Shown piece after piece: positions 1 to 49,918 of a DNA stretch of 49,918 nt. Source of the DNA: Spirochaetota bacterium. GTDB taxonomy: Bacteria; Spirochaetota; UBA4802; UBA5368. Location of the stretch: contig DATIKU010000022.1 of NCBI GenBank assembly GCA_035477215.1, positions 1-49,918 of the forward strand. Reading direction: 5' to 3'. Position numbers and translations under genes: made by a program. Each line of letters opens with the position of its first letter. The stretch's first letter is position 1. The notes below the pieces were generated by a model. It was not told where the DNA came from and made no database searches. It saw only the letters and a program-made list of their open reading frames with translations.

Positions 1-83
1 AGCTCGAAAAGCTCCTCTCTGCACGACACCGTCACAAGCAGCGTCATGCAGAGCGGCAAAGCCATTGATCTAAATGATTTCAT
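1..83 (-). CDS. Putative lipoprotein, 5' end only (cut by window edge)
   Basis: The first 27 codons of a minus-strand gene are visible. They read as a lipoprotein signal peptide: MKSFRS with two basic residues, a hydrophobic stretch, then VTVSC with a candidate lipidated Cys21. The lipobox is loose (Thr at -3), as is tolerated in spirochaetes. The gene starts about 38 bp after the stop of another lipoprotein gene on the same strand, so the two may be co-transcribed. Only weak ribosome-binding sequence precedes the ATG. Function is unknown because the mature part lies outside the window. Confidence 0.5.
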   Translation of the reverse strand, partial: MKSFRSMALPLCMTLLVTVSCREELFE

Positions 84-120
84 TACCAGTCTCTATTACT
101 CTCATTATGTTTTTGCAGCT

Positions 121-489
121 TCACTCCACCGGCGGCCGTTCCGGCCTGAGGCTCCGCTTAAGATCGGGCCCCTTGATAATATAGGTCACCACGGCGTAGC
201 CGTCACCGGTATCGTACCGGTCGGCCGTTCCCTGCCGCACCACGTCCACCGAATCGGTAAATATGTCCCTGGCGATCATCTGCGCGTTTATCAGCGCCGC
301 CTCCTTGGCGGTCTCCATGGCCTGGACTCCCTCAAGCCCCTCGCGCGGATAGCCCTTGCAGACGATCACATAGCTTGTATCGTCAATAAAATAATTTTTA
401 ATGAGAATGCTTCCCGGGCCGTTCGCTTTTCGCGGACCGCAGCCCGAAAACATGGCCAGTACGGTAAGGACGACAAGCGTTTTCTTCAA
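121..489 (-). CDS. Small lipoprotein, unknown function
   Basis: This 122-residue protein begins MKKTLVVLTVLAMFSGC, a type II signal peptide with lipobox FSGC and acylated Cys17. After processing by LspA it would be anchored to a membrane. The mature region of about 105 residues has an Ala-rich helix (roughly residues 55-75) and a predicted beta segment, which recalls small periplasmic LPP20/flagellar-assembly-like folds, but I cannot assign a family. A second lipoprotein gene starts just downstream on the same strand. The 172 bp before it hold an inverted repeat CCCCGG/CCGGGG (542-560) but no clear promoter. Confidence 0.7.
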   Translation of the reverse strand: MKKTLVVLTVLAMFSGCGPRKANGPGSILIKNYFIDDTSYVIVCKGYPREGLEGVQAMETAKEAALINAQMIARDIFTDSVDVVRQGTADRYDTGDGYAVVTYIIKGPDLKRSLRPERPPVE

Positions 490-645
490 TATTCATCCTC
501 CATGGATGGCGCGGATATGCATGATCGGTGACATTCATCATCCCCGGACTATTCCCGGGGGTCGGGAAAAGCCGCCACGCCGGTTACCTCCTCGGTCGAA
601 TACAAACGAATCACTGGAAATATATCGAAGGCATGGTGAAAAGAA

Positions 646-663
646 AAGCCTTTTTCGCGGCTT
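646..663 (-). terminator. Possible weak intrinsic terminator after the ACT gene
   Basis: On the minus strand the stop codon of the ACT-domain gene overlaps the left arm of AAGCC/GGCTT, with an 8-nt loop, followed by TTTTC and more T. The stem has only 5 bp, so termination would be weak. Confidence 0.3.
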
Positions 664-1090
664 ACAGCAGGTAGAGCTCGCTGTCTGAAAGGATGGTGAA
701 TCCCGCCTCCGAGAGCAGCTTTTCGGTCCTTCTCACATCCTGCACCTGGAAGACGAAGATGGCGTCCTTTTTGCGCTCGATGATGAAGCCATATGCGTCT
801 TCCACGTTTACATCGTTTTTAGTGAGAATCGACGCAACCTCGTAGAGGCCGCCCGGCTTGTCCTTCACCCGTATCGCCACGATATCGCGGAGTGTCGCGG
901 CGATCCCGTCCTCCTTGAGCGCGTCCACAGCCTCCTGGGGCCGGTCTACAAGGAGCTTCACGATACCGTAGTCCCCCGAGTCGGAGATGGTGATCGCCCG
1001 AATGTCAATGACCTTCTTTAACAGAACGCCGGTGATCCGCTCGATCTTACCCGGCCTGTTCTCCGCAAAAACCGATACCTGGTGCGGCAT
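662..1090 (-). CDS. Tandem ACT-domain protein (PaaK partner)
   Basis: 142 residues made of two ACT modules: about residues 3-68 (VSVFAENRPGKIERIT, the usual N-terminal signature) and 70-140 (VAIRVKDKPGGLYEVASIL). ACT domains bind small ligands, often amino acids, and regulate enzymes allosterically. Stand-alone double-ACT proteins are commonly encoded beside phenylacetate-CoA ligase homologues in anaerobes, and here the gene lies 13 bp after paaK on the same strand, so it is very likely the regulatory partner or sensor for that enzyme. The start is supported by AAAGGAGG 7 nt before the ATG. The ligand cannot be read from the sequence. Confidence 0.85.
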   Translation of the reverse strand: MPHQVSVFAENRPGKIERITGVLLKKVIDIRAITISDSGDYGIVKLLVDRPQEAVDALKEDGIAATLRDIVAIRVKDKPGGLYEVASILTKNDVNVEDAYGFIIERKKDAIFVFQVQDVRRTEKLLSEAGFTILSDSELYLL

Positions 1091-1103
1091 ATGGATTCCT
1101 CCT

Positions 1104-2399
1104 TTAGAGAGACCTGTTGTCGAATACCCGTTTGGCCTTACCCTGGCTCGGCGGCAGCGAGCCCGGCTCCAGAAGTTCGATCTTCGGATTGATGGTGATG
1201 ATGGCGCGCAGGGCCTCGCCCATCTTCTTTTTCAGCCGCTCGAGCTGCCTTATGTCGCCATGGAACATCTTCGAGTAGAGCTCGACCCTGATGTGCATCC
1301 TGTCCAGGTTGTTCTCCCGCTCGAGCACGATCTGATAATTGTTCCCCACCTCGGGAATGTTCATGAGAACGGTTTCAATCTGCGACGGGAACACGTTCAC
1401 GCCGCTGACGATCATCATGTCGTCGGTCCTCCCCTTTATCCGTCCGATGCGGCGGTGCGTCCTGCCGCACGGGCAGGGCTCCGGAATGAACCTGGTGAGG
1501 TCGCGCGTGCGGTAGCGGAAGACGGGCATCGCCTCGCGGTTTAGATGCGTGAGCACCAGCTCGCCTTCATCGCCGTCGGGCAGGTTTTCGCCGGTATCCG
1601 GATCGATGATCTCGGCGAAGTAATAATCCTCCCACAGGTGCATGCCGTTTTTATGCACGCACTCGAACGCCACGCCGGGGCCGTTCATCTCCGACATGCC
1701 GTAGCTGTTGTAGGCGTTTACACCGAACTGCTCCTGTATCTTGTCTCGCGTCCCCTCCGAATAGGGCTCGGCGCCGAGGTATGCCTTCTTTACGCCGAGG
1801 TCCGGGGGATTGACGCCGTGGGCGCGTATTTCCTCCACCAGGTGCAGCGCGTAGCTCGGCGTGATGTGTATCACCGTGCTCCCGAAGTCCTGGATGAACT
1901 GGATCTGTTTAAGGGTGTTCCCGGTCGACATCGGTATCACCAAGCACCCCAGCTTTTCGGCGCCGTAGTGAAGGCCGAGCCCCCCGGTAAAGAGGCCGTA
2001 GCCCATCATGTTCTGAAAGACATCGTCGGGGGTTGTGCCGGTGGCGACCATTCCGCGGGCAACCTGGTTCGCCCATTCATCGACATCTTTCATGGTGTAG
2101 AAGATGACCGTGGGTTTCCCCGTGGTGCCGGACGAGGCGTGCATGCGCACGATCGAGCGTTTGGGAACGGCGATCATGCCGTCGGGGTAGCTTACGCGCA
2201 AATCGTTCTTGGTGGTGAAAGGGATGTCTTTCAGATGGTCGAGCGTGGTGATCTTCGCCGGGTCTATGCCGTGCTCCGCGAAAGCCTTTTTATAAAACGG
2301 GGTCGCCGCACCCGCCTCGAGCGCTTTTTTCAGACGCTCCAGTTGTATTTTCAGCAGTCCAGTGCGGTCGATGGTTTCGATTTCCTGGTTCCAGTACAT
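1104..2399 (-). CDS. paaK: Phenylacetate-CoA ligase family enzyme
   Basis: An AMP-forming aryl-CoA ligase of 431 residues, the usual PaaK length. It activates an aryl acid (phenylacetate, indoleacetate or similar) with ATP and CoA in the cytoplasm. Visible motifs are the P-loop SSGTTGKPTV (about residue 92), the YGMSE adenylate motif, the YRTRDL segment, the Cys-rich PCPCGRTHRR and GRTDDMMIVSGVNVFP near the hinge. Family members start M-x-W-N-x-E-I-E, matching the ATG at 2399. An in-frame GTG at 2453 has a much stronger ribosome-binding site (AGGAGG, 7 nt) but adds 18 residues not typical of the family and lies inside a hairpin, so the real start is open. The gene is followed by an ACT-domain gene. 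The true substrate is not determinable. Confidence 0.88.
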   Translation of the reverse strand: MYWNQEIETIDRTGLLKIQLERLKKALEAGAATPFYKKAFAEHGIDPAKITTLDHLKDIPFTTKNDLRVSYPDGMIAVPKRSIVRMHASSGTTGKPTVIFYTMKDVDEWANQVARGMVATGTTPDDVFQNMMGYGLFTGGLGLHYGAEKLGCLVIPMSTGNTLKQIQFIQDFGSTVIHITPSYALHLVEEIRAHGVNPPDLGVKKAYLGAEPYSEGTRDKIQEQFGVNAYNSYGMSEMNGPGVAFECVHKNGMHLWEDYYFAEIIDPDTGENLPDGDEGELVLTHLNREAMPVFRYRTRDLTRFIPEPCPCGRTHRRIGRIKGRTDDMMIVSGVNVFPSQIETVLMNIPEVGNNYQIVLERENNLDRMHIRVELYSKMFHGDIRQLERLKKKMGEALRAIITINPKIELLEPGSLPPSQGKAKRVFDNRSL

Positions 2400-2430
2400 T
2401 GTTCGTTCCCGTGTGGCATTAGATATCTTC

Positions 2431-2484
2431 ACCGGCGCGATAAACAGCGACACGCAGGTCCCTCCTGCGGTCGTTCGCGCCGGT
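2431..2484 (-). promoter_or_regulatory. Long leader hairpin upstream of paaK
   Basis: In the minus-strand transcript a 10-bp perfect outer stem (arms at 2475-2484 and 2431-2440, ACCGGCGCGA/TCGCGCCGGT) encloses an inner stem CGAC-CGCAGG / CCTGCG-u-GTCG with loop AGGGA. The inner hairpin contains both AGGAGG and the alternative GTG start codon of paaK. An unpaired CUGUUUA lies on one side between the two stems. This could be a translational switch or an unassigned cis-regulatory RNA. I cannot match it to a known riboswitch class. Confidence 0.45.
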
Positions 2485-2569
2485 CACCCCGAAAGGTGGC
2501 CCGTCCTTCCCGGCCTGTCAATGAAAAATTGGGATGGAATGATGTGATTGAACAGAAAAAAGAAAATGC

Positions 2570-3463
2570 TCAGTGCATGGTTTCACGATCATCCGGATAA
2601 TAATGACGCCGCGCCCAGTCGAGCCTCCGCCGCTCGCCCTTGGAGAGCGAGCCCATTCCGCCGCGCGCGATCTTCTCGAGCAGGGTACCGATGATCAGCT
2701 TGGCCTCGATGCGCTCGTTGATCTCCTTCTGCTTCTTCCGGAGGCGGCGCTTTTTCATTAAAGTCGCCCACAGGGTAGCCCCGGAGGAGCCGGTTACGCG
2801 CCGTCCTGATACTGTCCTCGACCGAATCAGGATGAAGACCAGTCCCGATACCAGTCCGCCCAGGTGTCCGATATGGCTTATGTTGCCCCCCATTCCCTTC
2901 GCGCTGGAGAGGGTCCCGAAGAACTCGACGACGCCGAAAAAGAGCACCAGGTACTTCATCTTTACCGGGATGAGAAAATAGAGCAACACTTCCCGGTTGG
3001 GCCAAGTGAGCCCGTAGGCGAGCAGGATGCCATAGATCGCCCCCGATGCCCCGATCGTCGTGGGGGCATAGGGCGCAAACGGGTTGACCCCGTATTTGAC
3101 GACTACGAAGTAGTTCATGGCCGCGATAAACAATCCCGCGCAGATACCACAGAAGAGATAATAGCGCAGAAAGAGCCTGCTCCCCCACAGCGTTTCGATG
3201 TCGCCGGCGAACATCCAGAGCCCAAGGAGGTTGAAAAGGATATGGAGCCAGCCTCCATGCAGGAACATGTAGGTCGCGGTCTGCCAGAACCGGAAATCGT
3301 GCACAAGTCCCTGGTGGTTGAGACCGAAAAGGTGCTCGAGCATGCCCGGCGCGAGCATGCCCGCGAACTGCTGGAAGAGAAACACCCCGGCGTTGATAAT
3401 CAGGAGGCTTTTAACCACCGGGGTTATCGGCCCGCCGATACGAACGTTCATTGTCTGCCGCAT
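2570..3463 (-). CDS. Rhomboid-family intramembrane serine protease
   Basis: 297 residues with about six membrane spans. The rhomboid core is complete: HGGWLHILFNLLGLW (His69, His74, Asn78), the nucleophile motif GASGAIYG (Ser140) and the general base in SHIGHLGG (His197). It cleaves transmembrane substrates within the membrane; the substrate is unknown. A basic cytoplasmic tail of about 80 residues follows the last span (KKRRLRKKQKE near residue 236), longer than in minimal bacterial rhomboids. The gene lies 21 bp after the REC-GAF-HD-GYP gene in the same direction, so it is probably the last member of that run. A second start (Met5) is possible. Confidence 0.92.
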   Translation of the reverse strand: MRQTMNVRIGGPITPVVKSLLIINAGVFLFQQFAGMLAPGMLEHLFGLNHQGLVHDFRFWQTATYMFLHGGWLHILFNLLGLWMFAGDIETLWGSRLFLRYYLFCGICAGLFIAAMNYFVVVKYGVNPFAPYAPTTIGASGAIYGILLAYGLTWPNREVLLYFLIPVKMKYLVLFFGVVEFFGTLSSAKGMGGNISHIGHLGGLVSGLVFILIRSRTVSGRRVTGSSGATLWATLMKKRRLRKKQKEINERIEAKLIIGTLLEKIARGGMGSLSKGERRRLDWARRHYYPDDRETMH

Positions 3464-3484
3464 TTCAGGAAACCCGCCGCATTA

Positions 3485-5143
3485 TCAGCTGAATTCCTTT
3501 CTAATACGGCTGAACTCACCCTCATTATCAAGAAATATTTTAAAAAGCAGCGGGTCGAATCGCGAAGATTCCTCTTTCATGATCCTGACGCTCTTGTCGT
3601 GGGAGAAAGCCTCCTTGTAGGGGCGCTTCGAGGTGAGTGCGTCATAGATATCGGAAATCGTGACGATCCGCGCCGACAGCGGTATCTCCGGCCCCTTCCG
3701 CCCGGTGGGATACCCGCCGCCGTCATAGCGCTCGTGGTGGTAAAGGGTCACCTCCATGGCCATGTTGAGAAAGGAGTTCTTCCCCAGGTCGCGCGAGGCC
3801 TCTTTCAGCGCCGTATAGCCGATTGTGGCATGGGTTTTGATTATCTCGTATTCCACGAGCAAGAGCGGCCCTGGCTTCAGAAGAATGTCGTCCGGGATGC
3901 CGACCTTGCCTATATCGTGGAGAATGGACGAATCGTACAGGTCGCGCAGATACTGGTTGGTGATTTCAAGCTCATTGCCGGAGTATTTCAAAATCTGCGC
4001 GATGAGTACGCTGAAGTTTCGTATGCGCTCCAGGTGCTCGCCGGTCTCCGGGTCGCGCACCTCGGCGAGCCTGCTGAGCGCGAAAATAGTCGTCTTCTGG
4101 GTTTTCAATATTTCGTGGGTGCGCACCTTCACCAGGTGCTCGAGGTTTTTCGTGTGAAGCTCGAGCTGGTCGAGGAGCTCGCCCCGCTGGATGCTGAACG
4201 AAATCTGCCCCGATATGGATCTGATGAAGAAGATGTGCTCGCTGTTGAAGGCGTTCGCGCGTTCCGAATTGAACACGAGGAATCCCCTGGTGACGTTGTT
4301 GATTATGATCGGTACAATCATCGACGAGCGGACACCTTCCTCCAGGAGGAGTTTGGTGCGCCTCGATTCCGGATGCAGGCGGAGGTATTCACCGAGGTCG
4401 CTGATGAGCAATACTTCTTTCCGCCTTGCAACGTCTTCAAGGGATGAATCGCTCAGGGGAAAGCTTATCGTGCCCGATGGTCTCGCCCCGCTGTCCGATT
4501 CAACCAGCTTGGCGACCACCTCGCGCGTCTCCTCGTCGATCATCAGGAGCGAGAGACGGTCAAAGGGGATGATCTTCCGCAGCGATGCGTCCAGCATCAT
4601 GAAGATTTCCTCGGTCTTTTTCCCCCGGTTGAGCATGGTGATGATGTCGTTTATCTGCCGCAGCTGCTCTACATAGCGGTTTTTTTCGTCGTTGAGCCGC
4701 TTGCGGTCGAGCGCCCGTTCGATCGCGTGGTAGAGCATCGCGAAATCCATTATCGGCTTGGTGAGGAAATCGTAGGCGCCGGTCTTGAGCGCGAGGATGA
4801 TGTCGTCGTTGGTGCCGAAGCCCGTCAGCACGATTTTCGGGATGTCCGGAAACTTCTCGGACATCATCGTCAGAAGCTCCCTGCCGTCAAGGTTCGGCAT
4901 CTTTAGGTCGGTGAGCACCAGATCGCAGGGCTCGGACTCGAGCTTGGCGATCGCCACCTTGCCGTCCTCGGCCGTGTCGATCGTATACCCCATCTTGACG
5001 AGGTAGCGCGAGAGCACCTTGCGAACCAGGTGCTCGTCGTCGACGATAAGGATGCTCCCCTGACGGTTGCCCGCGTGCCGCTGGTCTGTCGATGTCGCTG
5101 GAACGTCTTCCATTATCGATTTCCCGCCGCCCGAAGGCGGCAT
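3485..5143 (-). CDS. Response regulator with GAF and HD-GYP domains
   Basis: 552 residues in three modules. A receiver domain spans about residues 29-145 (phospho-acceptor Asp79 in LVLTDLKMP, switch Thr107, Lys129). A GAF domain follows at about 175-320. An HD-GYP phosphodiesterase domain lies at about 345-530 with H409-D410 (ILHDIGK) and HHERYDGGGYP (469-479), so all metal and signature residues are present. Such proteins hydrolyse cyclic di-GMP, often to GMP, under control of a sensor kinase and the GAF ligand. No kinase gene is adjacent. It is flanked by an HD phosphohydrolase gene (17 bp upstream) and the rhomboid gene. Met11 is an alternative start. Confidence 0.92.
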   Translation of the reverse strand: MPPSGGGKSIMEDVPATSTDQRHAGNRQGSILIVDDEHLVRKVLSRYLVKMGYTIDTAEDGKVAIAKLESEPCDLVLTDLKMPNLDGRELLTMMSEKFPDIPKIVLTGFGTNDDIILALKTGAYDFLTKPIMDFAMLYHAIERALDRKRLNDEKNRYVEQLRQINDIITMLNRGKKTEEIFMMLDASLRKIIPFDRLSLLMIDEETREVVAKLVESDSGARPSGTISFPLSDSSLEDVARRKEVLLISDLGEYLRLHPESRRTKLLLEEGVRSSMIVPIIINNVTRGFLVFNSERANAFNSEHIFFIRSISGQISFSIQRGELLDQLELHTKNLEHLVKVRTHEILKTQKTTIFALSRLAEVRDPETGEHLERIRNFSVLIAQILKYSGNELEITNQYLRDLYDSSILHDIGKVGIPDDILLKPGPLLLVEYEIIKTHATIGYTALKEASRDLGKNSFLNMAMEVTLYHHERYDGGGYPTGRKGPEIPLSARIVTISDIYDALTSKRPYKEAFSHDKSVRIMKEESSRFDPLLFKIFLDNEGEFSRIRKEFS

Positions 5144-5159
5144 CAGTATTGTACCATTA

Positions 5160-5903
5160 TCATGGGAAAATATCCATATTTTCCCTGAGGCGCGAGATCA
5201 GCCGTTCTCCAAGCAAAAGGCCCCTGTCGATGAAGTCAGGCCCGTAGCGCTTTCCTGTAACCGTACGAAAAGTGCCACGGATTTTTCTGATGCCCAGAAC
5301 GCCCTGATCATAGTGCTCGAAAACCAGTAGCGGATCGATGCGCATGGCCTCGGCCATGTCCCAGACGGTATCGGTGAAGTTGTCCGGACCCCATCGGAAT
5401 TTGTCGGCGTCGTAGAGGGCCCCGGAAACGAGCTCCGCGCCGGCGTCGGCCGCCGTTTCTTTTTCCCTGAAAGCCTCGTGATTGCGGATGGCAAAAACGA
5501 TTATCTCACAATCGTCGGGATCCAGGCGACCTCGCAGGCGTATCCCGGCATGAATCGCGCCCGCCTCCGCATGGCGTTTCTCTCCCCGCCTGATATCATG
5601 GAGGTACCCGGCGATGAGGGCGTTCTCCGCGAGCCTGTCGCATTCCGGCCCGGGCCGCATTTCGCATCGAACGATAGCACCCGCCTCGATAGCGACCCGG
5701 TGCGCGTGGTCGAAACCGTGCCCCATCGCACCGCCGTTCTCCCTTATGGCCGACCGCGCGAACGCCACCCGCTCCGAAGAGTCCGCCAGCCGCTCGGCAT
5801 ACGCCATCTCGGCGGCCCGCTCCACGTAGAAGACCGGCCGCTCTGTCGAGAGGGCGATCTGACGCGCGGTTTCCCGGAAAAACCGTATCCGTTCCCTGTT
5901 CAT
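5160..5903 (-). CDS. HD-domain phosphohydrolase
   Basis: A soluble protein of 247 residues with an HD metal-binding signature: GHGFDHAHRV, then GYLHDIRRG, then a third His in KRHAEAGA and a late acidic NHE and YDADKFRWG. This order matches HD hydrolases that act on nucleotides or similar phosphate esters. The substrate is unknown. The ATG at 5903 is preferred; an in-frame TTG at 5945 would add 14 residues and has no ribosome-binding site. The gene lies between hisG (79 bp upstream) and the HD-GYP regulator gene (16 bp downstream), all on the minus strand. Confidence 0.8.
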   Translation of the reverse strand: MNRERIRFFRETARQIALSTERPVFYVERAAEMAYAERLADSSERVAFARSAIRENGGAMGHGFDHAHRVAIEAGAIVRCEMRPGPECDRLAENALIAGYLHDIRRGEKRHAEAGAIHAGIRLRGRLDPDDCEIIVFAIRNHEAFREKETAADAGAELVSGALYDADKFRWGPDNFTDTVWDMAEAMRIDPLLVFEHYDQGVLGIRKIRGTFRTVTGKRYGPDFIDRGLLLGERLISRLRENMDIFP

Positions 5904-5982
5904 ATCCGCCCTGGTGCAGTGTACGCGTCCACCGACGGAGAGCAAACAAATTTCAAGACCCGGGACCGATCGTTCCGGACCA

Positions 5983-6882
5983 TCAAAGAACGATGTCTTT
6001 TTTACCGACCACCTTGTTGAGCGGATACTCGATGATACCGTCCGCCCCCGCCTCGATCAGGCGCGGTATGAGCTCCCGCACCACGTCCTCGCCGATGACC
6101 GACTCCACGGAAAGCCACTCGACCTTGTAGAGTTCGGCGACCGTCGGCGCGGTAATGCTTGGAATGAGCCTCACGACCGAGTCAATGTTGCCCTTGGGGA
6201 CGTTCATCTTGATCCCCACCAGGTTCTCCGCGTTAAGCGCGCCGCGCAGGAGCATGGCGATATGGTTTACCTTGTCCCTCTTCCACGGATCGGTCATGAC
6301 CTTCCTGTTCGCGATGAGCTTGGTGTTCGTCTCGAGGAGCGTGTGGATGATCTTTAGTCCGTGCGCCCGAATGGTGCTTCCCGTCTCCGTCACCTCGACG
6401 ATCGCGTCCACAAGCCCCTCCACCACCTTGGCCTCGGTGGCGCCCCACGAAAACTCGACCTTGACCGGGACCTTACGCTCCGCGAAATAACCCTTCGTGA
6501 ACTCCACGAGCTCGGTCGAAATCGTCTTCCCGGCGCAGTCCTCGATCGTTTTAATGGACGAATTTTCCGGGACCGCGAGCACCCATTTAGCTTTTCGCGT
6601 GCTCACCTTGGAGTAGATGAAGTCCGAGATCACCTCGACATCGGCCCTGTTCTCCAGTATCCAGTCCAGACCGGTCAGACCCACATCCAGCACGCCGCTC
6701 TCGACGTAGCGCGCCATCTCCTGCGCGCGGATGAGGGCGCAGTGGATTTCCGTGTCATCGATTGAGGGAAAATAATTTCGCGACGAGACCGATATCCTCC
6801 AGCCGGCCTTCTGGAACAGCTCTATGGTCGCGTTCTCAAGGCTGCCCTTGGGTATGCCGAGCTTCAGTATATTATCGCTCAT
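5983..6882 (-). CDS. hisG: ATP phosphoribosyltransferase, long form
   Basis: HisG catalyses the first step of histidine synthesis, ATP + PRPP to phosphoribosyl-ATP. The 299-residue length marks the long form with its own C-terminal histidine-binding regulatory domain (about residues 220-290), so no HisZ partner is needed. Visible family features are [14 protein letters not shown] at the N-terminus, the VGLTGLDWI segment and the PRPP loop [12 protein letters not shown]. The start ATG overlaps the hisI stop (ATGA, 6879-6882), which implies translational coupling. No other his genes are in the window. Confidence 0.95.
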
Positions 6883-7271
6883 TTCCTGTCTCCGTACACT
6901 TTATCTGGGTCGAAAACCTTCACGCAGTCCTCGATCAGGGAATCACACCTTACAACCCGGTAAAAACAACTCCTGAATCCGGTATGACACGCGGCCTCCC
7001 CGATCTGGTCGATTTTAAAAAGCACGCAGTCGTTGTCGCAGTCCACACGGACCTCCTTCACCTCCTGCACGTTGCCGGAGGACTCGCCCTTCTTCCACAG
7101 CTTGTTCCGCGAACGGCTCCAGTAATGAACGATGCCTGTCGAAAGCGTGAGTTCCCACGACTCCCGATTGATAAAGGCCATCATGAGGACCTCGCCGGTT
7201 TTATAGTCCTGCGCGATGGCGGGAATGAGCCCACCGCTCTTCTCAAAATTCAGTTCAATCATTACGCTCAT
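6879..7271 (-). CDS. hisI: Phosphoribosyl-AMP cyclohydrolase
   Basis: HisI opens the adenine ring of phosphoribosyl-AMP in histidine synthesis. The 130-residue protein is the monofunctional form without the HisE pyrophosphatase. The zinc and magnesium site is clear: [14 protein letters not shown] followed by [15 protein letters not shown], with the conserved Cys and Asp residues. [19 protein letters not shown] is the usual central motif. Met4 (MIELNFEK) is an alternative start. It is the first gene of a coupled hisI-hisG pair with a good promoter about 80 bp upstream. Confidence 0.95.
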
Positions 7272-7348
7272 CCCTGGAAAATAAACTCTCCGGCCTCCCT
7301 CGGCCGGAACACGCCATGAATAGCGGAAGCAGACGCGCTGACAAGAAT

Positions 7349-7377
7349 ATTTTATCGTGGGAGACGTTTCTCCTCAA
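7349..7377 (-). promoter_or_regulatory. Sigma-70-type promoter of hisI-hisG
   Basis: Reading the minus strand: -35 TTGAGG (7377-7372), 17-nt spacer, -10 TAAAAT (7354-7349). The start site would fall near 7342, about 70 nt before hisI. A short inverted repeat GGAGA/TCTCC lies in the spacer and could be an operator. Confidence 0.5.
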
Positions 7378-7422
7378 GATAAATTATCTTTGCGCACCCG
7401 CCGAATGCGAAAACGGCGTTTT

Positions 7423-7683
7423 CTACACGCCGCTGGTTTTTCCTGGCGTGTGGAAATGAGTCACAATCACAGAAAGCGCCGTGCCGGGGAGGATGCGCCC
7501 GAAGACGAGTCCGGCGCTCATTCGCGGCGACATGCAGAGGCCGTTAATCAGGAGCAGGTTGACGGGATTGTCGATGAAAAGACCGATGAGGCCGTCGATG
7601 TCCCCCCGCGCCATCAGCGGGACATGGAATCCCTTTTTCTTTTCTTCATGGAACACCTCATGCGGCAAACGGTTTAATTTCAC
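7423..7683 (-). pseudogene. Truncated NCS2-type (xanthine/uracil-like) permease, N-terminus only
   Basis: An 86-codon reading frame starts at GTG within GTGA, overlapping the tetR stop, so it is translationally coupled to the TetR gene. Residues MARGDIDGLIGLFIDNPVN and RILPGTALSVI match the N-terminal segment of permeases that normally run to about 450 residues. The match ends abruptly at THFHTPGKTSGV and a stop codon. The remaining 150 bp before hisI do not encode the missing spans. I infer a relic of a transporter that once belonged to the acs-maoC-tetR operon. A short membrane peptide may still be made. Confidence 0.6.
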
Positions 7684-8384
7684 GCCGGCGGGCTGAGCGT
7701 TTTCCACAGCACATCAAAAAAAACCGGAATACGATCGACCAGCTTCGTCATCATGCCGTTGAAATACCACAGGTGGATCTGCCGGTAGCAGTGCATATAG
7801 TACTGGTCGAGGATCTGCGAGGTGCGTATCGACGGGTCGATTTCCCCCCGCTCCCGCGCCCGTTTCACCACCTCGGCCAATATCGCCGACGCGTCCTCGC
7901 GCCTGTACGAGCGCTCCTTCATCCAGGCGCGCATGGGCACGGTAATGAACGCGGTGACGGCCACCCCGGGATTACGGTCATAGTAATCCATGGTCACCCA
8001 GAAGATTTTTCTTAAAATCTCCCGCATGCTCTCTATTCCCTTTATGTGTTCGCGCACCAGCACGCCGATCTCGCCGATCTTTTCGTCGAGGATGGTAAAT
8101 AGAAGGTCTTCCTTGGATGGAAAATAGCGATAAATGGTGCTGGGGCTGATGCCGGATTTTTTATAGATTTCACGGATGTTCACCTGGTGGAAGTCATTGT
8201 CGGCGAAAAGCCCGAGCACTACCGGGTAGAGCCGCTGTTTGAGCTTCTCGGGGAATACAGCTTCGACCGCCGCGGGCCGGTGCGACGACGCCTTTTTTTT
8301 TACCGGTTTTTTCATGAGGCGAATTATCCGCATCCCCGCCGAAAGACTCAACCTTCTTTTCGGCCCGTGCGAACTTTTTCGCAT
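7680..8384 (-). CDS. TetR-family transcriptional regulator
   Basis: A TetR repressor with an N-terminal helix-turn-helix (VNIREIYKKSGISPSTIYRYFPSKEDLL, about residues 67-95; the SxxTIYRYF recognition helix is typical) and a C-terminal ligand-binding domain of about 130 residues. The longest frame has 234 residues. Met18 and Met24 (MKKPVKKK) are also plausible starts, and the first has no clear ribosome-binding site. It is the third gene of the acyl-CoA synthetase/MaoC operon, 3 bp after maoC, so it most likely senses an acyl-CoA or related ligand and represses the operon through the repeats near 11144-11187. Confidence 0.9.
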   Translation of the reverse strand: MRKSSHGPKRRLSLSAGMRIIRLMKKPVKKKASSHRPAAVEAVFPEKLKQRLYPVVLGLFADNDFHQVNIREIYKKSGISPSTIYRYFPSKEDLLFTILDEKIGEIGVLVREHIKGIESMREILRKIFWVTMDYYDRNPGVAVTAFITVPMRAWMKERSYRREDASAILAEVVKRARERGEIDPSIRTSQILDQYYMHCYRQIHLWYFNGMMTKLVDRIPVFFDVLWKTLSPPA

Positions 8385-8387
8385 GTT

Positions 8388-9263
8388 TCAACCGGCGACA
8401 CGCGCATAGCCGTTCGAGAGCACGCGACCGCCGTCGCCATGCACCTCGAAGAAGAGGTCGACGCCGCCACCGCGATCGCGCCTGGCCGTCAGCCGTACAC
8501 GGATATCCCCCGGCGGGACCACCATGCCGGTGAACCGGCATGAGAGCTCCTTTATTGTTCGGGAATCGCCGCCCGCCTCCCGGTCGGCCAGCTCGCGCGC
8601 CGCGTAGGCGAGCGTCGCCGTGCCCTGAAGGATTATATCCGGCAGGCCCACCATCCGCGCGAAGGCCACCGAGGTATGGATGGGGAAACGGATGTTCGTG
8701 CAGCCGTCATAGACGAATGGGCGCATGCGGTCTATTCGTATCACGCGCTCCCAGCGCGCCGGCGCATCGTCCCCGGGCGACGGCACAAGCGGAATATCCT
8801 TCCCCCCGCGGCCCTCACCCACGCACTCCACGCCGCGCATCATCGCCCCTATGTGCTCGGTAAAAACCGGCTGACCGTCGCGGTCCAGCGCGTCGAAACG
8901 GATCACGGTGACCGTGCCGGCGCGGTGCGGCAGGATGGCCGCGACCCGTCCCTTAATGGTCAGCTCGTCACCCGGACGCACCGGGCGGTGAAAGGCGAGG
9001 TGCTCGGTATAGTGCACCTGCGTTTTGATGATGTCCGTGGGAAAAGATTCGTCCTCGATGAATTCCCATATCCGCTCCGAAATCGGCCACGTAAGGGCCA
9101 CGGCGAACATGGGCGGCGCAATGACGGCCTTGCCGCCCTCATCGTCGAAATACAGCGGGTTTTCATCGTCGATCGCCGCCGCGTAATTCATCGTGGCGCG
9201 CCAGTCCACGGTGGCCCTGTATTCCTTCAGCGGGGTCCCCACAAACGACGAATCGAGCTTCAT
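8388..9263 (-). CDS. Double-hotdog MaoC-like acyl-CoA hydratase/dehydratase
   Basis: 291 residues forming two hotdog repeats. The N-terminal half has NYAAAIDDENPLYFDD and a RPGDELTIKGRV strand pair. The C-terminal half carries DGCTNIRFPIHTSVAFA and LPDIILQGTATLAYAARE, which corresponds to the hydratase-2 signature with the catalytic His in FPIH. The Asp of the classical S-G-D-x-N-P motif is not in register, as in FAS1-like/mesaconyl-type relatives. It would hydrate an enoyl-CoA (or dehydrate a hydroxyacyl-CoA) made by the upstream synthetase. AGGAAGGA precedes the ATG. It is followed by tetR. Confidence 0.85.
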   Translation of the reverse strand: MKLDSSFVGTPLKEYRATVDWRATMNYAAAIDDENPLYFDDEGGKAVIAPPMFAVALTWPISERIWEFIEDESFPTDIIKTQVHYTEHLAFHRPVRPGDELTIKGRVAAILPHRAGTVTVIRFDALDRDGQPVFTEHIGAMMRGVECVGEGRGGKDIPLVPSPGDDAPARWERVIRIDRMRPFVYDGCTNIRFPIHTSVAFARMVGLPDIILQGTATLAYAARELADREAGGDSRTIKELSCRFTGMVVPPGDIRVRLTARRDRGGGVDLFFEVHGDGGRVLSNGYARVAG

Positions 9264-9329
9264 GTATCCTTCCTCATGTCTTCATGGCGCCGTGCGCTCG
9301 GGCGCGGGGCGCCATGAAGCGCATACCGC

Positions 9330-10922
9330 TTATTTTTTCAGCATCTCGTTGATCTCGTCCCGAAGCGCCAGCTTGTTCACCTTGCCGTTGGCCAGAAGCG
9401 GCAATAGCGGACGGATGAAGTACTTCTTGGGCAGCTTGTAATTCGCCAGCTTTGGCTTGCAGTAAACCAACAGCTCCTCCTCGGTGACATTCTTGCCCGG
9501 CGTCGGCATCACGAAGGCCCAACCCACTTCCTGGTAAAGCTCGTCGGGAACACCCATCACCGCCGCAAAGAGGACCGCGTCCTGCGACTCGATCACCTCT
9601 TCCACCTCGCGCGGGTAGACGTTTTCCCCGCCGGTCTTGAACATCTCCGATTTCCTTCCGGTTATATGGATGTACCCCTGCTTGTCCTTGAACGCGAGGT
9701 CGCTCGTGTAATACCAGCCTTCTTTATCCAGCACCTCTGCGGTCGCCGCCGGGTTGTTGAAGTACTCCTTGAACATAAAGGCCCCGCGCACCGCGATCTC
9801 GCCGATCTCGCCGTCGGGAAGCTCCCTGCGCTCGTTGTCTACAATCTTCAGTTCAAACGGCGGCGCAATCTTGCCGGCCGTGGACAGAAGAACATCGTCG
9901 TTGTCGCCCTTCTCCGTGTAGGTCACGAAACCGCAGACCTCGGTGCTTCCGTAACCGGTAATGAGGCTCGCGCCCGTTTTTTTACATATCGCCGAGAGCG
10001 CCTCGATCATCGCCTTCGGCGCCGCCGATCCAGCCCACGCGAAGAGCTCGATATTGGACCAGTCCACGTCCTTGAATCCTGGCTGCATCATCTGAAGCAG
10101 GAACATCACCGGCACCTGGCCGAGGACGTTAAGCTTTTCCTTTTCCAGCATCGCAAGAGACGCCACCGGATCGAATCGGTCCATGCAGACGATGCAACCG
10201 CCGACCATGATGGCGGCGAAACCGATCTCGACGTCGGCGGCGACATGGTTGATGGGAAAATGCAGAAGGGCCCTTCCGCCCTGGCGGAAATAGAATTTTT
10301 TGATTTCAACCTTGATGTTCTCGATGATGCTGTAATGCGTGTGCACCACGCCCTTGGGCTTCCCTGTCGATCCGGAAGTGTACATGAGCAGGGCGCTGTC
10401 GTGCTCTTCGACGGCGGCGGAGCGTTTCTCGAGCTCCGCGTCAAGGTCTTTCCGGGGCTTTTCGACGTACCCGGCATAAGATTCCGATCCCTCCACGGGT
10501 TCTCCGATTACCAGCAGTTTTTTGATTGATGGGCATTCATTCGCAAGAGCGCGGATTGTTTCCGAGAGATCGTTCCCCATGAAATCGCGCACCGCCACCA
10601 GTACGGTCGGTTTCGAATCGTTCACCTGGTAGCGCAGCTCGTCCAGCGTGAACTTGGGATTGAGCCCCAGCCACATGGCCCCGATTTTGCTGGCGGCCAT
10701 ATAGGTTACCAGAAATTCCGTGCGCGCCATGGCGAGCAGGGCCACGCGGTCGCCCTTTTTCACACCCGCCTCGATGAATGCCTTCGCGGCGAGGTCCATG
10801 TTTTTCTTGAAATCGCTCCAGGAAAGCCGCGTCTCCTCGAAAACCAGTGCCTCGGCGCCCGGCGTTTCGGCGGCCCATTTTTCGACGTAATGCCAGGTCA
10901 GATTCAGCTTCTTCCAGTTCAT
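9330..10922 (-). CDS. AMP-forming acyl-CoA synthetase
   Basis: 530 residues, the usual length of class I adenylate-forming ligases. The reaction is carboxylic acid + ATP + CoA to acyl-CoA. Motifs in order: YTSGSTGKPKGVVHTH (about 181-196, P-loop), GYGSTE (A5), GWYYTSD (A7), GRKSEMFKTGGENVYP (A8 hinge) and the C-terminal NGKVNK with the adenylation Lys. The start is supported by AAGGAGGA 5 nt before the ATG. It heads an operon with the MaoC-like hydratase and tetR. A medium- or long-chain or aromatic acid substrate is possible; the sequence does not decide it. Confidence 0.92.
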   Translation of the reverse strand: MNWKKLNLTWHYVEKWAAETPGAEALVFEETRLSWSDFKKNMDLAAKAFIEAGVKKGDRVALLAMARTEFLVTYMAASKIGAMWLGLNPKFTLDELRYQVNDSKPTVLVAVRDFMGNDLSETIRALANECPSIKKLLVIGEPVEGSESYAGYVEKPRKDLDAELEKRSAAVEEHDSALLMYTSGSTGKPKGVVHTHYSIIENIKVEIKKFYFRQGGRALLHFPINHVAADVEIGFAAIMVGGCIVCMDRFDPVASLAMLEKEKLNVLGQVPVMFLLQMMQPGFKDVDWSNIELFAWAGSAAPKAMIEALSAICKKTGASLITGYGSTEVCGFVTYTEKGDNDDVLLSTAGKIAPPFELKIVDNERRELPDGEIGEIAVRGAFMFKEYFNNPAATAEVLDKEGWYYTSDLAFKDKQGYIHITGRKSEMFKTGGENVYPREVEEVIESQDAVLFAAVMGVPDELYQEVGWAFVMPTPGKNVTEEELLVYCKPKLANYKLPKKYFIRPLLPLLANGKVNKLALRDEINEMLKK

Positions 10923-11107
10923 GCGATCCTCCTTGTCTGTTGAATGTGTATCGCGCCGGACCGGCTATGGGGGAGCTCGTGGAAGGCGCCATTCCGGCTG
11001 TTACACCATGAACATCCCGGTCTTCAACCAGTACATCCATTCCACTCCCCGAGCGAACGGGGGAACGCGATAACGGAGCAAACCGGATTTATTCACGGCA
11101 CGAAAAC

Positions 11108-11136
11108 CATATATGACAATATCGACGACATGTCAA
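11108..11136 (-). promoter_or_regulatory. Sigma-70-type promoter of the acyl-CoA synthetase operon
   Basis: Minus strand: perfect -35 TTGACA (11136-11131), 17-nt spacer, -10 TATATG (11113-11108). The transcript would have a leader of about 180 nt before the synthetase gene. The 363-bp gap 10923-11285 holds only this promoter, the adjoining repeats and the leader. Confidence 0.6.
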
Positions 11137-11143
11137 CAAGAAA

Positions 11144-11187
11144 ACAATGTTACGAAAATTCTCAATAATTGTAACAATGTTACGAAA
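11144..11187. promoter_or_regulatory. Operator-like direct repeats upstream of the acs promoter
   Basis: The 14-mer ACAATGTTACGAAA occurs at 11144-11157 and again at 11174-11187, spaced by 30 bp (about three helical turns). The second copy is part of a palindrome GTAAC-AAT-GTTAC (11171-11183). The pair begins 8 bp upstream of the -35 box. Palindromes of this size are typical TetR targets, and a tetR gene is the third gene of the operon, so these are the best candidate sites. The first copy keeps only one good half-site. Confidence 0.5.
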
Positions 11188-11285
11188 CACCGCGGGGACC
11201 GGTCCGCAAAATACCGGCGAGGAACAAGCCTGATTGCTGGAATATACGATTAGCAGATGATTCGTTCGTGGATAAATACGGGGCT

Positions 11286-12629
11286 TTACAATCGTACCAC
11301 CCGCCCTTCCACCCTCGCCCGGTCCGCGGCGAAGGCCATGAGATGGCTCTGGAGCGATTCGCGCGCCGAGGTGAGGCTGCTTCCGCCGGCGAGGACCGAT
11401 ACATAATTATCCATAATCCCTTCGTCGCCCTCGGAATGCCCCAGAAGGTCCGTTCTGACCGGGTAGCGCTTCACACGAGAATAACCGTGAAGGGCGACCT
11501 CGAGATCTCCGCCCGCACCGAAGCGCGCGCGCAGAGTGCCCGCGCTTCCGTCGATACGGAGCGTGCGCCCCTCAATCGCCGAGAATCCGTGCATTCGTAA
11601 AACCGCGGTGGCTCCGTTTTCGAATCCGATCACCGTTTCCTGGTGGTCCACCTGGTCGTTGTCGCACCGGTACACGCAGCGCCCGTACGGTCCCTCGCGG
11701 AGCGCCCGCATCACGCCCGTCCCCGAGAGGTCGTCGGTTATGGTCGATGTCGGCCACTCCCTCCACCGCGCATAGGCGCGCAGGCCGGGGATGAAACGCG
11801 AAAGCCCCGGCGCGCCGAGCAGAATCTTGGCCGCCAGCGAGAGCGCACCCGCATTCATCATCGCGAGCGCTTTTTTGAGCGGTACGCCGTACAGGTAGGT
11901 CGCGACCGCCTCGTAGGGGCAGGCCGGTGCCGCCGGACAACCGTCCGTGCAGCGCCCGGGCGCACCCGGGGGGGCGCTTGCGGCGGTGAAATGATCCAGT
12001 CCGCCGGCCGAAGCGATCGATCGCGGCGGGCTGCCGGCGAACCAGTACAGCAGATCGAGATCGTGCGAGCACTTTGCCAGGATCATGGGGGAGGATTCGT
12101 CGTTGCGGCGCCAGTTGCCGCGCACGTATGAATGGGCCATGTGGTAATATGCCACGTTCTCGGCGTGATACATTGTATGGACGCGCCCGATCGTCCCCGA
12201 GTCGAGGATGTCCTTCACAGCGCGAAAGAGGGCCGTGTAGCGCAGCACGTGGCATACGCAGAGACCGCGTCCCGACGCCTCCGCCGCGCCGACAATGGCC
12301 AGGCACTCTTCCTCCGTAAGCGCCATGGGTTTTTCGAGGAGCACGTGATAGCCGCGGGCGAGGGCGCCTACCGCGGGTGCGGTATGCATGGCGTCCTGGG
12401 TCGCTATGATCGCGCCGTCGGCCATGAGCGGCCGGTCCAGAAGTTCCTCCCACGACACAAACACGTTCGAATCCGGTATTCCGTGAAGCCGGGCCGCGCG
12501 GCGCCTGCGTTCCGTAACCGGTTCGGCAAGCGCCACAATGCGCAACCTGTCCGGATGGCGAAGCGCGTACGCCGCGTAGATCACGCCACGGTCGCCCGAT
12601 CCTATGAGGATGGCCGTTGCCGGTTTCAT
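11286..12629 (-). CDS. Gfo/Idh/MocA-family oxidoreductase
   Basis: 447 residues. The N-terminal Rossmann fold starts AILIGSGDRGVIYAAYA (GxGxxG variant GSGDRG) and contains the family EKPMALT motif with the conserved Lys (about residue 99). The C-terminal substrate domain has KCSHDLDLLYW, the usual catalytic His-Asp region. A Cys-rich insert lies near residues 228-240 (CTDGCPAAPACPYEA), which is uncommon and may bind metal. These enzymes oxidise or reduce sugars, inositols or their derivatives with NAD(P). The gene starts 6 bp after the NagB/PIG-L fusion gene, so the two probably act on the same amino sugar or glycoside. Confidence 0.85.
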   Translation of the reverse strand: MKPATAILIGSGDRGVIYAAYALRHPDRLRIVALAEPVTERRRRAARLHGIPDSNVFVSWEELLDRPLMADGAIIATQDAMHTAPAVGALARGYHVLLEKPMALTEEECLAIVGAAEASGRGLCVCHVLRYTALFRAVKDILDSGTIGRVHTMYHAENVAYYHMAHSYVRGNWRRNDESSPMILAKCSHDLDLLYWFAGSPPRSIASAGGLDHFTAASAPPGAPGRCTDGCPAAPACPYEAVATYLYGVPLKKALAMMNAGALSLAAKILLGAPGLSRFIPGLRAYARWREWPTSTITDDLSGTGVMRALREGPYGRCVYRCDNDQVDHQETVIGFENGATAVLRMHGFSAIEGRTLRIDGSAGTLRARFGAGGDLEVALHGYSRVKRYPVRTDLLGHSEGDEGIMDNYVSVLAGGSSLTSARESLQSHLMAFAADRARVEGRVVRL

Positions 12630-12635
12630 CCCGGG

Positions 12636-14978
12636 CTACTTCGCCTCGGCCGATCGCCGGATCGCGCGCGCCGAGGCATAGAACTCGGGAAGCGACATGC
12701 GCTTTATAAAGACGAAGCCCCGCGTGGCGCGAAGCAGGGGGCTCGGATGCTCGTGGAAGCAACTCCTTCCCAGGCAGGTCTTGAGCACGCGGTACTGCTC
12801 CACCTGGATGCGCTGGGCGAGCTGCGCAAAGGTGCCCTCGTGCTCGTGACTGGGAAACGACGCATCAGCCTGGGAGACGAAGGCGTTCTCGAAGGCGCTC
12901 TTTAGTACGGCAAACATGTTGAGCGAGACCGGAACGAAGACGTCGGCCTCCGACGGGTGAAAGCGATACCAGACATTTCTATAACCGATTACCTCGATAT
13001 TGCTCCGGCCGCTCTCCTTTTCGTAAAGCCGGAGCGCCGCGGCGACCGCCTGCAGCACCTTGTAGTGCGTATCGGGGCCGCTCGCCTCCGGATCGAAGGC
13101 CACGGTCACCACGTCCGGCCGTACCTCCTGTAAAACCCGGAGCACCGGAAGCGCGTCCCGTTCCTCGAGCGGCTCCTCGGAAAAGAGCTCGCCCTGGTAA
13201 AAGCCGAGTCGCAGGTGACGGATCGACCCGCTGTCGAAGCCGAAATAGCCCCACTTGCAGTCCGATTCCCACTCCCTGATCATGCCCTTGAACTTCTGTA
13301 TGTAGGGCAGGTCCTTCTTGCCCGGGTACTGCGTCTCGAAGTAGTTCACCAGTTCGTTAATCCGGTGGCGCAGGTTCTCGATGTCCCCGTCCTCGAATAT
13401 CTCCATGAGGTTTCGAAGCATCCTCCGCGCCACCCCCTCGTCGCGCGTCTCCCGCTGCTCTTCCGCCACGCCGTCCAGGTACTGCCACACATCGCGGCGA
13501 CGGCCGTAGACATTGCCGGGACTGAAATAGCCCTCGCGTATAAGCGTATCGAAGCGCCCCTCCAACAGAAAACGGCAGAGGATGCGCACCTGCGCGAGCG
13601 CGTGCCGGTTGGTGACGGCGGTGAAGCCCGAGGTCATATACGCAAAGGTGTGGTGGTTCGAGGCGTCGCGGATATGGCGCACGGCATAGGGAAGATAGCC
13701 CAGGATGATGTCGTCGTGGTGTGGAGCGGTATGGAGAAAGCGCCTGCCCGAGACGCTTCGTGCGCCGTCGTCGATCTTTTTTCGCAGGCGGTCGGCAACG
13801 GAGACCGCGATGTCCCGGGGTTCCGTGCCGGTTTTCGACGGCAGAAGCGCGCAGAAACGATCGCCGTCGAAATCGGAACCGTTTAGGTCGACGATCGGCT
13901 TTCCGAGCCGCAGGGAGAGGTCGATCACCGCCCGCTCCACGTCGGCGGGAGCGGGCGACTCATTCGCGGCGAAAAGCCTGAAACTTCGCTCTTCCAGACG
14001 CACGGCCGCCCCTGCGGTGACGTACAGCCGCGCCGCGGGCAGAACGCGAAGCGCCGTGGCTGGATGGAGAAGCCCGGTCCCGGCCTCGACCGCGTCGCGC
14101 ACCACGCCGGCCCGGGCCTCGCCCGCAGCCATGATAACGGCGACGCAGCCGCGGTTGGCGGTGATGGTCGCAAGCCCTATGGTGATGACAAGTCGCTTCT
14201 TCGCCACCTCGATACCGCCCAGGTCGGTCGCGGAGGCCGCCTGGGTCTCGTAATTGGTCTCGGTGAGGCGGGTGGTCGAATGATGGTCCGAGCCGCTCAT
14301 ATTGAAGGCGATGTGGCCGTCCGGACCGATCCCTCCCATAAAAAAACCGATACCCCCCATGTCGCGAATGCGCTCCTCGTAGTCATGGCACCACTGGTCG
14401 ATCCGCAGTAGTACGTCTTTCTGTAAATGCTCAACGGGGCCCTTCGCGTGCCTCAGGCGAAGCGACAGGTCCACCGTAGACTCCGGCCAGACCTTCTCGA
14501 GAGCGAGCCCGGCGGGAAGGCCGATGCGCGAGCAATCGATTAACAGCGCCTTTCCGGGATCGAGACCGAAACCGTCGATATAGTAATTGTTTACATAGTG
14601 GTAGAAGCTGTTGTGATGGCCCGGCTCTATCGGATAGAACTCGTCGATCTGAACAAGATGAAGGCTTCTCATGTCCGGGACGATGGATGGATCGACGCCG
14701 CCGGCCTCGAGCTCGCGCGTCGTCGCAGCCTCGTTCCAGCCCGCGAGAAAACGCTTCGTCCACTTGATGAAATACTCGGGTGTTTTCCCCGTCGGAAGAG
14801 CTATCACGCCGCCAGGATTGCGCTGGACCCACTCAAGAAAGCGCAGCGCCGCGAGCCTCCCCAGCGCCGGAAAACTCTCGACCACGACTACCCCCGTCTT
14901 CTCGCGCGGCGGGTACAAAAGCTCAATGCCGCCGCTCTGAAGCGCGAGCGACTCCACTCTCGATTCCGGTGCGTTCAC
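12636..14978 (-). CDS. NagB-like deaminase fused to a PIG-L/LmbE-type domain
   Basis: A protein of about 780 residues. The N-terminal half resembles glucosamine-6-phosphate deaminase: LPTGKTPEYF, QIDEF, and GGIGPDGHIAFN. The C-terminal half has HTAPHHDDIILGYLP, the metal motif of PIG-L deacetylases, followed by about 340 residues of unassigned and PIG-L-like sequence. Related NagB-LmbE fusions occur in Bacteroidetes at about 640 residues, so this one is long. In Escherichia coli NagB the sequence after GHIAFN continues E-P with a catalytic Glu148; here it is N-M-S, so that Glu is absent. The start GTG at 14978 is preferred because GGAGG lies 6 nt upstream; an ATG at 15008 lacks one. It may deacetylate and deaminate an amino sugar. 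Confidence 0.8.
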   Translation of the reverse strand: MNAPESRVESLALQSGGIELLYPPREKTGVVVVESFPALGRLAALRFLEWVQRNPGGVIALPTGKTPEYFIKWTKRFLAGWNEAATTRELEAGGVDPSIVPDMRSLHLVQIDEFYPIEPGHHNSFYHYVNNYYIDGFGLDPGKALLIDCSRIGLPAGLALEKVWPESTVDLSLRLRHAKGPVEHLQKDVLLRIDQWCHDYEERIRDMGGIGFFMGGIGPDGHIAFNMSGSDHHSTTRLTETNYETQAASATDLGGIEVAKKRLVITIGLATITANRGCVAVIMAAGEARAGVVRDAVEAGTGLLHPATALRVLPAARLYVTAGAAVRLEERSFRLFAANESPAPADVERAVIDLSLRLGKPIVDLNGSDFDGDRFCALLPSKTGTEPRDIAVSVADRLRKKIDDGARSVSGRRFLHTAPHHDDIILGYLPYAVRHIRDASNHHTFAYMTSGFTAVTNRHALAQVRILCRFLLEGRFDTLIREGYFSPGNVYGRRRDVWQYLDGVAEEQRETRDEGVARRMLRNLMEIFEDGDIENLRHRINELVNYFETQYPGKKDLPYIQKFKGMIREWESDCKWGYFGFDSGSIRHLRLGFYQGELFSEEPLEERDALPVLRVLQEVRPDVVTVAFDPEASGPDTHYKVLQAVAAALRLYEKESGRSNIEVIGYRNVWYRFHPSEADVFVPVSLNMFAVLKSAFENAFVSQADASFPSHEHEGTFAQLAQRIQVEQYRVLKTCLGRSCFHEHPSPLLRATRGFVFIKRMSLPEFYASARAIRRSAEAK

Positions 14979-15104
14979 GCGCTGCCTCCGGCCCCGACGA
15001 TAAAACATGGAACGCGAATGTGCAAGAAATATTTATCCCTCGCGCACTCCCCGGCGCACAATAAAAAAAATATGATTAAATAATGGTTTAACATCCAATT
15101 AGCC

Positions 15105-15133
15105 TTGACATGGGAAAGGTATCGCGATACAAG
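15105..15133 (+). promoter_or_regulatory. Promoter with a perfect 12-bp palindrome
   Basis: Plus strand: -35 TTGACA (15105-15110), 17-nt spacer, -10 TACAAG (15128-15133). The palindrome GTATCGCGATAC (15119-15130) runs through the spacer and into the -10, where a bound repressor would block polymerase. It lies about 80 bp before the ATP-grasp gene. Confidence 0.45.
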
Positions 15134-15212
15134 GAAATATTATGTCTCATAGAAAATGACGCTCTCACCGTCATGAATACGACGGGGTTTATGCAAAAGC
15201 GTCGGGAGGACG

Positions 15213-16223
15213 ATGCCTTCACAAAGGGATGCCGCGGAGCTGCCGGTTCTCATGATCTACAACCTTGATACCGGTTGGGAAAAACACCACAAGGACGGCC
15301 AGACGGCGGAAATACAGCGGATGAGCTCTTCGCTCGAGGAGCTGGGCCATCCCGTCTCTCTTCTCGAGATCAACGGCAACACCCTTCATCGTAACCTTGC
15401 CGGTTACAAACCCAACGACTGGATCGTCATGAACCTGTGCGAAGATATCCCCGGCGTACCGCACAGCGAAGCCATCGTAGCGCACGCCCTCGAAAAGCGC
15501 AACATGGTCTACACCGGCTCCCCTCCGGAGATAATCGGCAACTGCGAGGACAAGCAATACGTAAAGCAGACCCTCGATGCGCGCGGTCTTCCCACTCCTC
15601 TCTGGGGCGTTTATAATACACCGTCGGCTCCGGGCTGGAACTGTTTTCCCGCAATCGTCAAACCGGCCAACGAACATTGCAGCCTGGGCATCAGCTCCGA
15701 ATCGGTCGTACTCAACCGTAAGGAGCTGGAACGGCAAATCGGGAATATCATCCGCACCTTCAACCAGCCCGCCCTCGTAGAGGACTTCATCGATGGGCGC
15801 GAGTTCCATGTTTCTCTCGTTGGAAACGGCTCACTGCTCATGCTCCCGCCGGTTGAAATGGATTTCTCCCGGTGCCCGGACATCCACGACCGGTTGTGCA
15901 CGTATGACGCCAAGTTTATTCCCGGATCGAAACACTATGAAGCCATAACAAGCTATATTCCCGCCTCCCTCTCCGACGGGGAATATGGCGAACTCGAACA
16001 GACCTGTACCGAATGCTTCCGTGCCTTCAATTGCCGCGATTATGCGCGTTTGGACATTCGTCTCCGGGACGGCATATTCTACATACTCGACATCAATCCG
16101 AACCCCGACATCAGCTCCGACGCCAGCATGGCCTGCGCCGCGGAGCATATCGGCCTGTCGTACGGGGAGCTCGGAAGCCATCTCGTCCGGCTCGCCGCCA
16201 GCCGCCATCCGGTCCTCGGTTGA
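15213..16223 (+). CDS. D-Ala-D-Ala ligase-like ATP-grasp enzyme
   Basis: 336 residues with an ATP-grasp fold close to D-alanine:D-alanine ligase. Features are a central MNLCEDIPGVPHSEA segment, the ATP-binding IVKPANEHCSLGIS (Lys150), EDFIDGREFHVSLVG (grasp Glu190) and a C-terminal metal site RLDIRLRDGIFYILDINPNP. In true Ddl the last motif is usually E-x-N-x-x-P-G; here it is D-I-N-P-N-P, which argues for another amino-acid or peptide substrate. GGGAGG precedes the ATG. It stands alone, divergent from the NagB fusion gene. Confidence 0.8.
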   Translation: MPSQRDAAELPVLMIYNLDTGWEKHHKDGQTAEIQRMSSSLEELGHPVSLLEINGNTLHRNLAGYKPNDWIVMNLCEDIPGVPHSEAIVAHALEKRNMVYTGSPPEIIGNCEDKQYVKQTLDARGLPTPLWGVYNTPSAPGWNCFPAIVKPANEHCSLGISSESVVLNRKELERQIGNIIRTFNQPALVEDFIDGREFHVSLVGNGSLLMLPPVEMDFSRCPDIHDRLCTYDAKFIPGSKHYEAITSYIPASLSDGEYGELEQTCTECFRAFNCRDYARLDIRLRDGIFYILDINPNPDISSDASMACAAEHIGLSYGELGSHLVRLAASRHPVLG

Positions 16224-16296
16224 GTTAAGATTGTCGGGCCATCGAGTCATCTACCTTCCGTGCCTTTAGCCGAATAATTAATGGGTACCTCGAAAA

Positions 16297-16335
16297 ATCA
16301 GGACATTCATTATTAAAATAATCGTAAGTCCTGAT
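16297..16335. repeat. Nested inverted repeat between the ATP-grasp gene and arsR
   Basis: Arms ATCAGGAC (16297-16304) and GTCCTGAT (16328-16335) enclose a second, AT-rich inverted repeat ATTATT-AA-AATAAT (16309-16322). There is no T tract after it, so it is not an ordinary terminator. It could be a small cruciform or transcript-end hairpin. Confidence 0.5.
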
Positions 16336-16416
16336 ATCACCAGCAGTTGCACCCACGGTGGAACTTCAAAAAACTGATTATAGAGGTTCTCTTAATCTTA
16401 AAAAACGTAAAAAATC

Positions 16417-16450
16417 TTGCTGATTATTGGCTATTTGGCTATATTGCCAA
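16417..16450 (+). promoter_or_regulatory. arsR promoter with embedded operator
   Basis: -35 TTGCTG (16417-16422), 17-nt spacer, -10 TATATT (16440-16445). The -10 sits exactly between the arms of TTGGC-TATATT-GCCAA (16435-16450), and the arm sequence TTGGCTAT also occurs as a tandem copy at 16427-16434. An ArsR dimer bound here would occlude the -10. The start site would fall at about 16452, next to the arsR ATG. Confidence 0.55.
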
Positions 16451-16452
16451 GC

Positions 16453-16833
16453 ATGAAAAAAATGGACGGAACACGCTCCGAGGAGCGTTTGGCTCTGTAT
16501 GAAGCCAGGACTAAGATAATCAAGGCGATGGCCCATCCAACGCGTCTTTTCATCGTCGAGGAGCTTGAAAAAAACGAAAGATGCGTCAATGAGCTCACCG
16601 AGATGATAGGTGCCGACATGTCCACGGTCTCGAAACACCTGTCGGTTCTTAAAAATGCCGGACTGGTCGGGGACCGAAAAGCGGGCACGAACATCTATTA
16701 CTTTCTTAAAACGCCCTGTATTCTGGGCTTCCTCGGCTGTGTCGAGAAGGTCATGGAATTCAACGCGGCACAGCAGACGGAAATACTCAGATGCTGCAAA
16801 CAGCGGGAAAAACGCCCCCTTCTTCCTGAATAA
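16453..16833 (+). CDS. arsR: ArsR-family metalloid-responsive repressor
   Basis: 126 residues with a winged helix-turn-helix: AMAHPTRLFIVEELEKNERCVNELTEM and MSTVSKHLSVLKNAGLV (recognition helix). Possible As(III) ligands are Cys44 in ERCVNEL and a C-terminal set Cys89, Cys96, Cys114 and Cys115, rather than the classical CVC pair. The repressor would release DNA on binding arsenite. The ATG at 16453 directly follows the operator and has no ribosome-binding site, so the mRNA may be leaderless. It heads the arsenic island. Confidence 0.88.
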   Translation: MKKMDGTRSEERLALYEARTKIIKAMAHPTRLFIVEELEKNERCVNELTEMIGADMSTVSKHLSVLKNAGLVGDRKAGTNIYYFLKTPCILGFLGCVEKVMEFNAAQQTEILRCCKQREKRPLLPE

Positions 16834-16878
16834 CTACAGGGCCATTGTACGAATCCAACCTGATAAGGAGAGCTGTAA

Positions 16879-16974
16879 ATGAATGTTGAATGGTACGCGC
16901 GGGAGCATTTGCTCCTCTGCCTGGCGCCCGCGTTCTTTATCGCCTGCGGAATCGGTGTTTTCGTGCGCCAGTAA
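16879..16974 (+). pseudogene. Stub of a YraQ/UPF0718-type permease (31 codons)
   Basis: A 31-codon frame with a perfect AAGGAG 8 nt before its ATG encodes HLLLCLAPAFFIACGIGVFV, matching from memory the first membrane span of the large permeases that often follow arsR. It stops with TAA directly after VFVRQ, where the family continues for about 400 more residues. The next 260 bp contain no recognisable continuation in any frame. Either it is a decayed permease whose 5' end survives, or a small membrane protein is still translated. Confidence 0.5.
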
Positions 16975-17235
16975 TCGATCGTGAAAGACCCGGGGCCGAC
17001 AGCGAGGGAAAGATCGAGGTGAAACCCGATATCGGCATAATTCCGTCAGGGAAAAACAGAAGGAATACATGCGTTCGGTGATCGTGCGCTAAAATTTCCT
17101 GGACAGGCCGGCGGTCGGGCTTATAATAAAGGCCACTACCGTACGATCAAAGTCGAATGGCCGCTGACAGGGCAAAACGGTACAATTCCGATTTACATTT
17201 ACCATAATTGAAGGGAGGACCGGCCGGGAGACGCC
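16975..17235. other. Non-coding remnant between permease stub and VKOR gene
   Basis: I see no intact gene here. Short open stretches occur in all plus frames, none with a ribosome-binding site and start. GGGAGG just before 17236 belongs to the next gene. It probably represents debris of the truncated permease. Confidence 0.4.
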
Positions 17236-18516
17236 ATGATTAACGTCGAGAGAACGAAAATAAAATTCACGATTCTGGCCGTGGTCGGGCTGCTCGCATC
17301 GCTCGCCGGGGCGCTCATCAGCGCCGTGTTAATTCTGGAATACTTCGACGTATCCATAGGCCTCACCGACGCCATCTGCAGGACGGGAAGCGGCGTAAAC
17401 GCCTGCCGCACCGTCGCGAAAAGTTCGCTTGCGGCCATTCGGGGGATTCCGCTTTTGGGTGACATACCCACCGCGCTTTTCGGGTTTGTGTACTATGGAT
17501 ATGCCGCATTTCTCTACGCTTCCATTATGCGGCCAAATACGCCAGACCGCGCGGACCCCCTGCGGCTTGTCGCGGCCCTCTCCATCCTGGCACTCTTCGC
17601 CGACCTGCTTCTTCTCTTTGTTTCGGTGTTTTTCATCAACGCCCTGTGTCCCCTCTGCACCGCAAGCTACGCGGCCACGGTGTTCATCCTCGCTGTCTCG
17701 CTCTTCGCACTGCGGCATTTCCGGCGGGGGAAGCCGCGGGAGAGTCTTGCCGGCGCTCTCCGATCGCTCTCATCCTTCGTCAGGACCCGCTTCATCCCTC
17801 ACGGTCTGGTTGTTCTAACGCTCGTGGTCATGGGCACCGGGATCGGTATTCTGGCACGGGAGAGCCTCGCCGAATCCATGTCGCGCTTCGGCGGTGATGA
17901 GAGGGTATCCCGCCTCATCGCGCGGTACGAGGCCGTACTCGAATCCCGAATCGACCTCGAGGGCGCGCTCTTCGACGGCGCCCCCGGCTCGCCGGTACGT
18001 ATCGTCGTCTTCAGCGATTTCAACTGTTCGAGCTGTGCCCGCATGAATAAAAGCCTCAAAAGGATAATGGAAGAAAGGCCGGGGGAACTCGTGGTGTACT
18101 ACAAGAACTTTCCTCTCGGAGAGCAGTGCCGCGATGCGATGGACCACCGGAAGGAAGTCAGCTCATGCCTGGCCGCCCGCGCCGCCCTCTGTTCCGCCCG
18201 GCAGGGAAAATACGATGAGCTATCAGCCGCACTCTACCTCGACAGTGAGGCCGGCGTCGAACACGATATCATATCCCTTCGTCGCCATGCCATGCGCGAG
18301 GGGCTCGACATGAGCGCTTTCGAATCGTGCATGGGCTCCACGGAAGCATTTGATCGCGTAAGGGACGACCGTGCACAGGGAGAGCGACTGATGGTGGACG
18401 GCACCCCGACCCTTTTTGTCAATAATCGTATGCTCGATACCGCCGATCTCGATGCACGGACGCTGCGCGCTCTTATTGAATATATTACGACTCGATCGCA
18501 AGGGAGGTCGCAATGA
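17236..18516 (+). CDS. VKOR-DsbA fusion, membrane disulfide-generating protein
   Basis: 426 residues in two parts. A VKOR domain (about 10-165) has four to five membrane spans, the loop cysteines Cys48 and Cys57, and the quinone-site motif Cys138-Pro-Leu-Cys141. After another span (about 187-207) comes a DsbA-like thioredoxin fold with Cys264-Ser-Ser-Cys267 and cis-Pro391 (DGTPTLFVNN). VKOR homologues reoxidise their thioredoxin partner with quinone, so this protein should make disulfides in exported proteins. Its position in an arsenic operon is unusual. Extra cysteines (298, 311, 319, 365) are present in the DsbA part. The stop overlaps the next start (ATGA). Confidence 0.9.
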   Translation: MINVERTKIKFTILAVVGLLASLAGALISAVLILEYFDVSIGLTDAICRTGSGVNACRTVAKSSLAAIRGIPLLGDIPTALFGFVYYGYAAFLYASIMRPNTPDRADPLRLVAALSILALFADLLLLFVSVFFINALCPLCTASYAATVFILAVSLFALRHFRRGKPRESLAGALRSLSSFVRTRFIPHGLVVLTLVVMGTGIGILARESLAESMSRFGGDERVSRLIARYEAVLESRIDLEGALFDGAPGSPVRIVVFSDFNCSSCARMNKSLKRIMEERPGELVVYYKNFPLGEQCRDAMDHRKEVSSCLAARAALCSARQGKYDELSAALYLDSEAGVEHDIISLRRHAMREGLDMSAFESCMGSTEAFDRVRDDRAQGERLMVDGTPTLFVNNRMLDTADLDARTLRALIEYITTRSQGRSQ

Positions 18517-18635
18517 GGCTTGAAATACTCAGCACCGGCTGTCTCAGGTGCATCAAGCTCGAGGAATTTACCCGCAAGGCGGCGTCGAAGCTTGGCATCG
18601 ACGCGAAGATCACCAAGGTGCCGAGGAAGGCATGA
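18513..18635 (+). CDS. Half-length redox-active disulfide protein (40 residues)
   Basis: This short frame starts in ATGA overlapping the VKOR stop and ends in ATGA overlapping the acr3 start, so it is coupled on both sides. [19 protein letters not shown] matches the start of small thioredoxin-like redox-active disulfide proteins (about 78 residues), with the Cys10-Leu-Arg-Cys13 active site. It stops after KITKVPRKA, before the cis-Pro half of the fold. It is either a 3'-deleted remnant or a minimal CxxC peptide kept for coupling or thiol function. Confidence 0.55.
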
Positions 18636-19681
18636 AAGACATGCTCCTTAACAAACTCTCTTTCCTGGACCGCTATCTGACGCTCTGGATCTTCGCGGCA
18701 ATGGCCGCCGGGATCGGCCTGGGGTATTTCATCCCTGAAACCGCCGGATTCTGGAACCGCTTTCAGGTCGGGACCACAAATATCCCGATCGCTGTCGGGC
18801 TAATCCTCATGATGTATCCTCCCCTCGCCAAGGTCAAATACGAGGAACTGGGGGACGTATTTAAAAACTATCGGGTGCTCCTTCTCTCGCTCGTACAGAA
18901 CTGGCTCATCGGTCCGTTCCTCATGTTCTTTCTCGCGATAGCCTTCCTGTCCGGTTATCCCGAGTACATGGTTGGTCTTATTATAATCGGCCTGGCCCGC
19001 TGTATCGCCATGGTAATCGTCTGGAACGACCTGGCGCGGGGGGACACCGAGTACGCGGCGGGGCTTGTCGCCTTTAACAGCATATTCCAGGTGCTCTTTT
19101 TCAGCGTGTACGCATGGTTCTTTATCACCGTACTGCCGCCGTACTTCGGCCTGCAGGGAAGTATCGTGGACATCACCATCGGCCAGATCGCCGAGAGCGT
19201 ATTCATCTATCTCGGCATTCCGTTCATCGCGGGAATCATCACGCGCTTCACTTTTTTGAAGATAAAGTCCAGGGACTGGTACGAGCGTAAATTCATACCG
19301 AAGATAAGCCCCGTCACGCTCATCGCGCTTCTCTTCACGATCGTGGTAATGTTCAGCCTGAAGGGCGAGTATATCGTCAAGATCCCGATGGACGTGGTGC
19401 GCATCACGATTCCGCTACTCATTTACTTCGTGGTGATGTTCATGGTCAGTTTTTTCATGAGCAAAAAGATAGGCGCCACGTACCCGATCGCCGCAACGCT
19501 CTCCTTCACCGCGGCCAGCAACAACTTCGAGCTCGCAATCGCGGTGGCGGTCGCCGTTTTCGGTATCCACTCCGGCGTCGCATTCGCCGCCGTCATCGGG
19601 CCGCTGGTCGAGGTGCCGGTGCTCATATCTCTGGTGAACGTGGCGCTGTTCTTCAAGCGGCGTTTCTTCGATGGCGTGTAA
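18632..19681 (+). CDS. acr3: Arsenite efflux permease, ACR3 family
   Basis: 349 residues with about ten membrane spans. ACR3 signatures are present: the conserved Cys in [16 protein letters not shown] and [21 protein letters not shown]. It exports As(III), driven by the membrane potential or proton gradient. The start ATG at 18632 ([21 protein letters not shown]) overlaps the stop of the 40-residue redox frame, implying translational coupling; a longer in-frame extension exists upstream but would overlap that gene. arsC follows 54 bp downstream. Confidence 0.93.
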
Positions 19682-19735
19682 TGAAAATTCGGGGGGATGA
19701 TTACCAGGCATAATAAATCGTGAGAAAATGAAAAC

Positions 19736-20203
19736 ATGAAATCCGACAAACTGAAAATACTCTTCCTCTGCACCGGAAACTCATGCCGCAGCCAGATGGC
19801 CGAAGGCTGGGCGAAAAAGCTGAAGGCCGACCGCGTCGAAGCCTGGTCGGCGGGGACCGCGTCCAAGGGGCTGGATCCGCGGGCGGTCGCGGTGATGGCC
19901 GAGACGGGCGTCGATATCTCGGCTTACGCCTCTAAGAATGTCGACAGCGTCATGCACATCCCCTTCGATTACGTCGTGACCGTCTGCGGCCACGCGCGGG
20001 AAAACTGTCCGTTCTTCCCGGGAAAGGCGAAAATCGTCCACCGGGGATTCGAAGACCCGCCCCAGCTCGCGCTGGATGCCCCGAGCGAGGAGGAGGCGCT
20101 CGCCCATTACCGCCGGGTGCGCGACGATATCCGCGACTTCATCGCGACCCTCCCCGAATCGCTCGAAGGGGAAGGCGCCGGCGGACTTTTAATCAAAGAC
20201 TGA
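19736..20203 (+). CDS. arsC: Arsenate reductase, low-molecular-weight phosphatase type
   Basis: 155 residues of the thioredoxin-coupled ArsC class. The P-loop is LFLCTGNSCRSQMAEGW with nucleophile Cys12. The relay cysteines are in VTVCGHARENCPFFPG, and FEDPP contains the general-acid Asp. It reduces As(V) to As(III) for export by Acr3 and is recycled by thioredoxin, consistent with a thioredoxin gene 150 bp downstream. A C-terminal tail of about 12 residues exceeds the minimal family length. Confidence 0.93.
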   Translation: MKSDKLKILFLCTGNSCRSQMAEGWAKKLKADRVEAWSAGTASKGLDPRAVAVMAETGVDISAYASKNVDSVMHIPFDYVVTVCGHARENCPFFPGKAKIVHRGFEDPPQLALDAPSEEEALAHYRRVRDDIRDFIATLPESLEGEGAGGLLIKD

Positions 20204-20355
20204 AACAAGTGCATGAATACCGATGATTACGGGTGAATTCGCGATTTTATCATTTGCCGCTTTAGTAAAACCATAAGCGATATGACGGTCCACCCAAGGA
20301 GAAACCGGAGTATTCATTTTTTCATTTCGATAGAGATCAATTGAGAGGAACTGAT

Positions 20356-20671
20356 ATGTCCACATCGATAGAAGTTGCCGACGGAAATTTTACCACCGAA
20401 GCGCTCGGCGCCAACGGTACGGTGCTCGTCGATTTCTGGGCCCCGCACTGCGGCCTCTGCCGCATGCAGACCCCCGATACTCGAAGGAATCGCCAAAGAG
20501 CCAAACGGAGGCTCCCGGATTGTAAAGCTTAATACCGACGAGAACTTGGCCACCGCCCAACAGTTCGGGATCAACTCGATTCCCGCTCTCATCCTCTTCA
20601 GGGACGGAAAAGAGGTCGACAGGATGGCGGGTGTTCAGCCGGCGGAGCTGTTGACGCGCAAACTGCAGTAA
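20356..20671 (+). pseudogene. Thioredoxin gene with a +1 frameshift
   Basis: The frame from ATG 20356 reads MSTSIEVADGNFTTEAL...VLVDFWAPHCGLCRMQTP and then loses homology. The next frame continues with ILEGIAKEPNGG, KLNTDENLATAQQFGINSIP (cis-Pro) and ends at 20671. Removing one base from the CCCCC run at 20471-20475 restores a normal thioredoxin of about 104 residues with active site CGLC instead of CGPC. The cause is either a real mutation, a sequencing error in a homopolymer, or frameshifting. A GAGAGGA element precedes the start. It was probably the reductant for ArsC. Confidence 0.8.
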
Positions 20672-20836
20672 GGCCTTTGCCGCCATGGAACATGACGCTT
20701 ATACGGCCGGATTGCTGATCATGCCTTTTTTTACGCCCTGCCGGGCACGCCCCCTCTCTGTAAAAATACTATTGACAAACTTTTCATAAATCGCGTGAGT
20801 TATCCTTTGATCGACACGAAAAGCGCGTTACGCTTG

Positions 20837-20888
20837 ATGATACACTGGACCGCCTCGGGACTGTACCCCCCAGGACGTATGATACACT
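20837..20888 (+). repeat. 10-bp direct repeat in the ileS leader
   Basis: ATGATACACT occurs at 20837-20846 and 20879-20888, 42 bp apart, just before ileS. A perfect TTGACA at 20772-20777 may be the -35 of the ileS promoter but I see no good -10 at standard spacing. No T-box features were seen. Nothing else is evident in 20672-20922. Confidence 0.3.
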
Positions 20889-20922
20889 ACAGACCCGGAT
20901 TCACATAAGCTGCGAGGACGCC

Positions 20923-23685
20923 ATGGATTATTCAAAAACCGTCAATCTTCCGACCACCGATTTCCCGATGAGGGCGAACCTGCCCAGGCGCGAGCCCGAA
21001 ATGCTCGCACAGTGGTCGAAGGAAAACATTTACTCCACATTGCTCGCCGCGCGCGAGGGTAAGCCCCTGTATATACTGCACGACGGCCCTCCATACGCCA
21101 ACGGCAACATTCACCTGGGCCACGCGCTCAACAAGATACTCAAAGACATTATCGTAAAACACAAGACCATGATGGGTTTCAAGTCCCCCTACGTGCCCGG
21201 CTGGGACTGCCACGGGCTTCCAATCGAGCTGCAGGTGACGCGAGAGCTCGGCGAGAAGGCCGCCATAATGCCCAAGCACGATATCCGCAAGAGATGCCGC
21301 GAGTATGCGGCCAAATACGTTAAAATCCAGATGGAAGAATTCAAGCGGCTCGGCGTGTTCGGCGACTATGAGCACCCGTACCTTACCATGTCGGCGGAAT
21401 ACGAAGCGAAGATACTCGAAATATTCGGCGACCTCTTTGAAGGAGGGTTCATCACGCGGGGCAAGAAGCCAATCTACTGGTGTCCCACCTGCGTTACGGC
21501 ACTCGCCGAGGCCGAGGTCGAATATCACGACCACTCCTCCCCTTCCATCTTCGTGAAATTCCCGGTCGATCCATCGTCGGTCGACATCCCCGGAATCGAC
21601 AGAGACAACCTCTCCGTCTTGATCTGGACCACCACGCCCTGGACGCTTCCGGCGAACCTCGGCGTCTGTTTTCATCCCGACTTCCCCTACTCGGCCTGCC
21701 GCTCGGGTGACGAGTATTACATCGTGGCCGACGGCCTTATCGAATCGCTGGAGCATATTGCCGGCATCGAAAAGGGAGACGCCGTCCCCGTAACGAAGGA
21801 CCAGATTAAAAAACTGAAAGTGCTTCATCCCTTCATCGACCGCGAATCGAAGGTGCTCTTTGCCGGGTTCGTGACGCTCGACCAGGGTACGGGAATCGTG
21901 CACATCGCCCCCGGTCACGGGATGGATGACTACGTGCTCGGCATGGAAAGCGGGCTCGACGTCTACTGCCCGGTCGACGACGAGGGGAAATTCACCGCGG
22001 AATTCCCCGAGATGCAGGGCATCAACGTGTTCGACGCGAACCCGAAGGTGATCGAGCTTCTTGAGAAAAAAGGCGTATTCATTCATACCTCGGAAATAGA
22101 GCACTCATACCCGCACTGCTGGCGATGCAAACAGCCGCTCATCTTCCGCGCCGCCGAGCAGTGGTTCTTTATGGTGGACCATCGGGAGCTCAGGAAGACG
22201 GCCCTCAAGGCCACCGGCGACACGAACTGGATCCCGTCCTGGGGCGAATCGCGCTTCCGGGGCATGATCGAAAGCCGTCCCGACTGGTGTCTCTCCCGCC
22301 AGCGTTCCTGGGGCGTTCCCATCCCCTCGTTCCATTGTAAAAAGTGCCACGCCAATCTCATGAACGCTGAGAGCATTCATCATTTCTCGAAGCTTTCTCT
22401 CGAAAAGAACATCGACTCGTGGTACACGCACGACATAAAGGAACTGGTGCCGTCGGGGACGAAGTGCGGCTGCGGCAGCGATGAATTCGAGAAGGAATAC
22501 GACATCCTCGACGTGTGGTTCGATTCCGGCGTTTCGCATTACGCCGTGCTTGATTCATGGAAGGACCATCGCTGGCCGTCCGATCTGTACCTGGAGGGGA
22601 GCGACCAGCACCGCGGGTGGTTCCAGTCCTCAATGTGGCCCGCAATCGCTCTGCGCGGGCGCGCGCCCTACGATACGGTGCTCACCCACGGCTTCCTTCT
22701 CGACGAGGAGGGGAAGGCCATGAGCAAGTCCATGGGGAACGTCATCCCCCCGTCGCAGCTCATCGAAAAGTTCGGAGCCGACATCATTCGCCTGTGGGTA
22801 TCCTCCGAGGACTATCGCAACGACCTGCGCATAGGCCTCGACATGATGAATCAGATCGCCGACTCCTATCGCAAGATCCGTAACACCTTCAAGTTCATCA
22901 TCGGGAACCTCTCTGACTTCTCACCGGAGCGGGCGCTCCCGTACGCCAATCTTCTCGACATCGACAAATGGATACTGCACGAGCTGTACGAGCTTTCCCG
23001 ACAGGTTATCGAGCATTACGAAAAGTTCGAATTTCACCTGGTCTACCGAAAGATCCTCAACTTCTGCGCGGTGGAGCTTTCGTCCCTCTATTTCGACATT
23101 TCAAAGGACATACTCTACGTCGAGGCCAGGGACTCGGTCCGTCGGCGGTCCAACCAGACCTCTCTTCACGAGATCAGGGAGGCCCTCACACGCCTGGCGG
23201 CCCCGGTGCTTTCCTTTACCGCCGAGGAGGTATGGCGTTTTTCCGGCAGGACCGATTCGGTCCATGCGAAGGAATACTACCGGCTCGATGAGGCCTTTCG
23301 TAATCCTGTGGTGGCGGCGAAGATGGATTCGCTCATCGACATCAAGAAAGACGTTTTGAAATCGCTCGAGACGAAGCGGAAAGAGAAAACAATCGGCACC
23401 TCGCTCGAGGCCGATATCGAAATCTTCGTCGCCAACGAAAAAACTCGGCAGATGATCACAGTGATGGGCGACGAGGCGCGGCGGTTCTTCCAGGTGGCGG
23501 AGGTGGCTGTCAGCGCCGGAAAAAAGGCCGGCATGGAGGATTTCGACAATTCATCCATTCTGGTCGCCAAAAGCGCCGGGCGCAAGTGCGTGCGCTGCTG
23601 GAATTACTCGCTTAAACCGGGCACCGATCCGGCACATCCGGAACTCTGCCCGCGATGCACGGAGATAGTGCAAAACATCAAGTGA
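20923..23685 (+). CDS. ileS: Isoleucyl-tRNA synthetase
   Basis: A class I aminoacyl-tRNA synthetase of 920 residues, of the bacterial type. The HIGH motif is His64-Leu-Gly-His67 in NGNIHLGHALNK and the KMSKS motif is KAMSKSMGN (about 599-607). The CP1 editing domain carries WTTTPWTLPANLG. The anticodon-binding domain and a C-terminal zinc site (CVRCWN...CPRC) are complete. It charges tRNA-Ile and edits Val-tRNA. lspA follows 29 bp later, the same ileS-lspA order seen in many bacteria. Confidence 0.97.
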   Translation: MDYSKTVNLPTTDFPMRANLPRREPEMLAQWSKENIYSTLLAAREGKPLYILHDGPPYANGNIHLGHALNKILKDIIVKHKTMMGFKSPYVPGWDCHGLPIELQVTRELGEKAAIMPKHDIRKRCREYAAKYVKIQMEEFKRLGVFGDYEHPYLTMSAEYEAKILEIFGDLFEGGFITRGKKPIYWCPTCVTALAEAEVEYHDHSSPSIFVKFPVDPSSVDIPGIDRDNLSVLIWTTTPWTLPANLGVCFHPDFPYSACRSGDEYYIVADGLIESLEHIAGIEKGDAVPVTKDQIKKLKVLHPFIDRESKVLFAGFVTLDQGTGIVHIAPGHGMDDYVLGMESGLDVYCPVDDEGKFTAEFPEMQGINVFDANPKVIELLEKKGVFIHTSEIEHSYPHCWRCKQPLIFRAAEQWFFMVDHRELRKTALKATGDTNWIPSWGESRFRGMIESRPDWCLSRQRSWGVPIPSFHCKKCHANLMNAESIHHFSKLSLEKNIDSWYTHDIKELVPSGTKCGCGSDEFEKEYDILDVWFDSGVSHYAVLDSWKDHRWPSDLYLEGSDQHRGWFQSSMWPAIALRGRAPYDTVLTHGFLLDEEGKAMSKSMGNVIPPSQLIEKFGADIIRLWVSSEDYRNDLRIGLDMMNQIADSYRKIRNTFKFIIGNLSDFSPERALPYANLLDIDKWILHELYELSRQVIEHYEKFEFHLVYRKILNFCAVELSSLYFDISKDILYVEARDSVRRRSNQTSLHEIREALTRLAAPVLSFTAEEVWRFSGRTDSVHAKEYYRLDEAFRNPVVAAKMDSLIDIKKDVLKSLETKRKEKTIGTSLEADIEIFVANEKTRQMITVMGDEARRFFQVAEVAVSAGKKAGMEDFDNSSILVAKSAGRKCVRCWNYSLKPGTDPAHPELCPRCTEIVQNIK

Positions 23686-23714
23686 TCGTGCCGAAACCAC
23701 AAACGGGGATATCG

Positions 23715-24206
23715 ATGAAAAAACATGTCATTGCAGGGATACTGTTCGCGTTTTCGCTCGCGCTCGACATCATTACCAAGGAGCTCGCGGTGGCCCATAT
23801 CGGGCTTCATGAACGAATCGACGTCTTCGGGAGCTTCGTGCAGCTTACCCTCCTCTACAACCGCGGGGGGCTTTTCGGCATTTTACAGGGGTACCAGACA
23901 TTTTTTCTTATCGCCTCCATCCTGGTGCTTACGATGCTCGTGGTGTACTACGTCCTTGAAAAACAAAAGACGCCGCTCTTCTGCGGCTCAATGGCCCTGG
24001 TGATGTCGGGCGCGGTGGGGAACATCCTCGACCGTCTGCTGGGAAAGCCGGGAGTCGTCGACTTCATCTATATCGGGGACGACGCGGTATTCAGATGGCC
24101 GGCGTTCAACGTTGCCGACGCCGCAATCGTCATCGGTGCCTTACTCCTGCTCGGCTATTATTACCTTGAGGAGAAACGGCGAAAGGCCGGGGAATCGTCC
24201 GGCTAA
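23715..24206 (+). CDS. lspA: Lipoprotein signal peptidase
   Basis: 163 residues with four membrane spans. The aspartyl catalytic pair is visible in GNILDRL (Asp106) and FNVADAA (Asp134), with the conserved NRGGLFG and VDFIYI segments. It cleaves prolipoprotein signal peptides in the inner membrane, which fits the several lipoprotein genes in this window. The ATG at 23715 follows GGGGATATCG. The 3' end overlaps by 4 bp the convergent lipoprotein gene. Confidence 0.95.
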   Translation: MKKHVIAGILFAFSLALDIITKELAVAHIGLHERIDVFGSFVQLTLLYNRGGLFGILQGYQTFFLIASILVLTMLVVYYVLEKQKTPLFCGSMALVMSGAVGNILDRLLGKPGVVDFIYIGDDAVFRWPAFNVADAAIVIGALLLLGYYYLEEKRRKAGESSG

Positions 24207-24583
24207 TAAGTATCGACCACCTCGAGCTCGGCCTCCCCGAGCACGGCCGATTCCTTTCCGGTCACCGTCACCCGATACTTCCCCTCGTTGAAAAACGACA
24301 GGTTTGTCGCCGTCGATCGCCTTTCCGGATCGACGCTGACCGTGAACGAATCCACCAGTCGGTCCTTCGTCTGCGAACGTTCGTGAATTTTGACCCCCAG
24401 CGTGTTCACGTCGAAGCGCTGTTTCAAACTCACGAGCATCGTGACCTCGCCCGTGGTGAAGCGCCCTCCGCATGCCGAGCCCTCCCCCTCGGGAGTCACC
24501 CCCTCGCAGAAGGATATCGTTTGCGCCGGTTTACACGAAACGAGTAAAAACATCGCAAGGCATACGGCCAGTGTGTTCTTCAT
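24203..24583 (-). CDS. Small lipoprotein, unknown function
   Basis: 126 residues starting MKNTLAVCLAMFLLVSCKPAQ, a lipoprotein signal with lipobox LVSC (Cys17). The mature part contains a beta-rich region with VTMLVSLKQRF and a C-terminal FNEGKYRVTVTGKESAVL, like an immunoglobulin-like beta sandwich found in stress or surface lipoproteins. No family is recognised. GAGGA lies 6 nt before the ATG at 24583. It is convergent with lspA and may share a transcript with the genes upstream (xseA-xseB). Confidence 0.75.
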   Translation of the reverse strand: MKNTLAVCLAMFLLVSCKPAQTISFCEGVTPEGEGSACGGRFTTGEVTMLVSLKQRFDVNTLGVKIHERSQTKDRLVDSFTVSVDPERRSTATNLSFFNEGKYRVTVTGKESAVLGEAELEVVDTY

Positions 24584-24618
24584 CGAATCCTCGTTGCACA
24601 TTTCTTGCCGGTCTTCCG

Positions 24619-24915
24619 CTACAGGAGCGAACCCTGCATATCTTCATCGTCGTGAATCTCACCGGTGTCCGGCTTTACCCGCACGGCCCTTTTACCGACC
24701 GTCCCGTCTTCGCCCTTCTGGAGTATCTCGACCCTCCGCCCGGCCTCGTCGAGCTTCTCGCGGCAATACCGGGCGAGCCTCGAGCCCCGCTCGAACTCCG
24801 CTATAGATTCCTCCAGTCCGAGGCTTCCATCCTCGAGGCGCTCCGCTATGTTCTCAAGCTCTTCGAGCGCCTTTTCAAAGCTAGGCTTTCCCTTTGCCGG
24901 CGTCTTCTTTTCCAC
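24619..24915 (-). CDS. xseB: Exodeoxyribonuclease VII small subunit
   Basis: 98 residues. [19 protein letters not shown] and [27 protein letters not shown] are the family's helical hairpin. It binds the XseA subunit and is needed for ssDNA exonuclease activity. The GTG start lies 35 bp inside the 3' end of xseA, so translation is coupled. The C-terminal tail (about 30 charged residues ending [10 protein letters not shown]) is longer than in most XseB proteins. Confidence 0.92.
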
Positions 24916-26191
24916 CGCGCACCTCGCGTTGTATTGTATTCACCACACACCCCATCGAGCCGTCTGCCACCGCAACGCCGATCGTCTCGCCGGGGTTCAC
25001 CGCCGTTACGCTTTTAATGATTCGTCCCCGCGCGTCTGTTGCAAGGGAATAACCCCGCCTGAGCACCCCGCGCGGCGAAAGCTTTTCCACCGCTCCCCAC
25101 GCCACGTCGAGGCGGGAGCGCCACCCCCGTGCCTCCGATCTCCACAGGCGGTAGAGGTCCGGAAGCGCGAGCAGGCGCTGCCGACCGGCGGCGACACTGT
25201 CTTTCAGCGCGGAGGCCATCTTCTGCTCCAGGTCGAGGAGCGGCAATTCGCGCATGGTGACGATCTCGAGCGGATTGCGAAAACAGCGGAGGGCGGCGAT
25301 GCCCGAAAGCCTGCTTGCCAGATACCCCATCCTGGAGGTGAGCGCCGTCTGAGCCCTGATGGCCAGATAGTCGATCTCCTCCGCGAGCTCGCTCTTCACC
25401 GGCACGGCGATCTCCGCCGCGGCCGAGGGCGTGGGAGCCGCGTAATCGGCGGCATCGTCCGAGAGAGGGTGGTCGATCTGGTGGCCGACCGCCGAGATGA
25501 CCGGCACGCGCGAGGCGAGGATCGCCCGAACAACCGGTTCCTCGTTGAACGGCAGCAGGTCCTCGAACGAGCCTCCGCCCCTGCCGCAGATGATGACGTC
25601 GATCGAGTGGACAGGCCGGTTGAGCTCTTCGATGCCCCGCACAATGGACGCCGCTGCGTCCGCACCCTGGACCTTCGCGGGGGCGAGCACGATTTCAATA
25701 TTGGGGAAGCGCCGCATGGCCACCTTGACGATGTCCCTTATCGCCGCACCCGTCGGCGACGTGACAACGCCGAGGCGCCGGGGAAGAAACGGTTTCATTT
25801 TTTTCCGCGCCGGATCGAGCGCCCCTTCTTCCAGAAGCTTTTTCTTGAGTTGCTCGATGCGCTTGAGGAGCTCGCCGATTCCCTCAAGGCGCACCTGCGC
25901 GACGATGAACTGGTAGCTGCCGCGCTTCTCGTACACCGTGAACGAACCCATGGCGAGCACGCTCATCCCCTCCTCCAGTCTGAACGAGAGGCTTTTATTC
26001 GCGTATTTGAAAAACGCCGACGAGAGTACCGCTGACTCGTCCTTCAGGGTGAAATAGATGTGCCCCGATGAATGATGGGTGACGTTCGAGAGCTCCCCTT
26101 TCACCCACACGCTCGTGAACTCGGGATTGCCCTCGATGCTCTTTTTAAGAAGCCGGGTTATCTCGGAAACGCTGTAGGTATGGTCTTCCAT
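24881..26191 (-). CDS. xseA: Exodeoxyribonuclease VII large subunit
   Basis: 436 residues. The N-terminal OB-fold has [15 protein letters not shown] and [20 protein letters not shown], typical of XseA. The catalytic domain shows [33 protein letters not shown] and [27 protein letters not shown]. The coiled-coil C-terminal region is present. With XseB it degrades single-stranded DNA from both ends. It reads upstream to the alpha/beta hydrolase gene (33 bp). Confidence 0.95.
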
Positions 26192-26224
26192 GGGTTATGC
26201 CGGTCCACTGGAGCTTAATTTTAA

Positions 26225-27130
26225 TCAAAGGTATTTGTTAAAAAAGTCCTTAACCGATCCCTCCGCCCGCTTTCTGTCCATCTGCCAGCATTCGACGTGG
26301 GGGCCGCCCTTTACCGTCCACATCCGTTTCGGATACCCGGCCGCGGCGAAGAGGCGCTCGCCGTGCTTGTAGTACACCATGGTGTCGGCGTCGCCATGGA
26401 TGATGTAAACCGGCCGCGGCGCGATCGACCCTATGACGTCCTCCGCATTCATCGCTTCCGTGTCGAGCCGACCGCGCACACCGTACAGCCACATGACAAA
26501 TGGAAGGAGCGGCATTCGCGGCAGGCCGAAATCGCGCGCCGCGCCCTCGGCGATCACGTCGGTGGCGTTCGCGAAACCTCCCTCGAATATCCCGGCCCTG
26601 ATGCGTTTGTCTTCCGACATGGCGATGATGCCCGTGGCGGCGCCCTGCGACCATCCCATCAGGCCGATGCTTTTCATCCCCTTTTCCCTCTCCAGAAAGT
26701 CCACCGCGGCGATTATGTCCTTCTTTTCGTGGTATCCCATCGAGTTGAACGACCTGGCGCTCTCCCCGCAATTCCTGAAGTCAAAAGTGAGCACCGCGTA
26801 GCCCTCGTCGTGCAGCGGCCGCGCGAAACGCATACCCTCGTTACGGTTCGCCCCGCGGCCATGCGCGAACACGACCGCTTTGGCCGATTTTCCGGCCGGC
26901 ATGTACCATCCGCGGATCATGAGACCATCGGAGCTTTGAAATTCAATTTGCTCGAAAGGTATCCCCAGCTCCATCGGGTCCCCGCAATACACGAAATGTT
27001 CTTTCGTGCATTCGAACGGACCCGGATGCATGAGCACCGAGCTGAAATACCACACGGCACCGATAAAGACCGCCACAACGAGCACCAACAGCACCAGTCC
27101 GATTTTCAATGCTCGATTCAACCCTTTCAT
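26225..27130 (-). CDS. Membrane-anchored alpha/beta hydrolase
   Basis: About 301 residues with one N-terminal membrane span (IGLVLLVLVVAVFIGAVWYF) and an exported or membrane-tethered serine hydrolase domain. The oxyanion segment is FAHGRGANRNEG, the nucleophile is GWSQGAA, and the acid and His are in IIHGDADTMV and GGPHVECW. This resembles the BAAT/YqiA-like or peptidase S15-like group with unknown substrate. Three starts (27145, 27136, 27130) are possible; 27130 has the best-spaced GGGGG. It lies 29 bp after a small membrane protein gene. Confidence 0.8.
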   Translation of the reverse strand: MKGLNRALKIGLVLLVLVVAVFIGAVWYFSSVLMHPGPFECTKEHFVYCGDPMELGIPFEQIEFQSSDGLMIRGWYMPAGKSAKAVVFAHGRGANRNEGMRFARPLHDEGYAVLTFDFRNCGESARSFNSMGYHEKKDIIAAVDFLEREKGMKSIGLMGWSQGAATGIIAMSEDKRIRAGIFEGGFANATDVIAEGAARDFGLPRMPLLPFVMWLYGVRGRLDTEAMNAEDVIGSIAPRPVYIIHGDADTMVYYKHGERLFAAAGYPKRMWTVKGGPHVECWQMDRKRAEGSVKDFFNKYL

Positions 27131-27174
27131 CGCCATCACCCCCATTGGAGAACCACCGGCTGTACGCCGCCGGT

Positions 27175-27546
27175 CTATTTTGTTATCATTTCGACCTTAG
27201 TTCCCAGGTCAACCGGCCCCTCGTACTTCGGAGGTCCCGTTGGAATATCCCTGTCTTCATCAATAGGAATCGTCTCGGAGCGCTGCAGTTTCTTCGTTCG
27301 CATTGACACCGTATCGACACCCTCGCCCGGGATGACCGGCCTGTTCATCTCCGGCCCACCATTCGCGGGCTCCCTGGTGCACGGCCCGCAGGTCCTTATA
27401 AGCAGGAGTACCAGCGCGACAGCGAGAGCCACGGCGGCGGCGAGCATCACCCGTCTTCGACCGGAGATACCTTTGTATATTTTCGCCTGCGGAACGCCCT
27501 GAAGCGCGCCGCGCAATCGATTGGGATGTCCATCACTTTTTCGCAT
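27175..27546 (-). CDS. Small single-pass membrane protein, unknown
   Basis: 123 residues with a basic N-terminus (GRRRVM), one hydrophobic span (LAAAVALAVALVLLLI) and then a periplasmic Pro/Gly-rich tail (TCGPCTREPANGG, and later DIPTGPPKYEGPV). A CGPC-type pair follows the span, but no thioredoxin fold is present. It may be an inner-membrane anchor. It is co-directional with the hydrolase. I do not recognise a family. Confidence 0.55.
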   Translation of the reverse strand: MRKSDGHPNRLRGALQGVPQAKIYKGISGRRRVMLAAAVALAVALVLLLIRTCGPCTREPANGGPEMNRPVIPGEGVDTVSMRTKKLQRSETIPIDEDRDIPTGPPKYEGPVDLGTKVEMITK

Positions 27547-27650
27547 GGTCAGGCGACAAGGCGGTCACAGGATAAACCGGAGGCCCGGTGTTCCGCGCGC
27601 AATCCGCCGGAATATGATCCATGGAAGGCGGCACGAAGTCAAGACAAAGA

Positions 27651-27675
27651 AAAGGCGGGCACGCGTCCCGCCTTT
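27651..27675 (-). terminator. Strong intrinsic terminator (minus strand)
   Basis: A perfect 9-bp stem AAAGGCGGG/CCCGCCTTT with a 7-nt loop; on the minus strand it is followed by TCTTTG and further U-rich sequence. It lies 35 nt beyond the stop of a gene fragment (27710-27787) and about 105 bp upstream of the 27546 gene, so it ends transcripts of a gene that is now mostly deleted. Confidence 0.7.
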
Positions 27676-27709
27676 AATTATGGGAAATCCGTGACTTGCG
27701 GCGCGTCGA

Positions 27710-27787
27710 TTACTCCGCATACATGACGTCGATGACTTCCCTGTAGCGCTGGTCGGTGATCGCCGCCAGATGGCCGCACTGCCGCAA
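27710..27787 (-). pseudogene. C-terminal remnant of a deleted gene
   Basis: 25 codons read GHLAAITDQRYREVIDVMY at the end, then TAA, directly followed by the terminator at 27651-27675. The codons look protein-like but the frame is closed upstream by TAA at 27788-27790 and the preceding region is AT-rich and non-coding. I infer that only the tail and terminator of a gene remain. The family cannot be named. The rest of the 27547-28001 gap shows nothing coding. Confidence 0.4.
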
Positions 27788-28001
27788 TTAATGCAAAATA
27801 ATAGAGCCATTAAAGAATATATGTCTGTCCGAATCATAACAATGGATTCCCCCGTATTTCAGGATAATAATCATGAAATATTACGCTGTCCTTGTTTTTC
27901 GATTGTATGATTTTTCTCCGCGTCATATCAGAAGACACACGGGGTGCTTGCGGAGTAAACCATGGCTGGAACAGTGCTACATTTCTTTATGTTTACGGAT
28001 C

Positions 28002-29180
28002 ATGACAGAATATAAACGAATCTTCCTGCGCCCCGGAAAAGAGAAGCCGGTCGTTCAGCGCCATCCCTGGGTTTTTTCCGGCGCCGTCGCCCGCCTGGAC
28101 GATGAAACGACCGACGGCGACATTGTGTCGGTGCGCGACAGCTCGGGCTCTCATCTCGGATATGGCTACTTCAACGGCCGCTCTCAGATAGCCGTTCGCA
28201 TGCTCTCCTTCGGTGAACGCGCCGTTGATAGAGGCCTGATAAGGGAGCGCTTGCTCTCCGCGTTCGAAAAGAGAAAATGCTCCGGCGTCACCGCACAAAC
28301 TACCGCCTTTCGCGCGGTGTTTTCCGAGGGCGATTTTCTCCCGGGCCTGATCGCGGACAGCTATGACGGGCACCTGGTTATTCAGATTCTCACGCTCGGT
28401 ATCGAGCGCATGCGCGACACCATCATAGACCTGCTTCAAGAGGTCTTCGCTCCCCATAGCATCTACGAGCGGAGCGACCACGCAGGTCGTTCCATCGAAG
28501 GCCTGCCCGGGAATACCGGCCAGATACGCGGGACCACCCCTGGGGAAATCGTCATTGTTGAAAACGGCCTGCGCTTTATCGTCGACGTACGCCGGGGACA
28601 GAAAACCGGCTTTTTTATCGATCAGCGCGAGAATCGTTCCCTTGTCGCGGGGATCTCGCGGGGCCGCTCGGTCCTCAATCTGTTTTCCTACACCGGCGGC
28701 TTCAGCGTGGCGGCCCTCGCTGGCGGTGCGATCGAGGCCGTTTCAGTGGATGTATCCGAACCGGCTCTCCGCATGGCCGAGCGCAACGCCGGGCTGAACG
28801 CACTGGAAGAAAGGGCACGCGTCGTTACCGCCGACGCATTCGAATATCTGCGACGGAATGACATTGCGAGCGACCTCATAATCATCGATCCGCCGGCGTT
28901 CGCTAAAAACAGGGAGTCCGTCGCCGCGGCCTGTCGGGGCTACAAGGATCTTAACCTGCAGGCCATTAAAAAATGCAGCCCCGGGGCCCTCATCCTTACC
29001 TGTTCCTGCTCGCGCTTTATCGGCATGGACCTCTTTCAAAAAGTCGTGTTCGGCGCGGCGGCCGACACCGGAAGGGAGGTGTCCATTTTACACACGGGTC
29101 ATCATCCCCCCGACCATCCCGTCAGCCTTTTCTGCCCTGAAACGGCATATCTCAAATCGCTGCTGCTCTGCGTGGACTGA
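28002..29180 (+). CDS. RlmI-type 23S rRNA methyltransferase (COG1092)
   Basis: 392 residues. An N-terminal PUA domain (about 5-80) begins RIFLRPGKEKPVVQRHPWVFSGAV. A class I SAM-dependent domain has the motif I region VLNLFSYTGGFSVAALAGGA, the motif IV IDPPAFAKN, and the catalytic Cys in LILTCSCSRFIG. RlmI methylates C1962 of 23S rRNA (m5C). The ATG at 28002 is chosen because earlier frame residues lack a PUA start; the ribosome-binding site is weak. It is single-gene, transcribed towards the REC-STAS gene. Confidence 0.88.
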   Translation: MTEYKRIFLRPGKEKPVVQRHPWVFSGAVARLDDETTDGDIVSVRDSSGSHLGYGYFNGRSQIAVRMLSFGERAVDRGLIRERLLSAFEKRKCSGVTAQTTAFRAVFSEGDFLPGLIADSYDGHLVIQILTLGIERMRDTIIDLLQEVFAPHSIYERSDHAGRSIEGLPGNTGQIRGTTPGEIVIVENGLRFIVDVRRGQKTGFFIDQRENRSLVAGISRGRSVLNLFSYTGGFSVAALAGGAIEAVSVDVSEPALRMAERNAGLNALEERARVVTADAFEYLRRNDIASDLIIIDPPAFAKNRESVAAACRGYKDLNLQAIKKCSPGALILTCSCSRFIGMDLFQKVVFGAAADTGREVSILHTGHHPPDHPVSLFCPETAYLKSLLLCVD

Positions 29181-29276
29181 AAAAGGAGCACGGACCGTCG
29201 GTGTGTCCGGAGAAAAGCTCTTGACTTCGGCGTTTTTAACCGCATTCTATCGAAGATCGCCGGCGGCGGAGTCATT

Positions 29277-30026
29277 ATGCATCTCATCCTTGCGATAGAT
29301 GACGACAAACATACGCTCAAGCTCCTCGAAACCCAGATAAAGAAAATGGGTCACAGTGTTGTGATGGCAGCGTCCGGACGCGAGGGGATCGAACTGGCGC
29401 GCACCGGAAACCCGGACCTCATCCTCCTCGACATCATAATGCCCCATATGGACGGATTCGAGGTCGTGAAACAGATGAAAAGAGACGAGATCACGCGCAG
29501 CATCCCGATCATAATGCTCACCTCAAAATCACGGAAGGAAGACGTCGTTACCGCCATGCGCCAGGGCGCCGCGGATTATATCATCAAACCCCAAACCTAC
29601 TCAATGCTCACCCAGAAAATCGACGCCGCGCTTCGTATCGGTCGGATCCAGAAGCTCGAGGAGGCCGCCGAGCGCACCGAGCACCTCAATCTCTCCCGCG
29701 GCAACGGGACCACGCTGATTTCATTTAAAACGGGAATCAACGACAGGGAGGTGCTCGCCGAGGCCCGTAAGATATTCAATACCGTATTCCTCAAACTCGC
29801 CCGGAACGATAACATCGTATTCGACCTGCGCTCCCTTGGTGCCGTCAGTGCGGAGGACGCGTCGGTCCTTTCGGTAATCGCGGGCCTCTTCTCGGACAAG
29901 GAGGTCAACATCGTGGCGGGGCGGCATTACGGTACGCTCGTATCCCTGGTCGATTTTGAGGAGCGGGTGCGTCTGCATATATCTTTCGGAGACCTGGAGG
30001 TCTATCTCAATAACCAGCGGCGTTGA
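29277..30026 (+). CDS. Response regulator with C-terminal STAS-like domain
   Basis: 249 residues. A receiver domain fills about 1-122 (acidic pair Asp8/Asp9, phospho-acceptor Asp52 in LILLDIIMP, Thr82, Lys105-Pro). The C-terminal 100 residues (about 150-247) have a STAS pattern: LARNDNIVFDLRSLGAVSAEDASVLSVIAGLF then VNIVAGRHYGTL. In anti-anti-sigma STAS proteins the phospho-site is D-S-S-G-L; here it is EDASVL. This suggests phosphorelay control of a partner protein rather than DNA binding. It converges with the hybrid kinase gene (4 bp between stops). Confidence 0.82.
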   Translation: MHLILAIDDDKHTLKLLETQIKKMGHSVVMAASGREGIELARTGNPDLILLDIIMPHMDGFEVVKQMKRDEITRSIPIIMLTSKSRKEDVVTAMRQGAADYIIKPQTYSMLTQKIDAALRIGRIQKLEEAAERTEHLNLSRGNGTTLISFKTGINDREVLAEARKIFNTVFLKLARNDNIVFDLRSLGAVSAEDASVLSVIAGLFSDKEVNIVAGRHYGTLVSLVDFEERVRLHISFGDLEVYLNNQRR

Positions 30027-30030
30027 GCTC

Positions 30031-33000
30031 TCACCGCGCCGGAAGCAGGCTTCTTAGCCGTTTCATCTCTGCGCGTATCCCCGACACCAGTTCCCCGAAG
30101 ACGGCCTCGTTTCCTCTTTCGGCCGCCCCCTCGAGTTCGCCTGAAAGGTCCGAAAGTCTGGAAAACCGATAATTCGACGCGGCCCCCTTCAGGCGGTGCG
30201 CCGCGAAACGCATTCTGTCCGGTGCGCCGGCCTCCAGCGATTCCTCAAGCAGGCCGAGATACTCATCCGACGAGGAGAGGAAATCATCGATCAGGCCCTG
30301 AAGCTCCTCCCGGTCTATCCCAAGGTCGCGCGCCGCCTCACCAAGGTCCGGCGACCGTCTCTCCGGCGCACGGCCCCTCACGCTCTTGGGACCACTACGG
30401 TCCAGGAATAAACCTGCGACCCTTCCGAGCGAGCCCATGTCCACCGGTTTGGAGAGATACTCGTCCATACCCGCGGCAAGCAGCCGCTCACGTTCCCCTT
30501 TCAGCGCGTGTGCGGTAAGCGCCACAATCGGCGTATGCCTGCGTGATTCTTCCCTTTCCAGGGCCAGGATACGGGCCGTCGCTTCGATGCCGTCCAGTTC
30601 CGACATGCCTATGTCCATAAACACGATATCGAACTCACCGTCGCGAAACATATTCACCGCCTGAATCCCATCACCGGCAATGGCGACAGAAAAACCAAGC
30701 CGCTCGAGCATGATTCGTATCAGCGTCTGGTTCACCGGGGCATCCTCAGCAACCAGCGCTTTCCCATTGAACAAAACCTCCCCACCGGGAAGCGTTTCGG
30801 CGTTGTCATTCTTTACTGCCGCTCCCGCCATGCGCCTTAGCTCCCCGAATACCCTGGTCGCCGTCAAGGGCATGCAGAGAATGCCGCCGGTCGGCAATTC
30901 CCTCTCCAGGTAAAACCTCTGCCGCTCTTCGGCGACCAGCACCAGCCCCCCGGACGGCAGCGTCTTCAGGATTGACTGAATAGTTTCCTCGGGCTGAAGG
31001 CTCACATCAGCGAATAAAATACTTTCCCTGGCCTCGTCCGGTATCGTGTTACCCCATCGCAGTTTTTCAACATCTCTCCCCATCGCGCGCAGATACCGGG
31101 TTATGATCTCCTCCTGAATCGTCGACTCTCGTCCAAGCTGGACAAGGAAGACCCTTTTCACCGACTCGCTGACCGGCGTCGGCGGGGGGGGCAGGTCTTC
31201 CTCAATCCCGAAAACAAGCTCGAAGAAAAACCTGCTTCCCGCGCCCTTTTCGCTTTCAAGGCCTATCTCTCCGCCCATAAGTCGGACAAGATTCGAGCTG
31301 ATGGCAAGGCCCAGCCCCGTACCGCCGTAGCGCCGCGCGATGGAATTATCCTCCTGGCGAAACGGCTCGAAGATGACGCCCTGCTTGTCGGGAGCTATGC
31401 CTATACCGGTATCGCTTACGGAGAAACCGACCCTGCATTCCTTTTCGTTTTTCACCCCGCATTCGATCTTTATCACAACCATGCCTTCGGGAGGGGTGAA
31501 CTTGATGGCGTTCGCTATCAGATTGTTCAGCACCTGGCGCACCCGCAGCGAATCGCCGTGAAGCGTTGGCGGGAGGAGCGGATCAATGAAAGAAATAAGG
31601 CGGATTTTTTTTTCGGCGGCCCGCGCGGAAAACGACTCGACCGGCGACTCGAACGCCGAACGCGCGGGGAACGCGTTCGATTCGATATCCGTTTTCCCGC
31701 GCTCTATTTTCGAATAATCCAGAATGTCGCTGATGATTTCGAGCAGGCTCCGGCCGCTTTCCCGTATGATGGCGACGTATTCGCGCTGGGTCGCGTCCAG
31801 CCCGGTGTCGTGAAGCAGTTCGAGAAATCCAAGCAGGCTGTTTATCGGTGTCCGTATCTCGTGGCTCATGTTGGCGAGAAACTCGCTCTTTGCGCGATTG
31901 GCGGCGTCGGCTTCCTCCTTGGCCCGACGCAGATCCTCCTGCGCCTTTCTGCGCTCGGTGATATCGTTAAAAGTAGCAACCGCTCCCACGATGCGGCCGC
32001 GCTCAAGAATCGGCGTCGCGATATACTGCACGGGGAAAAGCGATCCGTCAGCTCTTCGAAAGAGCACCCCGTCTCCGGTATGCACTTTTCCGTCGTGCAT
32101 CGCCTTAAAATAAAGGCACTCCTCTTCCGGACAGAGCACCCCGTTCTCATCGCTTTGCCGGACGACCTCGCGATGGTCGCTGCCGATCATCTCTTCCACG
32201 CGCATGCCCATCATGAGCGCCGCCGCCGGATTGACGAAGGTAATCCTCCCTTCCGTGTTGATCCCGTATACACCCTCGCCGGCGGCCTCCAGGATAAGCT
32301 CATTCTGCCTGCTTATCTTGACCAGCATCTCCTCGTAATGTTTTCGCTCCGTCACGTCCCGCCAGTTGAGCACGAGCCCCTGTATCGTCTCGTCCTCAAG
32401 CATGTTGTTGCCCACCGCCTCGAAAAATACCCATACGCCTTCCCGGTGCCGAAACCTGAACTGCGTGAAGAACCGCGTCCCCTTGCGTGAGGCGACCATT
32501 TCAAGCGCGTTACGAAACGCGCGCAGGTCCCCGGGAAATATCCAATCCGTCACGTCTTTATCCACAAGTTCCCTGGGACGGAAACCCAGCACCTGCTCCA
32601 CCGTATCGCTGACATACCGGATCGTACCCTCCCGGTTGAGTATAATGATGATGTCGGATGAGTTTTTTACCAGCGACTGGTAGCGCCGCGCGCTCCGCGC
32701 AACCTCGTCGATTGCGATCTTGCGCCTGGTGATGTCGTCGATCGCCATGAGGACGCTGTCGACCTTCCCGTCCGCCTCAACCGGGCGGAAAAGGTACTCG
32801 AGCCAGTATTCTCCCCCTTCAACGTCCGTTACGATCGCGAAAAGCCGTTCCTGTTCCCGGTCTCCTTTCAAGGCCTTTACGAAACCAGCCATGAAGTTAT
32901 CCGCATCGTCGGCCGGGAGGAGACCGGCGGCCGCTTCGCCCGGGTAAACATCCCTTCTGTAGATGGTCCGACCGAGCTCGCGCGCGGCCGCGTTCAAGGC

Positions 33001-33099
33001 GACGATTTCCCCATCCCTCCCTATGTGCACCATCGCCTGGAAGCTGATATCGAACGACGCCTCCAGCAGCCCCTTAAGCCGCTTTTTCGTCTCTCTCAC
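30031..33099 (-). CDS. Hybrid sensor histidine kinase with PAS x3, REC and Hpt
   Basis: 1022 residues, cytoplasmic because no membrane span is visible. Order: three PAS domains (about 10-125, 140-250, 265-385), HisKA with His413 (NMSHEIRTP), an ATPase domain with DTGIGIA and GGTGLGLAI, a degenerate receiver (about 648-760) lacking the phospho-Asp, a true receiver (about 780-895, Asp829), and an Hpt domain with His968 (AAHRLKGAASNYRF). This is the phosphorelay layout of BarA/ArcB-type kinases. The final acceptor could be the convergent REC-STAS protein. The 392-bp gap 33100-33491 separates it from the divergent kinase gene and has no clear promoter for either. Confidence 0.93.
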   Translation of the reverse strand: MRETKKRLKGLLEASFDISFQAMVHIGRDGEIVALNAAARELGRTIYRRDVYPGEAAAGLLPADDADNFMAGFVKALKGDREQERLFAIVTDVEGGEYWLEYLFRPVEADGKVDSVLMAIDDITRRKIAIDEVARSARRYQSLVKNSSDIIIILNREGTIRYVSDTVEQVLGFRPRELVDKDVTDWIFPGDLRAFRNALEMVASRKGTRFFTQFRFRHREGVWVFFEAVGNNMLEDETIQGLVLNWRDVTERKHYEEMLVKISRQNELILEAAGEGVYGINTEGRITFVNPAAALMMGMRVEEMIGSDHREVVRQSDENGVLCPEEECLYFKAMHDGKVHTGDGVLFRRADGSLFPVQYIATPILERGRIVGAVATFNDITERRKAQEDLRRAKEEADAANRAKSEFLANMSHEIRTPINSLLGFLELLHDTGLDATQREYVAIIRESGRSLLEIISDILDYSKIERGKTDIESNAFPARSAFESPVESFSARAAEKKIRLISFIDPLLPPTLHGDSLRVRQVLNNLIANAIKFTPPEGMVVIKIECGVKNEKECRVGFSVSDTGIGIAPDKQGVIFEPFRQEDNSIARRYGGTGLGLAISSNLVRLMGGEIGLESEKGAGSRFFFELVFGIEEDLPPPPTPVSESVKRVFLVQLGRESTIQEEIITRYLRAMGRDVEKLRWGNTIPDEARESILFADVSLQPEETIQSILKTLPSGGLVLVAEERQRFYLERELPTGGILCMPLTATRVFGELRRMAGAAVKNDNAETLPGGEVLFNGKALVAEDAPVNQTLIRIMLERLGFSVAIAGDGIQAVNMFRDGEFDIVFMDIGMSELDGIEATARILALEREESRRHTPIVALTAHALKGERERLLAAGMDEYLSKPVDMGSLGRVAGLFLDRSGPKSVRGRAPERRSPDLGEAARDLGIDREELQGLIDDFLSSSDEYLGLLEESLEAGAPDRMRFAAHRLKGAASNYRFSRLSDLSGELEGAAERGNEAVFGELVSGIRAEMKRLRSLLPAR

Positions 33100-33368
33100 T
33101 CCATACCTCGCATGAGGGAACCATCCCGGCCCTTCCGAACCTGCTTTTTCGATCTTGCTGTTTTTGCCGACAAAGTCAATTGTATTTCATTCGCCCATAC
33201 ATCGCCCCTTTCAAAGTCTCAAATCCAACCACCGAAGGCCGGCAATCATATCGCACGTTTTTCAAATAAACCGCGGCCCGATGCGCCGGAGTGATATTTA
33301 GGGGTGAGGCTTCTCGATTTGCGGCCGCCTTCTTCCATATTCAGATAAAATCATTGCGCTCTCGACGA

Positions 33369-33380
33369 TAACAATGTTAC
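33369..33380. promoter_or_regulatory. Operator-like 12-mer shared with the acs promoter
   Basis: TAACAATGTTAC is identical to 11172-11183 in the acs operator region and is a TAAC-AAT-GTTA palindrome. It is 112 bp upstream of the HWE kinase ATG. Whether the same TetR regulator binds here is unknown. Confidence 0.25.
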
Positions 33381-33491
33381 CGTACATTGAGGTCTTCACG
33401 GACTGAAGCTCGTATTATTTTCGGTGGATCGTATTCTCGCCAATACCGACAAACGGGAAAGGCCGTTGCGGTGGCGGTTGACGGTAATCAA

Positions 33492-36014
33492 ATGTCGAAG
33501 CGCGGGAAAAAAACCATAGTGCTTGTGTCGGCGGACCATGATACAACTCCGTCTATACATGGAGCGCTTAAGTCGGCCGGTTATGCCGTTCTCTCCGCAA
33601 AGACCGTGGAAGAAGCCGTCGAGATGCTCGGAACCGACAGGGCGGTCGACCTTCTTCTGCTGGATATTGAACTTTTTCATGACGCCGGCGGGTCCCGTAC
33701 TATCGAAGCCGCGGCCGTTAACCGGGATGTTCCGATCGTCTTTCTCTGTTCCCGTAATAACGCGGACCTCATCGAACCGGGCGCGAGTGCCGCCTACGGG
33801 TTCGTGGAAAAACAGTCCGGGAAAGGCGTCCTTATCGCATCCGTTAAAACGGCCCTGGGTCTTCACTCGACCAGGGGCGGTCTCATAAAACGAATGAGTC
33901 TGATCGGGTCTCAACTCGACAAGGACTCGCCCGGCATCGGTGACCTCTCAGAAAAACCTGAAGTTCGGCGCCTTAGCGACGAACTGTACGGCGCCCTTCT
34001 GGACTCGACTGCCGACCTCGTTTTCATCAAGGACAGCCGTTTCCGCTACCTTATGCTCAACAGGGCCAACCGGGAGTTTTTCGGACGGTCCGAGGACGAG
34101 CTCCTTGGAAAAACCGATTTCGATCTCATGAGCGAACAGGCTGCCGCCAATTGCCTGCGCACCGACCAGCAGTCCCTCAGGATGAACGGGCTCGTCATCA
34201 GCATCGAGGAGGTCGACGGCAGAATCTACGAGTCCCGCAAATTCCCAGTCAGCCTTGACGGCGGTGATCGGGGTGTCGGCGCGTTCATCCGGGACATCAC
34301 CGAGACCAGGCGCGCCGAGGAGCGATTGCTGGCCTCCGAAAAAAAGCTCTATCTTCGAAACAGGATCGCCCAGCTTTTTCTTACGGTCCCGGGCGATGAA
34401 ATATATGAAGCGATCCTCGATGTCGTTCGGGAGATGCTGAAAAGCGAACATGGATGCTTCGGCTATATCGATGAGGAGGAACGCCTCGTCAATGTGGCGA
34501 CGACCGGTAGGGCCGGCATCACATGCGGAATGCAACGGAACGACCGCTCTCCCTTCCATGAAAAATGGAAGGGCCCCTGGGGGCGCGCTCTGCTCGAGGG
34601 GCGCAGCTTTTATAAAAACGGCAACCTGTCGGCGCCCCCGGGCCATGTGCCGCTTGAAAACGCTCTCTGCGCGCCGGTCATGTATGGAGACCGAGTCATC
34701 GGCAACCTGACGCTCGCGAACAGGCCCGGAGGTTACGACGAGCGCGACCTCGAAGACCTCGAGGAGATGTCCCGGTATATTTCTCCGCTGCTTTTCGCCC
34801 GAATGCAATACACACGGAAGGAGGACGAACGCCGCATCGCCGAGCAGAAAGTAAACAGGCATTCTTCCGACATGGCCTTTCTCTCACGCACGGCGATGGG
34901 CTTTATCGAGCTGCCGACTGAGGCGGATATTTACGATTACATAGCGCACTGCCTTCACGAGATCGCGCCCGAGTTCAGAATCCTCGTCAACGAATTCAAT
35001 CCTGCCGACGACACAACCGTTATCCGTGCGATAGCCGGCGAGCACGGCATTCTCGCTGCCATTATAAAGCTCCTCGGGAGAAGTCCGATCGGCCTCGGGA
35101 CCCCCATGCCGATCAATCACCAGAAAGAACTGATGCGGCAGAAGGTGGAAGTCGGCCCCGGGGGTTTTCATGAACTTTCGGGCGGGGCTCTGCCCTGGCC
35201 CGTATCCATGGCGATCGACAGGCTGCTCGACATCGGCACTATTTACGGCATGGGCTTCGCACGGCACGAAACACTGTACGGAAATATTCTGCTCATCGCG
35301 CCACGCGGGGTGACACTGGAGGATACCTCGATCATCGAGGCCTTCGTAAAACAGGCCTCGGTCGCGCTCCAGAGACACCGCGCCGAGCGGGCGCTGGAGC
35401 GTTCCCTGCGGGAGAAGGAGCTGTTGCTGCGCGAACTCCAGCACCGCGTAAAAAACAGTCTGGGCATGATCACCTCGCTCGTCAACCTCGAGGCCACCCG
35501 CTCAAAAAATGACGACACCCGCTCGACACTTAAAAACATACGCGACCGCATCAACACACTTTCAAAATTATACACGCTGCTCTACCAGTCACAGGGAGAA
35601 GATCAAATCCGGCTCGACTCCTATCTAAGGCAGATTATCCGTTCCCTCCTCGAAACGCACGTCGGGGGCGGCAGGTCTGTCGGTATTGACCTCGCCATGG
35701 AAGAGGTAAGAATCGATTTCAAACGGGCCGCATCGGTCGGAATCATAGTGAACGAGCTGGTCACCAATACGATCAAGCACGCTTTCCCCGATGGGCGAAG
35801 CGGTCGATTGAGGATCAGGCTGGAGCCAACCGCAAACAGGCTGCTGCTCGAGGTGGCTGACGACGGCATCGGTCCGCCGGGCAATTTCGACATAACCGGT
35901 TCCAAGGGCCTTGGAATCGAACTGATCCGCGTTCTCACCGGACAGTTGCGGGGCGTACTGGATTACTCCCGGGGAAAAGAAACCGTTTTTACCATCAAAA
36001 TGCCCTTCCCCTGA
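33492..36014 (+). CDS. Sensor histidine kinase of the HWE/HisKA_2 type with N-terminal REC
   Basis: About 840 residues, no membrane spans. An N-terminal receiver domain (about 9-125) has Asp58 in LLLLDIELF. A PAS domain (about 165-285), a GAF domain (about 300-440) and a second GAF-like domain (about 460-610) follow. The kinase part carries LLRELQHRVKNSLGMITSL (His phospho-site in HRVKNS) and an ATP-binding region VNELVTNTIKHAFPDGRSG, then GSKGLGIELI. This is the HisKA_2 group, which often feeds PAS/CheY-like regulators. The start ATG at 33492 is the first with good family context; upstream codons are possible. Confidence 0.9.
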   Translation: MSKRGKKTIVLVSADHDTTPSIHGALKSAGYAVLSAKTVEEAVEMLGTDRAVDLLLLDIELFHDAGGSRTIEAAAVNRDVPIVFLCSRNNADLIEPGASAAYGFVEKQSGKGVLIASVKTALGLHSTRGGLIKRMSLIGSQLDKDSPGIGDLSEKPEVRRLSDELYGALLDSTADLVFIKDSRFRYLMLNRANREFFGRSEDELLGKTDFDLMSEQAAANCLRTDQQSLRMNGLVISIEEVDGRIYESRKFPVSLDGGDRGVGAFIRDITETRRAEERLLASEKKLYLRNRIAQLFLTVPGDEIYEAILDVVREMLKSEHGCFGYIDEEERLVNVATTGRAGITCGMQRNDRSPFHEKWKGPWGRALLEGRSFYKNGNLSAPPGHVPLENALCAPVMYGDRVIGNLTLANRPGGYDERDLEDLEEMSRYISPLLFARMQYTRKEDERRIAEQKVNRHSSDMAFLSRTAMGFIELPTEADIYDYIAHCLHEIAPEFRILVNEFNPADDTTVIRAIAGEHGILAAIIKLLGRSPIGLGTPMPINHQKELMRQKVEVGPGGFHELSGGALPWPVSMAIDRLLDIGTIYGMGFARHETLYGNILLIAPRGVTLEDTSIIEAFVKQASVALQRHRAERALERSLREKELLLRELQHRVKNSLGMITSLVNLEATRSKNDDTRSTLKNIRDRINTLSKLYTLLYQSQGEDQIRLDSYLRQIIRSLLETHVGGGRSVGIDLAMEEVRIDFKRAASVGIIVNELVTNTIKHAFPDGRSGRLRIRLEPTANRLLLEVADDGIGPPGNFDITGSKGLGIELIRVLTGQLRGVLDYSRGKETVFTIKMPFP

Positions 36015-36086
36015 GGCGGTTCATCGACCCGTAGCCGTCCAATACCGGTAGTGAATATTCGGATGCGACCTCGGACAACGTGCGGA

Positions 36087-37367
36087 TCAGCGACTTCCGG
36101 CGTACACGACCTTTCCCGAGCAGATGGTATATTCGACGGAACCATACAGTTCCATACCCATAAACGGCGTGTTTTTACAGCGGGAGATGATAAAGCCGTC
36201 ACTGACGAGTATTTTTTTCTCCGGATCGATTATGGCGATATCCGCGACCGCGCCCGATTTGAGTTCGCCGCGGCCAAGGCCGAGGATGTTCGATGGATTA
36301 ATCGTAAGCGGCCTGAACGCGTCGCAAAGAGGAAAGCCGTTCTGCCTCACCAGCACGCTTATTACCAGCGGCACCGCGGTCTCCAGGCCGATTATGCCGA
36401 AGGGCGCGTACTCGAGCTCCTGCATTTTTTCGTTTAAAAGGTGCGGCGCGTGATCGGTCGCGATTACATCGATGACCCCGCTTCGCAGGCCCTCTATCAT
36501 GGCGACACGGTCGTCTTCCGTCCGAAGCGGCGGATTCATCTTGGCCATCGACAGGTGCTCCTCAATCGCCGCATCGGTGAGAGCGAAATAATGCGGCGCC
36601 GTTTCGCAGGTCACCTGTACCCCGCGCGATTTCGCCCAGCGGATTATCTCGATGGATCCGCCGGACGAAACGTGCGCGATGTGGAGCCTTCCCCTGGTAA
36701 GCCTGGCCAGAAGGACGTCGCGAGCGATCATCACCTCCTCGGCCTCGCGGGGAATGCCCTTCAGACCCAGCAGGGTCGAGGTAATCCCCTCGTTGATAAT
36801 TCCGTCATCCGAAAGCAGCGTATCCTCCGAATGGGTGATGATGGGAACGTCGAACATGCGCGCGTACTCGAGCGCCCGTCGCATGAGGATGGAGCTCAGT
36901 ACGGGCTTTCCGTCGTCGGAAAAGCCGACCGCGCCCCCCTTCACTAGCTCGCCCATCTCGGTGATCTCCTCGCCGTGCGCCCCCTTCGTGATGTTGGCGA
37001 TGGGAAAGACGTTGATCGGCCCCTTCTCCGCCTCGAGCTTTATGAAACGAACCAGAGCCTGGTTGTCGATGACCGGCGTGGTGTTGGGCATGGTGCACAC
37101 CGAGGTGAAGCCGCCCTTGGCGGCAACGATCGAGCCGCCGATGATGGTCTCCTTGTCCTCGCTGCCCGGCTCGCGGAAGTGAACGTGCATGTCGATGAGC
37201 CCCGGAAGCACTATACAGCCCTTCGCATCGATAAGCTCACAACCCGGTTCGACCGGAATATCCGGGGCTATCCTCGAGACGATGTCGCCCGTTATATGCA
37301 CATCCATCATCGCGTCGAGCGCGGACGCCGGATCGACCACCCTGCCGTTCTTGATTATTATGGCCAT
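36087..37367 (-). CDS. pyrC: Dihydroorotase
   Basis: 426 residues, class I type (about 420-430). It closes carbamoyl aspartate to dihydroorotate in pyrimidine synthesis. The metal ligands are in DMHVHFREPG (His61, His63) near the start and TDHAPH near the end, with the FSDDGKP segment between them. The start at 37367 (MAIIIKNGRVVDPASALDA) is typical; the open frame upstream belongs to pyrB sequence. It begins 2 bp after the pyrB stop, so the two are translationally coupled. Confidence 0.95.
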   Translation of the reverse strand: MAIIIKNGRVVDPASALDAMMDVHITGDIVSRIAPDIPVEPGCELIDAKGCIVLPGLIDMHVHFREPGSEDKETIIGGSIVAAKGGFTSVCTMPNTTPVIDNQALVRFIKLEAEKGPINVFPIANITKGAHGEEITEMGELVKGGAVGFSDDGKPVLSSILMRRALEYARMFDVPIITHSEDTLLSDDGIINEGITSTLLGLKGIPREAEEVMIARDVLLARLTRGRLHIAHVSSGGSIEIIRWAKSRGVQVTCETAPHYFALTDAAIEEHLSMAKMNPPLRTEDDRVAMIEGLRSGVIDVIATDHAPHLLNEKMQELEYAPFGIIGLETAVPLVISVLVRQNGFPLCDAFRPLTINPSNILGLGRGELKSGAVADIAIIDPEKKILVSDGFIISRCKNTPFMGMELYGSVEYTICSGKVVYAGSR

Positions 37368-37369
37368 CG

Positions 37370-38317
37370 CTACACCTTTTCCATCTCTTCGAGTGGAGTC
37401 CCGCCGGCCAGCAGGTAGAAGATCGACATGCGAACCGCCACCCCGTTGGTGACCTGTTCGTTGATGATCGAGTTCGGGCTGTCCGCCACCCGGTGGTCTA
37501 TCTCGATGCCGCGGTTTATCGGGCCGGGATGCATCACGATAATGTCGCCCTTGCACCGCCCCAGGCGGTCCTCGGTGAGCGCATACTGCCGGTGGTACTC
37601 GCGCAGGGACGGAAAGAGAGAGCCCTTCTGGCGCTCCCTCTGGATGCGGAGCACATTGACGACGTCCAGCTCGGGCAGAATTTCGTCGAGATTGTAGGAG
37701 ATATCGACGTCGTATATTTTAAATTCGTCCGGGACCAGGGTCGGCGGTCCGCAGAGCACCACCCGGGCGCCAAGGCGCTTGAACGCCTCTATGTCCGAGC
37801 GCGCCACCCTTGAGTGCTTGACGTCCCCCACAATCCCGATTCGAAGCCCCTGGAGCGTTCCCTTTTTCTCGAGGATCGAATAGGTGTCCAGCAGCGCCTG
37901 CGTGGGGTGGGCATGGAACCCGTCCCCGGCGTTGATCACCGACGCTTCAATATTTTTTGATAAAAAATGCGGCGCCAGCGACGCCGCATGTCTCATAACT
38001 ATGTAATCTGCCTTCATGGCCTCCATCGTATGCACGGTATCGATAAGGGACTCCCCTTTCACCACGCTCGAGGTCGCCACCGACACGTTGATCAAGTCCG
38101 CCGAAAGCCGCTTGGCCGCCAGTTCGAAGCTTATACGCGTCCTGGTGGATGGTTCGTAAAAAAGCGTGCAGACGGTCTTGCCCCTGAGTATCGGGACGGT
38201 CTTGACAGATCGCGTAAACAGGTCCTTGAAATAGCGCGCGGATTGACAGATAAGGGATATTTCCTCGGCGGTGAGGGACTGGATATCGAGAAGGTCTTTT
38301 CGTTTGAGCCCGTTCAT
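37370..38317 (-). CDS. pyrB: Aspartate carbamoyltransferase catalytic subunit
   Basis: 315 residues, the usual length. It forms carbamoyl aspartate from carbamoyl phosphate and aspartate. The substrate-binding motif FYEPSTRTRISFE is intact, and HPTQALLD and GDVKHSRVARS are present. The start at 38317 (MNGLKRKDLLDIQSLTAEEI) matches family N-termini. No ribosome-binding site precedes it, and the predicted promoter would start the RNA only about 5 nt upstream. No pyrI or pyrR gene is next to it. Confidence 0.95.
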   Translation of the reverse strand: MNGLKRKDLLDIQSLTAEEISLICQSARYFKDLFTRSVKTVPILRGKTVCTLFYEPSTRTRISFELAAKRLSADLINVSVATSSVVKGESLIDTVHTMEAMKADYIVMRHAASLAPHFLSKNIEASVINAGDGFHAHPTQALLDTYSILEKKGTLQGLRIGIVGDVKHSRVARSDIEAFKRLGARVVLCGPPTLVPDEFKIYDVDISYNLDEILPELDVVNVLRIQRERQKGSLFPSLREYHRQYALTEDRLGRCKGDIIVMHPGPINRGIEIDHRVADSPNSIINEQVTNGVAVRMSIFYLLAGGTPLEEMEKV

Positions 38318-38328
38318 CTTAAAACAAT

Positions 38329-38358
38329 AGGTTATCGGAGGGAGTGACGGGCTGTCAA
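38329..38358 (-). promoter_or_regulatory. pyrBC promoter (candidate)
   Basis: Minus strand: -35 TTGACA (38358-38353), 18-nt spacer, -10 TAACCT (38334-38329). The start site would fall about 5 nt before the pyrB ATG, suggesting a leaderless mRNA. Confidence 0.4.
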
Positions 38359-38427
38359 CGTAAATAATAAAAAAATAGGGTATCCCCATCTTCGCAAAAA
38401 CATGGGACCGTCAACAGCGGGGTACGC

Positions 38428-38826
38428 ATGAAACCATATATCGCGTTTTTCGATCTCGATAACACCCTGCTCGCCGGAAGCGGTGGAAGGTGTGTGGTTC
38501 GCTTTTCATGCAAAAACGGCCTTCTCAGCCACCGCGAGCTCGTCTTCGGAACATACTCCTCGCCCCTGCACCGGGCTCGAAACGCATAACGGCGTCCTTA
38601 CGGGCAGGCGGGCGGGTAAATACCGCCACGGCGCCGAGAAGCCCAACCGGGCCATCCTCTATTGCGCCACAAACGCTCAATCCCTGGAGAACGCCTTTGC
38701 TACGCCGATGCGGCGGCCGACCTCCCGGTGCTGCACAAGGTGGGTTTTCCCATGCGGGTTACACCCGCGCGCCGGCTCAGGCGTGTAGCCAGTCTCCGGG
38801 GATTGCCAGTCCTCCGGTGGAAATAG
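38428..38826 (+). pseudogene. Decayed HAD-IB family phosphatase
   Basis: Three pieces of one gene lie in three frames. The start reads MKPYIAFFDLDNTLLAGSGG (the HAD motif I DxDNT). A second piece near 38577 reads ETHNGVLTGRRAG. The end, in a third frame, reads YADAAADLPVLHKVGF (HAD motif IV region) then PARRLRRVASLRGLPVLRW and stops at 38826. Full-length HAD-IB proteins have about 220 residues; only about 130 codons remain, with at least two frameshifts and a deletion. Motifs II and III are gone, so the product would not be active. The length and spread of the fragments rule out a single sequencing error. Confidence 0.8.
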
Positions 38827-38961
38827 TCATTATTAGCTCACTGATGCCACTTTCCGATAAAGAAAATGATTAATAATTCAGTTCCGCCCTCCGAGAATAT
38901 AGACGCAGGGTGACATCACCCGGAACATACGAAAATCCATGCACGTAAACAGGCGGGCCAG

Positions 38962-41214
38962 ATGAAGAAGACCATCATGATAATCGGCGGAGGGCTTTTG
39001 CAGACACCGGCCGTTCAGGCCGCAAAAAAATTGGGCCACCAGGTCATCGTAACCGACTACAACCCCAATGCCCTGGGGATGAAATACGCCGACATTCCCA
39101 TCGTCATGTCGACCCGCGATATAGAGGGTTCGGTCCGCGTGGCGAAAACACAGAACGAGATCACTCCCATACACGCGGTCCTAACCGTCGGCACGGATGC
39201 CTCGATGACGGTGGCGGCGGTTGCCAATGCCCTGGGGCTTCCCGGCATCAAGTTCGACGATGCCGAGGCTTCGACCAACAAGCTAAAGATGCGCATGCGC
39301 TTCACGGCCCACAACGTGCCATGTCCCAAGTTCCTTCCCGTCTGGTCACTCTCGGACGCAAAGAAGGCCTGCAAGATACTCGCGTTCCCGCTCGTACTCA
39401 AACCGACCGACAACATGGGCGCGCGCGGCGTAATGCGCATCGACAACCTCACGCAGATAGCCGAGGCCTTTAAATTCGCGAAGGCCGCTTCCCCCAGCGG
39501 CGAGCTCATCATCGAGGAGTTCATGGACGGACCGGAGCTTTCCATCGACGCGGTGGTATACAACGGGGAAATAACCATCACGGGAGTCGCGGACAGGATA
39601 ATCGAATGGCCTCCCTACTTCGTCGAAACGGGGCATACCATGCCCTCACAGCTTCCTGAAGACATTCAACAGGCCGCCTGCCAGGTCATGAGAAAGGGAA
39701 TCCTCGCGATCGGCATCGACAACGGCTGCGCAAAGGGCGACATCAAGCTGACCCGCCACGGCCCGATGATCTGCGAGCTTGCCGCCCGCCTCTCCGGCGG
39801 CTTCATGTCCGCCTACACCTATCCTCTCGCCACCGGCGTCGACCTCATCCGCGCCGCGATCGAGATTGCGCTGGGACAGGAGCCCGGCAACCTCGAGCCG
39901 CTGCATCACCGCGTGTCGATCGAGCGCGCAATCATCACGCGCCCAGGAATAGTGCGCCGCGCAAGCGGCATCGAAGACGCGCTCAAAATTGCGGGGATTG
40001 CCGAAATATTCATCAACGTCAAACCCGGCGACCGAGTGGTCGAGCCGCGTTCGAACGTTGAGAAATCGGGACACATCATTGCGGTCGCCGACACGCTCGC
40101 CGAAGCCGAGGAGGCGGTGAAGCGCTGTCTCGAGGTTTTATCAATAGAGGTCTTCGAGGAGGCCGAGCTCTCCATGGAGGTCATCCGCGTAGCGGCCCGT
40201 GAGCGCTTTAGAAAAGCCTGCTATGCCTGCAAGACCTGCGACGGCAAGGACTGCCCTACGGGCGTCCCCGGCATGGGCGGCGCCGGGACCGGCGCCTCTT
40301 TCCGCCGCAACAGCGAGGCATTCCGGGGCTATAAAATCAACACCCGCGTCATACACGCCGTCACCCATCCCGACACCTCCACATCTTTTTTTGGGACACC
40401 GCTCGCTTTTCCCGTAATGGCCGCTCCGATCACCGGCAGCGTCACCAATATGGGCGGTGCAATGGACGAGCTTGAATACAACCGCGCGGTCGTTCAGGGG
40501 TGCATTGAGGCGGGCACAATCGCCTTCGTCGGCGACGGCGCCACCCCCGAGAAATACAAGATAGGCATTCAGGCGCTCGCCGAGTCCGGAGGAGCGGGCA
40601 TCCCCATCTTCAAGCCGAGGGCCGATAACAGGGAAGTCCTGGTCAGAATCCAGGCCGCCGAACAGGTCAACGCGGTCGCGGTGGGAATGGACATAGACGC
40701 AATCGTTTTTAAGACCATGACGATGAAAAACCAGGCCGTCGGGCCCAAAAGCCCCTCAGATATCAAGGAGCTCATCGGCTCCACCCGCGCACCCTTCATT
40801 TTAAAAGGGATAATGACGGTACACGACGCAGTACTCGCAGTCGAGGCGGGCGCCCACGGCATTGTAATCTCCAACCACGGGGGCCGCGTCCTCGACGAAA
40901 TGGCGGGCACCATGGACGTTCTCGAGGAGATCGTACGCGAGGTGCGCGGACGCATCCGCATCATGATCGACGGGGGATTCCGCACCGGAGTGGACATTCT
41001 CAAGGCGTTGGCGCTGGGCGCGGACTTTGTGCTCATCGGACGCCCTGTGGCGATAGCCGCAGTCGGCATGGGCGCGCGGGGCGTGAGCTTTTACCTGAAT
41101 TCCCTCAGGCGCGAACTCGAAGAGGCGATGATCCTCACCGGCTCTGAACGGATTGCCGATATTTCCGGCGATGTAGTCCGGCGTCTCGCAGAGCGAAGCC
41201 CGACGGCCGTATGA
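38962..41214 (+). CDS. ATP-grasp ligase fused to FMN alpha-hydroxyacid dehydrogenase
   Basis: 750 residues in three parts. Residues 1-410 form an ATP-grasp ligase: a pre-ATP domain (IMIIGGGLLQTPAVQAAKKLG), VLKPTDNMGARG (Lys147) and the metal site CELAARLSGG. Residues 420-431 hold a Cys cluster C-x2-C-x2-C-x4-C in CYACKTCDGKDCPTG. Residues 435-745 are an FMN-binding TIM barrel like lactate/glycolate oxidases: PFILKG (Lys615), catalytic His639 in SNHGGR, IMIDGGFRTG and LIGRP. Similar clostridial FMN enzymes with the Cys segment are free-standing, about 340 residues. Both halves look catalytically complete. The fusion's substrate, presumably an amino or hydroxy acid that is ligated and oxidised, is unknown. 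Confidence 0.88.
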   Translation: MKKTIMIIGGGLLQTPAVQAAKKLGHQVIVTDYNPNALGMKYADIPIVMSTRDIEGSVRVAKTQNEITPIHAVLTVGTDASMTVAAVANALGLPGIKFDDAEASTNKLKMRMRFTAHNVPCPKFLPVWSLSDAKKACKILAFPLVLKPTDNMGARGVMRIDNLTQIAEAFKFAKAASPSGELIIEEFMDGPELSIDAVVYNGEITITGVADRIIEWPPYFVETGHTMPSQLPEDIQQAACQVMRKGILAIGIDNGCAKGDIKLTRHGPMICELAARLSGGFMSAYTYPLATGVDLIRAAIEIALGQEPGNLEPLHHRVSIERAIITRPGIVRRASGIEDALKIAGIAEIFINVKPGDRVVEPRSNVEKSGHIIAVADTLAEAEEAVKRCLEVLSIEVFEEAELSMEVIRVAARERFRKACYACKTCDGKDCPTGVPGMGGAGTGASFRRNSEAFRGYKINTRVIHAVTHPDTSTSFFGTPLAFPVMAAPITGSVTNMGGAMDELEYNRAVVQGCIEAGTIAFVGDGATPEKYKIGIQALAESGGAGIPIFKPRADNREVLVRIQAAEQVNAVAVGMDIDAIVFKTMTMKNQAVGPKSPSDIKELIGSTRAPFILKGIMTVHDAVLAVEAGAHGIVISNHGGRVLDEMAGTMDVLEEIVREVRGRIRIMIDGGFRTGVDILKALALGADFVLIGRPVAIAAVGMGARGVSFYLNSLRRELEEAMILTGSERIADISGDVVRRLAERSPTAV

Positions 41215-41283
41215 GCCCGGTGAAGGCCGCCGATACCGATTAAAACGATTGCGTTGCGTCTCCCTACGCGTTATCATATTCCC

Positions 41284-41745
41284 ATGATGAAACGTCTAAT
41301 GGCGCTTTTTATCGTCGCATCGATCATCCCTGTTACGAGTCCGGTTGCGGCCGACCAGATACAGTTAGCCCGGTTTCTGGGCACATGGCGCCTCCTGTAC
41401 AAGGGAAACTATGGCTACACATTCCAGTTCCATAAGAATTACCGGTCGGTCTGCATCATACACCTTAACACAAGCGCCGTTGTCTTCAAGGGCATCTATA
41501 CCCTTGAAGACGATAAAACGGTCAGGATCAACATCTATGAGATGAAAAACGACTGCAACGCCCGGAGGCCTTCGACAGGCACCGGGTTCACCAAAACTTT
41601 ATCAACCTATTTTATCTTCCGCGCCGCCTTCTCCGGCCCCAAAAACGCGCCGGTCCTCTTGCTTTCGCCTTCCAGGACGGTCATAGACGGGCGTTCGTCT
41701 GAAGGCTATTTCGAACCCGAAATCCGTCTTGCGAGGGCCCCATAG
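41284..41745 (+). CDS. Secreted protein, unknown function
   Basis: 153 residues. A Sec signal peptide is seen (MMKRLMALFIVASIIPVTSPVAA, cleavage after VAA-DQ). The mature part has a beta-barrel-like start FLGTWRLLYKGNYGYTFQFH, like a lipocalin/META-type calycin fold, then a stretch VFKGIYTLEDDKTVRINIYEM. Two Cys residues (in VCIIHL and NDCNARR) could form a disulfide. I recognise no family. It is 69 bp after the fusion gene. Confidence 0.65.
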   Translation: MMKRLMALFIVASIIPVTSPVAADQIQLARFLGTWRLLYKGNYGYTFQFHKNYRSVCIIHLNTSAVVFKGIYTLEDDKTVRINIYEMKNDCNARRPSTGTGFTKTLSTYFIFRAAFSGPKNAPVLLLSPSRTVIDGRSSEGYFEPEIRLARAP

Positions 41746-41824
41746 CCGATCGCTTGAAGTCCGCGAGCATTAAAAATATAATAATAAAATCGGCGCGTTA
41801 TATTCGTATACGGCGTTAATCGGC

Positions 41825-42598
41825 ATGAAAATCGAGGAAGTCACTTTTCAGAATAACCGGGGCGCCCGTCTCGACGGGAGGATCCATCATCCCGACGGAC
41901 CCTCCCGCGGCGGTGTCGTCTTCTGCCACGGCCTTTTTTCATCAAAGGACGCATATAAAATCGTTAACCTGTCGGGCGAAATCACCGCGGCCGGATTCAC
42001 CCTTCTGGCCTTCGATTTCTCGTTCGTCTCCGCAATGCCGGGAAGCTTCCGGGACTTCTCGATTTATCAGGAGGTCTGCGACCTCGAATCGGCTGCGTCC
42101 TTTCTCCTCGAAAGGGGTGTCTCCTCCCTGCACCTCGCCGGTTCGAGCATGGGCGGCGTTGTCGCGCTGCTCTTCGCCGCCTCAAGGCCCGCATTTCTGC
42201 GCTCCCTGACCCTCATCGCCACGCCGGTCGATCTTTCAAATCTCCTTGCGACGCTATCCGGAAGCGTGGATTTTAAGAATCTACCTAAAGGAGGCACGAC
42301 CACAATAGACGGCATTCCCATCCATAACGAATTCTTTCACGAGGCGCTTTCTCTGGACATGCAAGAGGCGATGCGTTCGGTTAGCGTACCCGTTCTCGTC
42401 ATCCATGGCGCGCGGGACGCCGTCGTCGACGTTCAAAACGCGCACCTCCTCGAGGATTCGCTCGTCGCTGAAAACAGGGTCATCCTCGTCCCCGATGGAG
42501 ACCATAACCTTACGCGCAAAGAAGACATCCGGCTGCTGAGAAGCGCGATTATTCCCTGGATAAGTACTCACGAAAAAAACGCCGGTCGTGACCGGTGA
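41825..42598 (+). CDS. Alpha/beta hydrolase
   Basis: 257 residues, cytoplasmic. The nucleophile elbow is GSSMGGVVAL (Ser), the oxyanion segment is FCHGLFSSKDA, and acid and His are in VIHGARDAVVDV and GDHNLTRKED. The layout matches serine esterase/acylamino-acid hydrolases of the YqiA/BAAT-like group. The start ATG at 41825 follows an AT-rich stretch (41770-41800). The substrate is unknown. Confidence 0.82.
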   Translation: MKIEEVTFQNNRGARLDGRIHHPDGPSRGGVVFCHGLFSSKDAYKIVNLSGEITAAGFTLLAFDFSFVSAMPGSFRDFSIYQEVCDLESAASFLLERGVSSLHLAGSSMGGVVALLFAASRPAFLRSLTLIATPVDLSNLLATLSGSVDFKNLPKGGTTTIDGIPIHNEFFHEALSLDMQEAMRSVSVPVLVIHGARDAVVDVQNAHLLEDSLVAENRVILVPDGDHNLTRKEDIRLLRSAIIPWISTHEKNAGRDR

Positions 42599-42741
42599 CT
42601 GGCGGGCAAATCCATGCGGACACTGTTGAATATAAAAACCAGACGGCGGATCAATGGCAGGTTCGTAACGGTATGCGCGACCATTTCAGTCGAGGCCACC
42701 GTCAACCTTCCCGGTCGTGGGGGTTGACGGCGCCGGTCCCT

Positions 42742-44577
42742 TCAGTTCGACCTTGTACTTTCATTCACCTCGAGGTCCTCGATCTTCGCAACGTCCTCGA
42801 ACCTGATATCGAGGCCCAGAACGCCGACAAGATTATCGTTGGCATCGGCGATGGGGCCAGAAACCGTTATCATGAGACTCCCGGTTATCTTCGAGGTGAA
42901 AATATCCGAAACATGGATCTTCCCGGTCTTCAACACGGTGATGAACCAGTCGCGGTCCGAGTAATTTTTGTCTATTAGGTTTTTGTCGTATTTCGACCTG
43001 TCGGTGATCTGCGCTATATGTCTGGTCACCTTGTCACCGTTTATATCCACCACGTACGCGAAGGACACGAAGGGATACTCCTCGACGAGATCCCGCAGCA
43101 GCACCTCCTGTTTCTCACGCTGCATGGACTTGATGTTTGGGTTTTCCAGGAACCGCTCGAGCAGCGAAAAGGCGTACTTTTTCTCGCGGAACTTGATCCG
43201 GTCGAAATCGGAAATGAAGTATACGGGCAGGTGCTTGCGCGCGAGCTTTTCCAGCTCCTCGTTCGACATCGAGGTCTCGCGACCCGCCTCGTACTGCTTC
43301 AGAATTTCCTTGTGCATGCCGATGACACCGGGGTGTTTTTTATCGATGGAACCCTCTCCGGCGAGGCCCAGGTGGCTGTTCAGCCATCGGGATATCCCCG
43401 CCGTCCCGCTTTTGTCGGTAATGGCGATGGCGATAGGCCTCTTTAAAAGTTTCTCGGTATTGAAGATGTTGTATATCTCCTCGTTCTTGATAAGCCCGTC
43501 CACGTGGATGCCGGCGCGCGTCACGTTGAAATCGGCGCCGACGAACGGGAAGTTGTCGGGGATCTTGAAACCGATCGATTCGAAGTAATGAGCCATATCG
43601 GTGATCGCGGTGAGGTCTATACCCTCATCATCGCCCGTAAGCGAAAGGTATTCGACCACCATCGCCTCGAGCGGAGTATTACCGGTGCGCTCGCCGAAGC
43701 CGAGGAGCGTCGTGTTGACGGTCTCGCAGCCGTACATCCAGGCATAGGTCGCGTTGGTGAATCCGCGGTGAAAATCGTTGTGGCCGTGCCACTCCAAAAG
43801 CTCTCCGGGCATGCCGCCCTCGTCGATCATCGCGCGGATCATTCGCGGCACCGAACGCGGAAGCTCCGCCATGGGGTAGGTCACACCATAGCCCATGGTG
43901 TCGCACAGGCGTATCTTGACGGGGATCTTCCCCTTCTCCATAATGCGTACCAGCTTCTGCGTGAAGGGTATGACGAACCCGAAAAAGTCGGCCCTGGTAA
44001 TATCCTCGAAGTGAAGCCGGGGGATGATATTATTCTCGAGCGCCGTATAAACGATCTCCAGGTAGTCTTCCATAGCCTCGCGGCGGGTCTTGTTGAGTTT
44101 CAGGAAGATATGGTAATCCGATACCGAGGCAAGGATGCCCGTTTCCTCGATTTTCATCTCTTTGACCAGTTCGAAGTCCTCTTTGTTCGCCCGGATCCAG
44201 GAGGTGATGCGCGGATATTTATACCCCTTGCTGCGGCAGCGCTCCACCGCCTCGCGGTCCTTCCGGGTGTAGAGGAAAAACTCGGAATGCGTGATGAGGC
44301 CGTTCGGCCCGGCCAGGCGGCGCAGGAAGTCGAAGATGTGCCCGACCTGATCCACGGTATACGGCGGCCGGGCCTGCTGGCCGTCGCGGAAAGTGGTGTC
44401 GGATATACGGAACCTTCCGGCCGGCACGAGCGGAATCATCTCGTTTCCGAACGGAATGCGGCATATTTTATCGTATGGAAAGATATCCCGGTAGAGGTTG
44501 GGCGACGGAGTGTCGTCCAGCTCGTGGTTTTTCATCGCTTTCGCGAATTTGATACTCTCTTTTCTCTCTATCGCCAT
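42742..44577 (-). CDS. DRE-TIM acyltransferase with C-terminal Cache sensor domain
   Basis: 611 residues. The first 470 are a DRE-TIM metallolyase/condensing enzyme of the isopropylmalate/homocitrate/Re-citrate synthase group: ISDTTFRDGQQ (Asp60), RLHFEDITRADF, and WHGHNDFHRG (His264, His266, Asn267, Asp268), then GFGERTGNTPLEAM. Residues about 480-605 form a Cache (PDC) module as found in chemoreceptors: FAYVVDINGDK, DKNYSDRDWF, VLKTGKIHVSDIFTSKITG, VSGPIADANDNLVGVLGLDI. Cache domains bind small molecules and normally lie outside the cell; no membrane span is present here. I infer ligand control of a carboxylate synthase. Such proteins have been misannotated as lysine methyltransferases. Confidence 0.85.
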   Translation of the reverse strand: MAIERKESIKFAKAMKNHELDDTPSPNLYRDIFPYDKICRIPFGNEMIPLVPAGRFRISDTTFRDGQQARPPYTVDQVGHIFDFLRRLAGPNGLITHSEFFLYTRKDREAVERCRSKGYKYPRITSWIRANKEDFELVKEMKIEETGILASVSDYHIFLKLNKTRREAMEDYLEIVYTALENNIIPRLHFEDITRADFFGFVIPFTQKLVRIMEKGKIPVKIRLCDTMGYGVTYPMAELPRSVPRMIRAMIDEGGMPGELLEWHGHNDFHRGFTNATYAWMYGCETVNTTLLGFGERTGNTPLEAMVVEYLSLTGDDEGIDLTAITDMAHYFESIGFKIPDNFPFVGADFNVTRAGIHVDGLIKNEEIYNIFNTEKLLKRPIAIAITDKSGTAGISRWLNSHLGLAGEGSIDKKHPGVIGMHKEILKQYEAGRETSMSNEELEKLARKHLPVYFISDFDRIKFREKKYAFSLLERFLENPNIKSMQREKQEVLLRDLVEEYPFVSFAYVVDINGDKVTRHIAQITDRSKYDKNLIDKNYSDRDWFITVLKTGKIHVSDIFTSKITGSLMITVSGPIADANDNLVGVLGLDIRFEDVAKIEDLEVNESTRSN

Positions 44578-44819
44578 GGTTCCCTCGTTTTCAGAAAATC
44601 TGTTGTAACCACGTGAAATACGGGGTTTGCCCGGTTATTCAGCAACTCTTGAGAATACCCCGGTGAAAAGCGGGCTCGAAGTGCTGTTAGTTCGCGTTTC
44701 TATAGAAGTATATGTCAAACAAAAAACCGAATCATTTTTTATTGCTGTGCCAGCGGGATTTTAGCTTGATTTCCATCACTCCTCCGCGCTTATAGGTGAA
44801 CGATCTGGAAGGTACAGCG

Positions 44820-45215
44820 ATGCTCGATATCTACATAATGATTTTTGGGGCCTTTCTTCTGCTCACGGGGGGAGTCGAAGTAGTCGCCCCCCTTCGGGTG
44901 TACGCCGTCTGGCGGCGCTGGATCGCTCACCGCCTCTTTTTCCTCCACGGCGCCATGCTGATCGTTACGGGACTTCCGTTAACCTGCGCCGGCGGCTCTA
45001 TGTCCGGTCGCATCATTTTCTCGCTGGGATTGTTGCTGGTTTTCGCCGGGCCGTTTATTTTATTGTACGCCGACAGGGTCCGCGCCCTTTTCCAGTCCGC
45101 CACTTCGGACATGGATACGTCCGCGGCGCGCCGGTTGATTCTTTTTGACGCCGCCCTGCGCATCGCAATCGGACTGTTTATGGTTTTCGCCTCTCGGCGC
45201 GTCTTTGTTTTCTGA
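44820..45215 (+). CDS. Small polytopic membrane protein, unknown
   Basis: 131 residues with about three to four membrane spans (IYIMIFGAFLLLTGGV, FLHGAMLIVTGLPLTC, IIFSLGLLLVFAGPFILL, IAIGLFMVFA). The ATG at 44820 has GGAAGG 7 nt upstream, better than the in-frame GTG at 44796. It converges with lacI (1 bp between stops). No family is recognised. The 242-bp gap 44578-44819 shows no other gene. Confidence 0.7.
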   Translation: MLDIYIMIFGAFLLLTGGVEVVAPLRVYAVWRRWIAHRLFFLHGAMLIVTGLPLTCAGGSMSGRIIFSLGLLLVFAGPFILLYADRVRALFQSATSDMDTSAARRLILFDAALRIAIGLFMVFASRRVFVF

Positions 45216-45216
45216 A

Positions 45217-46218
45217 TCAGTTTCTCGCCCGCACGCTGTCGCCCGGAATTATCTCGCCCTCCACCTCTATACAGAGGCGTCGGTTGCTCTTGTTGAGGAT
45301 GTTGTCGCGCAGCCACCTTGACGCGAGGAAGGCCATTTCGGAGGTCGGCTGGCGCACCGTCGTGAGCAGCGGCACGGCCACGCGCCTGAGAGGGGAGTCG
45401 TCAAACCCCGTTACGGAAACGTCATCGGGCACGCTTTTACCCATTTCCTGGAGCCGGTTGATCAGCCCGATCGCCGTATAATCGTTGAAGCAGAGCACCG
45501 CGTCGCATCCATTTTCAACGAAACCGCGCGCCGCACTCTCATCCACACCGAATATGGAGTCCACCGAAATGCTGATGGGCTCCTGCGCGCCGGCCTCCCG
45601 TATCACCGTGGAATAACCGCGGCAGCGATCGGTATTATTCGGATTTCCGGCGTTTCCAAGGTAGCCGATTCTTCGATGCCCGCTTTCAATCATCATCCGT
45701 GTGAGGCTCAGCATACTTTTAAAATAATTGCACGAAACGTAGTTTTCTCCCGGTATTACGCGGCTTATGAACACGTATGGGATCTTCAGCTCGGCGAGTT
45801 TTCTGCGTTCGCTTTCCCCGACACTGCGGTAGGCGAAAAGAACCCCGTCGACGCAGGCGGCCTCCTCGCCGAGCGAATGGAGAAAGTTACCGATCGGCGC
45901 GACCTCCACCCGTTTTTTTTCGGCACCGAAGGCCTCATTTATCGCGCCGACGAGCTCGGAGATGTTCAGAAAGGGGTTGACCGAAAGCTCCTCCTCCTCG
46001 GGGATGACGACGAGCAGGTCGAGCATCGAACGGGTGAGATGACGCTTCCGCGAGCGCGGCCGAAAATCGTGCTGCCCGGCGACCGCGAGAATGCGCTTCC
46101 GCGTCTCCGCCGACACGCCGGGCTCGTTATTGAGCACACGCGAAACGGAGCTTATCGAAACGCCGCAGCGCTTCGCGATATCCTCCAGACGACGCGCACG
46201 GTCAATCTTTACCGCCAT
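45217..46218 (-). CDS. LacI-family repressor of the sugar-acid operon
   Basis: 333 residues. The N-terminal helix-turn-helix is RLEDIAKRCGVSISSVSRVLNNEPGVSAETRKRI, followed by a hinge and a periplasmic-binding-protein-like domain (IGYLGNAGNPNNTDRCRGYS, DAVLCFNDYTAIGLINRLQ and VTGFDDSPL). It should bind a sugar or sugar acid and control the operon, in which it is the last gene, 45 bp after uxuA. No operator was identified with confidence. Confidence 0.9.
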   Translation of the reverse strand: MAVKIDRARRLEDIAKRCGVSISSVSRVLNNEPGVSAETRKRILAVAGQHDFRPRSRKRHLTRSMLDLLVVIPEEEELSVNPFLNISELVGAINEAFGAEKKRVEVAPIGNFLHSLGEEAACVDGVLFAYRSVGESERRKLAELKIPYVFISRVIPGENYVSCNYFKSMLSLTRMMIESGHRRIGYLGNAGNPNNTDRCRGYSTVIREAGAQEPISISVDSIFGVDESAARGFVENGCDAVLCFNDYTAIGLINRLQEMGKSVPDDVSVTGFDDSPLRRVAVPLLTTVRQPTSEMAFLASRWLRDNILNKSNRRLCIEVEGEIIPGDSVRARN

Positions 46219-46263
46219 ACCAATCCACGCCTTCCTACAGAATCATCCGACAATAATCCTCAC

Positions 46264-47319
46264 TCAATGTGATCGATCAAGCGACTTCACCGAAGCCTCC
46301 CAGAGGCCGGCCAGGTACATCGCGCCCAGTGCCCTGTCGTACAACCCGTAACCGGGGCGCCCCTTCTCACCCCAGATCATCCTGCCGTGGTCCGGGCGGA
46401 TCGCCCCGTCAAATCCAGCCTCCGCCAGCAGGCGGATCACCCGGTACATGTCCAGATCGCCCGCATCGGTGCAGTGCGCCGTCTCGTGAAATTTTTTTTC
46501 CCCGGTGCGCCGGATGTTCCGCGCGTGCACAAACGGCACACGGCGCATCCGAACGAAACGTTCCATCGCGCTGGTCAGGTTCATCTGTATATTGGGGCCG
46601 AGCGAACCGGTGCAGAAGGTGATGCCGTTCGAGGGACTGTCCACCAGGCCCGTCAGGCGCTCGAGCGCCGCCTCGTCGGTGATGATGCGCGGGAGCCCGA
46701 AGATCGACCACGGCGGATCATCGGGATGGATTCCCATGCGCACGTCGCTCTCTTCGGCCACGGGCACCACGCGTTTCAGAAAATACTCCAGATTGCTCCA
46801 CAGGTCCCCGGGACCGATGTTCGTATAGGCGTCGAGCAGCGACCGGAGCGCTTCGACGTTGTAGCTCGTCGCCCATCCGGGAAGGTCGAGCACCCCCCGG
46901 TTCAGATCGATCGCCGCAATCGCGTCGTGATCGTACGCGAGCGCCGTCGAGCCGTCGGCAAGCCTAAGCGACAGGTCTGAGCGCATCCAGTCGAATACCG
47001 GCATGAAGTTATAGCACAGGATGGGAATGCCGAGCGAGCCCATGTTCCGGATGCTTCGACAGTAGTTTTCGATAAAACCGTCCCGCGTCGGCAGCCCCAG
47101 CTTTATGTCTTCGTGGACCGGGATACTTTCGATAACCGTGAGTTCCAGTCCCTCCGCCTCGACCGATTTTTTCAGCGCCGCGATTTTTTCAAGCGGCCAT
47201 TCGTCTCCGACCGGCACGTTATACAGGGCCGATACAATCCCCTTCACGACCGGGATCTGCCTGATATATCGCAGGGGGATTGGGTCTTCGGTGCCGTACC
47301 ATCTGAAGGTCATTTTCAT
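46264..47319 (-). CDS. uxuA: Mannonate dehydratase
   Basis: 351 residues, the shorter (Firmicutes-like) UxuA length. It removes water from D-mannonate to give 2-keto-3-deoxygluconate. Visible features are MKMTFRWYGTEDPIPLRYIRQ, the metal-site segments MGIHPDDPPW and GSLGPN, HARNIRR, HETAHCTDAGDLDMY, and RPDHGRMIWGE. It lies 20 bp after the SDR gene and before lacI. Confidence 0.93.
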   Translation of the reverse strand: MKMTFRWYGTEDPIPLRYIRQIPVVKGIVSALYNVPVGDEWPLEKIAALKKSVEAEGLELTVIESIPVHEDIKLGLPTRDGFIENYCRSIRNMGSLGIPILCYNFMPVFDWMRSDLSLRLADGSTALAYDHDAIAAIDLNRGVLDLPGWATSYNVEALRSLLDAYTNIGPGDLWSNLEYFLKRVVPVAEESDVRMGIHPDDPPWSIFGLPRIITDEAALERLTGLVDSPSNGITFCTGSLGPNIQMNLTSAMERFVRMRRVPFVHARNIRRTGEKKFHETAHCTDAGDLDMYRVIRLLAEAGFDGAIRPDHGRMIWGEKGRPGYGLYDRALGAMYLAGLWEASVKSLDRSH

Positions 47320-47339
47320 GGTCCGTCCTCCTTGTTCTC

Positions 47340-48194
47340 CTATACGCCCGAATACGCGGAGAAGCCGCCATCAACGGGAATCACCGTCCCGGTGACGAAG
47401 CCCGACGCCCGCTCGTCGACCAGCCACAGGAGCGTACCGACCAGTTCCTCCGGCATCCCGAAGCGGCCCATGGGCGTGTGGGCCAGTATCTTTCCGGCCC
47501 GGGGGGTGGGCGTGCCGTCGGGCTGTACGAGGAGAGCTCGATTCTGCTCGGTCAGAAAAAAGCCGGGGGCCATCGCGTTCACCCGAACATTCACCTTCGC
47601 CAGATACACGGCCAGCCACTGCGTGAAATTGCTCACCGCAGCCTTCGCCGCGCTGTACGCCGGAATCCTGGTGAGCGGCCGCAGCGCGTTCATCGACGAG
47701 ACGTTTATCACCGTGCCGCCGCGATCGACCATATCGCGGGCGAATTCCTGCGTTGCCAGGAGCGTGCCGATGAAATTAAGCCCGAAGACGAACTCGACGC
47801 TTTTGCGGTCCAGATCGAAGAACGTGTTCGCGGAATCGCTTCCGGAAAGCGGCTCCCCAGGGGAGAGCCAGTCGTGCGCGGTCGTACCCTTCGGATGATT
47901 ACCCCCCGCCCCGTTTATCAGAATATCGCAACGGCCGAATTCCATACGTACCCTTTCCGCCGCCGCGCGCAGGCTGCCGGCCTCGAGCACATCGGCCGTC
48001 ACCCCGATCGCCCTGCCTCCCCCATCGCCGATCCGCCGCGCGCGATCGACGGCCGCATCCTCGTTCAAATCGAGAATCGCCACGCGCGCGCCGCACCCAG
48101 CAAGGGCCTCGGCGAACACGCCGCACAGCACTCCAGCCCCGCCGGTAATAACGGCCACTTTACCGGAAAGATCGACACGAAAGGGTATGTCCAT
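47340..48194 (-). CDS. SDR oxidoreductase, UxuB-like
   Basis: 284 residues of the short-chain dehydrogenase family. The cofactor site is VAVITGGAGVLCGVFAEAL (TGGxGxxxG), with DLN after beta-2 suggesting NAD(H). The active site is SSMNALRPL and YSAAK (Tyr-x3-Lys), and DGGFSAYSGV ends the protein. Beside uxuA it most likely reduces fructuronate to mannonate, as SDR-type UxuB/YjmF proteins do. It lies 108 bp after the fucI-type gene and is coupled to uxuA by 20 bp. Confidence 0.82.
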   Translation of the reverse strand: MDIPFRVDLSGKVAVITGGAGVLCGVFAEALAGCGARVAILDLNEDAAVDRARRIGDGGGRAIGVTADVLEAGSLRAAAERVRMEFGRCDILINGAGGNHPKGTTAHDWLSPGEPLSGSDSANTFFDLDRKSVEFVFGLNFIGTLLATQEFARDMVDRGGTVINVSSMNALRPLTRIPAYSAAKAAVSNFTQWLAVYLAKVNVRVNAMAPGFFLTEQNRALLVQPDGTPTPRAGKILAHTPMGRFGMPEELVGTLLWLVDERASGFVTGTVIPVDGGFSAYSGV

Positions 48195-48301
48195 TTGAAT
48201 TACTCCCTGTTGTCATTCCAGATGAAAGGCCGAAGGCCTTCCCACCCGGGCCGTCGGCGACTTTCATTCCAATCGATATATTTCCACTTTCGCGCGTCCC
48301 G

Positions 48302-49918
48302 TCAATACCTTCCATACAGCGGCCCGAGCGCGGCGCAGGCCCGGAAATCCGCGCCCTCAGGATCGGCGGTGCCGAACATGTCCCACGCGGACGGCCGAAA
48401 GAGCGCCTCATCGTTCACGTTGTGCATGGCCACCGGGATGCGCAGTATCGATGCCAGGCTTATCATATCGGCCCCCGTGTGCCCGTAGCACAGCGCGCAA
48501 TGGTTCGCCCCCCAGGCGCGCATCACCGCGTAGACGCTCCCGAAAACGCCCTTCCCGGTCAGTCGCGGGACGAAGAAGGTCCTCGGCCAGGTGGGGTCGG
48601 TCCTCCCGACGATTTCCGCACGCACGTCCGGCGGCAGGTCGATCGTGAAGCCCTCGGCAATCTGCAACACGGGACCGAGCCCCTTGACGAGGTTCAGCCG
48701 CGTCATGGTCATCGGCATGCCGCCCGGCGTACGATAGGCCGACGAAAATCCCCCTCCCCTGAAGGTGACGAGCTTGGCCGGTCCCCATTCGGTCGCCCGC
48801 AGACAGAGCCCGGTCTCTTTGGGTGAAATTTCCCAGAATGGCTTGATCGCCGGCGCTCCGTCCTTCATCTGAGCGCCCGCCCCGTCCAGCGCCGCGGCGC
48901 CGGAATTCGTAAGATAGATGAAACCATCCGCGAGCGGACCTAATGGACTCATCCCGCTCACATGTTTTATCGCCCCGGGACTCCAGTAGGTCCGCACGTC
49001 GGCGAATATCTGCGCCGTTCCGGTAAGCAGGTTTCCGAAGAGCATACCGGCGGCGTTCAGCGCGTCGTTTTCGGTCGCGAGTATGTACGGGGCGCGAATA
49101 CCGTTCCAGTCGAACGACGAGTTGAGTACCGCCTCCATGAAATCCCCGGTGGGGAAATGGTCCGTCCACTGCCGCTGGCCCTGGAAACCCGCCGCGAGCG
49201 CGTTGTGGCCCTCGGATTCCTCGACGTGGCCCATCTCGGCAAGCCTCGGATTGCCGACCATCAGGTCCCGCGCCACCAGGGCAATTTTTACCGATACCTC
49301 CCAGTCGCCGTTCAACTGGCGCCTGGTACGACGAATGCCTGCAGGATTCGGATCGGCCGTCTCCGCGCAGTTGGCGCGCACCCACTCCATGGCCCTTTCG
49401 AACTCCTCTGCGTCGTAGATGCCGCGCTCGAGGCGACGCACGAACTCCGACATGTCGACATATTCGGTACGCATGCCGAGAAACGCTCGGAAAAAATCAT
49501 GGTCCACCATCGAACCGGCGATCCCCATCGAGACCCCGCCCATCGAGAGGTAGGAGGTCCCCCGCATGGTGGCGACGGCGATCGCCGCGCGCGCGAAGCG
49601 AAGGATCTGCTCGCGCACGTCCCCGGGAATCGAGAAATCGGTCTCGTCCTGCATGTCGCGGCCGTAAATCTTGAACACTGGCAGGCCCGCCTGGACCCCG
49701 GCGGCGGAGGCGCCGGCAAGATACACCGCACCGGGCTTTTTCGTCCCGTTGAATCCCCATATCGCGCGCGGCATCCACGGGTCCAGATCGATGATCTCGG
49801 CCGCGTAGCACCAGCAGCGTGTTACATCGATCACCGCGCCGACGCCCTCCTTACGGAACAGCTCAAAACAGCGCGCGGCCTCCGCCGCGCCGCCCGTCGT
49901 GAAATCGGGCACCACGCA
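48302..49918 (-). CDS. fucI: L-fucose/D-arabinose isomerase family (5' end outside window)
   Basis: 538 residues are visible, open to the window edge; the family has about 590, so about 50 are missing. Features are [34 protein letters not shown] and [17 protein letters not shown] with the metal-binding Glu-Asn-Asp, [16 protein letters not shown], and [17 protein letters not shown] with a late metal His. FucI interconverts L-fucose and L-fuculose (or D-arabinose and D-ribulose). Here it sits with UxuA and an UxuB-like protein, so the natural substrate may differ. It is the first visible gene of this operon. The gap 48195-48301 has one short palindrome (AAGGCC-GAA-GGCCTT) and two copies of TCATTCCA. 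Confidence 0.85.

Follow-up and report, generated by a model that had tools for sequence, protein, structure and literature searches.

At positions 38962-41214 of a 49,918-nucleotide stretch of spirochaete DNA (hereafter the window; Spirochaetota bacterium, contig DATIKU010000022.1), an ATP-grasp ligase and an FMN-dependent hydroxyacid dehydrogenase are encoded as one gene. Is this fusion genuine, how widespread is it, and what might the two activities do together?

Architecture of the fused gene

The gene is a single uninterrupted frame of 750 aa. Its features, and the remnant that precedes it, are as follows (Z scores from VIA-align).

38428-38823 (+): decayed HAD-family phosphatase, upstream of the fusion and separate from the enzyme
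38962-41214 (+): complete fusion gene, ATG start, stop included
38962-40158 (+): N-terminal half, residues 1-399, L-amino-acid-ligase type ATP-grasp (ATP-grasp_4, ATPgrasp_N; L-amino acid ligase 3vot, Z 42.1)
39382-39804 (+): ATP-grasp core, residues 141-281, including KPTDNMGARG and ELAARLSGG (Pfam ATP-grasp_4; conservation)
39934-40152 (+): LAL_C2, residues 325-397 (Pfam, 1.6e-17)
40159-41187 (+): C-terminal half, residues 400-742, FMN_dh/hydroxyacid-oxidase TIM barrel (Pfam, to residue 740, 5.5e-69; human HAO1, Z 38.8)
40219-40254 (+): four-Cys segment, C420-x2-C423-x2-C426-x4-C431, candidate [4Fe-4S] or metal site (sequence, conservation)
40804-40806 (+): Lys615 codon, flavin N1 lysine in a KGIM motif (alignment conservation)
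40876-40887 (+): His639-Gly-Gly-Arg642, catalytic base and carboxylate-binding Arg in an SNHGGR motif (alignment conservation)

The open frame, the Pfam matches, the folds and their conservation establish that the fusion is genuine, as the first-pass annotation had proposed. We found no stop or frameshift at the junction, and roughly 50 of the 59 relatives have homologous full-length frames that run through it, at identities down to 43%; it is therefore neither a frameshift nor an assembly join. An assembly, frameshift or annotation artefact, in favour of which nothing was found, would have had to produce the same junction in some 50 independent genomes, and its probability is negligible. In an AlphaFold model built on a 38-sequence alignment the mean pLDDT was 91.7 but the pTM was 0.59, so that the predicted folds of both halves are reliable and their mutual orientation is not. 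Pyruvate carboxylase, to which Foldseek matched both halves, superposed with an rmsd of about 24 Å, matching only an ATP-grasp domain and a generic barrel.

Both halves had been said to retain their active-site residues. This holds for the ligase, in which the ATP/Mg motifs (KP..., ELAAR) are kept and the K147 and R276 positions are conserved in all domain-bearing rows of the alignment, and for the Asp/Lys/His/Arg core of the flavin half (D579, K615, H639, R642) together with its phosphate motif (D670GG-R674). It does not hold for three classical substrate positions, which on alignment to glycolate and lactate oxidases are V/P435-436, R553 and M586 and which correspond, in glycolate oxidase numbering, to Tyr24, Tyr129 and Arg164. 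The residues that usually bind the substrate carboxylate thus appear mostly replaced, and because the redox core is kept while these positions are changed, the flavin half probably binds a different substrate.

The four-Cys segment had been described as joining the halves. It is present, and C420, C423, C426 and C431 are conserved in nearly all fusions examined, but it is more than a linker: stand-alone relatives of the flavin half carry the same motif, so it belongs to that half, as the N-terminal part of a flavin-enzyme subfamily. Its C-x2-C-x2-C-x4-C spacing is ferredoxin-like, with the second Cys replaced by Tyr in an Asgard clade. From the motif, we consider it a candidate Fe-S site or a site for another metal such as zinc.

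Each half resembles well-studied enzymes without matching any of them closely. The L-amino acid ligases BL00235 (3vot), RizA (4wd3) and BacD share the ATP-grasp fold, LAL_C2 and the conserved KP and ExxxR motifs with the N-terminal half, but are only about 22-23% identical to it, and these solved enzymes have no flavin domain. Glycolate oxidase/HAO1, lactate oxidase and LldD share the TIM barrel and the catalytic core, whereas in the fusion their N-terminal segment is replaced by the four-Cys segment. The pre-mycofactocin synthase MftD belongs to the same FMN_dh superfamily and acts on a peptide-derived rather than a simple substrate, but it has no ligase half; the fusion scores 110-114 against its model, for which the cut-off is 471. 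None of the curated NCBIfam models for LldD, lactate oxidase and MftD was reached (best 110-138 bits, cut-offs 376-645). Neither the fusion nor the four-Cys flavin subfamily is described in the open literature that we searched, which bears out the earlier remark that no enzyme of this architecture has been characterised. The fusion is thus a new combination of two known enzyme families, undescribed in that literature.

Two nearby genes are distinctive in their own right. The phosphatase remnant lacks residues ~51-132 and is shifted in frame relative to the intact 218-aa gene that stands before the fusion in a congener (L041). Further downstream, at 42742-44577 (-), an HMGL-like protein of the isopropylmalate/homocitrate synthase family has a PDC/Cache-type sensor domain at its C terminus, which is an unusual pairing.

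Distribution of the fused and separate halves

Beyond the window's closer relatives, the fusion is found in most of 198 Spirochaetota genomes and in 28 of 60 Nitrospinota genomes. In a tree of 112 flavin halves, all fusions lie on one side of a single branch (support 100/98; recovered in all 200 bootstrap trees), and since this one branch separates them, a single fusion event would fit the data. In spirochaetes the fused gene is of ancient origin and close to universal, a core enzyme rather than the oddity of one genome; the first-pass annotation had missed both this spread and this antiquity. A 720-aa protein elsewhere (L246:8399-10558) combines a divergent ATP-grasp domain (26% identical) with an intact four-Cys flavin half and is possibly a second fusion event. 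An apparent second fusion of the ligase, a 1183-aa frame at L249, was set aside; its N-terminal 650 aa match nothing and look like out-of-frame read-through.

The two halves also occur apart. A treponeme of 1,139,633 bp (G255), further treponeme-like genomes and the families f43 and f47 have a ligase gene and, apart from it, a short flavin gene, and the short stand-alone flavin genes of spirochaetes keep the four Cys and every core residue. Some spirochaete families have the ligase only. In the large genus f15/g34, the fused flavin half has lost the four Cys and SNHGGR in the three genomes examined (L206, L207, L029), with the ligase half conserved, and by extension from these sequences the whole genus appears to retain a flavin half that is still fused but catalytically defunct. 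In one further fusion (G048), the flavin catalytic His is changed to Arg.

These lineages bear directly on the proposal that one enzyme couples carboxylate activation to hydroxyacid oxidation and may channel an unstable product. Because the flavin half can be lost or wrecked where the ligase is kept, and because treponemes and several further families encode the two halves separately, strict channelling is not required; the ligase is the constant part, and obligate channelling is not supported.

A search for the fusion and for adjacent separate genes, which had been suggested as a check, thus recovered the fusion widely and the separate genes as well, but no orthologous ATP-grasp gene was found beside the stand-alone flavin genes of Clostridia, Desulfobacterota or Asgard archaea. 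These stand-alone flavin genes are annotated as 'alpha-hydroxy-acid oxidizing protein' and belong to the same Cys-motif subfamily (~34-53% identity to the flavin half); no characterised member was found among them.

Operon context of the ligase and flavin genes

Where the ligase is unfused, its neighbours are informative. In families f13, f24, f42, f43, f47 and others it lies in an operon of the order spiroSPASM (TIGR04321), an unknown gene, SpsF/PseG/methyltransferase, ATP-grasp, amidase, GerM-like and FlaA, in which the PseG-like, GerM-like and FlaA members are presumptive names, assigned partly by inspecting the sequences by eye. The spiroSPASM–SpsF–ligase–FlaA type was found at eight loci or more, distributed over several families. 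In G255, the flavin gene, with its full four-Cys motif and catalytic core, lies inside the same type of operon despite a genome of 1.14 Mb; this one genome is the source of the pathway linkage of the flavin half. In family f3, one fusion is separated from spiroSPASM–SpsF–PseG by about 6 kb. In several treponeme-like genomes (L230, L234, L236, L238, L240, L260, L261; e.g. L236:13014-13964 (-)), a protein of 317-368 aa that matches no Pfam family stands between spiroSPASM and SpsF, and by its position may be a further member of this pathway.

The same association appears across genomes. Ligase and spiroSPASM were both present in 178 of the 198 Spirochaetota genomes and both absent from nine, with 5 + 6 discordant (Fisher p = 8e-9; the ligase counted as present at E < 1e-40 and spiroSPASM at E < 1e-20, cut-offs that were chosen after seeing the tables); this p value overstates the independence of the observations, because seven of the nine joint absences come from one genus. 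All 11 discordant genomes are less than 95% complete. The genus in question is the Borrelia-like f39/g76 (1.0-1.8 Mb), from which the ATP-grasp ortholog, otherwise present in nearly all Spirochaetota, is absent, and spiroSPASM shows the same pattern. The joint absences also include G330 (99% complete), a second lineage without both genes. Outside the spirochaetes, the ligase half has its nearest named relatives (34-37%) in gene clusters for capsule and pseudaminate, beside sugar transferases, aminotransferases and methyltransferases.

The spirochaete SpsF/SpsG/spiroSPASM set therefore has the same phyletic spread as the ligase and shares an operon with the unfused halves, but the fusion gene itself is usually located elsewhere. 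It has no conserved neighbour across its order, and in the window's genome it is not near the pathway genes, spiroSPASM being on another contig (C31, against C22 for the fusion). A pyrimidine role, for which the nearby pyrBC genes might have spoken, was rejected, as this adjacency is confined to the window's own family.

A proposed role in glycan tailoring, and its alternatives

Operon linkage, co-occurrence and the capsule and pseudaminate relatives together point to sugar tailoring. Our preferred reading, to which we give a probability of roughly 0.45, is that the fusion is a two-part tailoring enzyme of a spirochaete-wide CMP-sugar/glycan pathway (spiroSPASM, SpsF cytidylyltransferase, PseG/SpsG-like protein, methyltransferase), the product being probably a flagellin glycan or another glycan of the envelope. 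The ATP-grasp half would activate a carboxylate with ATP to an acyl phosphate, which would be joined to an amine, of an amino-sugar or an amino acid, as an amide. The flavin half would interconvert a 2-hydroxy acid and a 2-oxo acid with FMN, and a cluster bound by the four Cys could export the electrons one at a time. The 2-hydroxy/2-oxo acid might be the acyl group destined for attachment, or else the sugar's own acid end. Both halves would then share one pathway with no need to channel, fusion being one solution and separate genes another that also works. The pathway assignment is moderately supported.

A competing reading places the enzyme in central carbon metabolism. Here the flavin half would be an FMN/Fe-S dehydrogenase of malate or a related C4/C6 2-hydroxyacid, and the ATP-grasp half would use the same acid or oxaloacetate. 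Of 13 Asgard loci with a stand-alone relative of the flavin half (43-46% identical), 8 are TCA operons, with the gene order fumarase–FMN–citrate synthase–aconitase or 2-oxoglutarate ferredoxin oxidoreductase–SdhAB–fumarase–FMN–aconitase; in five, the flavin gene immediately follows fumarase on its 3' side. This speaks for malate oxidation among the Asgard archaea. Their clade, however, is separate in the tree and carries CxxY instead of CxxC. The fusion of Nitrospinota is the first gene of a conserved operon that also encodes an HpcH/HpaI-like protein and ATP-citrate-lyase subunits. The malate/lactate dehydrogenase family PF02866 is missing from 47 of the 59 relatives of the window's genome. 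Yet PF02866 is also present in 25 of the roughly 28 Nitrospinota that carry the fusion, and the window's genus has no match to PF02866 or to citrate synthase (PF00285), and thus no TCA cycle for the fusion to serve. A simple replacement of malate dehydrogenase consequently fails as a general rule, and the HpcH/HpaI-like protein is no obligate partner, its relatives occurring in only 19 of 59 spirochaetes and in none of the window's genus. We regard the central-carbon role as unlikely for the fusion, though well short of negligible. It agrees with the glycan role in one respect, that the flavin half acts on a 2-hydroxy/2-oxo acid.

Only slightly less probable is that a dipeptide-type L-amino acid ligase and a general hydroxyacid dehydrogenase simply share a chain, without functional coupling. 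Each half does exist alone, the flavin gene without an orthologous ATP-grasp in Clostridia and Desulfobacterota and the ligase by itself in some spirochaetes; against this, one ancient fusion has been kept in two phyla with both halves strongly conserved in most lineages, and the split halves converge on the same operon type. That the flavin half serves chiefly as a structural or regulatory element, leaving the ligase as the sole working part, would suit the degenerate halves of f15/g34 and the His to Arg change in G048, but the window and nearly all other fusions retain every catalytic residue and the four Cys, as does the unfused gene in the treponeme with the most reduced genome, and we consider this very improbable.

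Two sets of genes merit mention apart from the spirochaete enzyme. The Asgard loci L113:4805-5857, L115:10004-11041 and L183-L187 encode a candidate FMN-dependent malate dehydrogenase with the C-x2-Y-x2-C variant of the motif. The Nitrospinota operon (L076:3264-10615, L173-L182) comprises the fusion, the HpcH/HpaI-like protein, and divergent ATP-citrate-lyase beta-like and 904-aa alpha-like subunits; in N. gracilis, divergent subunits of such kind have been assigned to the reductive TCA cycle (PMC3578206).

Returning to glycan tailoring, a link to flagellin is suggested by the adjacency of FlaA within the ligase operon, which may be incidental, and by the flagellins of Treponema denticola, which carry a novel glycan of 450.2 Da that is essential for filament assembly (PMC9481697). 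A bolder version, which we hold only tentatively, is that an amide ligase of the ATP-grasp type and a 2-hydroxyacid dehydrogenase with FMN and a [4Fe-4S] cluster form an unknown enzyme class and together make an unusual acyl-sugar or sugar-acid amide for the flagellin or envelope glycan. The syphilis treponeme, highly reduced as it is, would have kept this enzyme in split form, and Borrelia would have lost it. What began as a curiosity of one uncultured genome is a core enzyme across its phylum. Within a textbook flavoenzyme family it points to a branch that probably bears Fe-S, and for the unexplained flagellin glycan of treponemes it would put names to candidate biosynthesis genes.
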